A DNA stretch of 64,000 bases from Pyrenula massariospora (lineage: Eukaryota; Ascomycota; Eurotiomycetes; Pyrenulales; Pyrenulaceae): contig JAGFMI010000015.1 of NCBI GenBank assembly GCA_021030905.1, forward strand, positions 248,001 to 312,000, read 5' to 3'. The notes under the pieces are model-generated. The model did no database searches. It saw nothing but the letters and a program-made list of their open reading frames with translations, and was not told where the DNA came from. This document shows positions 1-64,000 of the stretch, one piece after another. Positions within the stretch are counted from its first letter, which is position 1. Each line of letters starts with the position of its first letter. A program made the position numbers and the translations under genes.

Positions 1-247
1 ATTATGCAGTCAGCATCAACTAGACCGATTCAGCCAAGCAAATGCTCGATATGATGATGGCAGAGCCAGACTTTCTCGACCAGATACGCCGCTTTCATAA
101 TACATTCGCGCCTCGGCCGCCTGTAATATATCTGCTCCTCTCACGACGCCGGACGCACTTTAGACTTTTCACACTGCTGCATCGTCTGTACAACATCGAA
201 CTGATACCACTTTTGCATTGCGATTTCCCTCTGATACCCTTCCCAAC
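1..247. other. 5' flank of the CFEM gene
   Basis: This is the left edge of the window. It is a pyrimidine-rich stretch leading into the start codon of the CFEM gene at 248. Both strands carry short open frames, none with recognisable protein sequence. I see no TATA box or other clear promoter element. Confidence 0.5.
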
Positions 248-1142
248 ATGAAGTCCGCGCTCATCACTGTCGCTGCCGCCTTTGCGGGATTGGTGTCTAC
301 CCAAGGCATTCCCACATGCGCAGTAAGTCCTTCCATCGCGTACAGCTCGTCTCTTTCCTACGTCTATATCGAGATCGCGGACAAATAGAGGAGCTCCGCA
401 AGATGCTGAGATGAATTTGCCACCTTCTGCTGTCGAACAACAACGTTAGTGGGACCTGGATAAGCTTCAGCGAATGCAGTCTCATCTGAGGACGACTGCG
501 CCAGCTCGATAAGCTTCAGACCGACCACAGGCAATTTTCAACACATTAGAGAGTGTACCTCGCTGACCTCTTCAAACCCAGTCCGCCTGCCTAGCGAACC
601 TTCCCGCAAACTGCAATGGCGACCCCAAGTGCATATGCACATCCAACCAATTCATTCAAAGCATAACGTGCTGTGTCGTCGCACACTGCCCCAACCCAGC
701 TGATGTCGAAGGCAAGTTTTTCCTCTCCCCAAGCTTCATTTCGTTACTATGATGTTGACTGTTCTATCTAGCGACCGCCAATTATGCCCTTTCGATTTGT
801 AAACCCGCCGGTGTCTCCTCTCTCCCATCTTCCGCAAACTGCGCCAGCACAAGTGCTCCTGCTAGCAGCTCCAGCGCTAGCGGTGATGGAACAATGTCCC
901 TCATGAGCAGCTCAGTCACCACAACCGGCAGCAGCGCTTCTGCTACCTCGTCAGGCAATGGCAATCCTGGTGGACAAGGCGCTTCTGGTGGAGGCACTGG
1001 GGGGTCTGCCGAGTCCGCGACTGCCCCTGGGAATGCTGGTGCATCATCAGCAAGTCCGGGGGTTGCACCAACAAAAGCTCCATTTATGCAGGGTCTGGGG
1101 TTGATGGGGGCGGCTGCTGGAGCCGCGATGGCTGTCTTGTGA
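248..1142 (+). CDS. CFEM-domain GPI-anchored surface protein
   Basis: Proposed exons are 248-322, 582-711 and 772-1142, giving a protein of about 191 residues. It opens with a signal peptide (MKSALITVAAAFAGLVSTQG) and continues directly into a CFEM domain: PTCA, SAC, ANC, KCIC, TCC, AHC and SIC supply eight regularly spaced Cys plus one extra. A Ser/Thr/Gly-rich stalk follows, then a hydrophobic C-terminus (GLMGAAAGAAMAVL) typical of a GPI-anchor signal. CFEM proteins sit in the fungal plasma membrane or wall, and some bind haem or act in host contact; which applies here is not visible. The second intron (712-771) starts with GC (AAG|GCAAGT) and not GT. The frame is kept across both introns, which supports the model. 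The first intron, at 259 bases, is long for this genome and could hide an alternative exon. Confidence 0.85.
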
Positions 1143-2083
1143 GGAAAGAAACAAAGCAGTAGAGACAGACGGACAGGGTTGGATTCGATTTATGTCCAGG
1201 GCATGGTGCTTTGAGGAATTTAGGGCCTCGCGATATATTGACCGTCTGCACAGCATGTATTGAAGGAATTCTAATTTCGGGCATACCCTTTTCTTTTCTC
1301 AGAATATAACTCACGTCAGGCGATCTCATACAAGCTGCCATTTTATTCTGGATATCAACGCTCCCTCGACGTTTCTAACAACCTTGTCGAGCTCACTTTC
1401 CCAACCCCTTACATTGCGACACGAGGCAACATGGCCAGCTTCCAAACAGAAATGTTCAATGTTTGTCTGCTATGGACGTACTCTGTTCCAGATCCCGCTA
1501 GTTACTGGTAGCAATATGCTGCGGCAAAAATCTGAGAGGGGCAGATCATATAACGTTTGCTTTCCCTGACTATCTACCCCTAGGTTATGATCAACGGGTT
1601 TCGCGCATGAGGATTTCACCTTGTGTGGACGATCCGAAGCGCTTAGCCCAAGGCTCTTCAACAGAAATTTTGTATATTATTCGACATCGAACTCAGAGGA
1701 TTATCTATGATATCTTTCTCCTCTCTCAGAACTTCATCTAGTCTCTATTTCCAGGTGTACATATTTATTCGTACCTTTTTCCACTCCATGCCCAACTGCC
1801 TTCGGTACGGGCTCAGGTGTCTTGCCTCTATGAAGTAGCACATCGAAGTAGAAGACGACATTGGTGCAAGATTTGAAGGTCTTTGTCCAAAGTGAGGCCC
1901 ACGATTTCCACTCTTCCATGCATAGATTATGGATTCTTCCTCGGCCACTTTCGGTACTGCATTCGCCATGGAGTTTCCCTTGCACGCTGCACACAAGGCC
2001 CCATAGGTAGCTCGGCCAGACGGAAAAGCCCACAATATTGTGCACCTTTGATCCTCATGAAATCCAATATAGATCTTCCCACC
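1143..2083. other. Intergenic, convergent 3' ends
   Basis: This lies between the 3' end of the CFEM gene (+) and the 3' end of the ILM1-family gene (-). It holds only short frames on both strands with no recognisable protein, and should contain the two 3' untranslated regions. Confidence 0.55.
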
Positions 2084-2773
2084 TCATTCCTCCTTCTCTC
2101 CCTCCTCCTCCCTCCTCCTACCAAACTCCACGGCCAACCCCCGACTCTCCTCCCTCAGCACCGTATACAGATACCCCCAGAACATCATCTCGAGGAACAA
2201 ACACGTAAACACCACCCTATTCACCAGCACACCAAATCCAACCCCCAGCCCCAAATCCTCCAGCGGATCGTCCTCCTCCTCCCCCCCTCGATACCGCAGG
2301 CTGACAAGATAAATCCCCGCCACCCCCAACGCGCACCCAATCGTCTGCGCTCCGGCGAGCAGCATCCAGGAGCCCAGCGCCTGGCCGGCAAGAGACGTGT
2401 GGATGCGGGCGGTGGGGACGCGGCGGTCCTGGACGAGGGCGGCGGAGGCGGAGATCTGGGAGGAGAAGGTGAAGTGGAGCAGGGCGAGGGAGGCGAGGGT
2501 GAGGGCGAGGAGGCCGGTTAGCGGGGAGGGGGCGGTGAGGTGGGTGGTTGTTGTGTCGGGCTGTTGTGGGGGGTGGGAGTTAGTTTGGGCCTTTGGCGGA
2601 TGTGTATAGGATTATGAGGGAAATGGGGGACGGACAATGTGCATGGCTTCCCCCAGGATCCAGACAAAGGGGCCATTTTGGAGGGTGGATGGGTTGTAGA
2701 GAAGGTAGTAGGCGATGGTGAGGAGGCAGAGGGAATGGGTCCGGAGGAGGAGCGTGGAGGAAAGGAGAGCCAT
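2084..2773 (-). CDS. ILM1: ILM1-family membrane protein
   Basis: Two exons on the minus strand, 2773-2636 and 2560-2084, are joined in phase 0 across a 75-base intron with a CTAAC branch site. The product is about 204 residues, the usual family length. It begins MALLSSTLLLRTHSLCLLTI and contains NPSTLQNGPFVWILGEAM, resembling the conserved start of fungal 'increased loss of mitochondrial DNA 1' proteins. Several hydrophobic segments follow (LLALTLASLALLHFTF, MLLAGAQTIGCALGVAGIYL, NRVVFTCLFLEMMFWGYLYT), and the tail is charged and Glu/Arg-rich (FGRRREEEGEKEE). Yeast Ilm1 is an ER membrane protein linked to mitochondrial DNA maintenance; its molecular role is unknown. I chose the Met at 2773 because homologues start there, although an upstream in-frame Met exists at 2938. 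Confidence 0.82.
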
Positions 2774-3662
2774 GGTCAAGGGACGAGGTTGAAAGAGGAG
2801 GGAAACCTCGGGCTCAGAATTTTCTATTGTCCCTTCCCAAATTTCAGAAGGAGAGTTGTTGCCGCAGTCCGCAAAGTCGGAGCGTAAGATGGTACCTCGA
2901 AGAGCTGGGAGAGGTCCGATTGGCTCCGCTCCTGTCACGTTTCACGGCCCTCGTCAGTCCAGACAAAGTTCTGTGATAGTTGTTGGTTCGCACAGGTACG
3001 AGTATCTAGCAAGCAATGTCATTAGGCAAGCATTTCACCATTTACAAAGAGACTTACAAAAGTCTAAAGATCAAAACTTACAGGGAACTAAGTTCAGGAT
3101 CCTCCTCTAGACTCATGCGGTCAGCTACGGTCAGGTTGAAGAAGTTTTGCAATGATTGTATTTAGTTGGGATCTCGCATAGTCTAAAGAAAAAGCAGTCA
3201 ACACAAGCGTCCGCTTGGGACACCCGCCCTTGACCGCTCAAAAAGCAACTCCGTTTCCTCCGTCGCCCTCCAGCTATCGGGTATTACCGAGCTTTGCATC
3301 GGTGTACAAACAAGATAGAAATATGGGGCAGGAGATTCAAAGGGACTTCAGAAGCTGTGCAAATTCAACGCATGAAGGGTGAGATTTCGCGGGAAGAGGC
3401 TTTGGGGAAAAGAGTATCTGTTTAGGATTGCACTCTGATCTGCTTGCTTCATAGTCGCTTAGCTGTAGAAGAATCACCGCTGGAAGCAGATCAAAATCAA
3501 AGGAAAGGAGATGTCCATCCGACGAACATGGCCCGCTACTCTTTCTAGCTCAAGAAAACATTGCGATCGGCTTTACAATGCCATTGGCTTTGCCGCCTAT
3601 ATTCCACCGTCAAAGTAGGATTGCCTGGCATTGTTGCCCATCACCTAGAACAGAGATCAGAT
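2774..3662. other. Intergenic, ILM1 promoter side and 14-3-3 3' side
   Basis: Both neighbours are read from the minus strand, so this stretch should hold the 3' untranslated region of the 14-3-3 gene and the promoter of the ILM1-family gene. Only short frames without recognisable products are seen. Confidence 0.5.
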
Positions 3663-4972
3663 CTAGGACGCAGCTGGAGCCTCCTCGGTCTTCTCCTCAG
3701 CAGCTGGGGCGTCAGTCTTCGGCTCCGCTGGCTTGTCCTCCTTGGGTGCTTCAGCACCTGATGGTGCAGCCTCAGGTTCACCACCATCCGAGGATGTCCA
3801 CAATGTCAAGTTGTCGCGGAGGAGCTGCATGATGAGGGTGCTGTCCCGGTAGGACTCTTCTGAAAGAGAGTCAAGTTCTGCGATCGCATCGTCGAAGGCT
3901 TGCTTGGCAAGGTGGCAGGCGCGATCTGGCGAGTTCAAGATCTCGTAATAAAAGACCGAGAAGTTTAGAGCAAGACCCAGGCGGATGGGGTGAGTCGGCG
4001 TGAGCTCAGTCTGCGCAACATCGGTAGCGTTCTATGCAAACGCTGTGAGCTAAGGTCTGTGGAATGTTCAGGGTCATGATTCTACGCACCTTGTAAGCCT
4101 CGTGTGCAGCAGTTGCGGCAGTCTTGCGCTTTTCACCAGAGGCAAATTCGGCGAGGTAACGGTGATAATCACCTTTCCTAAAGGCATAATACTGTTAGCA
4201 AACCATTCACGCGGGATGAGCGGGAGCGCCAAGAGAGACAAACATTTTGTGGTAGAAGACCTTGGATTCACCCGATTCAGCCTTAGGGATGAGAGACTGA
4301 TCCAGGACATCGAGAACATCTTGGCAGACTTTCTCGAGCTCGGTCTCGATCTTTTGACGGTAATCGCGGATGGTGCCGACGTGCTTGTCAGAACCCTTGG
4401 ATTCCTCCTTTTGCTCAATGGACGAAATGATTCGCCAGGAGGCACGTCTTGTTCCCACGACGTTTTTGTAGGCCACGGAAAGAAGGTTACGCTCATCAAC
4501 AGTGAGCTCGCCACCAATCTAAGACGATGTCAGAGACTAAGCAATGACTAGGCGAGGGTTGGATTTTCTGGGTGAATAGGCGCATACATTTGCGACTTCC
4601 TGTTAAGACGTCAGCATTCAGCAACGCATCCAGGCAACTTAATACTATAGCTGACCTTCATGTATGTGACCATTTCTATAACAATGTCAGTCCAATCATT
4701 GTACGTGAGCGGGTAATGGAGGCTCACCATCATAGCGTTCGGCTTGCTCGCAGAGCCTCGCCAGGAAGGTTTTGCTATCGGGGTGTCAATCAATACGTTG
4801 CGACAAGATTCCAGAACATGGATCGATACCTTTCACGCTATGGAGCAAACGAACGTCAGCCGTCTCTGTCTTATCAAATTGGCCTTGAAAGCAGATGGCG
4901 CAGGAAGCGACGGGGGCAGAACTGTTTGCGCACGCCGCGGGCTTGTTGAGAGACACTCACCTCAGTCGTCAT
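3663..4972 (-). CDS. 14-3-3 protein
   Basis: Eight exons on the minus strand: 4972-4961, 4837-4830, 4774-4728, 4675-4656, 4599-4588, 4518-4244, 4177-4090 and 4031-3663. They keep frame throughout and give 276 residues. The protein starts [19 protein letters not shown] and contains [51 protein letters not shown] and [19 protein letters not shown], all signature 14-3-3 segments including Lys, Arg, Arg and Tyr of the phosphopeptide pocket. The C-terminal tail ([18 protein letters not shown] onward) is acidic and Pro/Ala-rich. 14-3-3 proteins are cytoplasmic dimers that bind phosphoserine/threonine clients and control signalling, cell cycle and metabolism. Exon 2 is only 8 bases and exon 5 only 12; both are fixed by exact match to the conserved MTTERE..KTF and [14 protein letters not shown] stretches. 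Confidence 0.95.
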
Positions 4973-6446
4973 GATTGTGACACGCGAAAAACGAATGCGG
5001 ACTTCAGGGGGACAGCAGACTGAATGGGGTCGTCGATGGTGGATGATTTGTTGATGTGCGTGGTAGAATTGGTGGGATTGCAGTAAATGACAAGGGAGGT
5101 GGATGATGAGGTGGTTTGGGGAGCGCGGCTTCCTTTCACTTAGCTACTAGTGACGCCTGGCCAACTGAGCCCCGATTAGGAGTGTTTGGCAACAACCCTG
5201 GTCAACGGTGCGATCAATGCACTCTCCTCCCCAAGCCTGGACACAATTGGGATGTGATTCTTTCAGGCTCACCGGCAATCAAGTTCAGAGGAAACGCCGC
5301 GCTATCTCAGAGTTATCTTCGCATCTGGGCCTTGAGCAGCGCATTACCCTCACGCACGTGACGCTCCTGTTTCAGCCAATTCGCATCACGCAATCTTACT
5401 GTTTATCTCCATGGTGAGGCCTCAAGATGTCCACTTTATGCTCTCATCTGCTCTTCCAATTGAATTCCAAATAGCTGCCCAGCTTTACGCGATTCGTACC
5501 TACGATGATCAATACACGTGTCTGTATTCCCTTCTTTCCCATCCCCCACCTATGCCACAACGACACCTGGAAGGACACCGTAGCTGCGTTTACTAGCTAC
5601 CTGGCTTGTTCAATCAAATCTCAAGAGGAAAATCATCTCCCTAACAGGCTTTTATGTGTAACATGTTCAACATATTTTCCCTCATGTCTCATCGGGATTA
5701 TGTTAGGTCAGAAGCCTTTGATTGTGAGCATTCCATATTGGCGGCTATTACCTATCACAACCAGAAATTACGAAACATTTGATAGCAACATTGGGAGATT
5801 TGCAGAATGTTTTTACGTGAATTATGCTGTCGTCCATCGGATGAGCCCCTTCGAGTATCTTCCTGGCGTCTCTGTGGGAAGCGGACAGACGCTTGGGAAG
5901 ACAATCAAGAGTTGTTCGGCCTTCGCGACTTCGAACATTCATCCAAAGACGTGGCGCGTCCTCAGAAGTACTTTTGCTTAAAGCGTAGAGAGAGGAGCAG
6001 TGATCGGATACGTCAGAATGAAATCATTGCTGTCCTTGAGAAGCATTGACATCCTCGCCAACAGTATTCAAACGAGACTACAGACAAGTTCAAAATGTAG
6101 CATCTCTTAACCCAATGACAATAATAGAACAATAAATCGGTGGCCGAATAAAAACCATGCCTTTGAGATGTGCGGAATCCGGCCGCCTTGTCATCGTCAT
6201 CCCCTGCACGGACCGGGGAAGGTGGCTTCGAAATGTTTCGACATCTCGGGACCTGCGCCAAGGTACAAATGACACGCTGTGCCCATGGACTTTTTGCTCC
6301 ACATGCGCCAAACATGAACTGGACGGTCACTTTGGCTTCGCATTGTCAATCATTTAGTTCTTAATCTCAAGCATTTCATGCAGCCTTCTGTGGGTGCGCC
6401 CCGGGTTTAGATCCTCTTGAACATTCACAGCCTTTCTATCCGGAGA
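4973..6446. other. Intergenic, divergent promoters of 14-3-3 and SERCA genes
   Basis: This is a 1.5 kb region between two divergently read genes. It should carry both promoters and leaders. Frames of up to about 158 codons exist on the plus strand (5505-5981) but show no domain, no conserved motif and no partner exon, so I do not call them. Confidence 0.5.
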
Positions 6447-9400
6447 ATGGAGAATTCATTTTTATCTACTCCTTCGGAAGTCACTGCAAACTTCGGCGTC
6501 AAAGAAAATACCGGCTTGTCGAGCACACAGGTGGCAGACCAGAGAAAAAAGCATGGCCCAAATGGTAGAGTCCCTGGCCTTCGAGATGAGCTGCAGTCAC
6601 TGACTACATCTTGCAGCGCTACCCGAAGATCCTCCCACACCTTTGTGGCAGCTTGTCCTAGAACAGTTCAAAGATCAACTCGTTATTATATTGTTAGGAT
6701 CAGCTGCTATATCGTTCTTCCTAGCGCTGTTCGAAGAAGGTGACGACTGGACAGCGTTCGTTGATCCGGTAGTAGTACGTGGACCCTAAAGCTTTGGTTA
6801 CTCTTGGTTGACTCTCTGGCGCAGATTTTGACCATCTTAATACTTAATTCGATCGTCGGAGTATCACAAGAAAGCAGTGCAGAGAAGGCAATTGCTGCAT
6901 TACAAGAGTATTCCGCGAATGTAGCTACGGTTACCCGGGATGGGGTGGTTCAGAAAATCAAGGCAGATGACCTCGTCCCCGGAGATGTGGTCACAGTGGC
7001 TGTAGGCGACAGAATACCGGCCGATTGTCGACTTTTGTCGATCCAGAGCAACGCATTCCAAGTTGACCAGGCCATCCTAACGGGCGAGAGTGAGAGCGTG
7101 AGCAAAGAATGTGCGGCGATCAAAGATTCCAACGCTGTCAAGCAAGATCAAATCAATATTCTGTTTTCGGGGACGACTGTGGTTACTGGCCATGCGAAAG
7201 CAATTGTTGTTCTTACTGGAGGCAAGACTGCAATCGGCGATATCCATCAGAGTATTACTTCCCAGATATCCGAGCCAACGCCACTCAAAGAGAAGCTCAA
7301 CGACTTTGGGGACATGCTTGCGAAAGTTATAACAGTGATTTGTATTCTTGTGTGGCTAATCAACATTCGGCATTTCTCCGACCCAGCACACGGAAGTTGG
7401 ACCAAAGGTGCAATCTATTACCTGAAAATAGCAGTGTCATTAGGTGTCGCTGCGATACCTGAAGGCTTGGCGGTAGTTATCACGACCTGCTTGGCATTAG
7501 GGACTCGCAAAATGGCTGCGAAGAATGCGGTTGTCCGAAGCTTGCCTTCCGTGGAAACGCTGGGAAGCTGTAGCGTGATTTGTTCTGACAAGACAGGCAC
7601 ATTGACCACGAATCAGATGAGTGCAGAAAAGATCGTCTACCTTAATTCAGAAGGAGACGATCTTTCTGAAATTGATGTTGAGGGAACCACTTTTGCACCC
7701 GAAGGAAGACTACTTCAAGACAATGAGGTTTTGGTGAATCCTGCGGCAAGATCAGCAATGATACGGCAATTGGCTGAAGTCTTAGCTCTCTGCAACGAAG
7801 CTCGACTTTCTTACGATGAAAAGAATGGCACCTATGGCAATATTGGTGAACCGACGGAAGGTGCTCTGCGTGCTCTAGTTGAGAAGATTGGTGTCGAGGA
7901 TCCCAACATTGGTCAAGCCCGCCACCATCAACCAATCCACAATCGTCTGCATTTCGCGAGTGGTCATTACGAGTCCAGAATGCCTCTGCAAGGCGTATAC
8001 GAATTTTCTCGAGACCGCAAAAGCATGTCTGTACTTGCTGGAGAAGGCGAGCATCAGAAGCTCCTCGTTAAGGGAGCACCAGAATCCATTCTTGAACGGT
8101 GTACCCACGCATTGCTTGGCTTTGATGGTAAGCGGGTACCTCTCACCAAACGACATCTCGCATTACTCAATGACGAGGTAACACTGTACGGCGAGCGAGG
8201 TCTCCGTGTGATCGCGATAGCGTCGATCTCAAATCCCACAGACCCACTTCTAAAGAAGGCTAAGACAACTTCCGACTATTACAAGCTGGAGCAGAACATG
8301 ACTCTTATATCTTTGATTGGCATGCTCGATCCTCCTAGACCAGAGGTCAGGGCGTCAATAGCCAAATGCAAAGAGGCTGGGATTCGTGTCATCGTCATTA
8401 CCGGAGATAACAAGGCCACTGCGGAAACTATCTGCAGGCAGATAGGTGTCTTTCGAGCAAATGAAGATGTTGACGGCAAATCATATACTGGCCGGGAATT
8501 TGACATGTTATCACCCCCGGAGCAGTTGGCTGTCGCCAAGAGGGCTTCTTTGTTCTCGAGAACTGAGCCAACACATAAATCTCGCCTAGTCGACCTACTT
8601 CAGTCCACGGGTGAGGTGGTTGCGATGACGGGGGATGGAGTAAACGATGCGCCGGCTCTCAAGAAGTCCGACATTGGTGTTGCAATGGGCACGGGCACCG
8701 ACGTGGCGAAGCTAGCCGCTGATATGGTCCTTGCAGATGATAATTTTGCCACCATTGAGCTTGCGGTGGAAGAAGGCCGCTCAATATACAGCAACACACA
8801 GCAATTTATCCGCTACCTTATTTCGAGCAATATTGGAGAGGTTGTCTCTATCTTCTTGACGGCCGCTCTTGGCATGCCCGAAGCGTTGATACCTGTCCAG
8901 CTCTTATGGGTGAATCTTGTGACTGATGGTCTACCTGCGACGGCCCTTTCATTCAACCCGCCAGACCATGACGTGATGCGCCGGCCCCCGAGGAAGCGCG
9001 ATGAGGCGCTTGTGGGTGGTTGGCTGTTCTTCCGGTATATGGTGATTGGGACGTATGTGGGAGTTGCCACTGTCGGCGGATATGCCTGGTGGTTCATGTT
9101 CAACCCGGCCGGCCCGCAGATTTCGCTCTGGCAACTGACACATTTCCACCGCTGCAGCAACGCGTTCCCCGAGATTGGTTGCCAGATGTTTACCAACGAC
9201 ATGAGCAAGTCAGCATCCACGGTGTCGCTTTCGATCCTGGTCGTGATTGAGATGCTGAATGCCATGAATGCTCTCTCAAGCTCCGAGTCTCTTCTCACCT
9301 TACCCCTGTGGGACAACATGGTATTGGTCTATGCCATTACGTTGTCCATGGTCCTCCACTTTGCAATCTTGTACGTGCCGTTCCTTCAGGCCTTGTTCAG

Positions 9401-9584
9401 CATCCTCCCCCTAGGCTGGAGCGAATGGAGGGCAGTCATGTTCATCAGCTTGCCGGTGATATTCATCGACGAGGCGCTGAAGTTCTTCGAGCGTCGGCTA
9501 TTTGTCAAACCGGCCACCACCATTGCCCGACGGATGTCAGGTCTCAGCTTTGAGGCAAATGGGGGGATAAAGAAGATTTTGTAG
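6447..9584 (+). CDS. SERCA-type P-type Ca2+ ATPase (NCA-1-like)
   Basis: Exons 6447-6564, 6617-6774 and 6825-9584 give 1011 residues, close to SERCA length. This pump moves Ca2+ from cytosol into the ER using ATP. Visible motifs are the actuator TGES (178-181), PEGL in transmembrane helix 4 with the Ca2+-ligand Glu (about 305), the phosphorylation site [12 protein letters not shown] with Asp347, and the hinge [18 protein letters not shown]. The N-terminal [19 protein letters not shown] and [18 protein letters not shown] are typical of fungal SERCA, not of PMR1 or vacuolar PMC1 pumps. The C-terminus is -KKIL, a canonical dilysine ER-retrieval signal on the cytosolic side. The start at 6447 ([12 protein letters not shown]) matches family starts; an upstream in-frame Met at 6417 is less likely. 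Confidence 0.95.
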
Positions 9585-10739
9585 AGGGATGCATGATCAT
9601 AGCACTGTTCCTTGTTAGACACTACGAAGATGATGAAGTAAAAGTAGATTTTTCGCATTGACGCATAACGTCGCGAGACTATAGCCTGCCACAGGATAGA
9701 GAAGACAGCGGCGCATTGGCCCGATGCAATGTTCCTGCATCATCGTCAAACGGCAGATGCGATTTGACGATACCCATCTGTCCCGCCTGAATGCCTAACT
9801 GTCTGACAATGATGAAGTCGGGCGGCAACAACGCTGCGGCTGGCGTGCCCCCGGCCCCGTGCAGAGAGTATCAACAGTCTTGTTGCTACCGCCAGAACGC
9901 CTTGTGGTCGGCGAGTGGTGGAGTCGCACGCTTTTCGTGCCCAGCCCGCACCACCACCACCAACAGCGCTCCTCGCAGATGGCGGTGGTGTATATGTAGT
10001 CAATTGCAAAGGCGACAGGTCAGCTGCAGCTGATGTGGACACCGGTCTATGGCCGGCGATGCAGACGTTAGCTGATCCCACACCAACGCACGCGCCCTGT
10101 TTCCCCGAACCTCGCCATCGATCCCGGCGCACGTCTCCGGCGGCCGCCATTTGTTCCCACCCCATTTGACTCTGGCCAGGATCGCCTCCATCCTGTGCAT
10201 CTGAAGCGAAGGGATCGCCTCAACAACCATGCTTCCCAGCAGGCGGGTACAGCGGGAGCGGGCTCACTTGCAGCCGCTAAGGATCACATGACAAAAGGGA
10301 GGGTTGGCCAGCGACCACATTGGCCCGTGGCGAGGCCCTGTCGTTTGTTTGCTCGAACACCACCGCCGCCGACTCGACATGGCGACATGGCCGCTACCTG
10401 CACCCCATGATCCTGTGCGAGAGATTGAGACCTCGACGCCCGCTGCTCGCTTCTCCCCCGTCTCTCTCCCCATGACCCTGTTCTAAATCACGAACATGCT
10501 CCTCAACACCAAACGGCCTGCCTCCCATCCGCTCTCTTGCTCGTCCCCCTTCCATACCGTTTTTTGCTCAACCCGCGGTGATCGCCGTCTCTTGTTCTTT
10601 TGTGTGCGCCTGTTGTGTTGAATCTGCTTCGACCGTGTCTGTAGCCCGGGTCGTCCACTGTTGGGTTAGATAATGGGAACAGAACCAAGGGTGCTGATAC
10701 TGAATTCTTCACGGATCATTCTTTGCCGGAAATCGTGGT
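9585..10739. other. Intergenic, upstream of the F-box-like gene
   Basis: This lies between the SERCA stop and the start of the next plus-strand gene. The middle part (about 9750-10560) is GC-rich with overlapping frames on both strands, none recognisable. It probably holds the SERCA 3' end and a long leader or promoter. Confidence 0.5.
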
Positions 10740-12377
10740 ATGGCACCCGAGCTGTACGCCTTTTCTGATGATATCCTCAAGCTCCTGCTTGACTGCCTCA
10801 CCGACGACTGGGACAAGGTTATCCCAATTGATCGGCGTGCCTACCTATCCAAAGAAAGCTTCATACAGCCTCCTCCAGTAACCTCATCCGGGCAGAGCTG
10901 GCTTACTTCCATAGGGAATTTCAGGAGATCATGCAGGCGATTTGCGGGGCTTGGAGCACCATACCAGTGGAGCAGAATAACGACGCGATATTCCCTCAGT
11001 GGCTTTAGAAGGCTAGACCAGATCTCCCGAAGCCAGGATTTGGTACAACACACCAAAAAGTTCAGCCTCATGGTTCCGTTTTTCTATTTGACAGGTGAGA
11101 TCTCTTAAGCTACAATTAGACACATCTCTGATGTCCGCTACTCAGGCCATGAAGATATCGAGGGTTTATTTGAGCTATACAACATCAACCCTCATCATCC
11201 AGACGAGGCGTGCCGTCTCAACTCACGTCCGCTTGTTCAGAGGCGGTTTGAGCAAAAGACGCTAGTCAGCTCCGGCGACGACGTTGAGGTTCTCACCAGA
11301 GCTTTTAGGGCATTTACATCTCTCCAACATGTTCAGATTCTACCTTTGGTCGATAACGAGGACCGTGCGCTTCTCGAGCTTTTGAGGCGGCTCTCGAGGA
11401 GACAAGATTTTCCGGACGAACTTGTGCAGCTGGAATGGGCTCCAGCATGCTACCACACGGTCAAGGGTCTCGGGAGAGCTTTAGCCCAAGGGCTCAGCCA
11501 TGACTCGTTGTTCCACAAATTCTCAGCCCCTCTGCTCAACTCTAATTCTGCGGCTGCATTATTAAGCGGACCGCAGCTACCGGCTTCCCATTTGGCTCAG
11601 CGGCTTACTTGTCTAGAGATCCAATTCGAGGCCGAGCCCCACCTGCGTGAGCACATTCTTGGCTTGTCTGAGCTTTTTGAAGGTCTTTTCAAAGCAACTC
11701 CGAATATGCAACTAGTCCATATCGGATTCCCCTCAGGCGATCCGCTCGACATTCGGTTAGACCATATTTTCCACCAAGTCCAGTGGAAAAGTTTGCGAGT
11801 CTTCGGCATACAATCTTGGCGTCTAAATGCTGATGAAATCATCGACATGGCTGTGCGTCATTCTGGGAGCCTGCGAGGGCTCCGATTACGCGACGTATTG
11901 TTAAATCAGGGGAGCCGATGGAAGGACGTTCTCTCCGCATTGAGGGCTGAAATGCAGGCGCTTGACTGGATTAGTTTGCGAAGAATTGACTACGCTACAC
12001 ACTTTGATGAGATGATGCAGGGAACAGAGATACTTGATATCGATCTTTACCCCAGCTCCGAGACTACGAGTGACAGCGAGGACGAGATCTTAGGCCCAAA
12101 TGGAGATTATCATGATAGCGAAGAAGGTTCCTTACACGAGGACTCGGAGGAAGACATTGAAGATGATCAGTCGGACCATCTGTCAGATCACGCGTTAGAG
12201 TCGGTGAGATCTGAGTCTCCGGCTGTCACCTCTTTAACTTCCACGATGCGGTCTTTCACTCTGCAAAGTATTGCATCGATCCCAGCCGATGAGCTCGGGG
12301 ATGACGGCAAAAGCGTGGCAAGGCGCCAAATAACAAAAGCGTGGGAGCATTGGGTTATTGCACCTCGGAAGGTCTAG
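10740..12377 (+). CDS. F-box-like protein with acidic tail, function unknown
   Basis: Exons 10740-11094 and 11146-12377 keep frame and give 528 residues. The first 40 residues (FSDDILKLLLDCLTDDW) look like a weak F-box-type start, and the following RRSCRRFAGLGAPYQWSRIT resembles the second half found in fungal F-box proteins. The body is a leucine-rich helical or repeat-like region, as in F-box/LRR proteins (for example SLRGLRLRDVLLNQG and WISLRRIDYA). Near the C-terminus is a strongly acidic Ser/Asp/Glu stretch (EDSEEDIEDDQSDH) and then a basic end. If it is an F-box protein it would recruit a client to an SCF ubiquitin ligase. I did not recognise a named homologue; the F-box assignment is inference. 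Confidence 0.7.
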
Positions 12378-13566
12378 TAGCTTGATCACAACCTGAGCAG
12401 CGTGCCCTTCGAGGGATCGCATTTGATAACACGTTTCCAAAATTCGTTGGCTGATGAGAAGAGCCGATTTTGCTCTTTGCATGCATTTTCGGTTTTCAGA
12501 GAGGGGTCAATGGAGCGGGTACAGACACTCAAATTTTAGCGATCTTGTGTTTGGAGATGATGTCTTTTTCTTCTCATAGTCTACCATCTAAGAAAGCATA
12601 TGTGAAGACTTAGTAGCATGCAGGCCGTTAGCCATATATCGCCTTGGATGGTTACTAACGTAACCCTTTCTTGCCTGGGCCAATGTGCGAGCCTCGTTGG
12701 CGCCATTGGTCATTATTGCTTTTTCGCCTCGTACACCGAAGATGCTTCCTGCAACGTCAGTCGGGATCCTAAGAGGACGGCAGCCAGAATCAGAGCGGGA
12801 GCCACATGCGCGTCCCTGACTAATTGCAGGGCAAATCACGCACATCACGACAAAAAAATGCTTGAAGATGCAAGTGTCCCATTGCGCAGGGATTCTGTGG
12901 ATCTACGAACACGGCATGAGGAAACTCTGCGCCAGGACCAGAACATGTAGGCAGCCACTCCTACACTTCCATCCCAAGTATTAAAACTCGAGTATATGCC
13001 GTCTTTCTGCACAATTGACCCAGCGGTCGATGCCGCCACCCTCTGACGGTCGGTTCCGGTCATCCTTAGCGATCGACTCCAGTTGTTACCTCCAGCTCGA
13101 GTCTATATATCGGGTTCTCTTAAACTTATTCCAAAAGCCGAGCAATTTCCACGTCCGTATGCTTCCGCTTCTCCGCCTATGCGAACCTCTTCCGAAAGCA
13201 GTAATAAATGGCTTCCCATTGCCAATCTCATGACTCAGCACGCCCTGCTCGTTCCCAGGCGGAGTGCAGATAAGCATAATCTTCCTTCGTTCTCCATTGA
13301 TTGGCGCGCTATAACGTAAGGGGTCGGGCGGAAATCCCATCACCCCCAGTCACCTGTGTACAATCTATTTGGTGATGACAGATCAAATGAACAAAATGAA
13401 GCATCTGCGTTTCTACGTCAACATGAACGCACTGTACATGAAGAATAGAAACGGTAGGACCTCTTTATATAAATAATGCCAGTTTCTCTTTCCTGTGTCA
13501 AAAGATTTTTATCCCCAACCTGCCCGCAATTCTTTCTCGCGCCCGTTTTCCGTCCCAACTTTCACA
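12378..13566. other. Intergenic, oxalate decarboxylase upstream region
   Basis: 1.2 kb upstream of the oxalate decarboxylase gene. No gene is supported; the longest frame (12618-12950, +) shows no family features. It carries a good TATA box at 13466-13475, listed separately. Confidence 0.55.
13466..13475 (+). promoter_or_regulatory. TATA box of the oxalate decarboxylase gene
   Basis: TATATAAATA lies about 92 bases upstream of the ATG at 13567, and the leader between is pyrimidine-rich. A strong TATA box suits a regulated secreted-enzyme gene; most genes in this window lack one. Confidence 0.6.
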
Positions 13567-15075
13567 ATGTCACCAGCCTTCCCCAAGCATGCTCTTTTCA
13601 CGCTCGTCTTCTCTCTAATCCTCACACTCATCACCGCCTTGCCTCAATCTTACACGTTCCCTGGCTTTGCCAACAATCCCACGCCTCCCGTTCGTGGCCC
13701 AGACTCACTCCAAGCCCCCCATTCTCTCTCAGACCCTACCAATAGTGGGGAGGTTCCCTCCACTGCATACACACTGGTCCCTGGTCAAACAGCCGCCGCG
13801 TCCATCGGCATCCCCCTCGTTTTCACCGATGACGAAGCCCCTCAACCCATCCGAGGTGACCTTGGCGATACCGACCCTGGCCCGACGAGCTATGAATACG
13901 AGCGTCTCAACCCAGACCTCCTCGCTCCGCCTGGTAGCGACAGCGGCACTGTCCCCAACGCCCATTGGCCCATGGCTCTAAGTCACAACCGCATTCTGCC
14001 CGGCTTAGCTGGCTGGGCGCGCCAGCAGAACACGCAACAGCTGCCAGCAGCGACTGCGATGGCAGGCGTAGATATGAAGCTTGCGCCCAATGCGTACCGA
14101 GAGCTACATTGGCACAGCGCGAACGAATGGGCGTATATCTTCAATGGCACCATCCGTATAGCGGCTGTGAACGAGAACGGCGCGACTTTCGTTGACGACC
14201 TTCAGGCAGGTGATGTATGGTTCTTCCCGGCCGGAGTGCCCCATTCGCTTCAGGCTCTGGAAAATGGGACGGAGTTTCTGCTTGTATTTGACGACGGGGC
14301 CTTCAGCGATGGCGCGACCAATCTCATTTCAGAGATGTTTTTGAGGACGCCAAAAGAGGTCTTGAGCAAGGACTTGAATGCGCCTTTAGATGCGTTTAAC
14401 CAGTTGCCGACAGGCGAGCTGTATATTTTCAATGGCCAACCGGCGCCGGCAGATATACAACAACAGAACGTTACAGGACCAGGCGGTCCATTGATTGGGG
14501 GCGCAGGCTATTCGTACCATCTCTCGCAGCAGGAGGCGTATGAGACGCCAGGAGGAAGCATCAAAATTATAGATCCGCAAACTTTCCCGATTGCTAGTCA
14601 TTTCAGCGCCGCGTTGGTGACCATTAAGCCGGGAGCTATGAGGGAGATTCATTGGTGAGACTAAAATCTGTCATAGACAGCGTGTCGATGGGACTAATGA
14701 GATCATAGGCACACCAATTCCGACGAATGGAATTTCGTTATCTCCGGTAATGCGCGTCTCAGCGTGTACGTAGCACCAGAGGCTGGTGCAACATACGACT
14801 TCACGGCCGGCGATGTTGGATACATCACCGCTCCAGCGAGCCATTACCTGGAGAACACGGGGACGGAGGATGTTGTCTATCTTGAAGTTTTGCAACAGAC
14901 GAGGTATACAGACATAAGTCTTGGGCAATGGCTGACCTTGACTCCTAGACAAATTGTCGAGGACCATCTGCATTTACCCGAAAGTGTTCTGGATGGATTG
15001 AGCAAGGATAAGCAGTACGTCATCCAAGGAAACCCGAACTTGACGGCTTTGGCAGGGGGGAGTGGGACCGCGTGA
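13567..15075 (+). CDS. Secreted bicupin oxalate decarboxylase
   Basis: Exons 13567-14654 and 14709-15075 give 484 residues. The enzyme converts oxalate to formate and CO2 with Mn. A signal peptide (LFTLVFSLILTLITALPQ) is followed by the family block PQPIRGDLG, LNPDLLAPP and NRILPGLAGWARQQN. Cupin 1 has RELHWHSANEWAY with Mn ligands His181, His183, Glu187 and His226, and catalytic-type Arg178. Cupin 2 has MREIHWHTNSDEW with Arg359, His362, His364, Glu369 and His408, and the Glu of SHYLENTG (411) is kept. The flexible lid, Ser-Glu-Asn in Bacillus OxdC (from memory), reads Ser-Asp-Gly (247-249) here. The ATG at 13567 sits in CACAATGTC and starts the signal peptide. Secretion suggests handling of extracellular or plant oxalate. 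Oxalate oxidase-like activity cannot be excluded because of the lid change. Confidence 0.92.
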
Positions 15076-15156
15076 TATCGGCACAAAATGTACATACGAC
15101 TTGCTCCAGGCGATGACAGGTAGCAGTGTATTCTTCAAATAATGTGATCTGTGACT

Positions 15157-16401
15157 TCAAGTCGATGCCGCGACTAACCGCTGTCTGATAGCGGTACTGC
15201 TGATTTTCGATTGAAAATCCTCCTGTGTCTCGGGTGATGAACTCTGGTGTTGTCCGCTGGCATCAAGCACGTCAACTTCGAAAACTTCCAAAGCCGACCA
15301 TCCCTTTTCTACTCGTTTATCGTTCACAGCCTTCCCGCCAGCCCTAGTCTCTCGGGAGACTACAAGAGCTGATATCGACTGGTCAGTAATAGTGGGCCCG
15401 AATGGATCCGATATTTGGACGTAGCTGACTCGTAATGAAGGATCAATCTCCGAGATCACTCGTTTGCCATTAGGACCGGGTTCGTCGATAGTTTTCACGG
15501 TCTTTTCTCGGCGTATGCGGTCAGACACGACCAAGATGGATTCCAGGAACTCGGCAGTCTTCTGCTGTCTAGTTTCCCAAGATTCAACCACGGCTGCGTG
15601 CTTTTTGTTGACTAAGAGCTCATCACCTGTTATGCCGACTGTGAGTGAAAGTCGTATCTCCTCGTCTGGAGCCCTCTCAAGGGCTAGGGCTGTGGCGGTA
15701 AGCAATAGCTTGTGTCCAATGTGGAGATGATCGAACGTTCCTCCGACTGCTACAGAGTGGTGGGTTTTTGGAACTGTATTTTGTGTATTCACTGAGGCGC
15801 CTTCTGCAGTGTTAAGTGAGAATATCATTCCGCCACGGAAGCGCTCAACTGGTGGGAATCTGCCACTTTGGGACGTCACGAGGGCAATCAGCTGCTTTAG
15901 GAGAGATTCTCCTGCCTCACTCTCGACTGTGAATATCGTCCGATAGTCATTACAGGTTTCTGAGAAAGTCTCAAGATCAAAGATCGGTCCTAGTTGTAGG
16001 GAGGATTTGACGGTCTTTGATTTATTCCCAAACGTGGAAGTAGGAGATTGCTCAAGCAAGAAAATGCGGGCATCTATACCGCCAGGTAGATCGAGATCGA
16101 CACTATGCTTAGTGGCAGTTAAACAAATGAGACGATAAAGAGCAGCTAGAAGCTCCTGAGCAGGGGGGAATATACGGCATCGGGGAGAATCGCAAGCCGT
16201 AAAAGGAGAAGAGATAGCGACATCCAGACGCGAGATGTCATTCAATGTATTCCTAGACGATAAAGTTGTTAAGACGCTCGCGATCGCTGGATATGCGGCT
16301 TCAATTGTTTCGGGAGACGGTGGCAAGGGTGGTGGTGGCAGTAGAAGCAGGTCAGCATTAGGTGTCATGGCGGGCCTGGGTATCAGATACTGCTGCTGCA
16401 C
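15157..16401 (-). CDS. CAB4: Phosphopantetheine adenylyltransferase (CAB4-like)
   Basis: A single-exon gene of 414 residues. It catalyses transfer of AMP from ATP to 4'-phosphopantetheine, the fourth step of coenzyme A synthesis. The nucleotidyltransferase domain starts at about residue 215 with VAVGGTFDHLHIGHKLLL (the HxGH signature), continues with SLTVGITGDELLVNKKH and ends with KISSTAIRQRL, the ISSTxIR-type motif. The N-terminal 200 residues are the poorly conserved extension found in fungal and animal enzymes, beginning with a proline/leucine-rich stretch. An alternative start is the Met at residue 12. It is convergent with oxalate decarboxylase (81 bases between stops) and divergent from the DCAF7-like gene, with only 234 bases between starts. 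Confidence 0.92.
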   Translation of the reverse strand: MQQQYLIPRPAMTPNADLLLLPPPPLPPSPETIEAAYPAIASVLTTLSSRNTLNDISRLDVAISSPFTACDSPRCRIFPPAQELLAALYRLICLTATKHSVDLDLPGGIDARIFLLEQSPTSTFGNKSKTVKSSLQLGPIFDLETFSETCNDYRTIFTVESEAGESLLKQLIALVTSQSGRFPPVERFRGGMIFSLNTAEGASVNTQNTVPKTHHSVAVGGTFDHLHIGHKLLLTATALALERAPDEEIRLSLTVGITGDELLVNKKHAAVVESWETRQQKTAEFLESILVVSDRIRREKTVKTIDEPGPNGKRVISEIDPSLRVSYVQISDPFGPTITDQSISALVVSRETRAGGKAVNDKRVEKGWSALEVFEVDVLDASGQHQSSSPETQEDFQSKISSTAIRQRLVAAST

Positions 16402-16635
16402 GGCACTTTACCCGGGCTGCCACACATGGGCATTGCATGGACACCTGAGCTCGAAAAAAAGATCGGGATAGCTGACGAACCTCAGACCTGTCGCTCAGGA
16501 CGAGGCGAAGGCGCATCATCTCCAACGGCAGATCGCAGCCTCGCAGACCGAGTACGGCAAACTGCGTCGCCAAACCACGAGTTAAGATCCCGAATCTAAC
16601 TATAAGCGGCCTCGTACCTGAGCAGAACCCACGCC

Positions 16636-18825
16636 ATGCCTTTCCATTCGCATCCCTCCAGTCCTACGAAGGCTGTGGGCGCCAGAGGACGTCAAGATCC
16701 GCCTGGCGATGCTTCAAAAATCTCGACTGGAATGCTGCGAGCTGCTGAAGTGCTAGGCTCGCTCGGAAATCCTACCAATCCCCTACCTGCCACCCAGCCC
16801 AAACCTCCCCTACCCCAGAATAGCGCTGTGCCGAAACGAAAACCAGTCCACGCAGGAGCCGCCAGTCCTCAGATACGGACGCCGTACCCAGAAGATCCGC
16901 CGTCAGCTGCTACAAGGTCGCAGTCCCACGGTTCTACAACTCAGCTTGAGCTTCGTCCTCCACGAGCGCATGAGCCGGCCAAGCAGCCCGAAGAGCTCCA
17001 TCTCCCAACACCCTCCTCCTCCATCATGAGCGACGTCCACCATTACCAGCGCTCGAATTCTTACATGGCAACCGACCCGCTCCAAGTCCATGTGCAGCAG
17101 GCCACGCCACATCACCAGAGCAATGCCGTCTCGAATAATGTGCCCGGTTCCTTACAGCCTGGGCCCATGGGAAGACCAGCTACAGGGCCCTCTGCCGCAT
17201 CGTCAGGCTCCGTACCTCAGCTCCCCCAGATTTCAACGCAACTGCATGAACCTACAACACCATCAAGAGCCACGACTGTAGGCCACGCTCCCAATCATAC
17301 CCATAGCTACTCGAGATCCAGCCCGGCTGGACTCGATCAGCCGAAGTACAAGCCGTTCAACAGCACCCCAGAGACCTCGCAATACTCTTCACCGATACCC
17401 AGTTTCGTGCCTCAGACTCCACAGGGCGCGTCTCAATCGCCATTAGGATTAGCCGACATCAGACCTCTTCGTGGGAATGCGACTTTCTCAGACGGGCCAG
17501 TAAGCCCAGGCATATATCCAAATAATGGCGAGTTGCATTTTCCAACCACGAGCAATTATCTAGCTCCTTGGCCAATATATGCGCTGGATTGGTGCAAGTG
17601 GTCCCTAAAACAGCACGCCTCTGCAGCCGGAAAAGTTGCAATAGGGAGCTATTTAGAAGATAATCACAACTACGTAGGTTCTACGCACCAGAAACTTGTG
17701 CGAGAGAGGCACTGATATGAACAGATACAAATACTGGACGCTCAGAAAGTAAAACCGGATCCGGACAATCCCCAAGGAGAAACAGCGCTCGAGTTCGTCA
17801 AGACTGCAGAAGCACATCACGCTTACCCAGTCACAAGAGTGCTTTGGGAACCACAGTCGTCTCAAAAACAGTCAATCGATCTATTAGCGACCTCTGGCGA
17901 CCATTTACGGCTTTGGTCGCTACCAGCAGAAGCATCGCAATTCCAGAGCAACTCGATAAACCGGCCGGCAGATCAGCCCTTACACAAACTCTCACCTCTT
18001 GCACTTCTATCCAACTCGAAATCTCCCGAACATACTGCGCCCATAACCTCTTTGGACTGGAACACCGTCTCACCCAGTCTTATCATCACATCCAGCATCG
18101 ATACTACGTGCACAATATGGGACATCCCTACCCTCACAGCTAAAACCCAACTTATCGCTCACGACAAGGAGGTATTTGACGTGCGCTTTTGCGCGCAATC
18201 CATCGACGTCTTTGTCAGCTGTGGCGCGGATGGTAGCGTCCGTATGTTCGATCTGCGGAGCCTCGAGCACAGCACTATTATTTACGAACCGTCGGAAAAG
18301 AACGAGAAAGGTTGGCCATTTCTCTCTTTGCTCTACCCCTAAAATCTAGATACTGATCGTTACTATCTAGCAACTATGTCCCCTGGCAACCTTTCTCCCA
18401 CCACTCCTGGCTCTGCTAACCCAAGCACATCGTTCCCGCCTCCTCTCCTCCGCATTGCCGCCTCTCCCCACGACTCCCACCTCCTCGCAACCTTCTCCCA
18501 AGACTCTTCTCTGATCCGTGTGCTTGATGTCCGACAGCCGGGTCAAGCTCTCCTGGAGCTCCGCGGTCACGGTGCCGCTGTCAACGCGATGGAATGGAGC
18601 CCAAATCACCGTGGCCTTTTGGCGAGCGGGGCGGATGATAGTCTGGTGCTGGTGTGGGACTTGATGAGTCATGCGGGTGCAGTCACCGCCGGGGGGACTA
18701 ATCAGGAGAGGGGGCCCAGTGCGGCTTGGCAATCTGAGTTCGAGGTTGCGAATTTGAGCTGGGCTCCCGGCGGAGAGTTGGGCGTCGTGGGTGGAAGAGG
18801 TCTCTGGGGGGTTGGAGGGATGTAG
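16636..18825 (+). CDS. DCAF7/WDR68 (AN11/TTG1)-type WD40 protein
   Basis: Exons 16636-17673, 17725-18310 and 18371-18825 give 692 residues. The WD40 part begins near residue 309 with APWPIYALDWCKW and goes on with GKVAIGSYLEDNHNYIQIL, PVTRVLWEP, SGDHLRLWSL, ITSLDWNT, TTCTIWDI, DGSVRMFDLRS, RIAASPHDSH and VNAMEWSPNHRGLLASGADD, ending VGGRGLWGVGGM as in the family. These proteins are scaffolds that bind DYRK-type kinases and CUL4-DDB1 ligases. The first 305 residues are a Pro/Ser/Gln-rich disordered extension not present in animal or plant members. The reading frame across both introns is exact, and HNY|IQIL restores a conserved junction. A 261-codon frame on the opposite strand at the 3' end is a shadow. 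Confidence 0.93.
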
Positions 18826-19437
18826 GAAGATGTGGGAAGTGCATGAAGGGAGATTTCTGTACAGCTTATACTGCGCGTGGTGCACACTGCGCTGCTGGTT
18901 CTGGCGGAGGGAATATGCGCGTTGAAGCAAGCATCTGGCGCTTCGAGTTCTGGGATCTGAAAAATGTGGAGATATCGAATATCGCGACATAGCGACGGCG
19001 TTTTGGGCATTATTTCCAGGATAGACTTTTGATGATTTGAGACGAGAGGAGACGAGATGGGATGAGAGTATATGAGCAGGCTTGATGTATATACTTTGAG
19101 CATGGACCCGGCAAAGGGGCCAGATACTTATATCCAGCCAGCTACAGGCCAAAAAAAGGAACGGATAGTTGTCCGAGCAATATTATTATGTATTTTAACC
19201 TTACGAGTGCCCTGTTGAGGACCCTGATGGAACCCAAGTACCTGAGTGCGTGAGCGGGATGGACGTGGAAATGCACATTGAACATGGACGTGGACCTCAA
19301 GGTTGGGTCTTCAACTTATTTAGTGGTCGAGATGTTAGTCCATACGTCCTGACAAGCAATGAACTAGCACCCAAGCCTCCTAAATTGATCGTCATCGAAA
19401 CCAGCGTCCCACTTACTACAAAAAGAGGACCATAACC
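18826..19437. other. Intergenic, convergent 3' ends
   Basis: This lies between the stops of the DCAF7-like gene (+) and the DUF1640 gene (-). A long minus-strand frame (18367-19152) covers part of it and overlaps the DCAF7 last exon, but shows no recognisable protein. Confidence 0.55.
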
Positions 19438-20498
19438 CTACATCAGTAACCTCCAGGCACCCAATATCAAAGCGGCCGTGCCCGTACATACGCCCCTAAA
19501 ATTCAGTCAGCATCGTGGTCATTGACTGAGCCACCCACGGCCAGGAAGAAGCTGAAACTCACATTAGCCATTGTAGCGTCGAGAATTTCACCGCCTCCAC
19601 CCTCTCCCTCAGCCCCGCAACCTCCTGTTCAATCCTCGCCTCTGTCTCCTTAATCCGCATGTCCTGCCCGTTTGCCTCCTCTCTTATCCTTCCCTTCTCT
19701 AAATTCAGGTCCAACCTTACTGACGCCTGTGTGCGGTTGATTTCGTCCCGGAGGCGGTTCGAGAGTTTCGCCAGATCTGAAGACAGCCGGTCATGCGACG
19801 TGCGTGTGAGTTGCGACTCGGTGCTGTCTGCGGTCATGAGTTCCGAGCGGAGTTTGGCAAAGTCCACTTTCTGGGTGTAGGTGGAGCGCTCGGCGTCTAG
19901 CGCTCCTGGTCAACATCATAACTTCTTAGGCTCTAGTGAGGAGGGCATCAGTACCTTCTTTCAGAACCATAGTCCTCGTCAGGTTTTGTATACTCTCTTC
20001 AATCACGTCATTCAGCACCCGCATCATGGCTACGGCTTGTTCTTCGCTGAAACCTTCATCCTTTAAGCGAGTCACAAATTTCAGAGTGTCGAAATGGTGG
20101 TCCTTCGGTCGAGAAGTAGTTGCGCTGAAGGAGCGTCGGGGAGCGATGCTTCGGAAGGCATGATGTGCGGGTTTGAAGGTTGAAGCATAGACCCCGTTGT
20201 GGCGGAGGGGTGCAGCGGAAGGGTCCAAAGGGCGAAGTGTGATGGCTTGATGCGGAGGGGAGGGAACCCTTGGATTCCGAGGTTGGGAGTTATATTTCTC
20301 GTGATGAGTTCTACGAGAAAGCTTTCGAGGGGTCTCTGAGTAACCGAGGGGAGTGAGTCGTGAAGGAGATGGTGGGGGAAAGGCTGGCAAGCATGGGTTG
20401 CGGGCGGCTGAGGTATGTATAGATGCAGACTTCGAAAATGCAGACTGTCCAGCTTTTGGGAAGAGACCGCGCGGTAAACTCGCCGAGGTTCTCGCCAT
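19438..20498 (-). CDS. DUF1640/MCUR1-type mitochondrial coiled-coil protein
   Basis: Exons on the minus strand, 20498-19955, 19896-19563 and 19495-19438, keep frame and give 311 residues. The N-terminus (MARTSASLPRGLFPKAGQ and onward) is rich in Arg/Ser/Ala and lacks acids, as in a mitochondrial presequence. The family core HFDTLKFVTRLKDEGFSEEQ and VAMMRVLNDVIEESI follows, then a long coiled coil (LAKLSNRLRDEINRTQASVR through IKETEARIEQEVAGLRERV). A final 58-base exon encodes GVCTGTAALILGAWRLLM, the single C-terminal membrane anchor. Members (CCDC90/MCUR1, yeast Fmp32) sit in the mitochondrial inner membrane and have been linked to Ca2+ uniporter and respiratory complex assembly. If the last intron is missed the protein loses its anchor. 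Confidence 0.9.
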
Positions 20499-20887
20499 CG
20501 TAACAGTTAAGTCAAAAGAGAAATGTTCGAAGGCACTACGAGCGGGTCATTTGATGTACAACATTTGCCTACCTTTCTCTCCGAGGTTGAACCTCCAACG
20601 AGGCAAGGCAATGCCAAGGCCGCCCGCTCCGCCCGATGGAATCTTTGCCCCTATGATGGCTATCATGATCTATTGGGTAGGTTGCAGGAGCAGGCTCAAG
20701 ATCTCATACTGCCATAGGCGTATGGAGACTGCAACTGTCAAACTGATTATTTCTGGGCAGGCCAGCAGACGATTATGAGGTCTTTCATTGCGTCACCTGC
20801 TGCGCCAAAATCTATGAATATCGCGAGTGACCATGCTCTCCCTATGATATGCAAGAATCCTTGAGATAGCGGTCACATTATTATCTA
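20499..20887. other. Intergenic, DUF1640 promoter
   Basis: A 389-base stretch between two minus-strand genes, holding the 3' end of the TCF25-type gene and the promoter of the DUF1640 gene. A short plus-strand frame (20523-20717) has no supporting feature. Confidence 0.5.
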
Positions 20888-23431
20888 CTATATCAGTCTC
20901 TCGAGCAAAGCTCCGACATCACGATCTCTTTGCCGTACCATTTGTAACACCCACATTCGTTCCCTCGTGTTCAGACTAGCTAGCTGGGCGAGGTAGTCAC
21001 CGATTGGCGTTGATGGATCACGCTGAGGCTCAGTGATAGTGGTACCATGCTGCCTGATGTGGGCTTGGACATCAGAAAACCCCTTCCCAAGGAGATATCG
21101 CTGGGTCCGCTGAGCATCGCGCTGTGCTTCCGGAGCTGAGGAACCGTTTCCACCCGACGCAGGCTCTTCTATGGCGTCTTGATTCGGGATTGCAGGCCAC
21201 TCGGGCGGTACTTCGTCGGTCTCCAACTCTCCTATCTCTTCATCTTCAGTTTCGGGGTCATCGCTACCTCTTGCGAAATTGCGCATGATCTCTTGCCGAA
21301 CACCATCTGGAACGTTAGCCCAGTCTTCCTCTCCTTCATCACCATCTGCCCCCGCTATCGCTTGCATTAGCGTGGCGAACTCCTCAGCGTTGAAATTAGG
21401 TGGAATGTCTCCGTTCTCTAGCAACATATCAAGCTGTGTACCGCGGGGCCCGTCTGTTTCATCTAGATCATTGCGATGTGTGATATCTCCATCAGAGCTT
21501 GTGCCTTCAGACGATGATTCATTGCCTCTTGAAGTCGGCTCGGGGTCGGAAGTCCCACGACGGAATAAATTCAGGGCAGCTCCAAGCCAATTTGCGCCTC
21601 CAATGCCGCGGACTGATTCTAGTAAGTCAACTCCCAAACCTCCATTGCCATTACTGGTAGTCCCAGGAGCCCGAGCCGTAAGGCCTTCATTTCCTAAGGA
21701 ATCAGGACTAGGCGGTGGAAGAGGATCAGAAGGTGAATAAGACAGGGACTTGAATCTATGTGGAAGCAGCCCGATAAGAGCAGGCTTTTCTGTGAGGAAA
21801 ACATGGCGAGCATCTTCAAGAGAGACTTCTAGCGTCGGCGCATCTTTGGCAGCATCTGTGTCATATGAATCAAGAGTTTCAGCAACTTCTATAAGCAAGG
21901 CGATTGTTTCTGGAGTATTCCAAAGGTCTTTGGCTCGGGTAGCGTAGAGTTCGGTGTACAGCTTTTCTGCCTCCGTGCTTGGCTGCACGCCCCACAACGT
22001 TTTAGGTATCCGTGAAACGTCGAGCTCTGAACAAAGGCGGCTGAGAATATAGGGATATTTCCGCATCGCTAACGCCAAATGTTGACGTGCCAATCGAGGC
22101 GACGAACGGAGATGGGCAAGAGCAAGAGAAATATTTATATTAGGGAGATGGGACCAGGTTTTTCCAAGAGCTTCAGGGTCGCACAGCGCAATGAGCTGAT
22201 CGTGTTGTCGTCCACGGAGGGCGTATTGGTCGATTATGTGCGTGATACCATAGGGGTCCGATAACGGGTCAAGGCTCAGGAGAAGCTTAGCCCATTCGAA
22301 AGCTGTTCGCCAAGTGCCTCTCATCTCGAGAACTACAAGATAACGCCAGATAGCCAAGAAAAGTTCGCGACTTGATGCTTTGTGAAAATTCAATCGGGCC
22401 AAACCAGAGCGGAGTGCAGGAGAGAATGTTGAGTGAACAGATCGACCAAACGTAAACAGCGCACGTTCCAAGAGATCGCCTGCAACTGAGTGGTCCCCCT
22501 GATGCTTGGCTATTTCAGAAATCTGCAGTAACGTAGAGATGTGATATGGATTGTACTGCAGAAGGCGTATCATATGCTCTGGTTGCATCGACTCAACTGC
22601 GATCTCATATTCGGTTTGTGTCCCTTGATAAGCAGAACTTCGTTGATAAGTGTATTGACGTATCTGCGGACTGTCTTTGCTCTCAAGTTCCATACTCAGC
22701 CCGCCACTGAATGCCCGAGGCCACTCTGCTCGTCCCTGTAGAAAACAGTTCCGCGCTGATGCCAAAGAGCCGAGCTCCTCCCCCTTGCTCGCTGGCGAAT
22801 AACGACCCATCAGAGCGGATCCCAGATCAAGCTGTTGAGGACCTCGCTGTCGAGCTGGCGTATTGATTCGTCTGTCTTCCTGTTCCAGGGTCAAGTTTCC
22901 AAAAAGGCTTTTCATTTCGTTGAGAGGATTGAGGTTCTTTTGCTCTACTGCGAGAAGTTTGCCGATCCGAGCCTCCCACTCCGAATAACTCAAAGCCTGG
23001 TCATTAACGGTCGATTCTGCGGGTATCTTAACCTCGAGATCTCTAAGAGCTTTGTCAATCTCGTCCATCTCTTGATCGGTCTTATTTTCAGTGTGCACCG
23101 CAGGTTGTGCTTTTGTATTTGTTTTCTTCTTCTGCTTTTTCTTTTTCTTCTTGGACTGAGGTTTTGATGTATCAGCAGATTTTTTTTGTGGCACTGAGGC
23201 CTCCTCATGTGCCATGTCCAGATCTCTTTCGTTCCCTAGACGCTCATTGCCGTCAGATTCATCGGCTGCATCATCGGCGTTCAGCATGTCAAAAGCGTTC
23301 AGCGGCGCCTTGGAAATTGAGGCCCTGTGCAAATTTTCGGAGCCATCGCTATGATCCTCGGCAGCTGCAGTAGCCACGTGCGTCTGCCGTTCTTGCTCCC
23401 TCTGCATTCGCCGCAATGCTCTTGAGGACAT
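20888..23431 (-). CDS. RQC1: TCF25/Rqc1, ribosome quality control subunit
   Basis: A single-exon gene of 847 residues. It starts MSSRALRRMQREQE, a conserved start in this family, followed by an acidic region and a lysine block (KKKKKKQKKKTNTK). The TCF25 domain follows, with DRRINTPARQ, WPRAFSGGLSMEL, FQYT-like RQYTYQRSSAYQGTQ, LLQYNPYHISTLLQISEIAK, GDLLERALFTFGRSVH, FFLAIWRY-like RELFLAIWRYLVVLEMRG and DPLSDPYGITHIIDQYAL. Rqc1 works in the ribosome quality control complex on stalled 60S subunits, with Ltn1 and Rqc2, and is needed for ubiquitylation of stalled nascent chains. The last 250 residues are acidic and low in complexity. The gene is divergent from the PP2C gene, with 334 bases between proposed starts. 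Confidence 0.92.
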   Translation of the reverse strand: MSSRALRRMQREQERQTHVATAAAEDHSDGSENLHRASISKAPLNAFDMLNADDAADESDGNERLGNERDLDMAHEEASVPQKKSADTSKPQSKKKKKKQKKKTNTKAQPAVHTENKTDQEMDEIDKALRDLEVKIPAESTVNDQALSYSEWEARIGKLLAVEQKNLNPLNEMKSLFGNLTLEQEDRRINTPARQRGPQQLDLGSALMGRYSPASKGEELGSLASARNCFLQGRAEWPRAFSGGLSMELESKDSPQIRQYTYQRSSAYQGTQTEYEIAVESMQPEHMIRLLQYNPYHISTLLQISEIAKHQGDHSVAGDLLERALFTFGRSVHSTFSPALRSGLARLNFHKASSRELFLAIWRYLVVLEMRGTWRTAFEWAKLLLSLDPLSDPYGITHIIDQYALRGRQHDQLIALCDPEALGKTWSHLPNINISLALAHLRSSPRLARQHLALAMRKYPYILSRLCSELDVSRIPKTLWGVQPSTEAEKLYTELYATRAKDLWNTPETIALLIEVAETLDSYDTDAAKDAPTLEVSLEDARHVFLTEKPALIGLLPHRFKSLSYSPSDPLPPPSPDSLGNEGLTARAPGTTSNGNGGLGVDLLESVRGIGGANWLGAALNLFRRGTSDPEPTSRGNESSSEGTSSDGDITHRNDLDETDGPRGTQLDMLLENGDIPPNFNAEEFATLMQAIAGADGDEGEEDWANVPDGVRQEIMRNFARGSDDPETEDEEIGELETDEVPPEWPAIPNQDAIEEPASGGNGSSAPEAQRDAQRTQRYLLGKGFSDVQAHIRQHGTTITEPQRDPSTPIGDYLAQLASLNTRERMWVLQMVRQRDRDVGALLERLI

Positions 23432-23765
23432 TCTGATCTGGGGGTTTGAGCGCGTACGGTTGGTGGCTGTCAGAGGGCTAAGGGGAAGGACCCAGAATCG
23501 AAGATGGAGATCTAAAGCAAATAAACCGTTCTAGAGGTGAGAAATGCTGCGCCGATAATTCTAGCATCGTAGAGCCGTAGGTGAAATATATCTTCACGAC
23601 GATTGCGGCGACTTGAAATGACGACAGAATGCGGAGCCATTCCGATTGGTCGCCTTTTGATGCAGCCGGCTTCGTTGTTGGAAGACACGCTCATATTTGG
23701 CTCCTGTTGCTAAGCTAGAGAGCCAGACATCGCTCGTGCGCCATTGGACCGCAGTAGTGATTCCA
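23432..23765. other. Bidirectional promoter, RQC1 and PP2C
   Basis: 334 bases between two divergent start codons. The PP2C frame stays open upstream to about 23697 without an ATG, so that end is probably leader. I see no clear motif. Confidence 0.5.
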
Positions 23766-25758
23766 ATGCGTCGAGCTGTCGTCCAAGCCTTCCGTACAGT
23801 CCGAAAGTCCCATGTGCGGAAGCTTTGGGGCCATCAAAGTCCGTTGGCAGGCTTTCGCTATGGCCTCAACTCCCGGTCAAACGCCTCGAGTTTGAGGGAA
23901 TACAGCAACTCTTCTCAACATCTACAATCCTCCATGCAGATCAAGAATATCTCAGTTGCTGCTGTATCTGGTCTGATCGCTGGCGGAGCTTGGTATACAT
24001 ACAAGATTCAGCAGCACCGCTCACACGATCTCCAAAGCTCCTCTGTCAGCCATTCTTCGCCTCTCTCGTCAGATCATGCGTTTTCGAGTGTTAACTCCCC
24101 TATCGAATCGTCGGTCTCCTCTCCGCCGTCTCCTTCTTCACCCCGACGTGCGCTCTTAGTCGACAATGATCAGTTCTATACCAGCGAGATAGTCGGGGAC
24201 GGACCGCTCTCAAAAGACACGGATGATTATGGTCGGAAGGTACTGGAAATGATGACTCCCGAAGATGCCACATCTCGTCTGCGGAAAGCAGAGGCATCAT
24301 TCTTGGTCAATCGTGGCCGCGGCGTTGTTCGCTACGATACTGCCAATTTACCTAGCAATGACCCTATCGAAGACGATCATGCGGAAAAGATCATTGAAGT
24401 ACCCAATTTCCCTTCAGCTACTGATGGAGATACCATAAGCAGTGATTGGATGTTTTGGGGCGTTTTTGACGGTCACAGTGGCTGGACAACATCTGCAAAA
24501 CTCCGCCAGGTCCTAATCTCCTATGTTGCACGCGAGTTGAATACTACCTACAAAGCGGCTGTTTCTTCATCCACTGCCGGTGAAACATCTTTTCTCCCCA
24601 CTCCTTCCGCAATTGAAAATGCTATCAAATCCGGTTTTCTCAAACTTGACCACGAAATTTGCCATGGCCCCATCCCAACACTTTCTAAGGTCTCCAAAGC
24701 TGAAGCGGCTGCTGCCCTTTCTCCCGCTCTTGCCGGCTCCTGTGCCTTACTATCCTTTTACGACTCTCGATCTAAGATTTTCCGTACCGCCTGCACGGGT
24801 GACTCTCGTGGGGTCCTCGGCCGACGCAACCCACAGACTGGAAAATGGTTCGCAAAGCCGCTGTCAGAGGATCAGACCGGGAGTAATCCAACTGAGGAGG
24901 AGCGAATGCGTGGAGAACATCCAGGTGAACCATATGTGGTAAGAAACGGTCGTGTGCTTGGTCAGCTTGAGCCTACACGAGCCTTCGGCGACGCAGTCTA
25001 CAAATGGACACGAGACATTCAGGATCTGATCAAACGCCAATTCTTCGGCAAGACGCCGAGTCCACTGCTAAAGACACCCCCTTATGTTACGGCTGAGCCA
25101 GTTGTGACGAGTGCCGAGATTGAACCTACAAATGGGGACTTCGTGGTTCTGGCAACGGATGGCCTTTGGGAGATGCTTACGAATGAGGAGGTGGTCGGAC
25201 TGGTGGGCCAATGGATAGATGCACAGAACAAAAAAGGGAGCTCTGCCTCCAGCACTGGAGCATGGCTGAGTTCTTGGTTTAAACCTGGAGATTCCAAAGC
25301 CCAGCCACTGCCTGTAGAGAAAGGTGGAAACTCGGCGAAATCTGGCCTTGTCTCGCAAGACGACGAGAGTAAGTCTCATTGCCTACCTCTGCCTATGCTA
25401 AGATGTCCCCTCACTGACTCTGTCTGTAACCTTAGATGAACCCCCGATCCGCCAACAGCAATGGAACCTCGATCCCGCCGAATCCGCACAGAAGCGCTGG
25501 GTTGTTGAGGACAAGAATGCCGCTACACATTTGATCCGCAACGCCCTTGGTGGTCGAGAACGAGATATGGTTTGCGCGCTGCTCACCCTCCCGAGTCCGT
25601 ACTCACGCCGCTACCGAGATGATTTGACCGTAGAGGTAATATTCTTTGGAGAGGGCCCTAGCACGTCAGGGACCGTGGTTGTGAATGAGGAGGCCACAAA
25701 TCGGGGGAATGGTACTGGCACCGATGGTGGTGGGGGACCTATCAAGGCGAAGCTTTGA
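23766..25758 (+). CDS. PTC5: Mitochondrial PP2C phosphatase, PTC5 type
   Basis: Exons 23766-25368 and 25436-25758 give 641 residues. The start at 23766 begins MRRAVVQAFRTVRKSHVRKL, an Arg-rich, acid-free mitochondrial presequence, followed by a single hydrophobic segment (AAVSGLIAGGAWYTYKI). PP2C metal-binding motifs are present: FWGVFDGHSGW, TACTGDSRGVLG, EPTRAFGDAVYKW and VVLATDGLWEMLTNEEVV. Fungal proteins of this layout (yeast Ptc5, human PDP) dephosphorylate the pyruvate dehydrogenase E1-alpha subunit. The C-terminal exon carries the conserved NAATHLIRNALGGRERD and RRYRDDLTVEVIFF, confirming the splice DDE|NEPP. A low-complexity stretch after residue 95 links the membrane segment to the catalytic domain. 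PDH as the substrate is inferred from family resemblance. Confidence 0.9.
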
Positions 25759-26904
25759 GTTTGCCAGAGCATCTTGGTTGATTTGACGGGGTTGCTATTT
25801 TTGTCCGCCTGGATGGGTGTGTACCATCATTGCAGTACGAACTCTTTATGTTTCAGCGCATGGCGTTATAGACGTTTGGGGCCTCGCATTTCACCGTGTG
25901 ATTAACAGAGTTAGATTACCGGCTAAAGTCGTCTTCAAGATCAGACCTTTCCTACATTACAAGGACCACGACTTCCCTGTCATGCGCTTGAATGTCTTTA
26001 GTGACAGTCCTATTATCACTTTGATCTACGCACCGTCGCTCACAGTTCACCCGTTCTGTGAAAGATATGGCTGGGTCTTAGACACGGCTCATTTTCCCGT
26101 GACAATAATAACATTCTTCAATAAGTGTGACTTCCCATTGAGGAATGTCATCAATCGCTAAGTTCTTGTTTCTTACTCTATGACTTATTCCTCTGCCATT
26201 CTATTGCCCTTAGGATAACAGTACTTAATATACAGCCTTAAGGATTTTCGAAACCGGTCGAACGCCCAAAAGCATCGGCTCCTACCCATCAACCATCCAT
26301 CCCTCTCGAGACCCAGACATGCTCTAATTAGCTCCGTACAATTGCTCTACAGAGACTACATGTATTGGGAGACTTTTCGGGGCGACGAACGTTCACACGA
26401 ACCTTGAAGTGAAAATTTGATTTAGAAGATTTTAATCATCGTTATTAGGCGCATGTAATTGAAGGAGCTACCTGTACCTCCGAAATCACCGATCGCTTTC
26501 TCTGCCAGCCCGAAAATTCACACCTTTTAATTCGACTAAGTCACCTGCTTGATGTACTTTTGCCCAGCTGCAAGTTCGAAAATTGCGGTACAAAAATGGA
26601 AAGACGAACACAAACATAATGGCGGGTGTAGACCACGACTGGTCCTATCTAATTAACCAATGGCAAACTATTTGCACTGTATCTCCCTTTGGATTGGTAT
26701 GTGGGACGATATTCACGCTGTCTTTAGCAAGGTGAAGGGAAGCGCTAGATGTTGATCTCCTCAAAATGGCAGACTTGGACCAAGATGCATGCTCAGGCAC
26801 TTCTTGCTGCAGCCCCATGGCACAGGTCCTTAAGGCGCTTCACAACACCACGAAAGCCTAAAATCAAGTCATCGGTCGGCATCCGAGGGCTTGTGAATAA
26901 ACCA
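25759..26904. other. Intergenic, convergent 3' ends
   Basis: 1.1 kb between the stops of the PP2C gene (+) and the SKWA-motif gene (-). The part after 26160 is AT-richer. A 114-codon frame at 25817-26161 (+) lies just past the PP2C stop and has no recognisable features, so it is not called. Confidence 0.55.
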
Positions 26905-29067
26905 TCATTTTGCCCAGATGGAGTCCTCCAGGCCAGACTTAACAGCTGGCTTTGCTGCCCACTTAGAATCACCCAAGATGGAACCTCCCGGACCCTTGTT
27001 TGCAACATTTCTCGCGACATTCCCGGAAATGCTTTGACCCACATTACTTTTGCGAGAAACGGAAGCATTAGGCGGAGCCCACTTCGACGATTCAAGACCA
27101 GATGTTGAGTGTGCAGACGCAAGCTCGCTTTTAGTTTGTGCTGTCTCATTCACCGTTCTAATAGGCTTGACCTTGGACATGCCGCTGCGGTTCCTGGACG
27201 ACTGGGACGCTGTAGTCTCATGTGATGGATCATATACATCTTCATTGGAATTTGGAGCATTTGTCTGCCCTCGTGGGCCACGGGTGAGTGTTGAGCCTGC
27301 CGTGGATGGAATTTGAAATGGGTTTTCAAAGCTCTCACTGCTCGAAGATTGTTTCTCTGCACTGCTGAAACGAGAAGGCGCAACACGAGACTCCATATCT
27401 ATTGCAGTTGCGAAGTCAGGAACAGTTTCTGACGGTGGTGAAGATTCAGCATTCTTTTTTCGAGGTCGAGGCGGCTGTTTTCGAGCCAATTGAAGCGTCT
27501 TTTGGGGACTAAGTCCTGAGACAATGTTGGCAGACGAAGACTGGTATCTCTTGTGGCTTGACGCCCATTTGGATGATGCGAGAGACTCTGCGCCCTTTGA
27601 TCTCGCGACCTCGTCGGTGCCCACAGGGAGCAAATGGTCTCCCAAGAGGGACTTGGCCGAAATGGAGATATTCTCAGAGACTTTGACACGCGCTTCATGC
27701 GCAAGGGATGGAGGTATACTTGACAGACCAGGGGCCTCTGAAGCAACTGCATCCATGAGAGTGACCAGATCTTCACGAGCGCCTTCTTTGGGAGTTTCCT
27801 GCGCCTCTTCCAGAACGTACCAATGGCCATTGATCTGAATACGGCTAGGGGTGTTCCCATCTCCAGACTTCTTTAGAGGCAGTGAGGAGTCCATTGCAGC
27901 TTTATGTCTATTGACTGCTTTCGCTACTTCCCTTGAACGGCCGTCAGCCGGCGTTGTCGAGGCTTGCACATTTGGAACAGTGTTTTCGTTCCTTTTCACT
28001 AGTGATGGTGCTTTAGGCGCAAGAATCTTCCTTGATGTATTTACCGTGGGAGTATTCGCCTTGGCAACTGCAGCTGCAGCCTTGGAATTCGGAGCTGGCT
28101 TTGGACCTGGTGGAATATGTGCCAGAAACCCCTCGGATGGGCGCCTGACGGCTTGCGAAAAAGCAGCCGCCGACGTCGCTGTGACAGTATTCTGAGGAAC
28201 CACACTTGACGAGCGCTGCGATGCAGGTTCGCCGACCTTAACCCGGCCAGATGCATCGATGGTTGGAGTGGTAGGACCTTTTCGAGGTTGACCGTCACGT
28301 CCTGCAAGATTGGTAGCTAAAGCATTTGTTTGGATGGCTCGAGGAAGGGTTCGTTGATTGTTGCTACTTTGAGTGTTTGAATCGTGTGAGATCCTGACCC
28401 GGCGACCATTCTTCGTCTTTGATGTCGTGAAATACTCCCGGTCTAGATCGACGGCGGGATCCAGGGGTCGTGGTCGAGAAGATGGACCGGCAAGGGCAAC
28501 AGACGGTTTTACAGGCATCAGCGCCCTGGATGTGACATTAGCACCACCAAGAGATGGTGGTGGAGGAACAGCATGTAGGCGTGCGTCACCAGGCCCTGAA
28601 AAACGTCCACTAGTTTCATCTGTCAATCCATTGTCGTTTTGAGTTCTCATCAACTTTGCGCGATGAGCCTGGCCTTGCATGATAGGTCGAGCCTCGTTTT
28701 CGGCTTGATTCAGGGAAAGATTTTTGCTAATTGCTTCATTTCCGTTAGCCTATTGTTCTTTCACCCGCTCAGCTAGCCGTAAACTCACTATTCCACGCGC
28801 CAATCTGACTGCTTTTTTCGTTTGCTTGTTGATTTTCGGCCGTCCCTTCTTGGTTCACGAGCCGTCTTGCATTGAGCCGACTGAACGGCATCTTTCGGTC
28901 CATTCTTTCCTCCTTGGAACGAGGGGCGTCATCGGTCACCATAAAATCCCGTGTCTGAGTCCCAAGGTCCGCCTATCTAAGGTCAGATCCCGCATTGAGA
29001 GTTAGAAGACACACTTAGGGAGCGGAGGTAATACCATCATGGCCATCTGGGCTTCTGTGAAGTCCAT
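26905..29067 (-). CDS. Disordered fungal protein with repeated SKWA motifs
   Basis: Exons on the minus strand, 29067-29035, 28972-28789 and 28733-26905, keep frame and give 681 residues. No catalytic domain is recognised. The N-terminus MDFTEAQMAMMADLGTQ may form a short helix. Most of the rest is Ser/Pro/Lys-rich and predicted disordered by composition. One ordered-looking island reads IQINGHWYVLEE (about residues 371-382). Near the end are repeated tryptophan motifs: SLASSKWA (Trp462), GLESSKWA (Trp624), ILGDSKWA (Trp664) and GLEDSIWA (Trp679), the last one residue from the C-terminus. Such spaced short motifs in a disordered chain look like docking sites for one partner. The first two exons are inferred from splice sites and frame, and the splice AATA|gtgag to aag|CA is less certain. 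Function unknown. Confidence 0.72.
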
Positions 29068-30041
29068 CTTGGCAGCTGTAATACCGAAAACCCTGGTGGC
29101 AAAGCAAGAAGTTTTTAGATGGGACGATCGTAGACAGAGAGCGGTTGGATTAGGAGATGCCGGTTGAATTGAGCAGAGCAGGTCTGTTGTCAAAAAGCGG
29201 AGCCTGCAGGCATGAACGAAGAGTGAAGGAAAACAGCGCCCGGCGCCCGGCAACCTTCAGTCGCCGATCACAGCATCAAGGTCTTGTTAGTACCTGGGGA
29301 CGACCAGCGGCCGCACCAATCAGCGCCACGGTCATCATGGGAAGGAGCGACGGGCTCCCAAATGCCAAGCATCGGCATCGGAGCGGAGAAGGCTGAGGGC
29401 TCTGATGTAGGTAGGTATTTGAGGCAGGTAGGGTATTGCGCAGATGCAACCTTATTCACCCTTATGAACAGGAAAGAGAAGATTCTGCTGACCGTCATCA
29501 GCAAGAATATCAGACCAGACTGAAGTGACAGGTATGATAGGCAAGAACAAGCTTAGTTACTGATATGCCTCGTATGTCCAAGCCCCATTCCCGCGGCAGT
29601 TTCAGTCCAGGCTCGGTTTCCTTTCACTCATCACCAGAGGACGTTCTTCAGCGTTATATTTTGCCGGATTTCCCCTATCTGCGAAATGCTAGTAGATCGG
29701 TTCCATCCCGCAAAACAACGAAGGACCCATCAGGGTCACGTTTTGTTTGTTATACCCCTAAGTGGGTGTGGAAAGCTGAGACATACGAAATCTGTGTATT
29801 TCAATATAGCAGACTGTCCAATTTTTCCATCTGCAATACAATCTATTCAATGACACAGCCGCCATGGACAAGTCTTGCGATCCAAATCTGTGAAGCCGCA
29901 AATGGCGCGTTTGTACAATTTTTTTGCCGATTCTTAAAGCTTCCTAGTTTGTCGCACCCATGGGTATTATCACCAGTATTCCAACGCCAGCAGAGAACAT
30001 AAATGCATGGCCCAGAGCGGCTAAAAGACAGAATGTCAGTT
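29068..30041. other. Intergenic
   Basis: Between two minus-strand genes. It should contain the SKWA-gene promoter and the 3' region of the next gene. A 145-codon plus-strand frame (29565-30002) has no family features and no clear splice partners, so it is not called. Confidence 0.5.
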
Positions 30042-30892
30042 TCAACGCACATCAGCGAGCGGTTTCCTCAATATCCCCTTCTTTTTAGTCTGATTTGGCT
30101 CCCTCGAAGCGTGGTTCAAGTGTCCAGTCTCAATCTCGTTTCTTCCTCTGGCCGTCACTGCTTCGTGTTTTGGCACTGACGTTTCTGGATTTGGATCAAA
30201 TCTTTTATCGACCGCAGAGTTTAATGTCCCTCGCAACGCTTCCCCAGCGCCCTGGTAGATGTTCGCATATAAGTCACACGGCAAGTCGCTGGCGTTTAAC
30301 TTACATGGATACCTGCAGCCGCTGTTTTGAGACCCTCGAGTGTTCCCCCCCGTTGCCCTTCAGCGCCGGAGTTTGTGTTTCTTGGGTACGAAAAGTTGGT
30401 CTTTCCCGGACTGATCGGGCTTGGACCATCTCTTACTGGAATCTTTTCGTGTGCTGGTGGACTATCTGCTGTTCCCTGGATTTTGTCGTTGGAACTTGGC
30501 ATTTCGGGCATGTTCTCGGACGTCATATTCTCGACTGGCCTTCGTTCCAACAACTGACCTGTATCATCTCTCCTTGTCTCTTCTACCTTCTGCTCATGAG
30601 GCACGCCTGTCGAAGTGGTGGTAGTGGTTGTAGTCGTGGTTGTGGTTGTGGTAACAACGGAAGACTTCTCTTGTCCTTCGCGCGGAGAGGATTGGTTATC
30701 CTGAGTCGAGGTGCTCGATGGCTCTGTGTTTAAACTAGTATTGGTTTCATTCGCATTACCGGTGGCCGAGGCATCGCTGCCCCCATAGGTTGAATCGTGC
30801 GGATCCGCATCGACCGGGTCTGTGGATTTCTTTCCGCGTAGACCTGACAGGCGCCAGCGGGATTTCTTTGGCTTGTCTGCGTCGGCCGTCAT
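30042..30892 (-). CDS. Conserved fungal protein with poly-Thr run, function unknown
   Basis: Exons on the minus strand, 30892-30305 and 30251-30042, give 265 residues. The start MTADADKPKKSRWRLSG was chosen because a basic KSRWRLSGLRGKK opening fits a small cytosolic protein; another in-frame Met lies at 30961. The middle is acidic and Ser/Thr-rich with a run of 13 threonines. Across the splice runs LEGLKTAAAGIH|GAGEALRGTLNS and then AVDKRFDPN, an amphipathic segment I recognise as recurrent in many ascomycete hypothetical proteins, followed by the basic end KKKGILRKPLAD. The segment looks like a membrane-surface helix, which is inference. The 3' end could carry another intron (GAT|gtgcgt), so the last residues are uncertain. 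Confidence 0.7.
30615..30655 (-). repeat. ACN trinucleotide run encoding poly-threonine
   Basis: An interrupted ACC/ACA/ACG triplet run on the minus strand encodes 13 threonines in a row in the 30042-30892 gene. Mixed codons show it is not a fresh pure microsatellite. Confidence 0.7.
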
Positions 30893-31962
30893 GTTGGTAC
30901 AGAGGACTGATATAGCTACTAAGGACTTTGAGATAAAGAAGTTGCGACCTGTAACTTGCAACTCGCAACTTGGTCAAACAAGCGTGGGATCTTCCTTTCC
31001 TTCAAAACAACCGTGACCCTTTCAGAACCGGAGTGACTTCGTCTCAATTGACTTCAGGGGTAACGAAATTGACGCCGCACAACCACAAGCGTGCTCGATA
31101 CTTTGTCGATCGAAGTGTGTCTTGATGTCCGTTGCTGTCAGATCCTAAGCAGAGCAGGTTCTCAGACTTGGTCTTCAAGGCACTCCCCGACGCCTGCGTG
31201 ACGTCAAGTGGAAAGGATGGGGGGATGGGGGGATGATGTAGAACGCCAAGAAAAAGGGGCCGCTCTTGGCTTATTGGTCCGTTCTCAGGTGCATTCTCTG
31301 TTCTTCCTGCTCGTCAAGTGTATGAACTCTTGCCGCGCACAACGGTAGCTTCTTGCGGCCGATGACTTTGCTAATGAACAAGTCTCTTGGCTGTCCTGCA
31401 CAACCTTTGTAACAGTCCAATGGTAACGTTCCTTGTTCGGTAGATAACTAATTGTTTTCAAATGGCCCAGATGAAGGCTTGCCAAAAAGACCCGTACTGG
31501 AACTTTGCGCCAGGATATTTTGTCTACCTCCCAAGACTATAGATGAGTCGAGACTCGCGGAAAATGGAGCCTTTCGCAAAGCCGAGGAAATACCCACCGT
31601 GGTATTGTTCCTTTCAATTCTCCATCCAAGCCACCAGCCTCACTTTGCCTTGTTCTCACCCGTGAGCTGTTGCCTTGCGGCCTGATTATGCACCGTCGTT
31701 TTGCAAGCCCCCTCGGCCTTGTGAATCTGGAAATCGTGCAGTATCGAAGATAATTGATCCGCAGCCTAACTTACTAGGGATCCTCCACTGCTGCTAGAAA
31801 AGTAGCATCCGCCGGCTCGAATCAGCCTTGGGCTACACTCAAGGAGACCTTTGATCAACCGTCGTGAGTGTTGGTTGCCAGTGTTATTGCATTAATAAAT
31901 TATGCGTGCACCCTAGAGATCAGCGCAAGTTGGGTGATTCTCTTATCTGATCAATCGTTAAC
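30893..31962. other. Intergenic, divergent promoters
   Basis: 1.07 kb between the start of the poly-Thr gene (-) and the start of the large pseudophosphatase gene (+). It holds only short frames and includes a G-rich stretch near 31220. It should carry both promoters. No motif is clear. Confidence 0.5.
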
Positions 31963-34900
31963 ATGAGCTTCGGCTTCGGTATCAACGACTTCATTCAAGT
32001 TTCCCACCTTGCCTTCAAACTCTTTCGCAGATGCAGGGATAGCCCTAAGGACTTCGCAAACCTTTCCAGTGAAGGCAGGGGTCCATTCCAGCCCACAGCA
32101 TTAAAAAAGCTAACAAGAATTAGTCGCAAACTTGCAAGTTGTGGTTGACGACTGTAGGCTGACGATCCGAGAACAACAACTGGATGAAATCAAAACGGAA
32201 GAGCTTCTGCGTCTTGGACAAGGTTGCCTTGATTGCCTTCTAGAGCTTGAGGGTCTACTCCGCCGATATCATAGCCTAGGCACCAAATCGAAAAGGACCT
32301 TCGATCGCATAGGTTTTGAGAAGGAAAAAGTTAATGAGATCCGGCAGCGGGTTATATCGAACGCAGGCCTCCTAAATGCGTTTACGAACAGTCTCACTCG
32401 ATCCTCAGTGGCACGGCTCGAGGCTGCCTTGACACGCTTCATCGAAGAGTATCGACATGGCCAACATGAAGGCTCGGTGATATCCAAAGCTACTGTTGAA
32501 AGCGTGCAGAAGGAAGACGACGACGTTTGGCAAGAGATTGTCGAGGAACTGCAAGAGGAAGGGATCACACCTGAGCAAATTACAGAAAATAAACAGCTCA
32601 TCAAGGAGCGCATAGTAGCCGCTCTTTCTGGCAGTCTTGACAGAGCTTCGCTAGTATCAGGGTCTTATCGTACTGCGACCGAAGGCGGTAGCTCTCCCTT
32701 GACTGGATCCACCATTTTCGGTGAAAGCTTACCCCCAAGTCTTGACTGGCCTGGTCCTCTATTTCGATGGATGAAAGAGCTCGTTCAGGCTGTGATGGAT
32801 CTCTACCGGGGTGCCCCGGAGCAACTTTGTGAGGTGAAAAGTCGTGCTAGGTAAGCTACTTCCTCACGAAGGCTCCAAGTGCTTACATTTATTAGCGAAC
32901 TGTGGAACGCAATAGTAGACGTCAATTATGAGGTTTCTGATGCAAGTACACTAATGTATCATGAGAATCTGAGCCGCAAAAAGCGAATGGAACCAATCAT
33001 CAACGGGATAAATCAAACGCTCCGTCATCTTGCGCGCCTAGAAGGATCTTTCAAATCGGGATCATTAGATAGCGAACTCGGCCATGCATGGACCTGCAAC
33101 GAAGGAGACGTTCGAGAAGCATGCAGGCTAGCAGAGGAGCTTGGCAATGAGATTGATGCTCTCCAGGTTATATTCCGAGATTTTGGAACCATCGTCTTAT
33201 GCAACATTGAGGACCGAATCAAGCTAATTGTCGGAGAAATCAAAGCTAGAGAACGTTCAAAATCTGTCCTTTCATCTTGGGATGAAATGGAATCTTGTCT
33301 CGCGGACAATGTGGAAATCGCCGCTGAAGACGTAGCAAGACACCAGGAAGCTATTCAAAGCTTTTTGAGGACCCTCACCGATGATCCGGAGGTCAAAGAC
33401 ATCGAAGCGCAGGCCTTGCGGAATGACTCAAGCTCGATCGGGGAGTCATCACGCTCGAGGGTTGGATTCTCTTCTTTCAGTTCTCCACCTCCTATACCCG
33501 AATCTATGCAAAGTGGGCTTGATGTGGCGAAGAGCAAATCAAGTGTTTCGGGATCGGAGGCCTTGGAAATGAATAGCGCAGTCGAAGTTGCGAGGATGAA
33601 ACCTAAACGAACCTCTGTTCTGTTCATTGACCTAAACAACACCGGTGAGTTTCCCTAACGCCCCTTATGGCTAGAGCCATCGAACTTTTTTACATGCATA
33701 TGTCTAGAATCATGGTGTATATTATTGCTTTCAGATATTATGATAGAATTAAGTTTGACGAGATTTTATTTGTGTCTTTCTTGATTGTAAACGCATTTGG
33801 ACTAATACTGACACAATGTAGAGCGGGGTCCTATTGCGCAGGCGTATCTGGAATACCTCATGGCAGAACACCCGAATCTCGCGACGTGCTTTTCAAGAGT
33901 ACTCTCTGCAGGTCTCAGCGCAAGTAAACCAGGCGCTCCTCTTCCTCCTGGAGTCGAATTTCTCCTGAGAGATTATGGAATATGCGAAAATTTCCAGCAT
34001 GTATCTAGGAGACTGGAGCAGCGCGATGTCGAGCGATTTGAGTACATCCTTGCCATGAACCAAGCTCAGATTGACGAAGTTCTCGCAAGATATCCCACCG
34101 AAGTTCGAGGAAAAGTGGTACTTTTAGGAGGCTTCAACGGTCACGAAGGTCGCGAAGTTTCGCACCCGGAGAGTATCCAGGGATCGCGATTCTTCCACAT
34201 TGGAAGTAAACGTATATACCCAGGATATGACAAGTGTCTCCAAGAAATCAAGACCTACATTGCCGATTTTGTTTTTGAACTGACATCTTTCGATGTTCAC
34301 TCACCTACTCAAGGTGTTGAAGAACTTGATTCACGGGACACTTCACGGGAAATATCTGAAGACGAGGACTATTCAAGCGTTTTTCAAGGACAAGCACGAT
34401 GGCTGTTTGATGAAGATCGGCCAGGGTTTGACGAACTAAGCCGGGCCGTCATGCAATTTGAAGAAACCACTGAGTCTACATCTTCCAACAGCGGAAACGA
34501 TCAGTTTCCACCCACTGATTCGCCAATCTCGGTGCGGATAAAACCAGAACCAGAAGCCACTGAGTCGGACGAGCAGCTACTGCACAAACACCACGAACGC
34601 TTCGATAGGCTAGTCTCCTTGTTGTCGACTGATATAGGTGACTCGAGCGTCATGAGCCTCAGACAACATGTTCTTGGTTGGGAATCAGACAACACACGCA
34701 ACTTATTATCTGTAAGTACTGGCGGCGTGCAGTGGGCTCTAGAAAAGATCAGCTCGGAAGCCAATGATGCTTGTTCCCTGTGTCTTGCAACAGGCTCTCG
34801 ATGTGGATTCGTCCGTGACCGGGAGCTCAATTTCATCACCACCGAAGAAGCAGATTTGTTGGGTAAGTATTTGACAATTGCTATCCAGCAATATCGCCAT

Positions 34901-36072
34901 CAGAACTCGGCAACAGAAGATGAGTCGCGAACCTTGGAGCAAATCAGAGACAACCCGACTCCCGGTCCCAGAGCGCCTCCGTCAATCAGGGACGATGTGT
35001 CGGTTTCGGTACGTGCTGACAAACCAAATTTAACGCACGACGTTGCCATGATTCGGAAGTCGAACGCTCAGAATGGCCAACTACGCAAATCAAATACATT
35101 TATTATGCCGAAGAGCCCCCAAAATCGGCCGAAGACACTCGTCCGACGAGCCACCCAGGATAGCGACATCGCTGAATTGCCCGCATCATCAGGAAGTGGC
35201 CCAGCACACAAACACCGTGCCTCAAACGCTTCAGAGGCAACTGTGAAGCCAAGTGCAGTCACTAAGGGTGAAAGCAGGTCGATGATGAAAGAGTGGAGAT
35301 CTACCAAGCCTGCAGGATCTCCTGTTAAGGCAAAAGTACTGGCCGGTTCTATAGCACCGGTATCTATTCTCTTCCTGAGCACTGCTCATCTCCGTAAGTT
35401 TTGATGCGATCAATCTAAATCTAGGCTGACGCCAGCTATTCAGACGGAGCTATCATGGCTCAAGTATACCTCGAGTCACTCATCACGAAGTCTTTAGCTC
35501 TAGCCAACAAGGCGTGTGACAATGTTTCTGCCGGCGTTGCTCCTCTGACGCCTGCTGATAGATTAAACCCGAAGAAACTCGAGCGTCTATTCAAGAACCA
35601 CGACATACTAGCTTGCTGGCCACAAAAACCCGAGCGTGTACTTTTACCGGAGGATGTCATGGACTTCAACTACATCCTGCTCCTGAATGGAGCGACTGAA
35701 CAATGTCCCTTTGATAGCTGGATCGACGAAAACCCTGAGGAGGCAAGGGACATGCAAGAGAAGGCGCAGAAGGAGGGGAAAGAATGGAAAAACAATTTCA
35801 AGCCGAAGATAAGGGAGTTGAGCGCGTATCTTCAACCTATTGCTCCAAATCAGAGAAGCGCAGTTAAAGACGAGCAGAATGCGTCTCCACCACCTCTGAT
35901 GGATCCTGTTCAGCGAAGTGAGGAATCGACGTTTGGCGTGAGGCTGACTAGATTCGAGAAACACTTCCAGGACGTGAAACGGGCTGTAGATGGCTTTCTT
36001 CGGGCCGAACTGTCGTTTGACGTTGATACGATGGAATTCGTTAAGAAGGAGGGTGTGACTGCTGTTGGATGA
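31963..36072 (+). CDS. NLR-like N-terminal domain fused to two degenerate LMW-PTP domains
   Basis: Exons 31963-32074, 32124-32850, 32896-33644, 33822-35393 and 35444-36072 keep frame and give 1262 residues. The N-terminus (MSFGFGINDFIQVSHLAFKL, then SLGTKSKRTFDRIGF and HGQHEGSVISKATVESVQ) matches, by recall, the helical fungal domain found alone or at the head of STAND/NLR-type proteins. A second helical region covers about 280-420. An LMW-PTP fold starts at 519: SVLFIDLNNTERGPIAQAYL, VLSAGLS, RDVERFEYILAMNQAQIDEVL, KVVLLGGFN. The catalytic Cys is Asp525, Arg531 is kept, and the acid loop Asp is His (SHPES). A linker of about 350 residues leads to a second LMW-PTP fold at about 1044: SILFLSTAHLHGAIMAQVYL, DVMDFNYILLLNGATEQ, LMDPVQRSE, FEKHFQDVKRAVDGFL; Cys is Ser1049 and Arg is Gly1055. 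Both domains should lack phosphatase activity. The first intron uses a GC donor. Role as sensor, scaffold or immunity factor is inference. Confidence 0.8.
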
Positions 36073-39000
36073 GAGCCGTGAAAATGAATTAGCTTGTGTT
36101 GATGCCGACATGTATGACCTCTGCATTGGACGTGAAGACTAGGTACTTAACTGTGATCCATGACGATACTACCTCTTCGTTCGAAGTTTCCTTGAGTGAA
36201 TTACGAAATCTACCTCCAGGTAGCACCATTTCTCTGTTCCATTGCTTACTCGTTCAAAATCTTCCCGTCCAACGATATCGCCCCTAGTCCACCCTAATCA
36301 TGTGCTATTCCCGTTGCAGGGCCTTCAAGACATTCATCGACCGACAAGAAATCTAGAAACTATTTCCAGCTCAGGTCAATGAAAATCTCTGTTGAATTGG
36401 ACTATGCTTTCACTAACCTTTCAAAATGGTGATTTGATCTATCCCATTATTTTTCCAAGTCGTTAAAAACACCTTTTCCAGAATGCTCCTGAAATCTGCT
36501 CTACGTGCCTGCCATCTTCACCGGTCTCACACCCCCGATTACATTCAAACAACCATTCCAAATCACATCACGTCAGATGATTGTCCAACGCGTAGAAACA
36601 TCCAACCCGAGCTTTCTATCCCTTCCCAACGCGACCCGTGTCTTCTCTCTTCTGGGATGCGCCTCTTTGAATCGCATCCTCCGCGATCTCAACGTCGATC
36701 TGCCGGCTACGAAGGCGATCCAACCCCAAGGCATGCAGGTACCGATCGGTGTACTATCGTCTTTTCTGGATAAGATCTCCCGGCTTTCCTATTGGATCGA
36801 GTAGCGGTGAAGTCCAATCACGCTCCGCTCCGAGCTTCCGGCCCGTTCCCTACCCACCAAATGCCAGGTTCGTTTGCCTGTCGCTAGGGGCTTAGCCTCT
36901 GTGCTATTGAAGTATTCAGATCTCGTGGGTTCTCTTTTGGGGAGGAGTCATGAGGTAATATATCTGTTATGGGCCATCAACGAGATATTTCGTTGACCAT
37001 CTTTGGCTGAACCCTATAGTGATGTGGATGGTTTAATCAAGTACAAATGTAGCAATAGGTTCTAGGATTCAGCGGGTCGGAGAATCTTCGTCAAATGGTT
37101 GGCCTACTCACAAGATGTTGGAAAATTGTGATCATTTCCAATACTAAGAACATTTGCTTCCTTGCGTTCAAACCTAGCTCGGAAGTAGATCTCCATCATT
37201 TGATCAGGTCAGATCTAATCTCCATCTGGATCAACCCGCCGCGGCGTTCATCATATGCAGTAGACTCACTACATTTCAGTGGCGCGAGACATGCGCAAAC
37301 TAGTAGATGCAATGAGGGTTGACATAGCATCGAAGAGGTAGGTATACCTCAACACCGTGGAATGCAGACAATCAGGATCGTAAGAGGCGCTTACCGCGTG
37401 CAGGAGACAAGCCGAAATGGCTTGTTCAGCATTGTGTGGGTCCGCCGTGTCAGTTTCTGGCAGGTTCCTTGACGCCGTAGTACACCATGCTTGGGAAAGT
37501 GGTGGAATGTTACGGTCGATGAAGCAGAGTTTCCCAAATTGGGTCCCAGAATATCGAGCGCTCGAAGATCATTCCGTTGGATGTTTTTCTAAATTCCAGA
37601 TATGTAGATGATGAAAATTCCTTGGCGATGTTGACCGATTCTGGAAAAAGATAGGTGTCACGTGAGCCTTGAGACGAGACCTAAAGAGTCACGTGCCCTG
37701 GATCAAACGTCAGAAGAAAACGAGGTTCGACGGTACTGACGTTGAAGGCGTTTGAAGGCGTCTTTCTCGGGGTGTCGGTTAAGCTCGGTCCGTAAAGCAG
37801 TGCTGCAATCGCATCAAGGGTCGAGAGTCCAGACTCTCTGGCCTCAAGGGGCGGAAAGCCAAGCGTTGAAAGTCCAGCCACAGGAGCCCCGAGCTCCAAC
37901 GGATCGCCATTCCAGCCTATCAGCCGCGACCTCGATGTTGATATCGAACGAACAGGAAGAAATCTGGGTGCAGATTGGGGGGCATTGACGGAACCGGGTT
38001 ACCAAGCTGAGGAGGTGGGTAGATACGCAATCAATATCACATGCAAGGCTGGCATGTGCATCCAGGTACCTATCTACCCGTCGTCTCCGCGCGAAAATGA
38101 GAAGGATTCGCGAGAAGGGGTCGTTTTCCAGGCGTCATGCCACTTGCCAATAGGAGCAGTGTGTGGCGAATAAGTACAAGGTCGTGAATATCGACAAATC
38201 TCGAGCGTGGGAGTGAGATGGGGCAGAGAGCCAAACCTGAGACTTGGGGTGTTTGTAAGGGGTCAAAAAGACTTTCACCAATCATGGCGCAGTGGTGGCT
38301 TGTTCCTGAGAACAGATGGAAGCTCCCGTTCTACGAGTTACACAGCATGAATCCGTGCAGGCCAAACCTTGTACATCTTGATCTTTCGCCAGCGTCGTTT
38401 GCCTAAGACGTCGTGTCACGCCGTATCGGGCATCTAAGAGGACAGCTTCTGTCAAGCCTTGCTGACATGCAGTCGCGCGGGAGGCGTCCGAAATTCCAGT
38501 CTCTGCAGAGACGTCGGGGAAATTCGACGGGGGAGCTTGTCATCTGCAACCTGCCGTCTCGCATCCATATTGCTGGGCTCCATGGCGGATCTCGCTAGAG
38601 GGCGACCACATCCGCTGTCAACCGGCGTTGATCTCGTGGAGCCCTGAGGATTCTGACGGTGCGGAGAGAGGGAGGAATGGAGCACGATGATGAAGGTTTC
38701 CGGACGATATTTTGAGTTTCGACGGCTTGCAGGATGGCCAAGCTGCAGACGGCGGGCGTCAGATATGCGACAAGATAGAGTTTAGAAGTAGAAGAGGCCG
38801 TGGCGTTCCACTACTAGGACGGTGGTGATCCTCCCGCTAAGTGCGCCCGCCTGCGACGTCGTTGCCATTCAGGCTCGTGGACTCGCAGCTAGCGGCTCAC
38901 CAGTCTAGACTCTGGTAGACCCCATGGCTTTCGTTCTATTTAGTATCATCGTCGATGCCCTGGAATACCAGGAGTACGAATCGCTGGTGACGGCGAGACT

Positions 39001-40893
39001 AAACCATGCAAACCATCCACGGCCGTTTTTGCACCATGTACGAGGGGGGTCCGCATCCCAACTCGATGCGGGATGAACCCATTTGCTATCATTATCCTTC
39101 TCACTCTCAATTTCCCCGACGCTCTGCGGGACTGCATAGCGTTCATTTCGACGGCGGCTAGACTTGCATTTGAAATCTCCCGGCCATCACAAAGTGCCGC
39201 GACGAGGGCAAGACACCTTTTTGGGCCTCGTGCATACTTTGGGACTCCTGATCCGGGCTTGCGAGGCCCTACTACTGGCAGAGAGTAACCCGGGAGGTAC
39301 AGATTTCCCACAGCGGCGCCAAGAGCAAACAGCTGGCCCTACCCATAGAGAAGTGGCTGCAGCAGCGGGCAGTCCAAGTAAATTTTGGGGTACTCGTCGG
39401 AGAAGGCCTTTGTAGGTAGAGCTGTGGTGAGTGGAGGATCACTGATGAGACCGAACTTTGGCTACATTCCAGGTCGTACTTCATGGCAAAGTGCTCGAAG
39501 ATAGCCCGTGGCGTATTGCACTTTTCCAGGCAGCCGTAACGCCTGCGGTGCCACCAGACTCGTCCCTCTTGGTCTGCTGCTGGAGGGTGCAAAACGGTTG
39601 TGTGTGATGCTGGCGAATGGAGGATTCTGCTGGGGATGGGCGGCAGGGTCTACCGGTCTGGGTGTCGATCGCCGCTCTGGTGGACGGGCGCCGCGGTGCG
39701 TTCAAGGCATCGCGTCACCCTGATAACGAGCGCCGGCCGCGCTAGCCCAGGGTGCCAGGGCAGGCGGCCTCCACCAACAGCAGCGATGCTCGGCGGTCCT
39801 CTCCGTATCCCTCAACACCACCCGCCAGCCGAGTGAGAGAAACCGCAGCCGGCTTAGCCTGGTCGAAAAGTCTCATCGTGCGCCAGCAGTGGGGCGACCC
39901 CCTCCTCACCCCCGGACCACCTATCGTCCATACTATCCCACCCTCGCCCAAGCCTGCCCCAGCTCAGGCCGAAAACTCCCTAGGACGGCACCTAAATTTT
40001 GACCCTCGCGCCCACCAAATCCCAAAAGAGGCCAAGCCAGCACCTCCTCTCTGCCACTCCTCCCTCTTTCCCGCCCGTTCGAAAAAAACCTGGGGAAGAA
40101 AAGTCCCAATTCCTCGACCCTACGCTCATTCACTGCTTGATTCTCGACTCTCCTGCGTCTCCATCGACTTGGCCACCGCTCTAGATCCGCTCGTGCTGTT
40201 ATCTCGGCAAGAACTTGTCCCTGGTTGCGTGAAGCTCTGTTTGCCTACGCCATCCCACACCAATTCCCCAGTATCTGGTCCTATCCACCTTCCCCTTCTC
40301 GAGTCAGCTGCTCGTTCTGACCGTTCCTCGAGTAAGACACCTGCACACCCTTCCCTCATCAAGCTTCAAAGTCCCTGATATCAGTTGTTTGCCTCCAGTA
40401 TCACCAGGTCGAAACCTCAGTCCGACCTACCCCTCACCCTCCTCCGCATTATCAAACACTTTCACTTCCGGAAAGAGCACCAGCGAACTTGACGCCGCTC
40501 AAGGACTTTTGAATCGGACCGAGTCGCGCAGGTCTGTCCTGCACCTGGGGTTTAGCACGACTGCTGTATTGCTTCTTCACCTTCACCGCCTACTTCTCGC
40601 TTTCGCCGAAGACGGACACATCATACAACCTGAGCCGATCTCTCGTCTTTGAACCTATTTCTGGGATCGGTGGTCGCCTCGGCGCTTCGCGGCCGTTATA
40701 CAACCAGAGAAAGCTTCGAAAAGCTCAAGAGTGAAGCTACGACCTTTAGTGGGTCTTGCACCAGCTCGACCCCTCAAGATGCCAAGCTGCAATCCATTCT
40801 AAGGGTAGGTGTCTGGCGTTACGAGCGTCTGGACCTCGCTTGGTGTCTTTGGATTCGGTATAGAACATTTTGTCGAACAGCACTGTATGGCTC
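36073..40893. other. Gene-poor 4.8 kb, ending in the kinase leader
   Basis: No convincing gene. Frames up to about 208 codons occur on both strands (for example 36505-36804 +, 38946-39311 -, 39752-40378 +), but none starts, splices or reads like a known protein. The right part (about 39750-40890) is pyrimidine-rich and is probably the long leader of the kinase gene; a possible leader intron is 40332-40398 (GTAAGA to TCCAG). Two CACGTG sites near 37660-37695 are listed separately. I see no transposon ends, long repeats or RNA gene. Confidence 0.55.
37659..37695. promoter_or_regulatory. Pair of CACGTG E-boxes
   Basis: TCACGTG occurs at about 37658-37664 and again at 37689-37695, the two CACGTG cores 31 bases apart (about three helical turns) on the same face. 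CACGTG is bound by bHLH factors such as Cbf1-type proteins. No adjacent start codon explains them, so the role is uncertain. Confidence 0.3.
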
Positions 40894-43800
40894 ATGGCCA
40901 ACCAGCAGGAAGGGAAAACAGATGATGTTGTGGAGGCAGTCGACACAGCAGTGGAACAAAATGAGGACCCTATCAATGACAGAATTTCTCAAGAGCCGAC
41001 ACTCCGAAGCGATACGTCGTTCTCCAGACCACAATCAGCTGAGCAACAAGATCAGGAACCAACCGCGGATTCAAAAGCTCACGCACCAGGTCACTCTCTA
41101 TTAGGCACACCAGGCTCAGAGACTGGCGATGACCATCCTCCCATTCATTCCCGTCTACGGTTCATAGATCCGCAAATTCCACGCCAAGGGTCTCCAGCAT
41201 CCTCCACACAAACCTCGTCTAGCTCACTGTACAGGTTGAACGAGGATGTTCCAAACATCAACTTGGAGGAGCCGGGGATACTTCGCAATCTAGAGCGAAA
41301 ATTATCCAAGCGCAGTGGAAGAAGTTCAACCACTTCAAGGGCAAAAGCACAGGCCGACCTCAGTGCATCTCAATCCATCGACCGTCCTCATTTGGCTGTT
41401 GTCTCTAAATCTAGCAGCCATGACTATCCCGTCTATCCTGACCAGTCCTTTTCAGCACTTCATTCTCAGATTTACCCAACCCGGCCGGCGCCTCTGTTGA
41501 GGACCAGGAGTTCGCATCCATCACCTCATTCACTTTACACAGACCTATCCACTACCTCCAGACCAGGACGAGATCGAGAGCGAACCAGCCCTACGCTCGG
41601 GTCTAAGACAGCAGGAAACACGCCGACCTCGTCTCCAGGATTATTTTCACCCAGGGCATCCCGATCAACACCACCAGCGGGCGATTCAGTACAAGGCGGC
41701 AGCCCCCATCTACACCCCACTCAGTTTCACACGCCCAGAGAAACATTCACCGCCGAAGTCGAGTATGACCACATTACTGGTCGCAAGCACATTAACAATT
41801 ATGAAATTATTGGCGAGATTGGTCGAGGTGAACACGGTAAGGTCAAGAAAGGCCGGGATCTCACGAATGACATGTTTGTTGCTATCAAAATTGTGCCGCG
41901 AGTGTCCAACAAGAGACGCCTCGGTAAAATTGGTTCTCCAGAGGACAAGGTGAAGAAAGAGATCGCCATCCTCAAAAAGGCTCGGCATCCCAACGTCGTG
42001 AGTTTACTCGAGGTCATTGACGACCCAGCCAAGCATAAAGTCTACATCGTCCTTGAGTACGTAGAAAATGGAGAGATCAACTGGCGAACCAAGGGCTTGA
42101 AGGAAATCATCGCTGTCGACAAACGCAGACTTGAAAACGAATTACAAGGCAGGCCTGACGCCACATCGCTTGAACAAGACCAGCGATACATCAACCGTGT
42201 ACATGAGAAGCACCAGCGTCAAGAACGTGCGCGCCTACTTGGGTCTCGTCAAGTTCCAGGATGGAGTCTCGAGCACTCTCCGCTGGATGATGAGGGCCAC
42301 GGGCCAACTGGGATTGCCAAAAGTGCCTCAAATTCTACCATCGCTACGAATGACGACGTAGCTGAGGTGTTCAGTCCGGACAATGCTTTGGAGGGATCTA
42401 TGTACGGTGCATATGCAGCCGACTGGCATTCTCACCGTCCCCGAAATCTCAGTATAGCTACGAGTTTGTGGTCACACCAGTCGTCCGAGCTAGATTGGGA
42501 CTTTGAAGATAGCGAAGACTCATATGTTCCAACCCTTACCCTCACCGAGGCACGGTCGGCATTCACTGATACATTACTCGGTCTCGAGTTTTTACACTTT
42601 CAAGGCATCATCCACCGAGATATCAAGCCAGCGAATCTGCTTATCACAAAAGACCATCGTGTCAAAATCTCGGATTTTGGAGTATCTTATCTAGGAAAGC
42701 CTCTCGGGTTCGATGAAGACAACCCAGATGGCGAGGATGCAGATGCGACGGCACTTGATGACCCCCGGGAGTTGTCGAAGACAGTTGGGACGCCCGCCTT
42801 CTTTGCGCCAGAGCTTTGCTACACTGATCCAACTCAATTCGAAGGAAGCGAAGATGGAACCGGTCCGACAATTACTGGTGCACTTGACCTTTGGAGTCTC
42901 GGCGTAACGCTGTACAGCATGATATACGGCCGCCTACCGTTCGTTGGTGATGGAGAGATGGGCATGTTTGTTCAAATCGCTGAAGGTGAAGTCTTTCTTC
43001 CCAAGAGGAGGTTAAAGCCCGTGGAGACCGAGTGGCAAAGAGAAGGCTCCCAGGCTCGCTTCCCACCGCCCATCAACAGTAACAAGCGGTTACCCCATGA
43101 GCTAGTCTATGAAGATGTGCCCGAAACTGTTCGTGACTTGCTCCAGCAGTTACTCATCAAGGACCCAGCAAGGCGGATATCCATCGAAAATGCCAAGATT
43201 CATCCTTGGGTTCTTGAAGGGATCGAGAACCCTGACCGCTGGGTGGGTGATACCGATCCTAAACGATATGGCGAGAAAAAGATTGAAATCGATGAGACGG
43301 AAATGTCTCGTGCCGTTACGAAAGTCGGCATTGGTGCTGCCCTAAAGCTTGTTGGTGATCACGTTACCAAGGGGTTAACCTCGATACTGGGTCGTGCACG
43401 TGAGAGCCGCCGCCGCGCACCAAGTGCAACAAATTCCGCCACTCCCTCTGTCGCAAGCGTTGCTTCCTCAACCAGTGTCGGCACCGTCAGCCGGGATATG
43501 GCCGAGAAGGAGGCGAGACGGATGAGTCTACGCGGAGATGAAGCTATCGCATCAGCGCTCAAGGCTTCACGGGAAAATAACGAGCATCCTTTATCTCAAA
43601 GCGTAACAGTTAGCCCAGAACACCGAGATACTTCTGGTTATTTCAGCAGCATGAATAATCCTAAATCCTTTTCCGCCGACTCAACACCCTTCCAAGATGA
43701 TCTTGGCCATCGACGGCCCTCTGGACCTGATCGTGGGCTCTCCAATATTTCAGTTGCCGACTCCCAACGAACGCTTCGACCGGGAGACGCACATGGCCTG

Positions 43801-44727
43801 ACTGCAAACTGGCACAGCTTACATACTCCTACCTCCGAAGCCACTGTCTCCAGTCCATTTGACATCACGGCGTTTGGCAATATGTTCTCAGGCATTGGTC
43901 GACATATCACGGCGTCTCGCAGCCGGGAGCGTGCCAATGTCTCTGAGAAACCAAGCAGCAGTCGCGAGTCCTCGGCTGAACGCAGTGAGCACAGTAGCTA
44001 CGCTGGACCAAGCATAGCCGTAAGCACGGCTTACGCAGCAGGAGAAGTCGAGCAGCCCGATATCTTAAGAGACGGTCAAGACCCGATCGAACGACGCCCA
44101 TCTCACTCTGCTCCACCACTCATTGAGGGGCATGCCAGGAATTTGTACCATCAACCCCAAGGTTCCACCCCAGAAGCATTTGAGCACGCTCAGGAGATCA
44201 ACTTCCGCCGACAAAGACTCGAGGTCGAAGCCGCGGCTGAGAAAGCATCATCACGTCCTTCAAGCCAAATGGCAAACGTTGATTGTCCGCCTTCGCCAGA
44301 TGACGAGACACAGTTCCAGAAATTTCACGGATCTGCTCCTTCGGCAGCACTAATTTCTGCGCAGCCCTCTACGAGCACCATTGCTACTAACTCGGGTGAC
44401 GAGCTCACCAGCGATGTTTCACAAACCATGTCGAATCCTAGTATCCCTTCTATCGTTTCAGGCGCGTCTTCTGTTTCCGACCACGGCCTCTACTTCCCTC
44501 CACATACCAGCCAAACTCATGGCGATGACGCCGATTCGATCAAGTCTTATATGAAGACCGGTGAGACCATAACTCCACATACTAAACACCATATTGCCCT
44601 GGGACGGGCCCTGGAAGCTCAGCAAACCGCGGACAATGATGGTGACGACGAGGGTGACTCAGAAGACGAAGGTTTGACATTTGGTAATCCAAGGAGCAAG
44701 AAGAGCACGATCGCGGACAATACGTGA
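40894..44727 (+). CDS. CaMKK/Snf1-activating-kinase type Ser/Thr kinase
   Basis: A single long exon of 1277 residues. The kinase domain starts near residue 303: NYEIIGEIGRGEHGKVKKG with the Gly loop, VAIKIV with Lys332, GIIHRDIKPANLL with Asp576, ISDFGVSYL with Asp594, TVGTPAFFAPEL and DLWSLGVTLYSMIYGRLPF. The order and the FFAPEL and DPARRISIENAKIHPWV elements match the Elm1/Sak1/Tos3 (S. pombe Ssp1, animal CaMKK) group, upstream activators of Snf1/AMPK. An insert of about 140 residues separates the hinge (VLEYVENGEINW) from the catalytic loop. Disordered Ser/Pro-rich regions flank the domain (1-300 and 810-1277), and the acidic end reads DDEGDSEDEGLTF. The start at 40894 (MANQQEGK) is the first ATG of the frame; upstream coding exons cannot be excluded. 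The exact paralogue is not certain. Confidence 0.9.
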   Translation: MANQQEGKTDDVVEAVDTAVEQNEDPINDRISQEPTLRSDTSFSRPQSAEQQDQEPTADSKAHAPGHSLLGTPGSETGDDHPPIHSRLRFIDPQIPRQGSPASSTQTSSSSLYRLNEDVPNINLEEPGILRNLERKLSKRSGRSSTTSRAKAQADLSASQSIDRPHLAVVSKSSSHDYPVYPDQSFSALHSQIYPTRPAPLLRTRSSHPSPHSLYTDLSTTSRPGRDRERTSPTLGSKTAGNTPTSSPGLFSPRASRSTPPAGDSVQGGSPHLHPTQFHTPRETFTAEVEYDHITGRKHINNYEIIGEIGRGEHGKVKKGRDLTNDMFVAIKIVPRVSNKRRLGKIGSPEDKVKKEIAILKKARHPNVVSLLEVIDDPAKHKVYIVLEYVENGEINWRTKGLKEIIAVDKRRLENELQGRPDATSLEQDQRYINRVHEKHQRQERARLLGSRQVPGWSLEHSPLDDEGHGPTGIAKSASNSTIATNDDVAEVFSPDNALEGSMYGAYAADWHSHRPRNLSIATSLWSHQSSELDWDFEDSEDSYVPTLTLTEARSAFTDTLLGLEFLHFQGIIHRDIKPANLLITKDHRVKISDFGVSYLGKPLGFDEDNPDGEDADATALDDPRELSKTVGTPAFFAPELCYTDPTQFEGSEDGTGPTITGALDLWSLGVTLYSMIYGRLPFVGDGEMGMFVQIAEGEVFLPKRRLKPVETEWQREGSQARFPPPINSNKRLPHELVYEDVPETVRDLLQQLLIKDPARRISIENAKIHPWVLEGIENPDRWVGDTDPKRYGEKKIEIDETEMSRAVTKVGIGAALKLVGDHVTKGLTSILGRARESRRRAPSATNSATPSVASVASSTSVGTVSRDMAEKEARRMSLRGDEAIASALKASRENNEHPLSQSVTVSPEHRDTSGYFSSMNNPKSFSADSTPFQDDLGHRRPSGPDRGLSNISVADSQRTLRPGDAHGLTANWHSLHTPTSEATVSSPFDITAFGNMFSGIGRHITASRSRERANVSEKPSSSRESSAERSEHSSYAGPSIAVSTAYAAGEVEQPDILRDGQDPIERRPSHSAPPLIEGHARNLYHQPQGSTPEAFEHAQEINFRRQRLEVEAAAEKASSRPSSQMANVDCPPSPDDETQFQKFHGSAPSAALISAQPSTSTIATNSGDELTSDVSQTMSNPSIPSIVSGASSVSDHGLYFPPHTSQTHGDDADSIKSYMKTGETITPHTKHHIALGRALEAQQTADNDGDDEGDSEDEGLTFGNPRSKKSTIADNT

Positions 44728-45753
44728 ATAGGCTCTCTCCGTACATCTTCACGATTTGACGACTCAGACGATAGAAAGTTTATACCACTCGGACGCGGAA
44801 ACGTGGATACGGAACTAATGGGAGACGATTTGGCGTTCGAGGTTTCCTTGGTTTACCGCACACGATACTCTTACCTCCACTTGTTGTCATCCTACAAATT
44901 TGTTTCTCGAAAAGTTCACGTAGTTTACTGGTTTAGGTGGTGCTTGTTACAAAACTTCAAAGCCTAATTTCAACCCAACCTCTATCTGAAAGGCAGAGCA
45001 ATGCACTGCATGGAACATGGGGATTTTCGTTTGGATCACTGCCCCCAAGTAGTTCGGGGACAGCAAAATTACAAGAAAAATGCACGGATGGGTTTTTGGA
45101 ATGTTCTTGTGAGGCCTTGCGAGGGCTACCTGCGTTGTATCATACCTTATTGGGAGTGCGTGTCTGTCACTGATGATCGAGAGAGCAGGACAGCGGAACA
45201 CCGGAAGGGCAAATGAAATGGGCACTCTCCTCCAGACTCAGGCATTGTTGGGTTTATCTGTAGGGCTTTAGCTAAAATAGAATTCTTTTCGCATGTTTTG
45301 GCGTTCATATATGCATGAGCCAGATCCCACCTTTCGAGGTATGGTTGTGCATGAAGCAATGGTTGCAACACAGGTCACAGAAGAGATTGTCGTGGAGATC
45401 TTTGGCAGAAGACCTGCCTGGTAAAAAGGGTGTATTGCCGATGATCTGAGGTCTCTAAAGAAAGGTACGAAGTGTCATGTCTGGGAGATTGAGATAGAGT
45501 GGCTTCAGTAGTGACAGCATGTGGTCAACTACTTCCTATTTCTTAGATTTAGGCGTCTCAGGAGAGGTAATGAGCAGATCATAACACGTGTCTAAGAATT
45601 GGATATTCTCTCGGACAGAACCGGCCTCATTAAATGGGTTATATTGCATTAGCTTCTATAAATTATGCCAACTTATGATGGGTATATGCAAAATTGAAGT
45701 TCGCTGACATGGTACAGACAACCTCTGAGCCCGACTTACCCCAACCCGAGATC
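44728..45753. other. Intergenic, convergent 3' ends
   Basis: 1.0 kb between the stop of the kinase gene (+) and the stop of the multicopper oxidase gene (-). Short frames only, no recognisable product. Confidence 0.55.
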
Positions 45754-47523
45754 TCAGTCCCCATGATAATGCATAACCACAGGATCTTGACCTTCACTTC
45801 CGTATACATCTCCTCCGTACGTCAAGTACCCCTGCACGTCAGGCTTTGGCACGTCCCCAAAAATATCGTCCGCATCCCCAAACACCCACGCCGTCTGCAT
45901 CCCCATAATCATGTGCTGTAGAATGTGACAGTGCAGCATCCACACTCCCGGATACCTGACCTTCATCCTCCACGCCCTCCATCCGGCCGTGACGTTTGGC
46001 ATTCCGGCAGTAGCGTAGCGGTACAGCATTGTCGTGTCACGCTTCACGGGCGTGTATTTCATTGCGGCCATCTTCGCGTCGTTGGAAGCCGCATTGTAAG
46101 TTCCATTCCCGGAACCAAGATCCCAATAATGCCCGCCGTGCGCGTGGAAAGGGTGGATATCCCAACCGCCGGAGTAACCATTGTCGTTGAGCCAGACGAT
46201 GTCGATGGTCTCGCCGATTTTGGCGGGGAAGGCGAGCGTTGCTGGATCCCAGCCCCCGTTTGCCACGGCGGCATCGTAGTTAGGGATAGCTGCCTCGCCG
46301 TGTTCGTAGATGTTGACTAGGTAAGGCGTTTGGACGCGGGAGGTCTGCCAGATATTGCCGTTGGCCTGCCACTGAAGGGTACCTTGGCTGAGTTGGACGA
46401 CCGTTATATAGACTGTACGGGTGACCTGGTCGGTGGTGGGGAAAGGGTCGAAGGAGGGATCTAGAGGTTGAAGAGCATATTCGAGCCAATCGTAAACTTT
46501 GCTAGGCAGGGTGAGAGGTTTCTTTGACGGGAGTTTGGGGACGCTGGTTGGAGCAGAGGGAACATTGTACGAAAGAATGGCATAAGCGGTGACGTTTGCA
46601 GGCCGCTCCCGATTCTCTAGCTGGATCCAATACTGGGATTTTCCACTGACTTGTAATTGTTCAGCGGTTTTTGTCTGCAGGAGAACGCTAAAGCGAGATC
46701 CAGAGGCCACTTGCAGATGGTCGGTCGTGTACTCTTGGGTGTACTGACCATCTGCTTCGATAATTGGGAGAACATCATGACTTTCAATGCCAAGGGTGAC
46801 AAGAGAAATGGCGGTGCCGCCAATGAAGCGAAGACGATAAGTCTTTCCAGGATCCACGTTGATGATGTGAGGCGCACAGGACGGATCGGTCGCATTTGAG
46901 TCTGCTGTTCCCGTATGACCGTTGACCACAATACCATTAGTCTCGCCACTCCATGCAAACGGATTCGCAAGAAGACCAGTTGTTATATTCTGGTCGCTTC
47001 TCCGGTAGAAGTCTCCCAGAAGCACAATCCGTTCGTCGGCGTAATTGAACGGTGGATCTCCGGCGTCTTCGACAATCAAGGGACCTTGTGCCGATATCGC
47101 TTGAAAGCCAACGTGGGAATGATAGAAGTATGTCCCCGCGTCACCTTTCTCTGGCCGAACTTCGTAGTCGAAGAAGTGCAAGGGCGGTATTGGCCATTGA
47201 CTTGCTTGAGGTGAGCCATCTGAGAAAGGAGCCGCCCTCTGGCTGAGGCCGTGCCAGTGCATTGTCAAATTCTGGTCGGGCATGTCATTGTAGACGCGAA
47301 TCCAGTATGTGACACCTTCTCTTAGGTATAATGGTGGGCCTGGCGACGTGCCATTGACAATCACCGAATGACGAGTCTCGCAGTTGACCTTGATATCCTG
47401 GGCAGAGCCGTGTAGCACATAGTCCGGCACGAATGAGGCATCATGCTGAACGAGTCCGCATGCAACAAGGGAGATGAACAAGTAGAGGAAAGAAAACCAC
47501 GGCTTTGTCATCGATGGTACCAT
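45754..47523 (-). CDS. Secreted multicopper oxidase, ascorbate-oxidase/laccase-like
   Basis: A single exon of 589 residues. A hydrophobic N-terminus (FSFLYLFISLVACGLV) is a signal peptide. The four copper regions are present: MHWHGLSQ (His89, His91), YFYHSHVGFQ (His135, His137), HPFHAHGGHYWDLG and MLHCHILQHMIMGM with Cys532. Ten residues beyond that Cys lies Met542, the axial type-1 copper ligand, as in ascorbate oxidase and low-potential laccases. Seven or so N-x-S/T sites fit a secreted glycoprotein. The enzyme couples one-electron oxidation of a phenol, ascorbate-like or metal substrate to reduction of O2 to water; the substrate cannot be read from sequence. The first Met (47523) or the fifth residue Met could be the start. 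A TATA-like element lies upstream. Confidence 0.9.
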   Translation of the reverse strand: MVPSMTKPWFSFLYLFISLVACGLVQHDASFVPDYVLHGSAQDIKVNCETRHSVIVNGTSPGPPLYLREGVTYWIRVYNDMPDQNLTMHWHGLSQRAAPFSDGSPQASQWPIPPLHFFDYEVRPEKGDAGTYFYHSHVGFQAISAQGPLIVEDAGDPPFNYADERIVLLGDFYRRSDQNITTGLLANPFAWSGETNGIVVNGHTGTADSNATDPSCAPHIINVDPGKTYRLRFIGGTAISLVTLGIESHDVLPIIEADGQYTQEYTTDHLQVASGSRFSVLLQTKTAEQLQVSGKSQYWIQLENRERPANVTAYAILSYNVPSAPTSVPKLPSKKPLTLPSKVYDWLEYALQPLDPSFDPFPTTDQVTRTVYITVVQLSQGTLQWQANGNIWQTSRVQTPYLVNIYEHGEAAIPNYDAAVANGGWDPATLAFPAKIGETIDIVWLNDNGYSGGWDIHPFHAHGGHYWDLGSGNGTYNAASNDAKMAAMKYTPVKRDTTMLYRYATAGMPNVTAGWRAWRMKVRYPGVWMLHCHILQHMIMGMQTAWVFGDADDIFGDVPKPDVQGYLTYGGDVYGSEGQDPVVMHYHGD

Positions 47524-47590
47524 TTTTCAACAAGGGAAATTTCAAGACCTTGCTTTTCCATGTGGCTGGATCAAAGGGGATAATAGGAAT

Positions 47591-47598
47591 CTTATAAG
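47591..47598 (-). promoter_or_regulatory. Possible TATA element of the multicopper oxidase
   Basis: The palindrome CTTATAAG lies about 70 bases upstream of the ATG at 47523, a plausible TATA-type distance. It is weaker than a full TATAAA box. Confidence 0.35.
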
Positions 47599-48452
47599 CA
47601 GCGGCCCTGTTCCTAATTCAGACTACCGAACCAATGTCATCAAGGCGCACTACTAGAGAGCAAAGGTAAATATTTTGACCGCGCTTATTCCTTAAGGGAC
47701 CTTCCGCGTGAGACAAGCTTTGTGCATTGCTGACCATGCATAACGGAAACAAATCAAGATAAAATTTGAGATCCGCCCCCAACAACGTGGCGACGGGCCA
47801 TGGAGATATTGCTTGGAAAGGAATTTGGGCACGAACGAAAACGCCGCTCACATCAGCGCATTTGCGGAACCAATTGAGAGATGTCGACCCGAAAAGAAGA
47901 TTTGAAGGATGGATAGAGCAGCAGCAACACCATGTCGGTTCTGAACAGGAAGTAGGTGATCCTTGCAGAATGTCATTTGCGAAGCTTTCGATGCTTCTAA
48001 ATCTCACTCCTGGCCAATGAATCATTTCAAGGAGAGCACTAGAAGACTCGCGGATTAGTATTCGAGGATTTCAGCATCGCGCCAGAATTACACATTGTGG
48101 GCCACAACTCAAGGTACAGAAAGGCCCAGTGTTTTTTGGGTTCCCTCATGAGGTGCGAGCGATTTACGTACTACATTAAAGACTTGGATGGAGCTGCAAG
48201 GGCGAAGTTGTAGATAGCACAGCGCCTTGCGGGGGCCAAGAATCCTTCGCGGGTCCTGTGGCGCACTGACAAATGACCGATCCTTCGTGCCACGACACCG
48301 ATTTGGAAAGTCAAAGTCTCGTAAGAGGCTACGAGGTCATGAACGTGGTGAAGCAGCAGGATCTCCAAGCATGACGCCCTGAGCACCAGGCACCCATTAA
48401 TACTAGGTATGGTATGGCATCCCGAACAATCCGGCGATCCCAGAGCGGGAGA

Positions 48453-48471
48453 ATCACGTGATCTGACGCGT
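48453..48471 (+). promoter_or_regulatory. CCE1: Palindromic E-box and ACGCGT box before the resolvase gene
   Basis: ATCACGTGAT, a perfect 10-base palindrome (48453-48462), is followed four bases on by ACGCGT (48466-48471). They lie about 165-180 bases upstream of the CCE1 start. ACGCGT is the MluI cell-cycle box bound by MBF at yeast S-phase genes, and CACGTG is the bHLH core. Function here is inference. Confidence 0.4.
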
Positions 48472-48632
48472 GAAGCACGCGAGTCGCGCGTCTGGCCAAG
48501 CCTGCTTGAACCACGACAGACGCGAGGGTGAGAGGCAACATGGGCGATCACAAAGACGTAATGGCCAATGTCGATACCATGCAGTATTTTCGTTGACGAC
48601 ACGTCGGCGCGGGACTTTTACTGCTTGCTCGA

Positions 48633-49802
48633 ATGCTCACCCCCAGGTACTCATGGCTCAACTCACTAAAAGCCACTCAACTTGCCAAAATCGCTGTTGC
48701 CATAGGGGTCCCTTCTTCTGGTCGAAAATCCAATGTCGTAGAGAGCATCTGCGCTGCTCTGACACCGTCCCAGAATGGATCCCAGAGATCGAGGAAAAGT
48801 CCGAATTCTCATCAAGGCGAACATGCCACGAGTCAGCACACCGATCACCGCCCTGACGATTTAGATCTGTCTCCTATGACAAATCCCACTTGTCCCTCAT
48901 CCATCGTCAGTATTGACATGGGTATCCGCACTCTAGCATATGCTCATCTGAAGATTCAACCCCCAGCCTCGACGGGTGACAAAGACATCGACCCTGGACG
49001 GGTCATCCCAACGCTAAGTGCATGGCAGTGCCTCACCATCGCTCCTAAGCCACCAAATTCTTTATCTCAAGCTGTTCAAAGACTTGATACAGACGAGGAG
49101 ACAGCGGCAATTCAGCCAAAAGAATCATTTTCACCAGATCTTTATGCTCATTATGCCTACAACCTCGTGAACCAGCTTTTGTCCCAATTTCAGCCTACCC
49201 ATGTTCTCATAGAAAGACAAAGATTTCGCTCTGGAGGAAACTCCGCCGTGCTCGACTGGGCCATACGGGTCGGTGTGTTTGAAGGTATGTTGCACGCTGC
49301 AATTCGGACCTTGAGCAAAGAGCGCAACCTGGATATCCATGTCTCATCTGTTGAGCCGAAGCGAGTCGTGAGGTACTGGCTGGGAGACAAGACCTCTGCA
49401 GATGATCCCGTAAAAGAACTTAGAAAGAAGCGCACATCGAGCAAAGAAGTCAAGTCTGAGAAGATAGACCTCGTTGGAAGGTGGTTGGAAGGAGACAGCG
49501 ATGTGCAGCATCATCTCGGCCAGCTCGAGGAGACCGCGCAATATACAGCGGCTGCCTACCTCGACAAATGGCATGGCAAGACGAAACGTTCAAAATCTTC
49601 AGATCCAACCTTAAAATTCAGCAAACTCGATGACCTGGCAGACTCTTTGCTGCAGGGGTTGGCATATGTCGAGTGGCAGAGGTGGAGGGCAGCTATTACA
49701 GCAAAGGGACCCACAGCGTTGCTCAATGGTGTAAATGCTAGTCTGACCTCGTCAAAATCTTCGAAGATCTCCAAGGTTACAAGGAAAGACCGATCGACGT
49801 AG
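48633..49802 (+). CDS. CCE1: Mitochondrial Holliday junction resolvase Cce1/Ydc2
   Basis: A single exon of 389 residues. The N-terminal segment WLNSLKATQLAKIAVAIGVP and GRKSNVVESICAAL resembles the SAP-like DNA-binding helix pair of this family. The RNase H-like nuclease core has catalytic acids in SIVSIDMGIRTLAYAHL, VLIERQRFRSGGN and, near the end, KLDDLADSLLQGLAYVEW. The segment VEPKRVVRYWLGD and the basic KKRTSSKEVKSEKID match the family order. The enzyme cuts four-way DNA junctions in mitochondria and supports mtDNA segregation. The C-terminus is basic and Ser/Lys-rich. The promoter carries an E-box palindrome and an ACGCGT box. Confidence 0.93.
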   Translation: MLTPRYSWLNSLKATQLAKIAVAIGVPSSGRKSNVVESICAALTPSQNGSQRSRKSPNSHQGEHATSQHTDHRPDDLDLSPMTNPTCPSSIVSIDMGIRTLAYAHLKIQPPASTGDKDIDPGRVIPTLSAWQCLTIAPKPPNSLSQAVQRLDTDEETAAIQPKESFSPDLYAHYAYNLVNQLLSQFQPTHVLIERQRFRSGGNSAVLDWAIRVGVFEGMLHAAIRTLSKERNLDIHVSSVEPKRVVRYWLGDKTSADDPVKELRKKRTSSKEVKSEKIDLVGRWLEGDSDVQHHLGQLEETAQYTAAAYLDKWHGKTKRSKSSDPTLKFSKLDDLADSLLQGLAYVEWQRWRAAITAKGPTALLNGVNASLTSSKSSKISKVTRKDRST

Positions 49803-50496
49803 GAATTGCCCCCGAAGAAGACTAACTTGAGAAGGATGGCTGCCGCCCAAAATTCCAGACGAAAGCCATCACGATTCCAAATTTAAGACACTGAATAAGG
49901 GAGTTTACGCCATTCCCTCTCCCTCCAAGCCATCGAACATGGGGTTCCTGTGATCATCCCGTGAGTCTTAATTCGGCCAGCCACCTTAGCAAAGCACCAT
50001 ACGTTATCACGTTGCAAAAGGCTAGATCTAAAACAGTTGCAGCTATCTTAACATCCGATATAGTCAATTGTTTGCTCAGTGAAATGGCTGCCTTCGTGCT
50101 TCTTCGCTGATGTTGGGGTTGAAGTTATTATTATCAGACGCTGTCAACCGGAAAGCGATTGGGCAATGTGTTACAACATTCTTTCAGTCCGAATATGTCT
50201 AGACCAAGAAACGTCCTGAAAGTCTGCGACAAATCCATCGTATGTCCCAACCTGTACACAGAGAGATGACAGCCCAACATCCAATGTACACCCCCTAAGG
50301 AGCAGCAAAGTCAAATAAGAATCCAACGAATAACAGTACAACCCTGCATAAGCCTCGCTAGACTCCTGAGGAAACGGTTTGCAATGATATCTCACTGTTT
50401 ATGTGGAGAAAGAATACTCCCGGGGAAAGAGCTCTTGGCTTCGGCGGGATTCTCTCATTTTTCCCATGTCCATCTTCCATCTCCGTTGTGCATATT
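49803..50496. other. Intergenic, convergent 3' ends
   Basis: About 700 bases between the resolvase stop (+) and the stop of the next minus-strand gene. Nothing recognisable on either strand. Confidence 0.55.
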
Positions 50497-51597
50497 TCAA
50501 GTCGTTCCAAGTCGCCTCGCCATGTATTGATTCAATGTGATCTTCTTGATCACTCGTTTTGGCACTGGCACCGGCACCGGCACCACTGTCGGTGTCGTAG
50601 CTGTTGCCTTTGGTGCTGCCGATTCCGACGGTGGAGCCTTCGTCGCCTCTGTCGCTGTCTGTGCCGATACCGAGTCTTTTGCCGCTGTCGAAAGTTTCAC
50701 CGGTGTTCGTGTCGCTGCTATTCCCTTCGCCTCTATCGGTACCGCAAGCGAAACCCGGGCCAGTGTCTGTGCCGTTGCTGGTGTATTTGCCTTTTTCGGT
50801 GCCGCCAGCGAGTCTTGGGTCGGTTTTCTCGCCTTTGCCGCTGGCGCTGCCATTTTCGATGACGGTTCCATGTTCAGCGTCGGTCGCTGAATCGATGGCA
50901 GTTTCGCTGTCGGTTGCCAAGCCTTTGATGCTGATGATGGCTCGGCTTGGGCTGTCTTTGGCCGTTTCGGGGCCCGCTGGTGGTCTTTAATGGATATTGT
51001 CGACGGGGAAGTACTTACAGGCCTAGAACGCTTACGCACCGTAGCAGATGGCCGCTCAGAGGACGATGTGGAGGGATTTAGTGGCGATGACGCATTGATG
51101 CCGAGAGATGCCATCGTAGCGGAAAAGGCTGGTTGTTGCGCTGGCTTGGAGAGCATCTGTGGATCAACAGGCTTCGTTGTTGCCTGTGACAGCTTGCTCG
51201 ATGGTGGAATGACTTCGCGGACTGGTCGAGCAGAAGTGGTAGCGTTGTCTTTGGCAAAAGTAGGAGCTTTCTTTGTCTGAGGAGGTCTTCGCTTGGATGG
51301 CAATCCCAAGGTTCCACGGTATCGATGTGGATCGTTTCGCCATTGGACATTGGCAGCACGACGCTCGGCTTCCTTCCTCCTTTGCTCTTCAATGCGCTCT
51401 GCTTGTTCTTCCGCCTTGATGACCCGTATCTTCCGACGATAGTCCTGCTCCTTGGTCTCCCCATCGTCGAGCCTAGGTCGTTTTGGCTGCCGAAAGCCTT
51501 CTCCACGACTCGTTTGGTGACCGAATATGGTGGCTTTCATCTCACGGTAGACCTGATTCTGGAGCCCAGCCCAGGTATCCCAAGAACCGCGGTACAT
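50497..51597 (-). CDS. Basic Ala/Pro/Lys-rich protein, function unknown
   Basis: A single exon of 366 residues. The N-terminal third looks ordered: MYRGSWDTWAGLQNQVYREM and then a charged helix or coiled coil (RRKIRVIKAEEQAERIEEQR with RRKEAERRAANVQW) and WRNDPHRYRGTLGLPSKRR. The rest is low-complexity Ala/Pro/Thr/Lys (for example PSESAAPKATATTP, VVPVPVPVPKR) with a basic end IKKITLNQYMARRLGTT. No domain is recognised. A basic, disordered protein of this sort may be nuclear (inference). The 3' half is built of degenerate short repeats and is open in several frames, so that part is supported mainly by continuity with the N-terminus. Confidence 0.6.
   Translation of the reverse strand: MYRGSWDTWAGLQNQVYREMKATIFGHQTSRGEGFRQPKRPRLDDGETKEQDYRRKIRVIKAEEQAERIEEQRRKEAERRAANVQWRNDPHRYRGTLGLPSKRRPPQTKKAPTFAKDNATTSARPVREVIPPSSKLSQATTKPVDPQMLSKPAQQPAFSATMASLGINASSPLNPSTSSSERPSATVRKRSRPVSTSPSTISIKDHQRAPKRPKTAQAEPSSASKAWQPTAKLPSIQRPTLNMEPSSKMAAPAAKARKPTQDSLAAPKKANTPATAQTLARVSLAVPIEAKGIAATRTPVKLSTAAKDSVSAQTATEATKAPPSESAAPKATATTPTVVPVPVPVPKRVIKKITLNQYMARRLGTT
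50560..50880. repeat. Degenerate short-period repeat inside a coding region
   Basis: Recurrent GGCACCGG, GTGCCGAT and GCCGCTGTC-type words at 6- to 15-base spacing make this stretch low in complexity and leave frames open on both strands. It lies in the Ala/Pro-rich C-terminal half of the 50497-51597 gene. Confidence 0.5.
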
Positions 51598-51639
51598 AAT
51601 GGCGTACGAAGACGATAGAGGATTTGTTTCTGAGTAGGA

Positions 51640-51760
51640 CTTTTAGGATGGTTTAGAAAGGCAGGAAGTCTTGGTTATTGATGAAGGTATGAGCTTGTTT
51701 CGTGGTGCTTTTGGTATGATTTGGAAAGGTAGAAAGTCTTGATTATTGACAAAGGTATGG
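51640..51760. repeat. Imperfect 53-base direct duplication, 68-base period
   Basis: The stretch 51640-51692 (from CTTTTAGGATGGTTTAG) recurs at 51708-51760 (from CTTTTGGTATGATTTGG), sharing AAGTCTTG-TTATTG and AAGGTATG blocks. Differences are mainly G/A transitions. It lies just upstream of the 50497-51597 gene's start. Confidence 0.65.
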
Positions 51761-52009
51761 ACAGAAGCACAATAGGCAATAGCCGATTGATGTGATGGTC
51801 ACGCTGCGGGGAGTGAAACTTATTGAGTGAAGTGCTAAGGGGAAAGGGCAGGAGAATGCGAACGACTTATAGGAAAACAAAGAGCTACACACGAAAGGTG
51901 AATCATAAAATCCTTATGGTTGTCCAGACCGAGCATTATTGGTCCATTTCGTCAAACCCAACGCTGGTTGACCAGTGAAATCACCTCAGATGGTTTACGT
52001 ATCCAAAAG

Positions 52010-52082
52010 CTGGTATTTTCCCAAAAAACTGATATTTTCCCAAAAAACTGATATTTTCCCAAAAAACTGATATTTTTCCGAA
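52010..52082. repeat. 19-base tandem repeat, nearly four copies
   Basis: The unit CTGATATTTTCCCAAAAAA repeats at 52010, 52029 and 52048, with a degenerate fourth copy at 52067. The first copy differs by one base. It is non-coding. Confidence 0.85.
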
Positions 52083-52881
52083 CCAGGTAATGTGAAATCT
52101 GGCCCTGGTTCAATATCTGGAACCTCCTATCGACGGCCGCTGCGGACACAAGATATCTCACCCTAAGAACAAGGTCCATGGACGGAAGAAAACACCGAGC
52201 AAGTTCTCCTACACCCTTTTCTTGTGCTCTGCAGTGCGAAGATACTTATGTAGAAAGGCTTTGATCGGTTACTCAGTCCTTGACGAGACAGCGCCTTGTC
52301 AAACACAAGCAGCCTAATGCAGTCCCCATCCTCCCAGGGGGTCCCGACAGAGACTCTAGCGGTCGAACAACTTTCTAGAAGGACGGTCAGAGTTCTTCGA
52401 CGCATGTTTCACGATCAGGATAGTTCGTCGTTCCTGAGATCTTTGCCAAGAAAACTGCATTCTTATAATTTTCGCTTGAGTATGCTGTAAGTAGGCAAAT
52501 TTGTGAATGTATAATTCCAGTGACCGGCCAGTGTCAGTGGGAAGGCGCGAAGTACGATGTCATATTCGGTCCAGCATTCCGGCTACCTCTTACTTCAGCG
52601 TATATTGTACAGTACCTCGTGAATGGCAATGAATGCTCAACAATCTCAGTGTGGAGGCCAATGCTTCGATCCGCAAGCAGGTATACCGATACAATCTCTA
52701 GTAATTTACATATCTCACAACCGATACAAGGTATTCCCTTCTACGGGCTATCATGTATGTTCAGCATCGATATAATTTCCTTCCAACAGAGTTTCGTCCT
52801 CCTTGTCACTCTTTTCGTTCTCCAATACGACAATCGACTATCGCTCTCCGCAATGTAACCACCAGTCAAGGCGGATAACTT

Positions 52882-55800
52882 TCACGTGTCATGCTCCTCC
52901 TCTTTTGCGCTTGCACCACCATCCAAAGTGCAGTCTTTGCCATTCTGCCCAAAACCTTCGACCGCTTTCAGCAACCCCTCTTTCGCCTTGCTTTCTTCCG
53001 CTCGCATCAACTCCTTGAAATCCATGGTTGAGTCTCTCAGCTCCGAGGACATCAACCTCGCTTCCAAACCCCTATCAACCGACCGCACATCTCGGTCGCT
53101 AAACGTCACGCTCACATAGTCATCCGTTGCAGATTTTGCTGTCTTTGTCCCCGTTGGGCTGCTCGACGGTGGTCTTACAATGCAATCTGCGTACATCCTT
53201 GACCAGGCAGTGGCACTTCCGGCAGCAGCACCAAATTCACTTGAATACTGGCTCATGATGTTCGGCGTTGACTTGGAAGTTCTCGGCAAGGAAAAGTCCA
53301 TCTCGGTGCGCTCAGAGATGCGCTTGGCCCAATTTGGCATTGGTGTCAAGTCCTCACGACTAAGCAAGCCAATATGGCTATTTCCTCTCACCCGGGCTTT
53401 GCGTGGGAATGTGGAGGTTTCGCGAAAAATTCCGGGCTGGCGATAATCATCACTAGAACCATCTGCTGCTCTACCCAGGGACGAGTGCTGGTAGAATCCA
53501 GGAATCATCTCCAGCTCGGGGTACTCAACGACTCCACCGGCACTGATGGATGAGCGGTGTCCAGCCCTCAGCCGTCTAAGATCGGAGGATTGGCTGCGAA
53601 AAAGACCGGCATACTGGCGGATAATCTTCCTTGCGTTCCACTTGGTGAAGGTCATGCTCCTAGACTTCTTAGGCTTATGCAGTCGCCAACTGAGCTTTTT
53701 TGGCGTGCACAGGATCCTTGGAGGCTCTTGAGGTAGGGATATATCGAGGGTCGGAGCACTGAAATCCCGAGTCTCAACCTGATCGACGGGTCCAGCATAT
53801 TCATTTCGATCAATTCGTGTATGACTCGGAAACCGTGCCCAGCTCATTGGAGGCGTCTTTCTTAAGTATTTCATGCCATTTAGAGCATCGCCGACGGATT
53901 TCTTCGATCTCAGAAAAAGACTAGAATTGACACGATTGGTTAGTCCAGGGGCGCTAGTTGGTGTCTGCCTTTCAAACCCCCACTCAGGAAGGTTCAGATT
54001 ACTAGCCCAAGATTGATCTGCATTGAATTGCCTCTCATTGCGAGCTGCCCTCAACGTCTTCTCCCAAATTTCGGCGGCTGATTCCTGTGGCTCATTGCTC
54101 AATGCCAGTCGTGATCGTGTGCTCATTTGGCTGAGAGCCGCGCTAGAGATGTTGTACACTCCTTGAGATCCATCAGTAACATTGGGACATGACTGAACTT
54201 TTGGTGGATGAGGTTTGTATGCTGCTTTTTCCAAAGAAAAGTCTTCCACGAATTTACTTTCCTTTGGCGTGCTTGAAACACGAGTCTTCTGACCATGCCT
54301 CTGCTCAGCAGCTTCTATTTCTCGCGCACGGTAAGAATCAGTACTGCTTCGAAATGTTTCGGTCGTATTTCGTCTCAGCCAACTACCCTCGCCGACGTTC
54401 GAGAGGTCACTCATTGTCTCAGTTCTAGCAGAGGTGAAAGGCTTGAGTCTTTCGATTTGAGAAGCACCGTCTGTTGATTTGTACCGACATCCATCAGCGT
54501 CGCTAACAGATCGGGAATGGGTATATTCGGTATCACTGTCGAGGGGATCCTTGCAAGTGTAGACACTGGATGAGTCATCTCTGACTTGTTTTCGGAGCTT
54601 CCACGACGGATGTAGCTTCTGAGAATCAACACTCGAGGCATTTGACTTTTTCTTTATATGCGTGGCAGCGGCAGCTCCGGGAACACAAGCAGACAGCGGG
54701 CTTTTGATAGAGCTAACACTGGCGCGACGAGTTTGAGGCGCAGTGCCAGGAGTTGAGACGGACGGTGATCGGACAGGATTCAAGGAATTTGAAGCCAGTC
54801 GCTGCGAGATTCGCATATTGCACAGATGGACGGACTTGTTATCCTGCTCCGAAATCGGAGAGGTCGTTGAGTGAGGATCAATACTGATACGATCTTCAGT
54901 AACCCCCAAAGAAGAGATATTTGACTCCAAAGTTGGTGCATTTATGGACGGACTCGTGGCTCGAAATCGAGAATGAGCAGATGCTGCATCTAGTGCAGAC
55001 AGCGGCATGATATCCCGTGCTTCCTTCCTTGGAGATTCTGACGACCAGAAGCTATTCATCTGTGCCACGAGAGAATCGTCTAAATTTGAAATGACTGAAA
55101 TCCTTGGGTCGAAGTTAGTGGACACGATGCTCTCTCGCGGGTCGCCAACATCTTTATCGACCTTCACACTACAAAATGGCGGAATATTTAGGTTTCTTTC
55201 GGGGGACTCGTTTCGGCTGGTTGTCCTCCGCGGCGCTGCGAAAGAGATTTTCCAGTCATGTTGTGCCGAGTCAAGGCTTGGTAAGCGGGGTGCTTGCATA
55301 TCTGGTCTTGCAGGACAATATAAGATGTCAGTGTGGGTGCTGTAGCGACGCAAGGCATCTTTTGGTGATTCGCCACCCCCAATGTCAATGACTCTCGAGG
55401 CCGGTGGTCTCGTTGGAGTTGACGGGACTTCGGGTGAGCTCCTGACTCTAGGCCTTACCTTCTCGGAAACTCTATCTCCCGTTACCTCTTCAGCATCGGG
55501 AGATCCACACTGTGTATTTGGGCTTTTGGTAGGTGTCTTTTTTGCCGTGTGACCAGTCGAAGGTGTTCTCGTCATTGATCCGTCTAGGGATGTAAGGACT
55601 CTTGCAAGGTATTGGGGACTGATGTCAATGTTGCCTGCGGGTTTAGATTTTCCTGGCTGAGAAGGGATGCGACTATCGATATTTTTAGCATCACTATCGT
55701 AGCCACCCTGGCTAACAGATCTATTCGCAAGTATGTCATCCAGTCGCACGGGAGTTACAGTATCAGGATTAGCCTGTGGACTTAGTTCGTGATTTTCATC

Positions 55801-56145
55801 GCAGGTGATGGTCTGCTCGGGCGAAATTTTGGACAGCTTGGGGTGTGACAATCCAAAGCGAAGTTTCAAAGCCTGCAATCTTCTCGGGGTCCCATGAGCA
55901 ATGCCACGAGTAGTAGAATTAAGCTCTGTTAGGACAGAGTTCAGATGATGAGGTGGGGACACTGCAGCGGCTCGATACCCGCGTATTGACGAATTCGGGC
56001 CAAAAATGTCTCGAAGTGCCCTCGAATCATCGTGAATGATCTCAGAAACATCCGACGACGGTGCTGAAGGTGCGAGGGCAGCCATCCTTGGCCCTTCGCG
56101 TGGGGGAGAAGCATTAGAAGAGCGGCAACAGAAGATAGCACGCAT
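52882..56145 (-). CDS. Large disordered fungal protein, function unknown
   Basis: A single exon; from the Met at 56145 it gives 1087 residues. I prefer this start because MRAIFCCRSSNASPPREG is a short Cys-containing N-terminus that could be palmitoylated; the frame stays open to a Met at 56256. Recognisable blocks are few: SEIIHDDSRALRDIFGPNSS, LPEWGFERQTPT with SLFLRSKKSVGDALNGMKYL, and near the C-terminus the basic KPKKSRSMTFTKWNARKI and the coiled-coil-like FKELMRAEESKAKEGLLK. Most of the chain is Ser/Thr/Pro-rich and low in order. No enzyme motif or membrane segment is seen. Function is not assignable. Confidence 0.75.
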   Translation of the reverse strand: MRAIFCCRSSNASPPREGPRMAALAPSAPSSDVSEIIHDDSRALRDIFGPNSSIRGYRAAAVSPPHHLNSVLTELNSTTRGIAHGTPRRLQALKLRFGLSHPKLSKISPEQTITCDENHELSPQANPDTVTPVRLDDILANRSVSQGGYDSDAKNIDSRIPSQPGKSKPAGNIDISPQYLARVLTSLDGSMTRTPSTGHTAKKTPTKSPNTQCGSPDAEEVTGDRVSEKVRPRVRSSPEVPSTPTRPPASRVIDIGGGESPKDALRRYSTHTDILYCPARPDMQAPRLPSLDSAQHDWKISFAAPRRTTSRNESPERNLNIPPFCSVKVDKDVGDPRESIVSTNFDPRISVISNLDDSLVAQMNSFWSSESPRKEARDIMPLSALDAASAHSRFRATSPSINAPTLESNISSLGVTEDRISIDPHSTTSPISEQDNKSVHLCNMRISQRLASNSLNPVRSPSVSTPGTAPQTRRASVSSIKSPLSACVPGAAAATHIKKKSNASSVDSQKLHPSWKLRKQVRDDSSSVYTCKDPLDSDTEYTHSRSVSDADGCRYKSTDGASQIERLKPFTSARTETMSDLSNVGEGSWLRRNTTETFRSSTDSYRAREIEAAEQRHGQKTRVSSTPKESKFVEDFSLEKAAYKPHPPKVQSCPNVTDGSQGVYNISSAALSQMSTRSRLALSNEPQESAAEIWEKTLRAARNERQFNADQSWASNLNLPEWGFERQTPTSAPGLTNRVNSSLFLRSKKSVGDALNGMKYLRKTPPMSWARFPSHTRIDRNEYAGPVDQVETRDFSAPTLDISLPQEPPRILCTPKKLSWRLHKPKKSRSMTFTKWNARKIIRQYAGLFRSQSSDLRRLRAGHRSSISAGGVVEYPELEMIPGFYQHSSLGRAADGSSDDYRQPGIFRETSTFPRKARVRGNSHIGLLSREDLTPMPNWAKRISERTEMDFSLPRTSKSTPNIMSQYSSEFGAAAGSATAWSRMYADCIVRPPSSSPTGTKTAKSATDDYVSVTFSDRDVRSVDRGLEARLMSSELRDSTMDFKELMRAEESKAKEGLLKAVEGFGQNGKDCTLDGGASAKEEEHDT

Positions 56146-57379
56146 CTCCACGAACAATATCTCTTCAACGGAATAATGGTCGGAAAGGAGGGGAGTTCTT
56201 GGAATGGCTTGACAAACGCAGACAGCAATCCGCTGGTGAGGAAAGTTCCCAGGCAAAAGAAGAAGAGTATCACCTGAACACCAGATCGTACTTTCTTAAA
56301 GCATTGAGCCAAGATAGACCCGGGTGTGGAAGGGTCAGGGTCAACAACAACCTTCATTGCTCCTTGCGATTGTTGTTGTACCTGCCACTGGAATTTGCAG
56401 ATTACACATCGTCATATCGCACCTTCTTCACCTGCTCACCTTTTCTAAGGAACAGCATGGTAATTGCCCCTTCCGCGAAAGTTATCATGACTGACGCCCG
56501 AGTTTTTCTTTTGCACTCCCAACCTCCACGCGTCAATTTCACCGGAAAACATTGCTTGAAATGATTTCTTGGCCATCGAGAGGTCCATGAGTCGACGCAG
56601 CATAAGAAGACGCATTTTCATGAAAGGAGGGAGTGAGAAGTACTAATACTTATCTACGCTCGCCGATCCATTTGCTGTCAAGTTTCGAGGTCGAAATATT
56701 CCCATAGCGCCTGGCCCTCTTCACGCTCGATGTACGTGCGAGGACAGACATGGAGCGGACATGGAGCAGACACTGTTCATGACGCCGCAGCTGCGAGCCT
56801 TGCGATGCAAGGGGCCCCTTGCCAGTGTGTGCCATTGTTGACCGGGCTTTATTCGATGGCTTTCACGGTTGCTGTCCAGTCTTGCTGCATTCCTTGTCTT
56901 CAGCCACGGTCTCCGTGGTTCCAAGTGTCAGGATCTCTGTGGGCAGGCGTTCGACGTTCAGGTCTTGTAGGCGATGCTTCGTTGCACGTCTGTCCGGCTC
57001 TTCCGGCGACTTTCCAAGGTCAAAGTTGGGTCGAAGTCGCCGGGGGCGGAAAATCACATGTTCCGGTGGGATTCCGTCAGCTTCGGCCCGCATGTGTATC
57101 TCGCTGACCTGCCACCCTGCCCCGCGGCGCGGAGATTTTCAGCGCTTCAAAAGAAATGGCCCGTCTCACCGCCCACAAACCATCCTCTTCATCGTTCTCA
57201 TCCTCCTCCTCCTCGTCCTTATCCTCCTCCCTCCAATCCCTCACACTCAACCACTGCCCATAAGATATCTATCATTCTTGATTCCAGGTCAATTGCAGTC
57301 AGTGCACGTCTCCGGATCTATTCCGCGGATTGCCCCTCTATCCTTCGTCTAACCCCGTTAGCCACACAATACCGCCATC
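56146..57379. other. Intergenic, divergent promoters, MetE leader
   Basis: 1.2 kb between divergent genes. The part from about 57110 to 57379 is pyrimidine-rich and is probably the MetE leader. Frames on the plus strand here (for example 56819-57352) read through repeated Leu/Pro codons and are not called. Confidence 0.55.
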
Positions 57380-59814
57380 ATGGTTCAATCGTGAGTCCCT
57401 GCCGACACTATTTTGCTAGCATCGACTGAAGCACATGATAGATCAATTCTCGGCTTCCCTCGCATGGGAGTGAACCGCGATCTGAAAAAGGCCACCGAGG
57501 CATTCTGGGGTGGGAAGCTATCGAAGGAAGACTTGCTTGCTGAAGGAAAGCGACTTCGATTAGAGCACTGGAAAATACAAAAAAATGCCGGGGCCGATAT
57601 CATTCCGAGCAATGACTTCTCCTTCTATGATCATGTTCTCGACCACATTCAACTCTTTGAGGTAGGCAATAGTCTACGGTCCAATTGTTCCCACCACTGA
57701 CCTTATCTCCTATGAAACAGGTCGTTCCCGATAAGTACCGTCAACACAATCTTGGCGACCTCGGAGAATTCTTTGCTATGGGAAGGGGTCTCCAACGGCC
57801 CGCTCAAGATGGACAACCTGCAGTAGACGTTCCCGCCCTAGAAATGGTGAAATGGTTCGATTCAAACTACCATTACGTCAAACCCACATTCCTTGCAAAC
57901 CAAAAGTTTCATCTATCTAGGACGCCCAAGCCTGTTATTGAATTCAATGAGGCAAAGGATGCTGGAATCATAACACGCCCAGTGCTGCTCGGGCCTGTCT
58001 CATTCCTACATCTCGGCAAGGCAGATCGCGGCCAGACTGTTGACCAGATTGGGCTTCTTGGCGATCTCCTGCCTGTGTACGAGGAGTTACTTAAGAAGCT
58101 AAAGGAAGCTGGTGCTGAGAGCGTCCAAATCGACGAGCCAATCCTCGTTAATGATCTTCCGACTCCTGTGAAAAATGCGTTCAAAGGAGCTTACGGGGTG
58201 CTCGGGAGCCTTGGCACCAGTGCACCGAAAATCACACTCGCCACTTACTTTGGTGACATTGTCCACAACATCGGCGTTCTCGACTCGCTAAAGGGTCTCC
58301 ACGCCATCCATGTTGATCTAGTTCGCGCTCCCGAGCAACTTGATAAAGTGCTCGAGTCCATTGGTCCCAACCAAACATTGTCTGTTGGCATCGTTGACGG
58401 TCGGAACATCTGGAAAACAAATTTTAAGCGCGCCATTGAGACTGTGGAATCCGCGATCCAAAAGCTGGGCAAAGATCGTGTAGTTGTTGCTACTTCTAGC
58501 TCATTGCTTCATACCCCACATACCCTTGCCAGCGAGAAAAAACTCGAAGCTGACGTTAAGGAATGGTTCAGCTTCGCTGTTGAGAAGGCGCATGAAGTCG
58601 CAACTATTGCGAAGGCAGTAAGTGAAGGTCCAGCCGCTGTTCGTGATGAACTTGAGAAAAATGCGGCAGCTGTCAAGGCGCGTGCCGAGTCTGCTCGCAC
58701 CAATGATCCTAAGGTCAAGGGTCGTCAGGCTAAGGTCACCGTCGATATGCACAACAGGTCTTCACCTTTCTCAACCCGCATTGCTGCCCAACAAAAATCT
58801 CTGAAACTTCCTCTCTTCCCTACCACTACCATTGGATCTTTCCCCCAGACAAAGGAAATCCGCGTTCAGCGCAACAAGTTTACCAAAGGCGAAATTAGCG
58901 CGTCTGAATACGATAAATTCATCGAATCGGAAATTCAGTCTGTCATCAAGATCCAAGATGATCTTGATCTCGATGTTTTCGTCCATGGCGAGCCTGAGCG
59001 AAACGACATGGTCCAATATTTTGGTGAACGTCTTACTGGCTATGTCTTCACGACCAACGCCTGGGTTCAGTCATACGGCTCCCGTTGCGTTCGCCCTCCA
59101 ATCATTGTCGGTGATATCTCAAGACCGGCTCCCATGACTGTCAAGGAGTCAAAGTATGCAGCATCAATCTCGAAGAAACCAATGAAAGGCATGTTGACAG
59201 GCCCCATCACTTGCCTCCGCTGGTCATTCCCTCGTGACGATGTCCACCAATCTGTACAGGCACAGCAGCTGGCACTTGCTCTCCGTGACGAAGTCGTCGA
59301 TCTTGAAGCGGCTGGAATCTACGTCATCCAAGTCGATGAACCAGCTCTCCGCGAGGGTCTGCCACTCCGTGCTGGAAAGGAACGTGAGCGTTATCTTCAG
59401 TGGGCGGTCGACGCTTTCAAGCTCTCAACCGCCGGCGTCAGGGACGGAACCCAAATCCACAGTCACTTTTGCTATTCTGAGTTCCAAGACTTTTTCTATG
59501 CCATTGCAGCGTTAGATGCCGATGTCCTCTCCATTGAGAACTCAAAATCTGACGCCAAGTTACTAAAAGTGTTTGTTGACGAGGCATATCCTCGCCATAT
59601 CGGCCCTGGTGTTTACGACATCCACAGCCCTAGAGTCCCTAGTGAGCAGGAAATCAAGGATCGAATTGAGGAGATGCTGCAATACCTCAAGCCTGAGCAG
59701 CTTTGGATCGACCCTGACTGTGGACTGAAAACTAGGCAATGGAAAGAGACAAAGGAGAGTTTGACCAACATGGTTAATGCCGCCAAGTACTATCGGTCCA
59801 AGTACACAAGGTAA
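57380..59814 (+). CDS. MET6: Cobalamin-independent methionine synthase
   Basis: Exons 57380-57390, 57442-57661 and 57721-59814 give 774 residues, the usual length. The enzyme transfers the methyl group of 5-methyltetrahydropteroyl-polyglutamate to homocysteine to make methionine. It starts MVQSSILGFPRMGVNRDLKK; the first exon is only 11 bases and is fixed by this conserved start. Further marks are YHYVKPTF, the C-terminal barrel start TTTIGSFPQTKEIR, HGEPERNDMVQYFGE, PMKGMLTGPITCLRWSF, VIQVDEPALREGLP, the zinc-site pair IHSHFCYSEF, LSIENSKSD and DPDCGLKTR with the last Cys ligand. It acts in the cytosol at the end of methionine synthesis. No clear Cbf1/Met-type site was seen near the start. 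Confidence 0.97.
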
Positions 59815-60438
59815 CGTATGAGACGGGTGATCAAAAGAAAGGCATAATTGACTGAGCCTTAATCAAAGTCATCATCAACTATGACTTTAAAAAAAGACAC
59901 GATGCATCGGATCTGGACGATAATATGGCGTGATATTCAACATGATACCCCTGCGAATGGATGACAATACCGAGATGGGTCTCGGGATGTGGCGCTCTGG
60001 GCTTTAATAATAGGCGTTGAATCTGTACGACCCAGTTTCTGCACGTTCAACAGAACCGGGAAAAGTCTTATTCAACATGGAAGATCAAACTAGCGGCAAC
60101 CTCTGCGAAAGGCGGCTTTGCCTTTCAAATTAAGTATATAGATCTGACAGTCAACACCCGCTGTCGCATATGGTATTCAACAATGCACAGCAAGATCTAG
60201 CTGTTTTAAAAAAGTGCTGTTAAGAGAGTGTTTGGATGTGACCTTGCACCACGTGAGACATTTTCCAGTAAAGTTTGGAGGGCAAGTTTCAACTTTCAGC
60301 TTCATGTCCGGAGCACAGCGCACCCAGAGATCCCCTCCTCCAGCTAAGCTGGTCTGATATGTAAATGACGGAATCGCTGATGAACTCTCCGTAAAGCCTC
60401 TCTGTCAGAAAGACGATAAGTTAGTTCTCCTCCAAGCC
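59815..60438. other. Intergenic, convergent 3' ends
   Basis: About 620 bases between the MetE stop (+) and the stop of the next minus-strand gene. No gene is seen. Confidence 0.55.
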
Positions 60439-61174
60439 TCATCCATGTAAGGCCGTACTCTCATGCAGCATCACGCTATCCTGTTGTGAGCACGTAGACC
60501 AAACATGCCCCGATATCGGCCTGAAGTCTACACCCTTTGTGTTCTGCCGCTTCATCGGACTCTCTTCTGAACTTTCGCTCCATTTACGCCGGCGTCGTGA
60601 GTGTGGGAAAGTAAAGCAAGATTGGGGTTCTGATCGGTTACCGGTGTCAATATCAGGGGCAGGGCTGGCGGAAGCCATTTCCGCATCTGGAGAACTCAAA
60701 GACAGAGAGCTCAAGGCACAGGTGGGATCATCAGGGCCGGATTTGAGGCTCTCTTGGTGTCTGGGTAAAGGAGCATACATGCTTAGTGAGACTAAAACAG
60801 AGCTCAGCGTGGTATGTGACATAGACAGGAGCGAGTGACCTACGACTGAGCATTTGGAGTGCGTCATTGACGGCTGTCTGAAAGGCATTCTGCCGGGAAA
60901 GGACAGTCGACTGGGAGTCGGCGTCTAGGATGATTGTCCATTTGAGGTCGTTTGCTGCGCATTGTACGGACTCAAGAGCTTCTGTGAGCGAGCGTTTTGG
61001 GATAGGTTTGGGGGATGGACGAGCACGGTATGAAGAATTGGCAACCTGGCTGGTGAGCTTCTCGAACAAGGATTCGTTGCCGTGATCGGAGATGGAGTAT
61101 GGGTCACCGGTGTGACCGTTCTGGGGAGCCTGGAGTGCGTCTAGGAGAAAGTCATCTTGCATCAGGAGTGACAT
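60439..61174 (-). CDS. Small protein of unknown function
   Basis: Exons on the minus strand, 61174-60844 and 60791-60439, keep frame and give 227 residues. The N-terminal half looks ordered: MSLLMQDDFLLDALQAPQ, then PIPKRSLTEALESVQCAAND and the helical NAFQTAVNDALQMLS. The second half is Ser-rich with a basic patch (HSRRRRKWSESSEE). No domain is recognised. The splice (AGTC|gtaggt to tttag|TC) keeps the frame open to a later stop, which supports a real gene, but there is no homologue in memory. Confidence 0.6.
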
Positions 61175-61629
61175 GTTTCAGGAACTAGAGCCAGCTTTGC
61201 AGGTGAATAGGTAGAAGGCGTAGAGGGTAGACCGTGATAGTGGTAGTAAGTATGAAGCGAAGTGAGGAGAAGATGTAAAACGTTGAAACCAAATAGACCG
61301 CAAGAACCGAGGTGGAACACAACAATTTCAGAACGTTGATCAGGGTCTAGCAAGTGAATGAAATCGAAATGAAGATGAAATTGGTCTGTCTTAACTTTTG
61401 CCGAAATTCAAGACAAGAGTGAAGTATTTGATCCTTTTGCACGTGATAAGGCAAGGCAGAGAATGCTTTAGCAACCATCGGCGAATTCTTTTTATCGGCT
61501 CCTACACAGCCAGGGAGGGAAGTGAAGAGATAGAGGCAAATTCTATGTACTTGTACATTGAACTTGCAAACCTGATCCTAACGGCGTGATAAATCAACAG
61601 TGGACTAAATCAAACCTAAAAAAACAAAT
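61175..61629. other. Intergenic
   Basis: About 450 bases between two minus-strand genes, holding the promoter of the 60439-61174 gene and the 3' end of the cytochrome b2 gene. Nothing else is seen. Confidence 0.5.
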
Positions 61630-63235
61630 TCAAAGTTTTGCCCTCAAATCGGCTCTATGCCGCCATCGAATCCACGGATGTGAGTCGATACTATCCGGGA
61701 TGAGATGATCTACATCCGCTGTGTTGAGTAGGGCTGGAGAGGCTTGGCTGAGATCTGTAATACCATTCAGACGCATAGCAACTTCAAGCTCGTCATGGAG
61801 AACTTCTGAGATCAGTACGTGTCATGTAACGGCAAAGATGGTATAGACTTACTATCGATTAAAGCTTCGACACCATCTTGTCCATATCCAGCAGCATACA
61901 AGAAGCTGCGTCCAACGCTGACACCTTTGGCGCCAAGGCACACGCATTTTAGAATGTCAGTTCCCCTTCTGATACCACCGTCGATGAAGATTTCGAGCCT
62001 ATCAAAGATCTCAGGGCAACTTTTGTGAAGCTCGAGCAAAATCAAGACGCTAGGAGGAGACGTATCCAAGTTACGCCCGCCATGGTTGCTCACCATGATC
62101 CCATCAAGACCGTAGTCCATAGCTCTCTTCGCATCTGAGGCGGTCATAACACCCTTCAGTAAAAGTGGTAGTCGTGTCCGTGATCTCAACCATGATATAT
62201 CTTCCCAGTTCAGGCCAGGGTCAATGTAAGTTCCCATCACTCTTCCATACCCTCCACCTCGCGAGTCATTTTTTGCGCCTACATTCGAGAGAGGTACACT
62301 AAGATTTTCGTCGGCCTTTACTCGTTCATCCGCTTCGCGCTTTCCCGCAGCTGCAGCATCTACTGTGATAAAAATCGCTTTCACGTTCTTGTTCTGATGT
62401 AGCATATCGATGATTTCTTCGCTCTTCTTTCGGTCTCGATTTACGTAGAGTTGAAAGAAGAAAGGATGGTTTGGGCAGGTGCCAACAACTTCAGGCACAG
62501 GGAACGAGGAATTAGTGCTGATACATTGAATAATTCCCTTTTCTGCGCAAGCACGAGCTATTCCCAATTCTCCGTCTCGGTGTATCAACTTGACCATCGC
62601 AGCTGGCGAACACATCAAAGGCGAAGATACTTGGAGTCCAAGAATACTTGAATTGGTCGATACATGTGTGACGTCTCGCATGATCCGAGGACGAAAGAAT
62701 ATACGGCTAAAGATAGACTGGTTCGCATCGCGAGTGATCAGGTCAGTTGCCGCGGACGAGTAGAAGGCCCAGGTCTTCTTAGTCGCCGTACTAGCAGCGG
62801 CAGTTTCAAAGTCGTGCGCATTGATCAAGGTTTCCAAGGGAGGACGCTCGCTGGCAAGCTTCGGCTGCGGGTTTTGCTCCGGAGGAGTTTTGGTCCAATT
62901 ATGGTCAATGGTTGAAATATCAAGATGGCCAATAAGACTTGATGGATCAAGGTTATCGCGCAGGATTGACTGAGCATGAATTTCAGAAAATGGTTGGGTC
63001 GCATCGCGACCAGCGTATTTTGTAATAACTATGATAGTCATGAGCAATTAGCGCCAAGAGCACGCACAGATCGTGATGAAGACATGAATGCCCTACTATG
63101 TGAACCCCCTGGATGCGAAGGGGCAAAATCAGTCAGATCCCAGACCTCATTGTCCAAGACGAGCCAGCAGTCTGTGGCATTATTGTGGGAAGAAACTTCA
63201 GCGGTAGAAACGAGGCGGGGTTTATCAAACATCAC
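61630..63235 (-). CDS. Cytochrome b2-type FMN/haem 2-hydroxyacid dehydrogenase
   Basis: Exons on the minus strand, 63235-63097, 63028-61853 and 61805-61630, keep frame and give 496 residues. A cytochrome b5 haem domain (LVSTAEVSSHNNATDCWLVL, FAPSHPGGSHIITKYAGRDA, FSEIH) supplies both axial His, in HPGG and EIH. The flavin barrel follows: FFRPRIMRDVTHVSTNSSIL, SSPLMCSPAAMVKL, IFITVDAAAAGKRE, LLLKGVMTASDAKRAMD, MVSNHGGRNLD with the catalytic His and Arg, and EIFIDGGIRRGTD with KGVSVGRSFLYA. It oxidises L-lactate or a related 2-hydroxyacid and passes electrons through haem, to cytochrome c in yeast Cyb2. Unlike yeast Cyb2 the protein starts right at the haem domain with no mitochondrial presequence, so cytosolic location or another acceptor is possible. 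The usual GGRQLD is GGRNLD here. Confidence 0.92.
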
Positions 63236-63509
63236 ATGTACAGTACTAATCTACCCAACTTCACAGAAGAGATCAACGGGCGGCCAAAAAATGAGAGGAG
63301 GTGAAAATCAGTGACTATGCAACTTGAGTTGCTCTGTGCAAACGCTCTGTAGGGCAATCAATTATATCCAATGTTCAAACAAGGAAAGGCGATGTGGTAG
63401 GTCAAAAAGCACGAGAAGACTCGAGCGCAAGATCAAATTGCAGCAAAAGTTTTATGGAGCAGAGTATCAGGCACCCTATGGTGATCATCGCCGCTTATGA
63501 GGCGGTTAG

Positions 63510-63960
63510 TTAGCGAGCCACCTCTATCCATCTCGGCTCTTGACCAGGGGAGATCGAGTTTCTCCGCACGCGGAGAATGAGCAACAGAGGCAGAGGCTTA
63601 TGATGGCGGCAGTGGGCCATAGACCGGAGCGAACCATTTTTTGAAGGATTAAATCTGATCATTTTGATATCGAAAACCTTGTGGCGGCTGGTTGCACGGC
63701 TGTCTGCAGTCGAGATCTCAAGCTCAACCTTGGACGATCGCACTAGCCTATCCTGGCCAGCATCGTCGGACAGATAAATTTTCGGTCTTCGAGCGCTCCA
63801 AGGCGTGGCTGCATCGGTGGCTCGAGGGGCATTAGATGCCGCTGGCGGCTCCAATATACCGGGTTCCATGCCGCCCTCTGTTCCATTTGGCGTCATATCC
63901 GAGCAAGGCTCCGGTCGTGAATTCTCCACGTGGTTTACCGTTTCGGTCAGCTAACATGGG
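63510..63960 (-). CDS. Possible 3' part of a gene cut by the window edge
   Basis: A minus-strand frame entered through a plausible acceptor (branch site CTGAC, then ATGTTAG|CTGACC near 63950) reads LTETVNHVENSRPEPC, then PWSARRPKIYLSDDAGQDR, and ends at 63510. The start would lie beyond the right edge. LTETVNHVEN recalls the coiled-coil linker after a Zn2Cys6 cluster in fungal transcription factors, but the cluster itself is not in view. Conversely, it may be no gene at all. Confidence 0.3.
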
Positions 63961-64000
63961 CGAGAGGAAAAGCATCCGTTATGCAGATGTCAGTCAAGAG

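Follow-up and report, generated by a model that had tools for sequence, protein, structure and literature searches.

Gene structure and domain fusion

The window analyzed here, a 64,000-nucleotide stretch of a contig of the lichen-type fungus Pyrenula massariospora, contains at positions 31963-36072 of the forward strand a gene whose spliced open frame of five exons (31963-32074, 32124-32850, 32896-33644, 33822-35393, and 35444-36072) encodes a protein of 1262 amino acids. The start and the stop lie exactly at the two coordinates that an initial annotation had given as the gene bounds. The product comprises a predicted N-terminal four-helix bundle (residues 1-130, 31963-32401), a conserved middle segment (residues 280-515, 32896-33601) that includes a low-conservation linker at 470-515, pseudo-LMW-PTP domain 1 (residues 520-690, 33614-34303), a linker with a conserved segment (residues 693-1036, 34310-35341), and pseudo-LMW-PTP domain 2 (residues 1042-1262, 35357-36069), all on the forward strand. 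Intron 1 (32075-32123, 49 nt), which lies inside the bundle, was taken as GC-AG because the motif SSEVANLQ, present in the relatives P0001 and P0002, is thereby restored; these relatives rule out a GT-AG placement, which yields a 1260-residue product. Intron 2 occupies 32851-32895 (45 nt), and introns 3 (33645-33821) and 4 (35394-35443) lie inside domains 1 and 2, respectively.

Apart from the window gene, protein searches detected the fusion family only in two Pyrenula MAG proteins, P0001 (1271 aa) and P0002 (1246 aa), which are full-length and colinear with the window gene, and three partial proteins (P0003, P0004, and P0005), which diverge from the family sequence at the point of intron 4 as if read into the intron. 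A wider search, in which the 8000 candidates sharing most words were scored and beyond which distant fungal relatives could remain, returned the same five proteins. In the row counts below, which always include the window gene, domain 1 is covered by six rows and domain 2 by three.

The three-way identity of the window protein, P0001, and P0002 is 56% overall, 78% in domain 1, and 77% in residues 1-130. The middle segment is 56% identical at residues 263-470 and 30% at 470-515, and the inter-domain segment is 61% identical at 780-925 and 30% at 926-1040. All 39 of the 25-residue segments with an identity of at least 92% are located in domain 1 (33, at 552-679) or in the bundle (6, at 74-103).

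Exon 3 extends without interruption into domain 1 as far as its first strand, and exon 4 links domain 1 to the first strand of domain 2; because exons bridge each domain boundary, neither LMW-PTP domain is separable as a gene of its own. At the level of the gene model, the N-terminal bundle is fused with two pseudo-LMW-PTP domains, as the initial annotation had proposed, and the same architecture is present in the two Pyrenula MAG proteins. Separate genes merged by a prediction artefact, or a decaying pseudogene, would be an exceedingly improbable account of the locus and were rejected, since two MAG proteins of other species carry this architecture in open frames, each domain boundary is spanned by an exon, and conservation is strong in the domains and weak in the linkers. 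We did not find this combination of a four-helix domain with two pseudo-LMW-PTPs described in the literature. The anatomy of the gene is well supported, and from it we infer the mechanism considered below.

Loss of catalytic residues in the two pseudo-LMW-PTP domains

Domain 1 scores 53.6 bits against the Pfam family PF01451 (curated cut-off 23.2 bits, E 3.6e-14), and its profile matches canonical LMW-PTPs with an E-value of 4e-16. At E<=0.1 it also matches 40 distinct PDB sequences, most of them named LMW-PTPs or tyrosine phosphatases, with 2cwd as the best (6.2e-13). Judged by these sequence comparisons, its derivation from LMW-PTP is certain. The nucleophile Cys, present in 17/17 canonical rows, is replaced by Asp525 (codon 33629-33631; Asp in 6/6 family rows), and the acid-loop Asp by His644 (34163-34165; His in 6/6), whereas the P-loop Arg is retained as Arg531 (33824-33826; Arg in 6/6). 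The Cys17 position is Glu in all six rows. Among the positions of the phosphate cradle, Asn15, Arg18, Pro, Ser43, and His72 are kept in 6/6 rows and Ser19 in 4/6. The P-loop segment 523-536 has a three-way identity of 71%, lower than the 78% of the whole domain, which indicates that the former active site is not its most constrained part.

The conserved Asp525 raises the alternative that domain 1 is alive and uses this residue as a nucleophile, by an acyl-phosphate mechanism on the LMW-PTP fold. The invariance of the Asp and the retained P-loop Arg and Asn are consistent with this reading, but the replacement of the acid-loop Asp by His and of Cys17 by Glu in every row makes it very improbable.

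Domain 2 has no Pfam match, so the PF01451 cut-off is not reached, and its profile finds no LMW-PTP among PDB sequences at E<=10, only matches at chance level. A comparison by hhalign with the domain 1 profile gives an E-value of 8.4e-10 over 184 columns; the rerun score is 64.6, whereas the maximum of 60 column-shuffled controls is 19.3 and the reversed profile scores 12.5. With the canonical LMW-PTP profile the E-value is 5e-4, and shuffled controls were run here as well. The homology of domain 2 to LMW-PTP is drawn from these controlled profile comparisons together with the shared intron described below. Ser1049 (codon 35378-35380) replaces the nucleophile Cys and the P-loop Arg is lost to Gly1055, whereas the acid-loop Asp-Pro is retained at Asp1207 (35902-35904); each of these states is found in 3/3 rows covering the domain. 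The AlphaFold2 model of domain 2 of P0001, made with three rows, has a mean pLDDT of 39.0 and is too poor to judge the fold.

The tandem of dead LMW-PTP domains described in the initial annotation is thus borne out by Pfam, profile comparison, gene model, and residue counts. Asp525, Arg531, Ser1049, and Gly1055 are located where that annotation had placed them, the acid-loop Asp is indeed lost in domain 1 alone, and the Asp and Ser, for which a survey of conservation had been suggested, are invariant among the rows available.

Only one gene other than the fusion is found in a search of the genome with PF01451, and it encodes a canonical LMW-PTP. Introns 3 and 4, both phase 1, lie in the codons of Glu530 and His1054, respectively, and these two introns and the intron of the canonical gene each split the codon of the Cys17 position after its first base. 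This common intron base in the P-loop makes it most likely that domains 1 and 2 descend from an LMW-PTP gene like the canonical one. Of 17 bacterial loci, L048 (100 aa, frame broken) was left out of the profile and the tree. In the tree, domains 1 and 2 group against the 17 canonical rows with a support of 95/96, on long branches; an alternative tree that joins domain 1 with the canonical gene of its own genome has a p-AU of 0.0535 and is not firmly rejected. Shared with canonical LMW-PTPs are the sequence family of domain 1, the conserved P-loop intron, the SAG motif, and the F-x-YI strand motif; domain 1 is 28% identical to the canonical enzyme of the genome over 104 residues. In contrast to canonical LMW-PTPs, the domains of the window gene have lost the Cys (to Asp and Ser), the acid Asp (domain 1), and the Arg (domain 2), carry Asn at the Asp92 position in 9/9 rows, and are arranged in tandem and fused. 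Separately, Ser occupies the nucleophile position in the Drosophila PDB chain 7btg, where it is either natural or engineered.

The predicted N-terminal bundle and its relatives

The N-terminus was modeled with AlphaFold2 on the colinear segment of P0002, which is 80% identical to that of the window protein. The model contains helices at 9-25, 29-54, 59-87, and 104-150 and a short helix at 91-100, with a mean pLDDT of 70.5 that is lowest at 131-180. The short helix thus stands between helices three and four of the bundle, an arrangement that PMC9815663 gives for MLKL and the HeLo-like domains. From this model of moderate quality we infer the fold class of the bundle. None of the 403 Foldseek matches of the model reaches E<=0.001, and the first of them are chlamydial IncA. 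Although MLKL and plant NLR CC domains are among the better fold matches, they are tied with unrelated bundles: in VIA-align, 13 of 50 rows, which bear the names of Cbl, IncA, and designed bundles, are level with the MLKL and CC-NLR rows.

Sequence searches within the same genome reveal relatives of the N-terminus with E-values from 5e-20 to 1e-15, so that its relationship to a module on other proteins of this genome can be taken as shown at the sequence level. One relative is joined to Hsp70 within a single open frame, and others precede G-alpha and ankyrin frames on the same strand. A further relative, a weak one with an E-value of 0.055, shares its strand with a NACHT and is located 607 bases upstream of it. 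A more distant relationship to SesA, HeLo-like, MLKL, and plant CC domains is suggested more weakly. SesA (PF17107) and the HeLo-like family (PF17111) are N-terminal domains of fungal NLRs and effectors; the closest same-genome relative scores 24.1 bits for the former and 22.8 bits for the latter, both below cut-off (relatives score 20.0 and 22.8 bits for PF17111, with a cut-off of 27.2). The predicted helix order is similar to that of these families, but the window segment is listed for neither and has no Pfam family above cut-off; its profile finds only chance-level matches among PDB sequences.

The N-terminus had been called NLR-like. This description holds in a loose sense, through the weak SesA and PF17111 scores of the relative and the predicted four-helix bundle, but no Pfam cut-off is reached by the segment itself. 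In the strict sense the identity is rejected: the protein has no NACHT or NB-ARC (Pfam, E<=10, 1260-aa model) and is therefore not an NLR.

A possible switch protein and its alternatives

On the best reading, the gene product may be a switch protein with a layout like that of MLKL, whose layout and switch are described in PMC10211241 and PMC12881547. We tentatively consider it possible that a bundle for death or membrane signalling is held by a pseudophosphatase sensor, with the C-terminal pseudoenzyme as sensor or latch. In place of the pseudokinase of MLKL there would be two pseudophosphatases, both derived from a single LMW-PTP gene that was duplicated in tandem. Domain 1, a phosphate cradle without the chemistry, may bind a phosphorylated partner or, alternatively, a protein that interacts with or attacks the LMW-PTP of the cell; domain 2, in which the cradle is lost, would be a structural partner. 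The fusion (unbroken exons, colinear P0001 and P0002), the descent marked by the shared Cys17-codon intron, the highest conservation in domain 1 and residues 1-130, the retained cradle residues, the N-terminal relatives with Hsp70, G-alpha, and ankyrin, and the short helix are consistent with such a switch. On the other side, the carboxylate of Asp525 at the phosphate position could hinder phosphate binding, the P-loop is less conserved than domain 1 as a whole, the bundle is matched unspecifically, with no Foldseek hit at E<=0.001, and the window N-terminus lacks a Pfam match above cut-off. Additionally, the gene has no NACHT, and of the 26 frames of at least 200 aa in the list, which counts the window gene, the 7 neighbours that were scanned are genes of ordinary metabolism and signalling. 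The protein also differs from MLKL in that it carries pseudophosphatases and has no demonstrated sequence relation to it.

The same features may be read as those of an ordinary scaffold or allosteric regulator that takes no part in immunity or cell death, in which domain 1 holds a phosphoprotein in the manner of STYX and the N-terminus only oligomerises. The loss of the nucleophile with the Arg kept in domain 1 resembles STYX, which retains its Arg. In STYX the nucleophile Cys is lost (PMC10211241). The unspecific fold match of the bundle also fits a scaffold, but the weak SesA and PF17111 scores of the N-terminal relatives and the relative upstream of a NACHT argue against it, and we regard it as somewhat unlikely. 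Quite unlikely, in our estimate, is an integrated decoy or guard, in which the pseudophosphatases mimic the cellular LMW-PTP, and a mycovirus, bacterial, or other attacker protein aimed at that enzyme binds them instead and triggers the bundle. A canonical LMW-PTP is the sole other PF01451 gene of the genome, N-terminal relatives are fused to Hsp70 or precede G-alpha frames, and PMC12258605 proposes for fungal NLRs that CHK-2 kinase domains are decoys derived from a signalling enzyme of the cell; however, domain 1 evolves slowly, though rapid change might be anticipated in a decoy under attack, it is a poor copy of the canonical enzyme, and the gene has no NB domain.

A more specific form of the MLKL-type switch, which we consider unlikely, is a phosphatase-based counterpart of MLKL, in which a membrane-acting bundle is gated by a pseudo-LMW-PTP pair that reads tyrosine phosphorylation or the state of the cellular LMW-PTP, and which belongs to a set of NACHT-free receptors of this genome combining a bundle with a signalling protein (G-alpha, Hsp70, ankyrin, or LMW-PTP). 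If true, fungi evolved a counterpart of MLKL with either of these states as its input.

Few descriptions of pseudophosphatases of the LMW-PTP class seem to exist so far; within the records and passages covered, the literature searches showed none besides kinetoplastid ArsC-type proteins (Cys to Gly; PMC2175518). These are published dead members of the LMW-PTP/ArsC fold, but belong to the ArsC branch, and no fusion to a helical bundle is described in the passages of that source covered here. STYX and other CC1 pseudophosphatases share with domain 1 the lost nucleophile and the kept Arg, whereas the window protein is of the LMW-PTP fold class, carries its domains in tandem, and is fused to a helical bundle. 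The fusion provides a testable case of a helical death-type bundle under the control of a dead signalling enzyme, in this instance a phosphatase, and suggests that fungal genomes contain receptor-like proteins outside the reach of NLR surveys based on NACHT.

The fusion gene and its relatives

The fusion gene (31963-36072, plus strand) is a spliced open frame of five exons that encodes 1262 residues, in a genome of 37.8 Mb assembled in 33 contigs. Intron 1 (32075-32123, plus strand), which has GC-AG borders, follows the first exon, and introns 2 (32851-32895), 3 (33645-33821) and 4 (35394-35443) lie on the same strand, with introns 3 and 4 splitting the codons of Glu530 and His1054, respectively. 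In exon 3, the middle segment runs into the first strand of the first pseudo-LMW-PTP domain (domain 1), and exon 4 continues from the remainder of domain 1 through the linker into the first strand of the second (domain 2), so that cutting the locus apart would strip the P-loop strand from each phosphatase domain. The protein search identifies P0001, from a Pyrenula ochraceoflavens MAG, as the nearest named relative (83% over the domain-1 region), together with P0002, from a Pyrenula sp. MAG (70% over 88% of that region). The whole-length order of both is that of the window protein, apart from residues 202-256 of the latter, for which P0002 has no counterpart. The bridging exons and the shared order bear out the initial annotation of a fusion in one gene, and the fusion gene is real and conserved. 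Three partial relatives (P0003, P0004 and P0005) span domain 1 without domain 2. Pyrenula is placed in the Eurotiomycetes, Pyrenulales, and, within the reach of the searches, the fusion family is lineage-restricted.

The architecture had been called unfamiliar, and this agrees with the literature searched: in the accessible portions of openly licensed PMC papers, a scope with most subscription journals outside it, no description of an LMW-PTP joined to such an N-terminus was found. The word "phosphatase" is absent from the main text of PMC9815663, which surveys the effector domains of fungal NLRs, and from PMC12881547, and occurs once in PMC12258605, for a phosphatase D group that was excluded. 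In the part available of an Aspergillus paper (PMC5307856), LMWPc is mentioned merely as a phosphatase class.

Seven neighbouring frames were scanned, which encode a protein kinase and a PP2C phosphatase (40864-44724 and 23661-25436), a multicopper oxidase, a cation ATPase, a methionine synthase, an FMN dehydrogenase and a cupin.

Residues and origin of the two pseudophosphatase domains

By its sequence, domain 1 is an LMW-PTP homologue: it matches PF01451 in the Pfam search of the protein (53.6 bits, E 3.6e-14) and also when the genome is searched in all six frames (50 bits), and it can be aligned to LMW-PTPs in the PDB, where the family profile finds 33 sequences at E<=0.001. The family rows, with the window counted among them, were aligned with the canonical LMW-PTP of the same genome and 16 bacterial ones; positions follow bovine/human LMW-PTP numbering and are given their usual catalytic roles. 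As initially annotated, the nucleophile Cys is replaced by Asp, the Arg (Arg18) is retained and the acid-loop Asp is lost, here to His, each in 6/6 family rows. Asn15 is likewise retained and Cys17 replaced by Glu (both 6/6), and the Ser19 position holds Ser in four rows and Gly in two. Judged by these residues, domain 1 is not an active LMW-PTP. A Drosophila LMW-PTP-like chain (PDB 7btg) has Ser, natural or engineered, at the nucleophile position.

Domain 2 matches no family in the Pfam search, no LMW-PTP is among its matches in the PDB sequence search, and its predicted structure is too poor for use (pLDDT 39.0). Profile comparison nevertheless aligns it with domain 1 over 184 columns (probability 96.5, E 8.4e-10); on rerunning, the score is 64.6, versus a maximum of 19.3 for 60 controls in which the columns of the domain-1 profile are shuffled and 12.5 for the reversed profile. 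Against the canonical LMW-PTP profile, domain 2 scores 30.2 (probability 30.7, E 5e-4), or 28.9 with columns trimmed, versus at most 19.9 for 200 shuffles and 13.6 for the reversed profile. The predicted changes of Cys to Ser and Arg to Gly are present in all three domain 2 rows, as is the acid-loop Asp, retained as Asp-Pro.

In the canonical LMW-PTP gene, on the minus strand of contig C2, the P-loop reads VCLGNIC-RSP, and an intron interrupts the second Cys codon after base 1; introns 3 and 4 of the fusion gene occupy the same P-loop position in the same phase. P0003, P0004 and P0005 diverge from the family sequence at the intron-4 point of domain 2, with residues that fit read-through into such an intron. 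That each domain should have gained an intron separately at an identical base would be a strong coincidence, and thus both domains most likely descend from an intron-bearing LMW-PTP gene. Position 92 is Asn in 9/9 family domain rows versus Asp in 17/17 canonical rows, and the tree, which has long branches, groups domains 1 and 2 with support of 95/96. A tandem duplication after the first losses fits the Asn and this tree; the one alternative tree tested, joining domain 1 with the canonical gene of the same genome, gives a p-AU of 0.0535.

The N-terminal region

The N-terminus matches no Pfam family over its cut-off in the Pfam search. A protein search that used residues 1-420 of P0002 as query and scored 8000 candidates finds, besides the five proteins of the fusion family, four that are related across about half of the query; two are from Zymoseptoria, one of which is named Fungal N-terminal domain-containing. 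Residues 1-155 of P0002, searched against the same genome, give 15 rows at E<=1, of which the window gene accounts for two, with relatives at C29 (E 5e-20), C2 (6e-16), C5 (1e-15) and weaker places; six loci were read. At loci L006/L007, the C2 relative continues in one open frame into an Hsp70 (45.7 bits, cut-off 20.6), and the C5 relative is followed on its strand by an ankyrin-repeat frame. The C29 relative (L032, G000:C29:1695200-1698600, minus strand) is followed on the same strand by frames that match G-alpha at 83.8 and 55.7 bits against a cut-off of 48.8, possibly a further receptor-like combination of N-terminal module and G-protein alpha subunit in this genome. The C14 frame holds no known domain within its first 212 residues, the part scanned.

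The C29 N-terminus falls under the cut-offs (in brackets) of SesA, 24.1 bits (26.3), PF17111, 22.8 (27.2), and Rx_N, 16.4 (27.7); PF17111 is named HeLo-like in the part available of PMC9815663. Genome-wide, PF17111 accounts for 43 rows (E<=0.01) and NACHT for 65 (E<=0.001); three PF17111 rows and one weak row of the N-terminus have a same-strand NACHT no more than 2.5 kb downstream. The description of the N-terminus as NLR-like holds only loosely: its C29 relative comes near SesA and PF17111, but the N-terminus has no Pfam match of its own and the fusion protein is not an NLR.

Proposed mode of action and conservation along the protein

By analogy, the fusion protein would most likely work like MLKL, whose four-helix bundle is held back by a pseudokinase and released by a phosphorylation event, according to the portions available of PMC10211241 and PMC12881547. 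The order is alike in the window protein, where a predicted four-helix bundle at the N-terminus precedes pseudophosphatases in place of the pseudokinase. Domain 1, with the phosphate-binding Arg and its neighbours retained, would bind without turnover, much as STYX binds ERK2 (available part of PMC10211241). The Asp that replaces the Cys thiolate would retain a negative charge and may weaken phosphate binding, so the ligand might be a protein surface rather than phosphate. Domain 2, from which the Arg is gone, would be structural.

Three-way identity among the window protein, P0001 and P0002 is 56% overall, reaching 77% in residues 1-130 and 78% in domain 1; it is 60% in the core and 40% in the tail of domain 2, and 30% in two linkers. 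Identity of at least 92% is found in 39 windows of 25 residues, 33 inside domain 1 (552-679) and 6 inside the predicted N-terminal bundle (74-103). The P-loop segment (523-536), at 71%, lies under the domain 1 mean, which counts against a simple active-site story. Between the pseudophosphatases, residues 780-925 (34571-35008) show 61% three-way identity with no Pfam match, and a C-x-L-C pattern is kept from residue 847.
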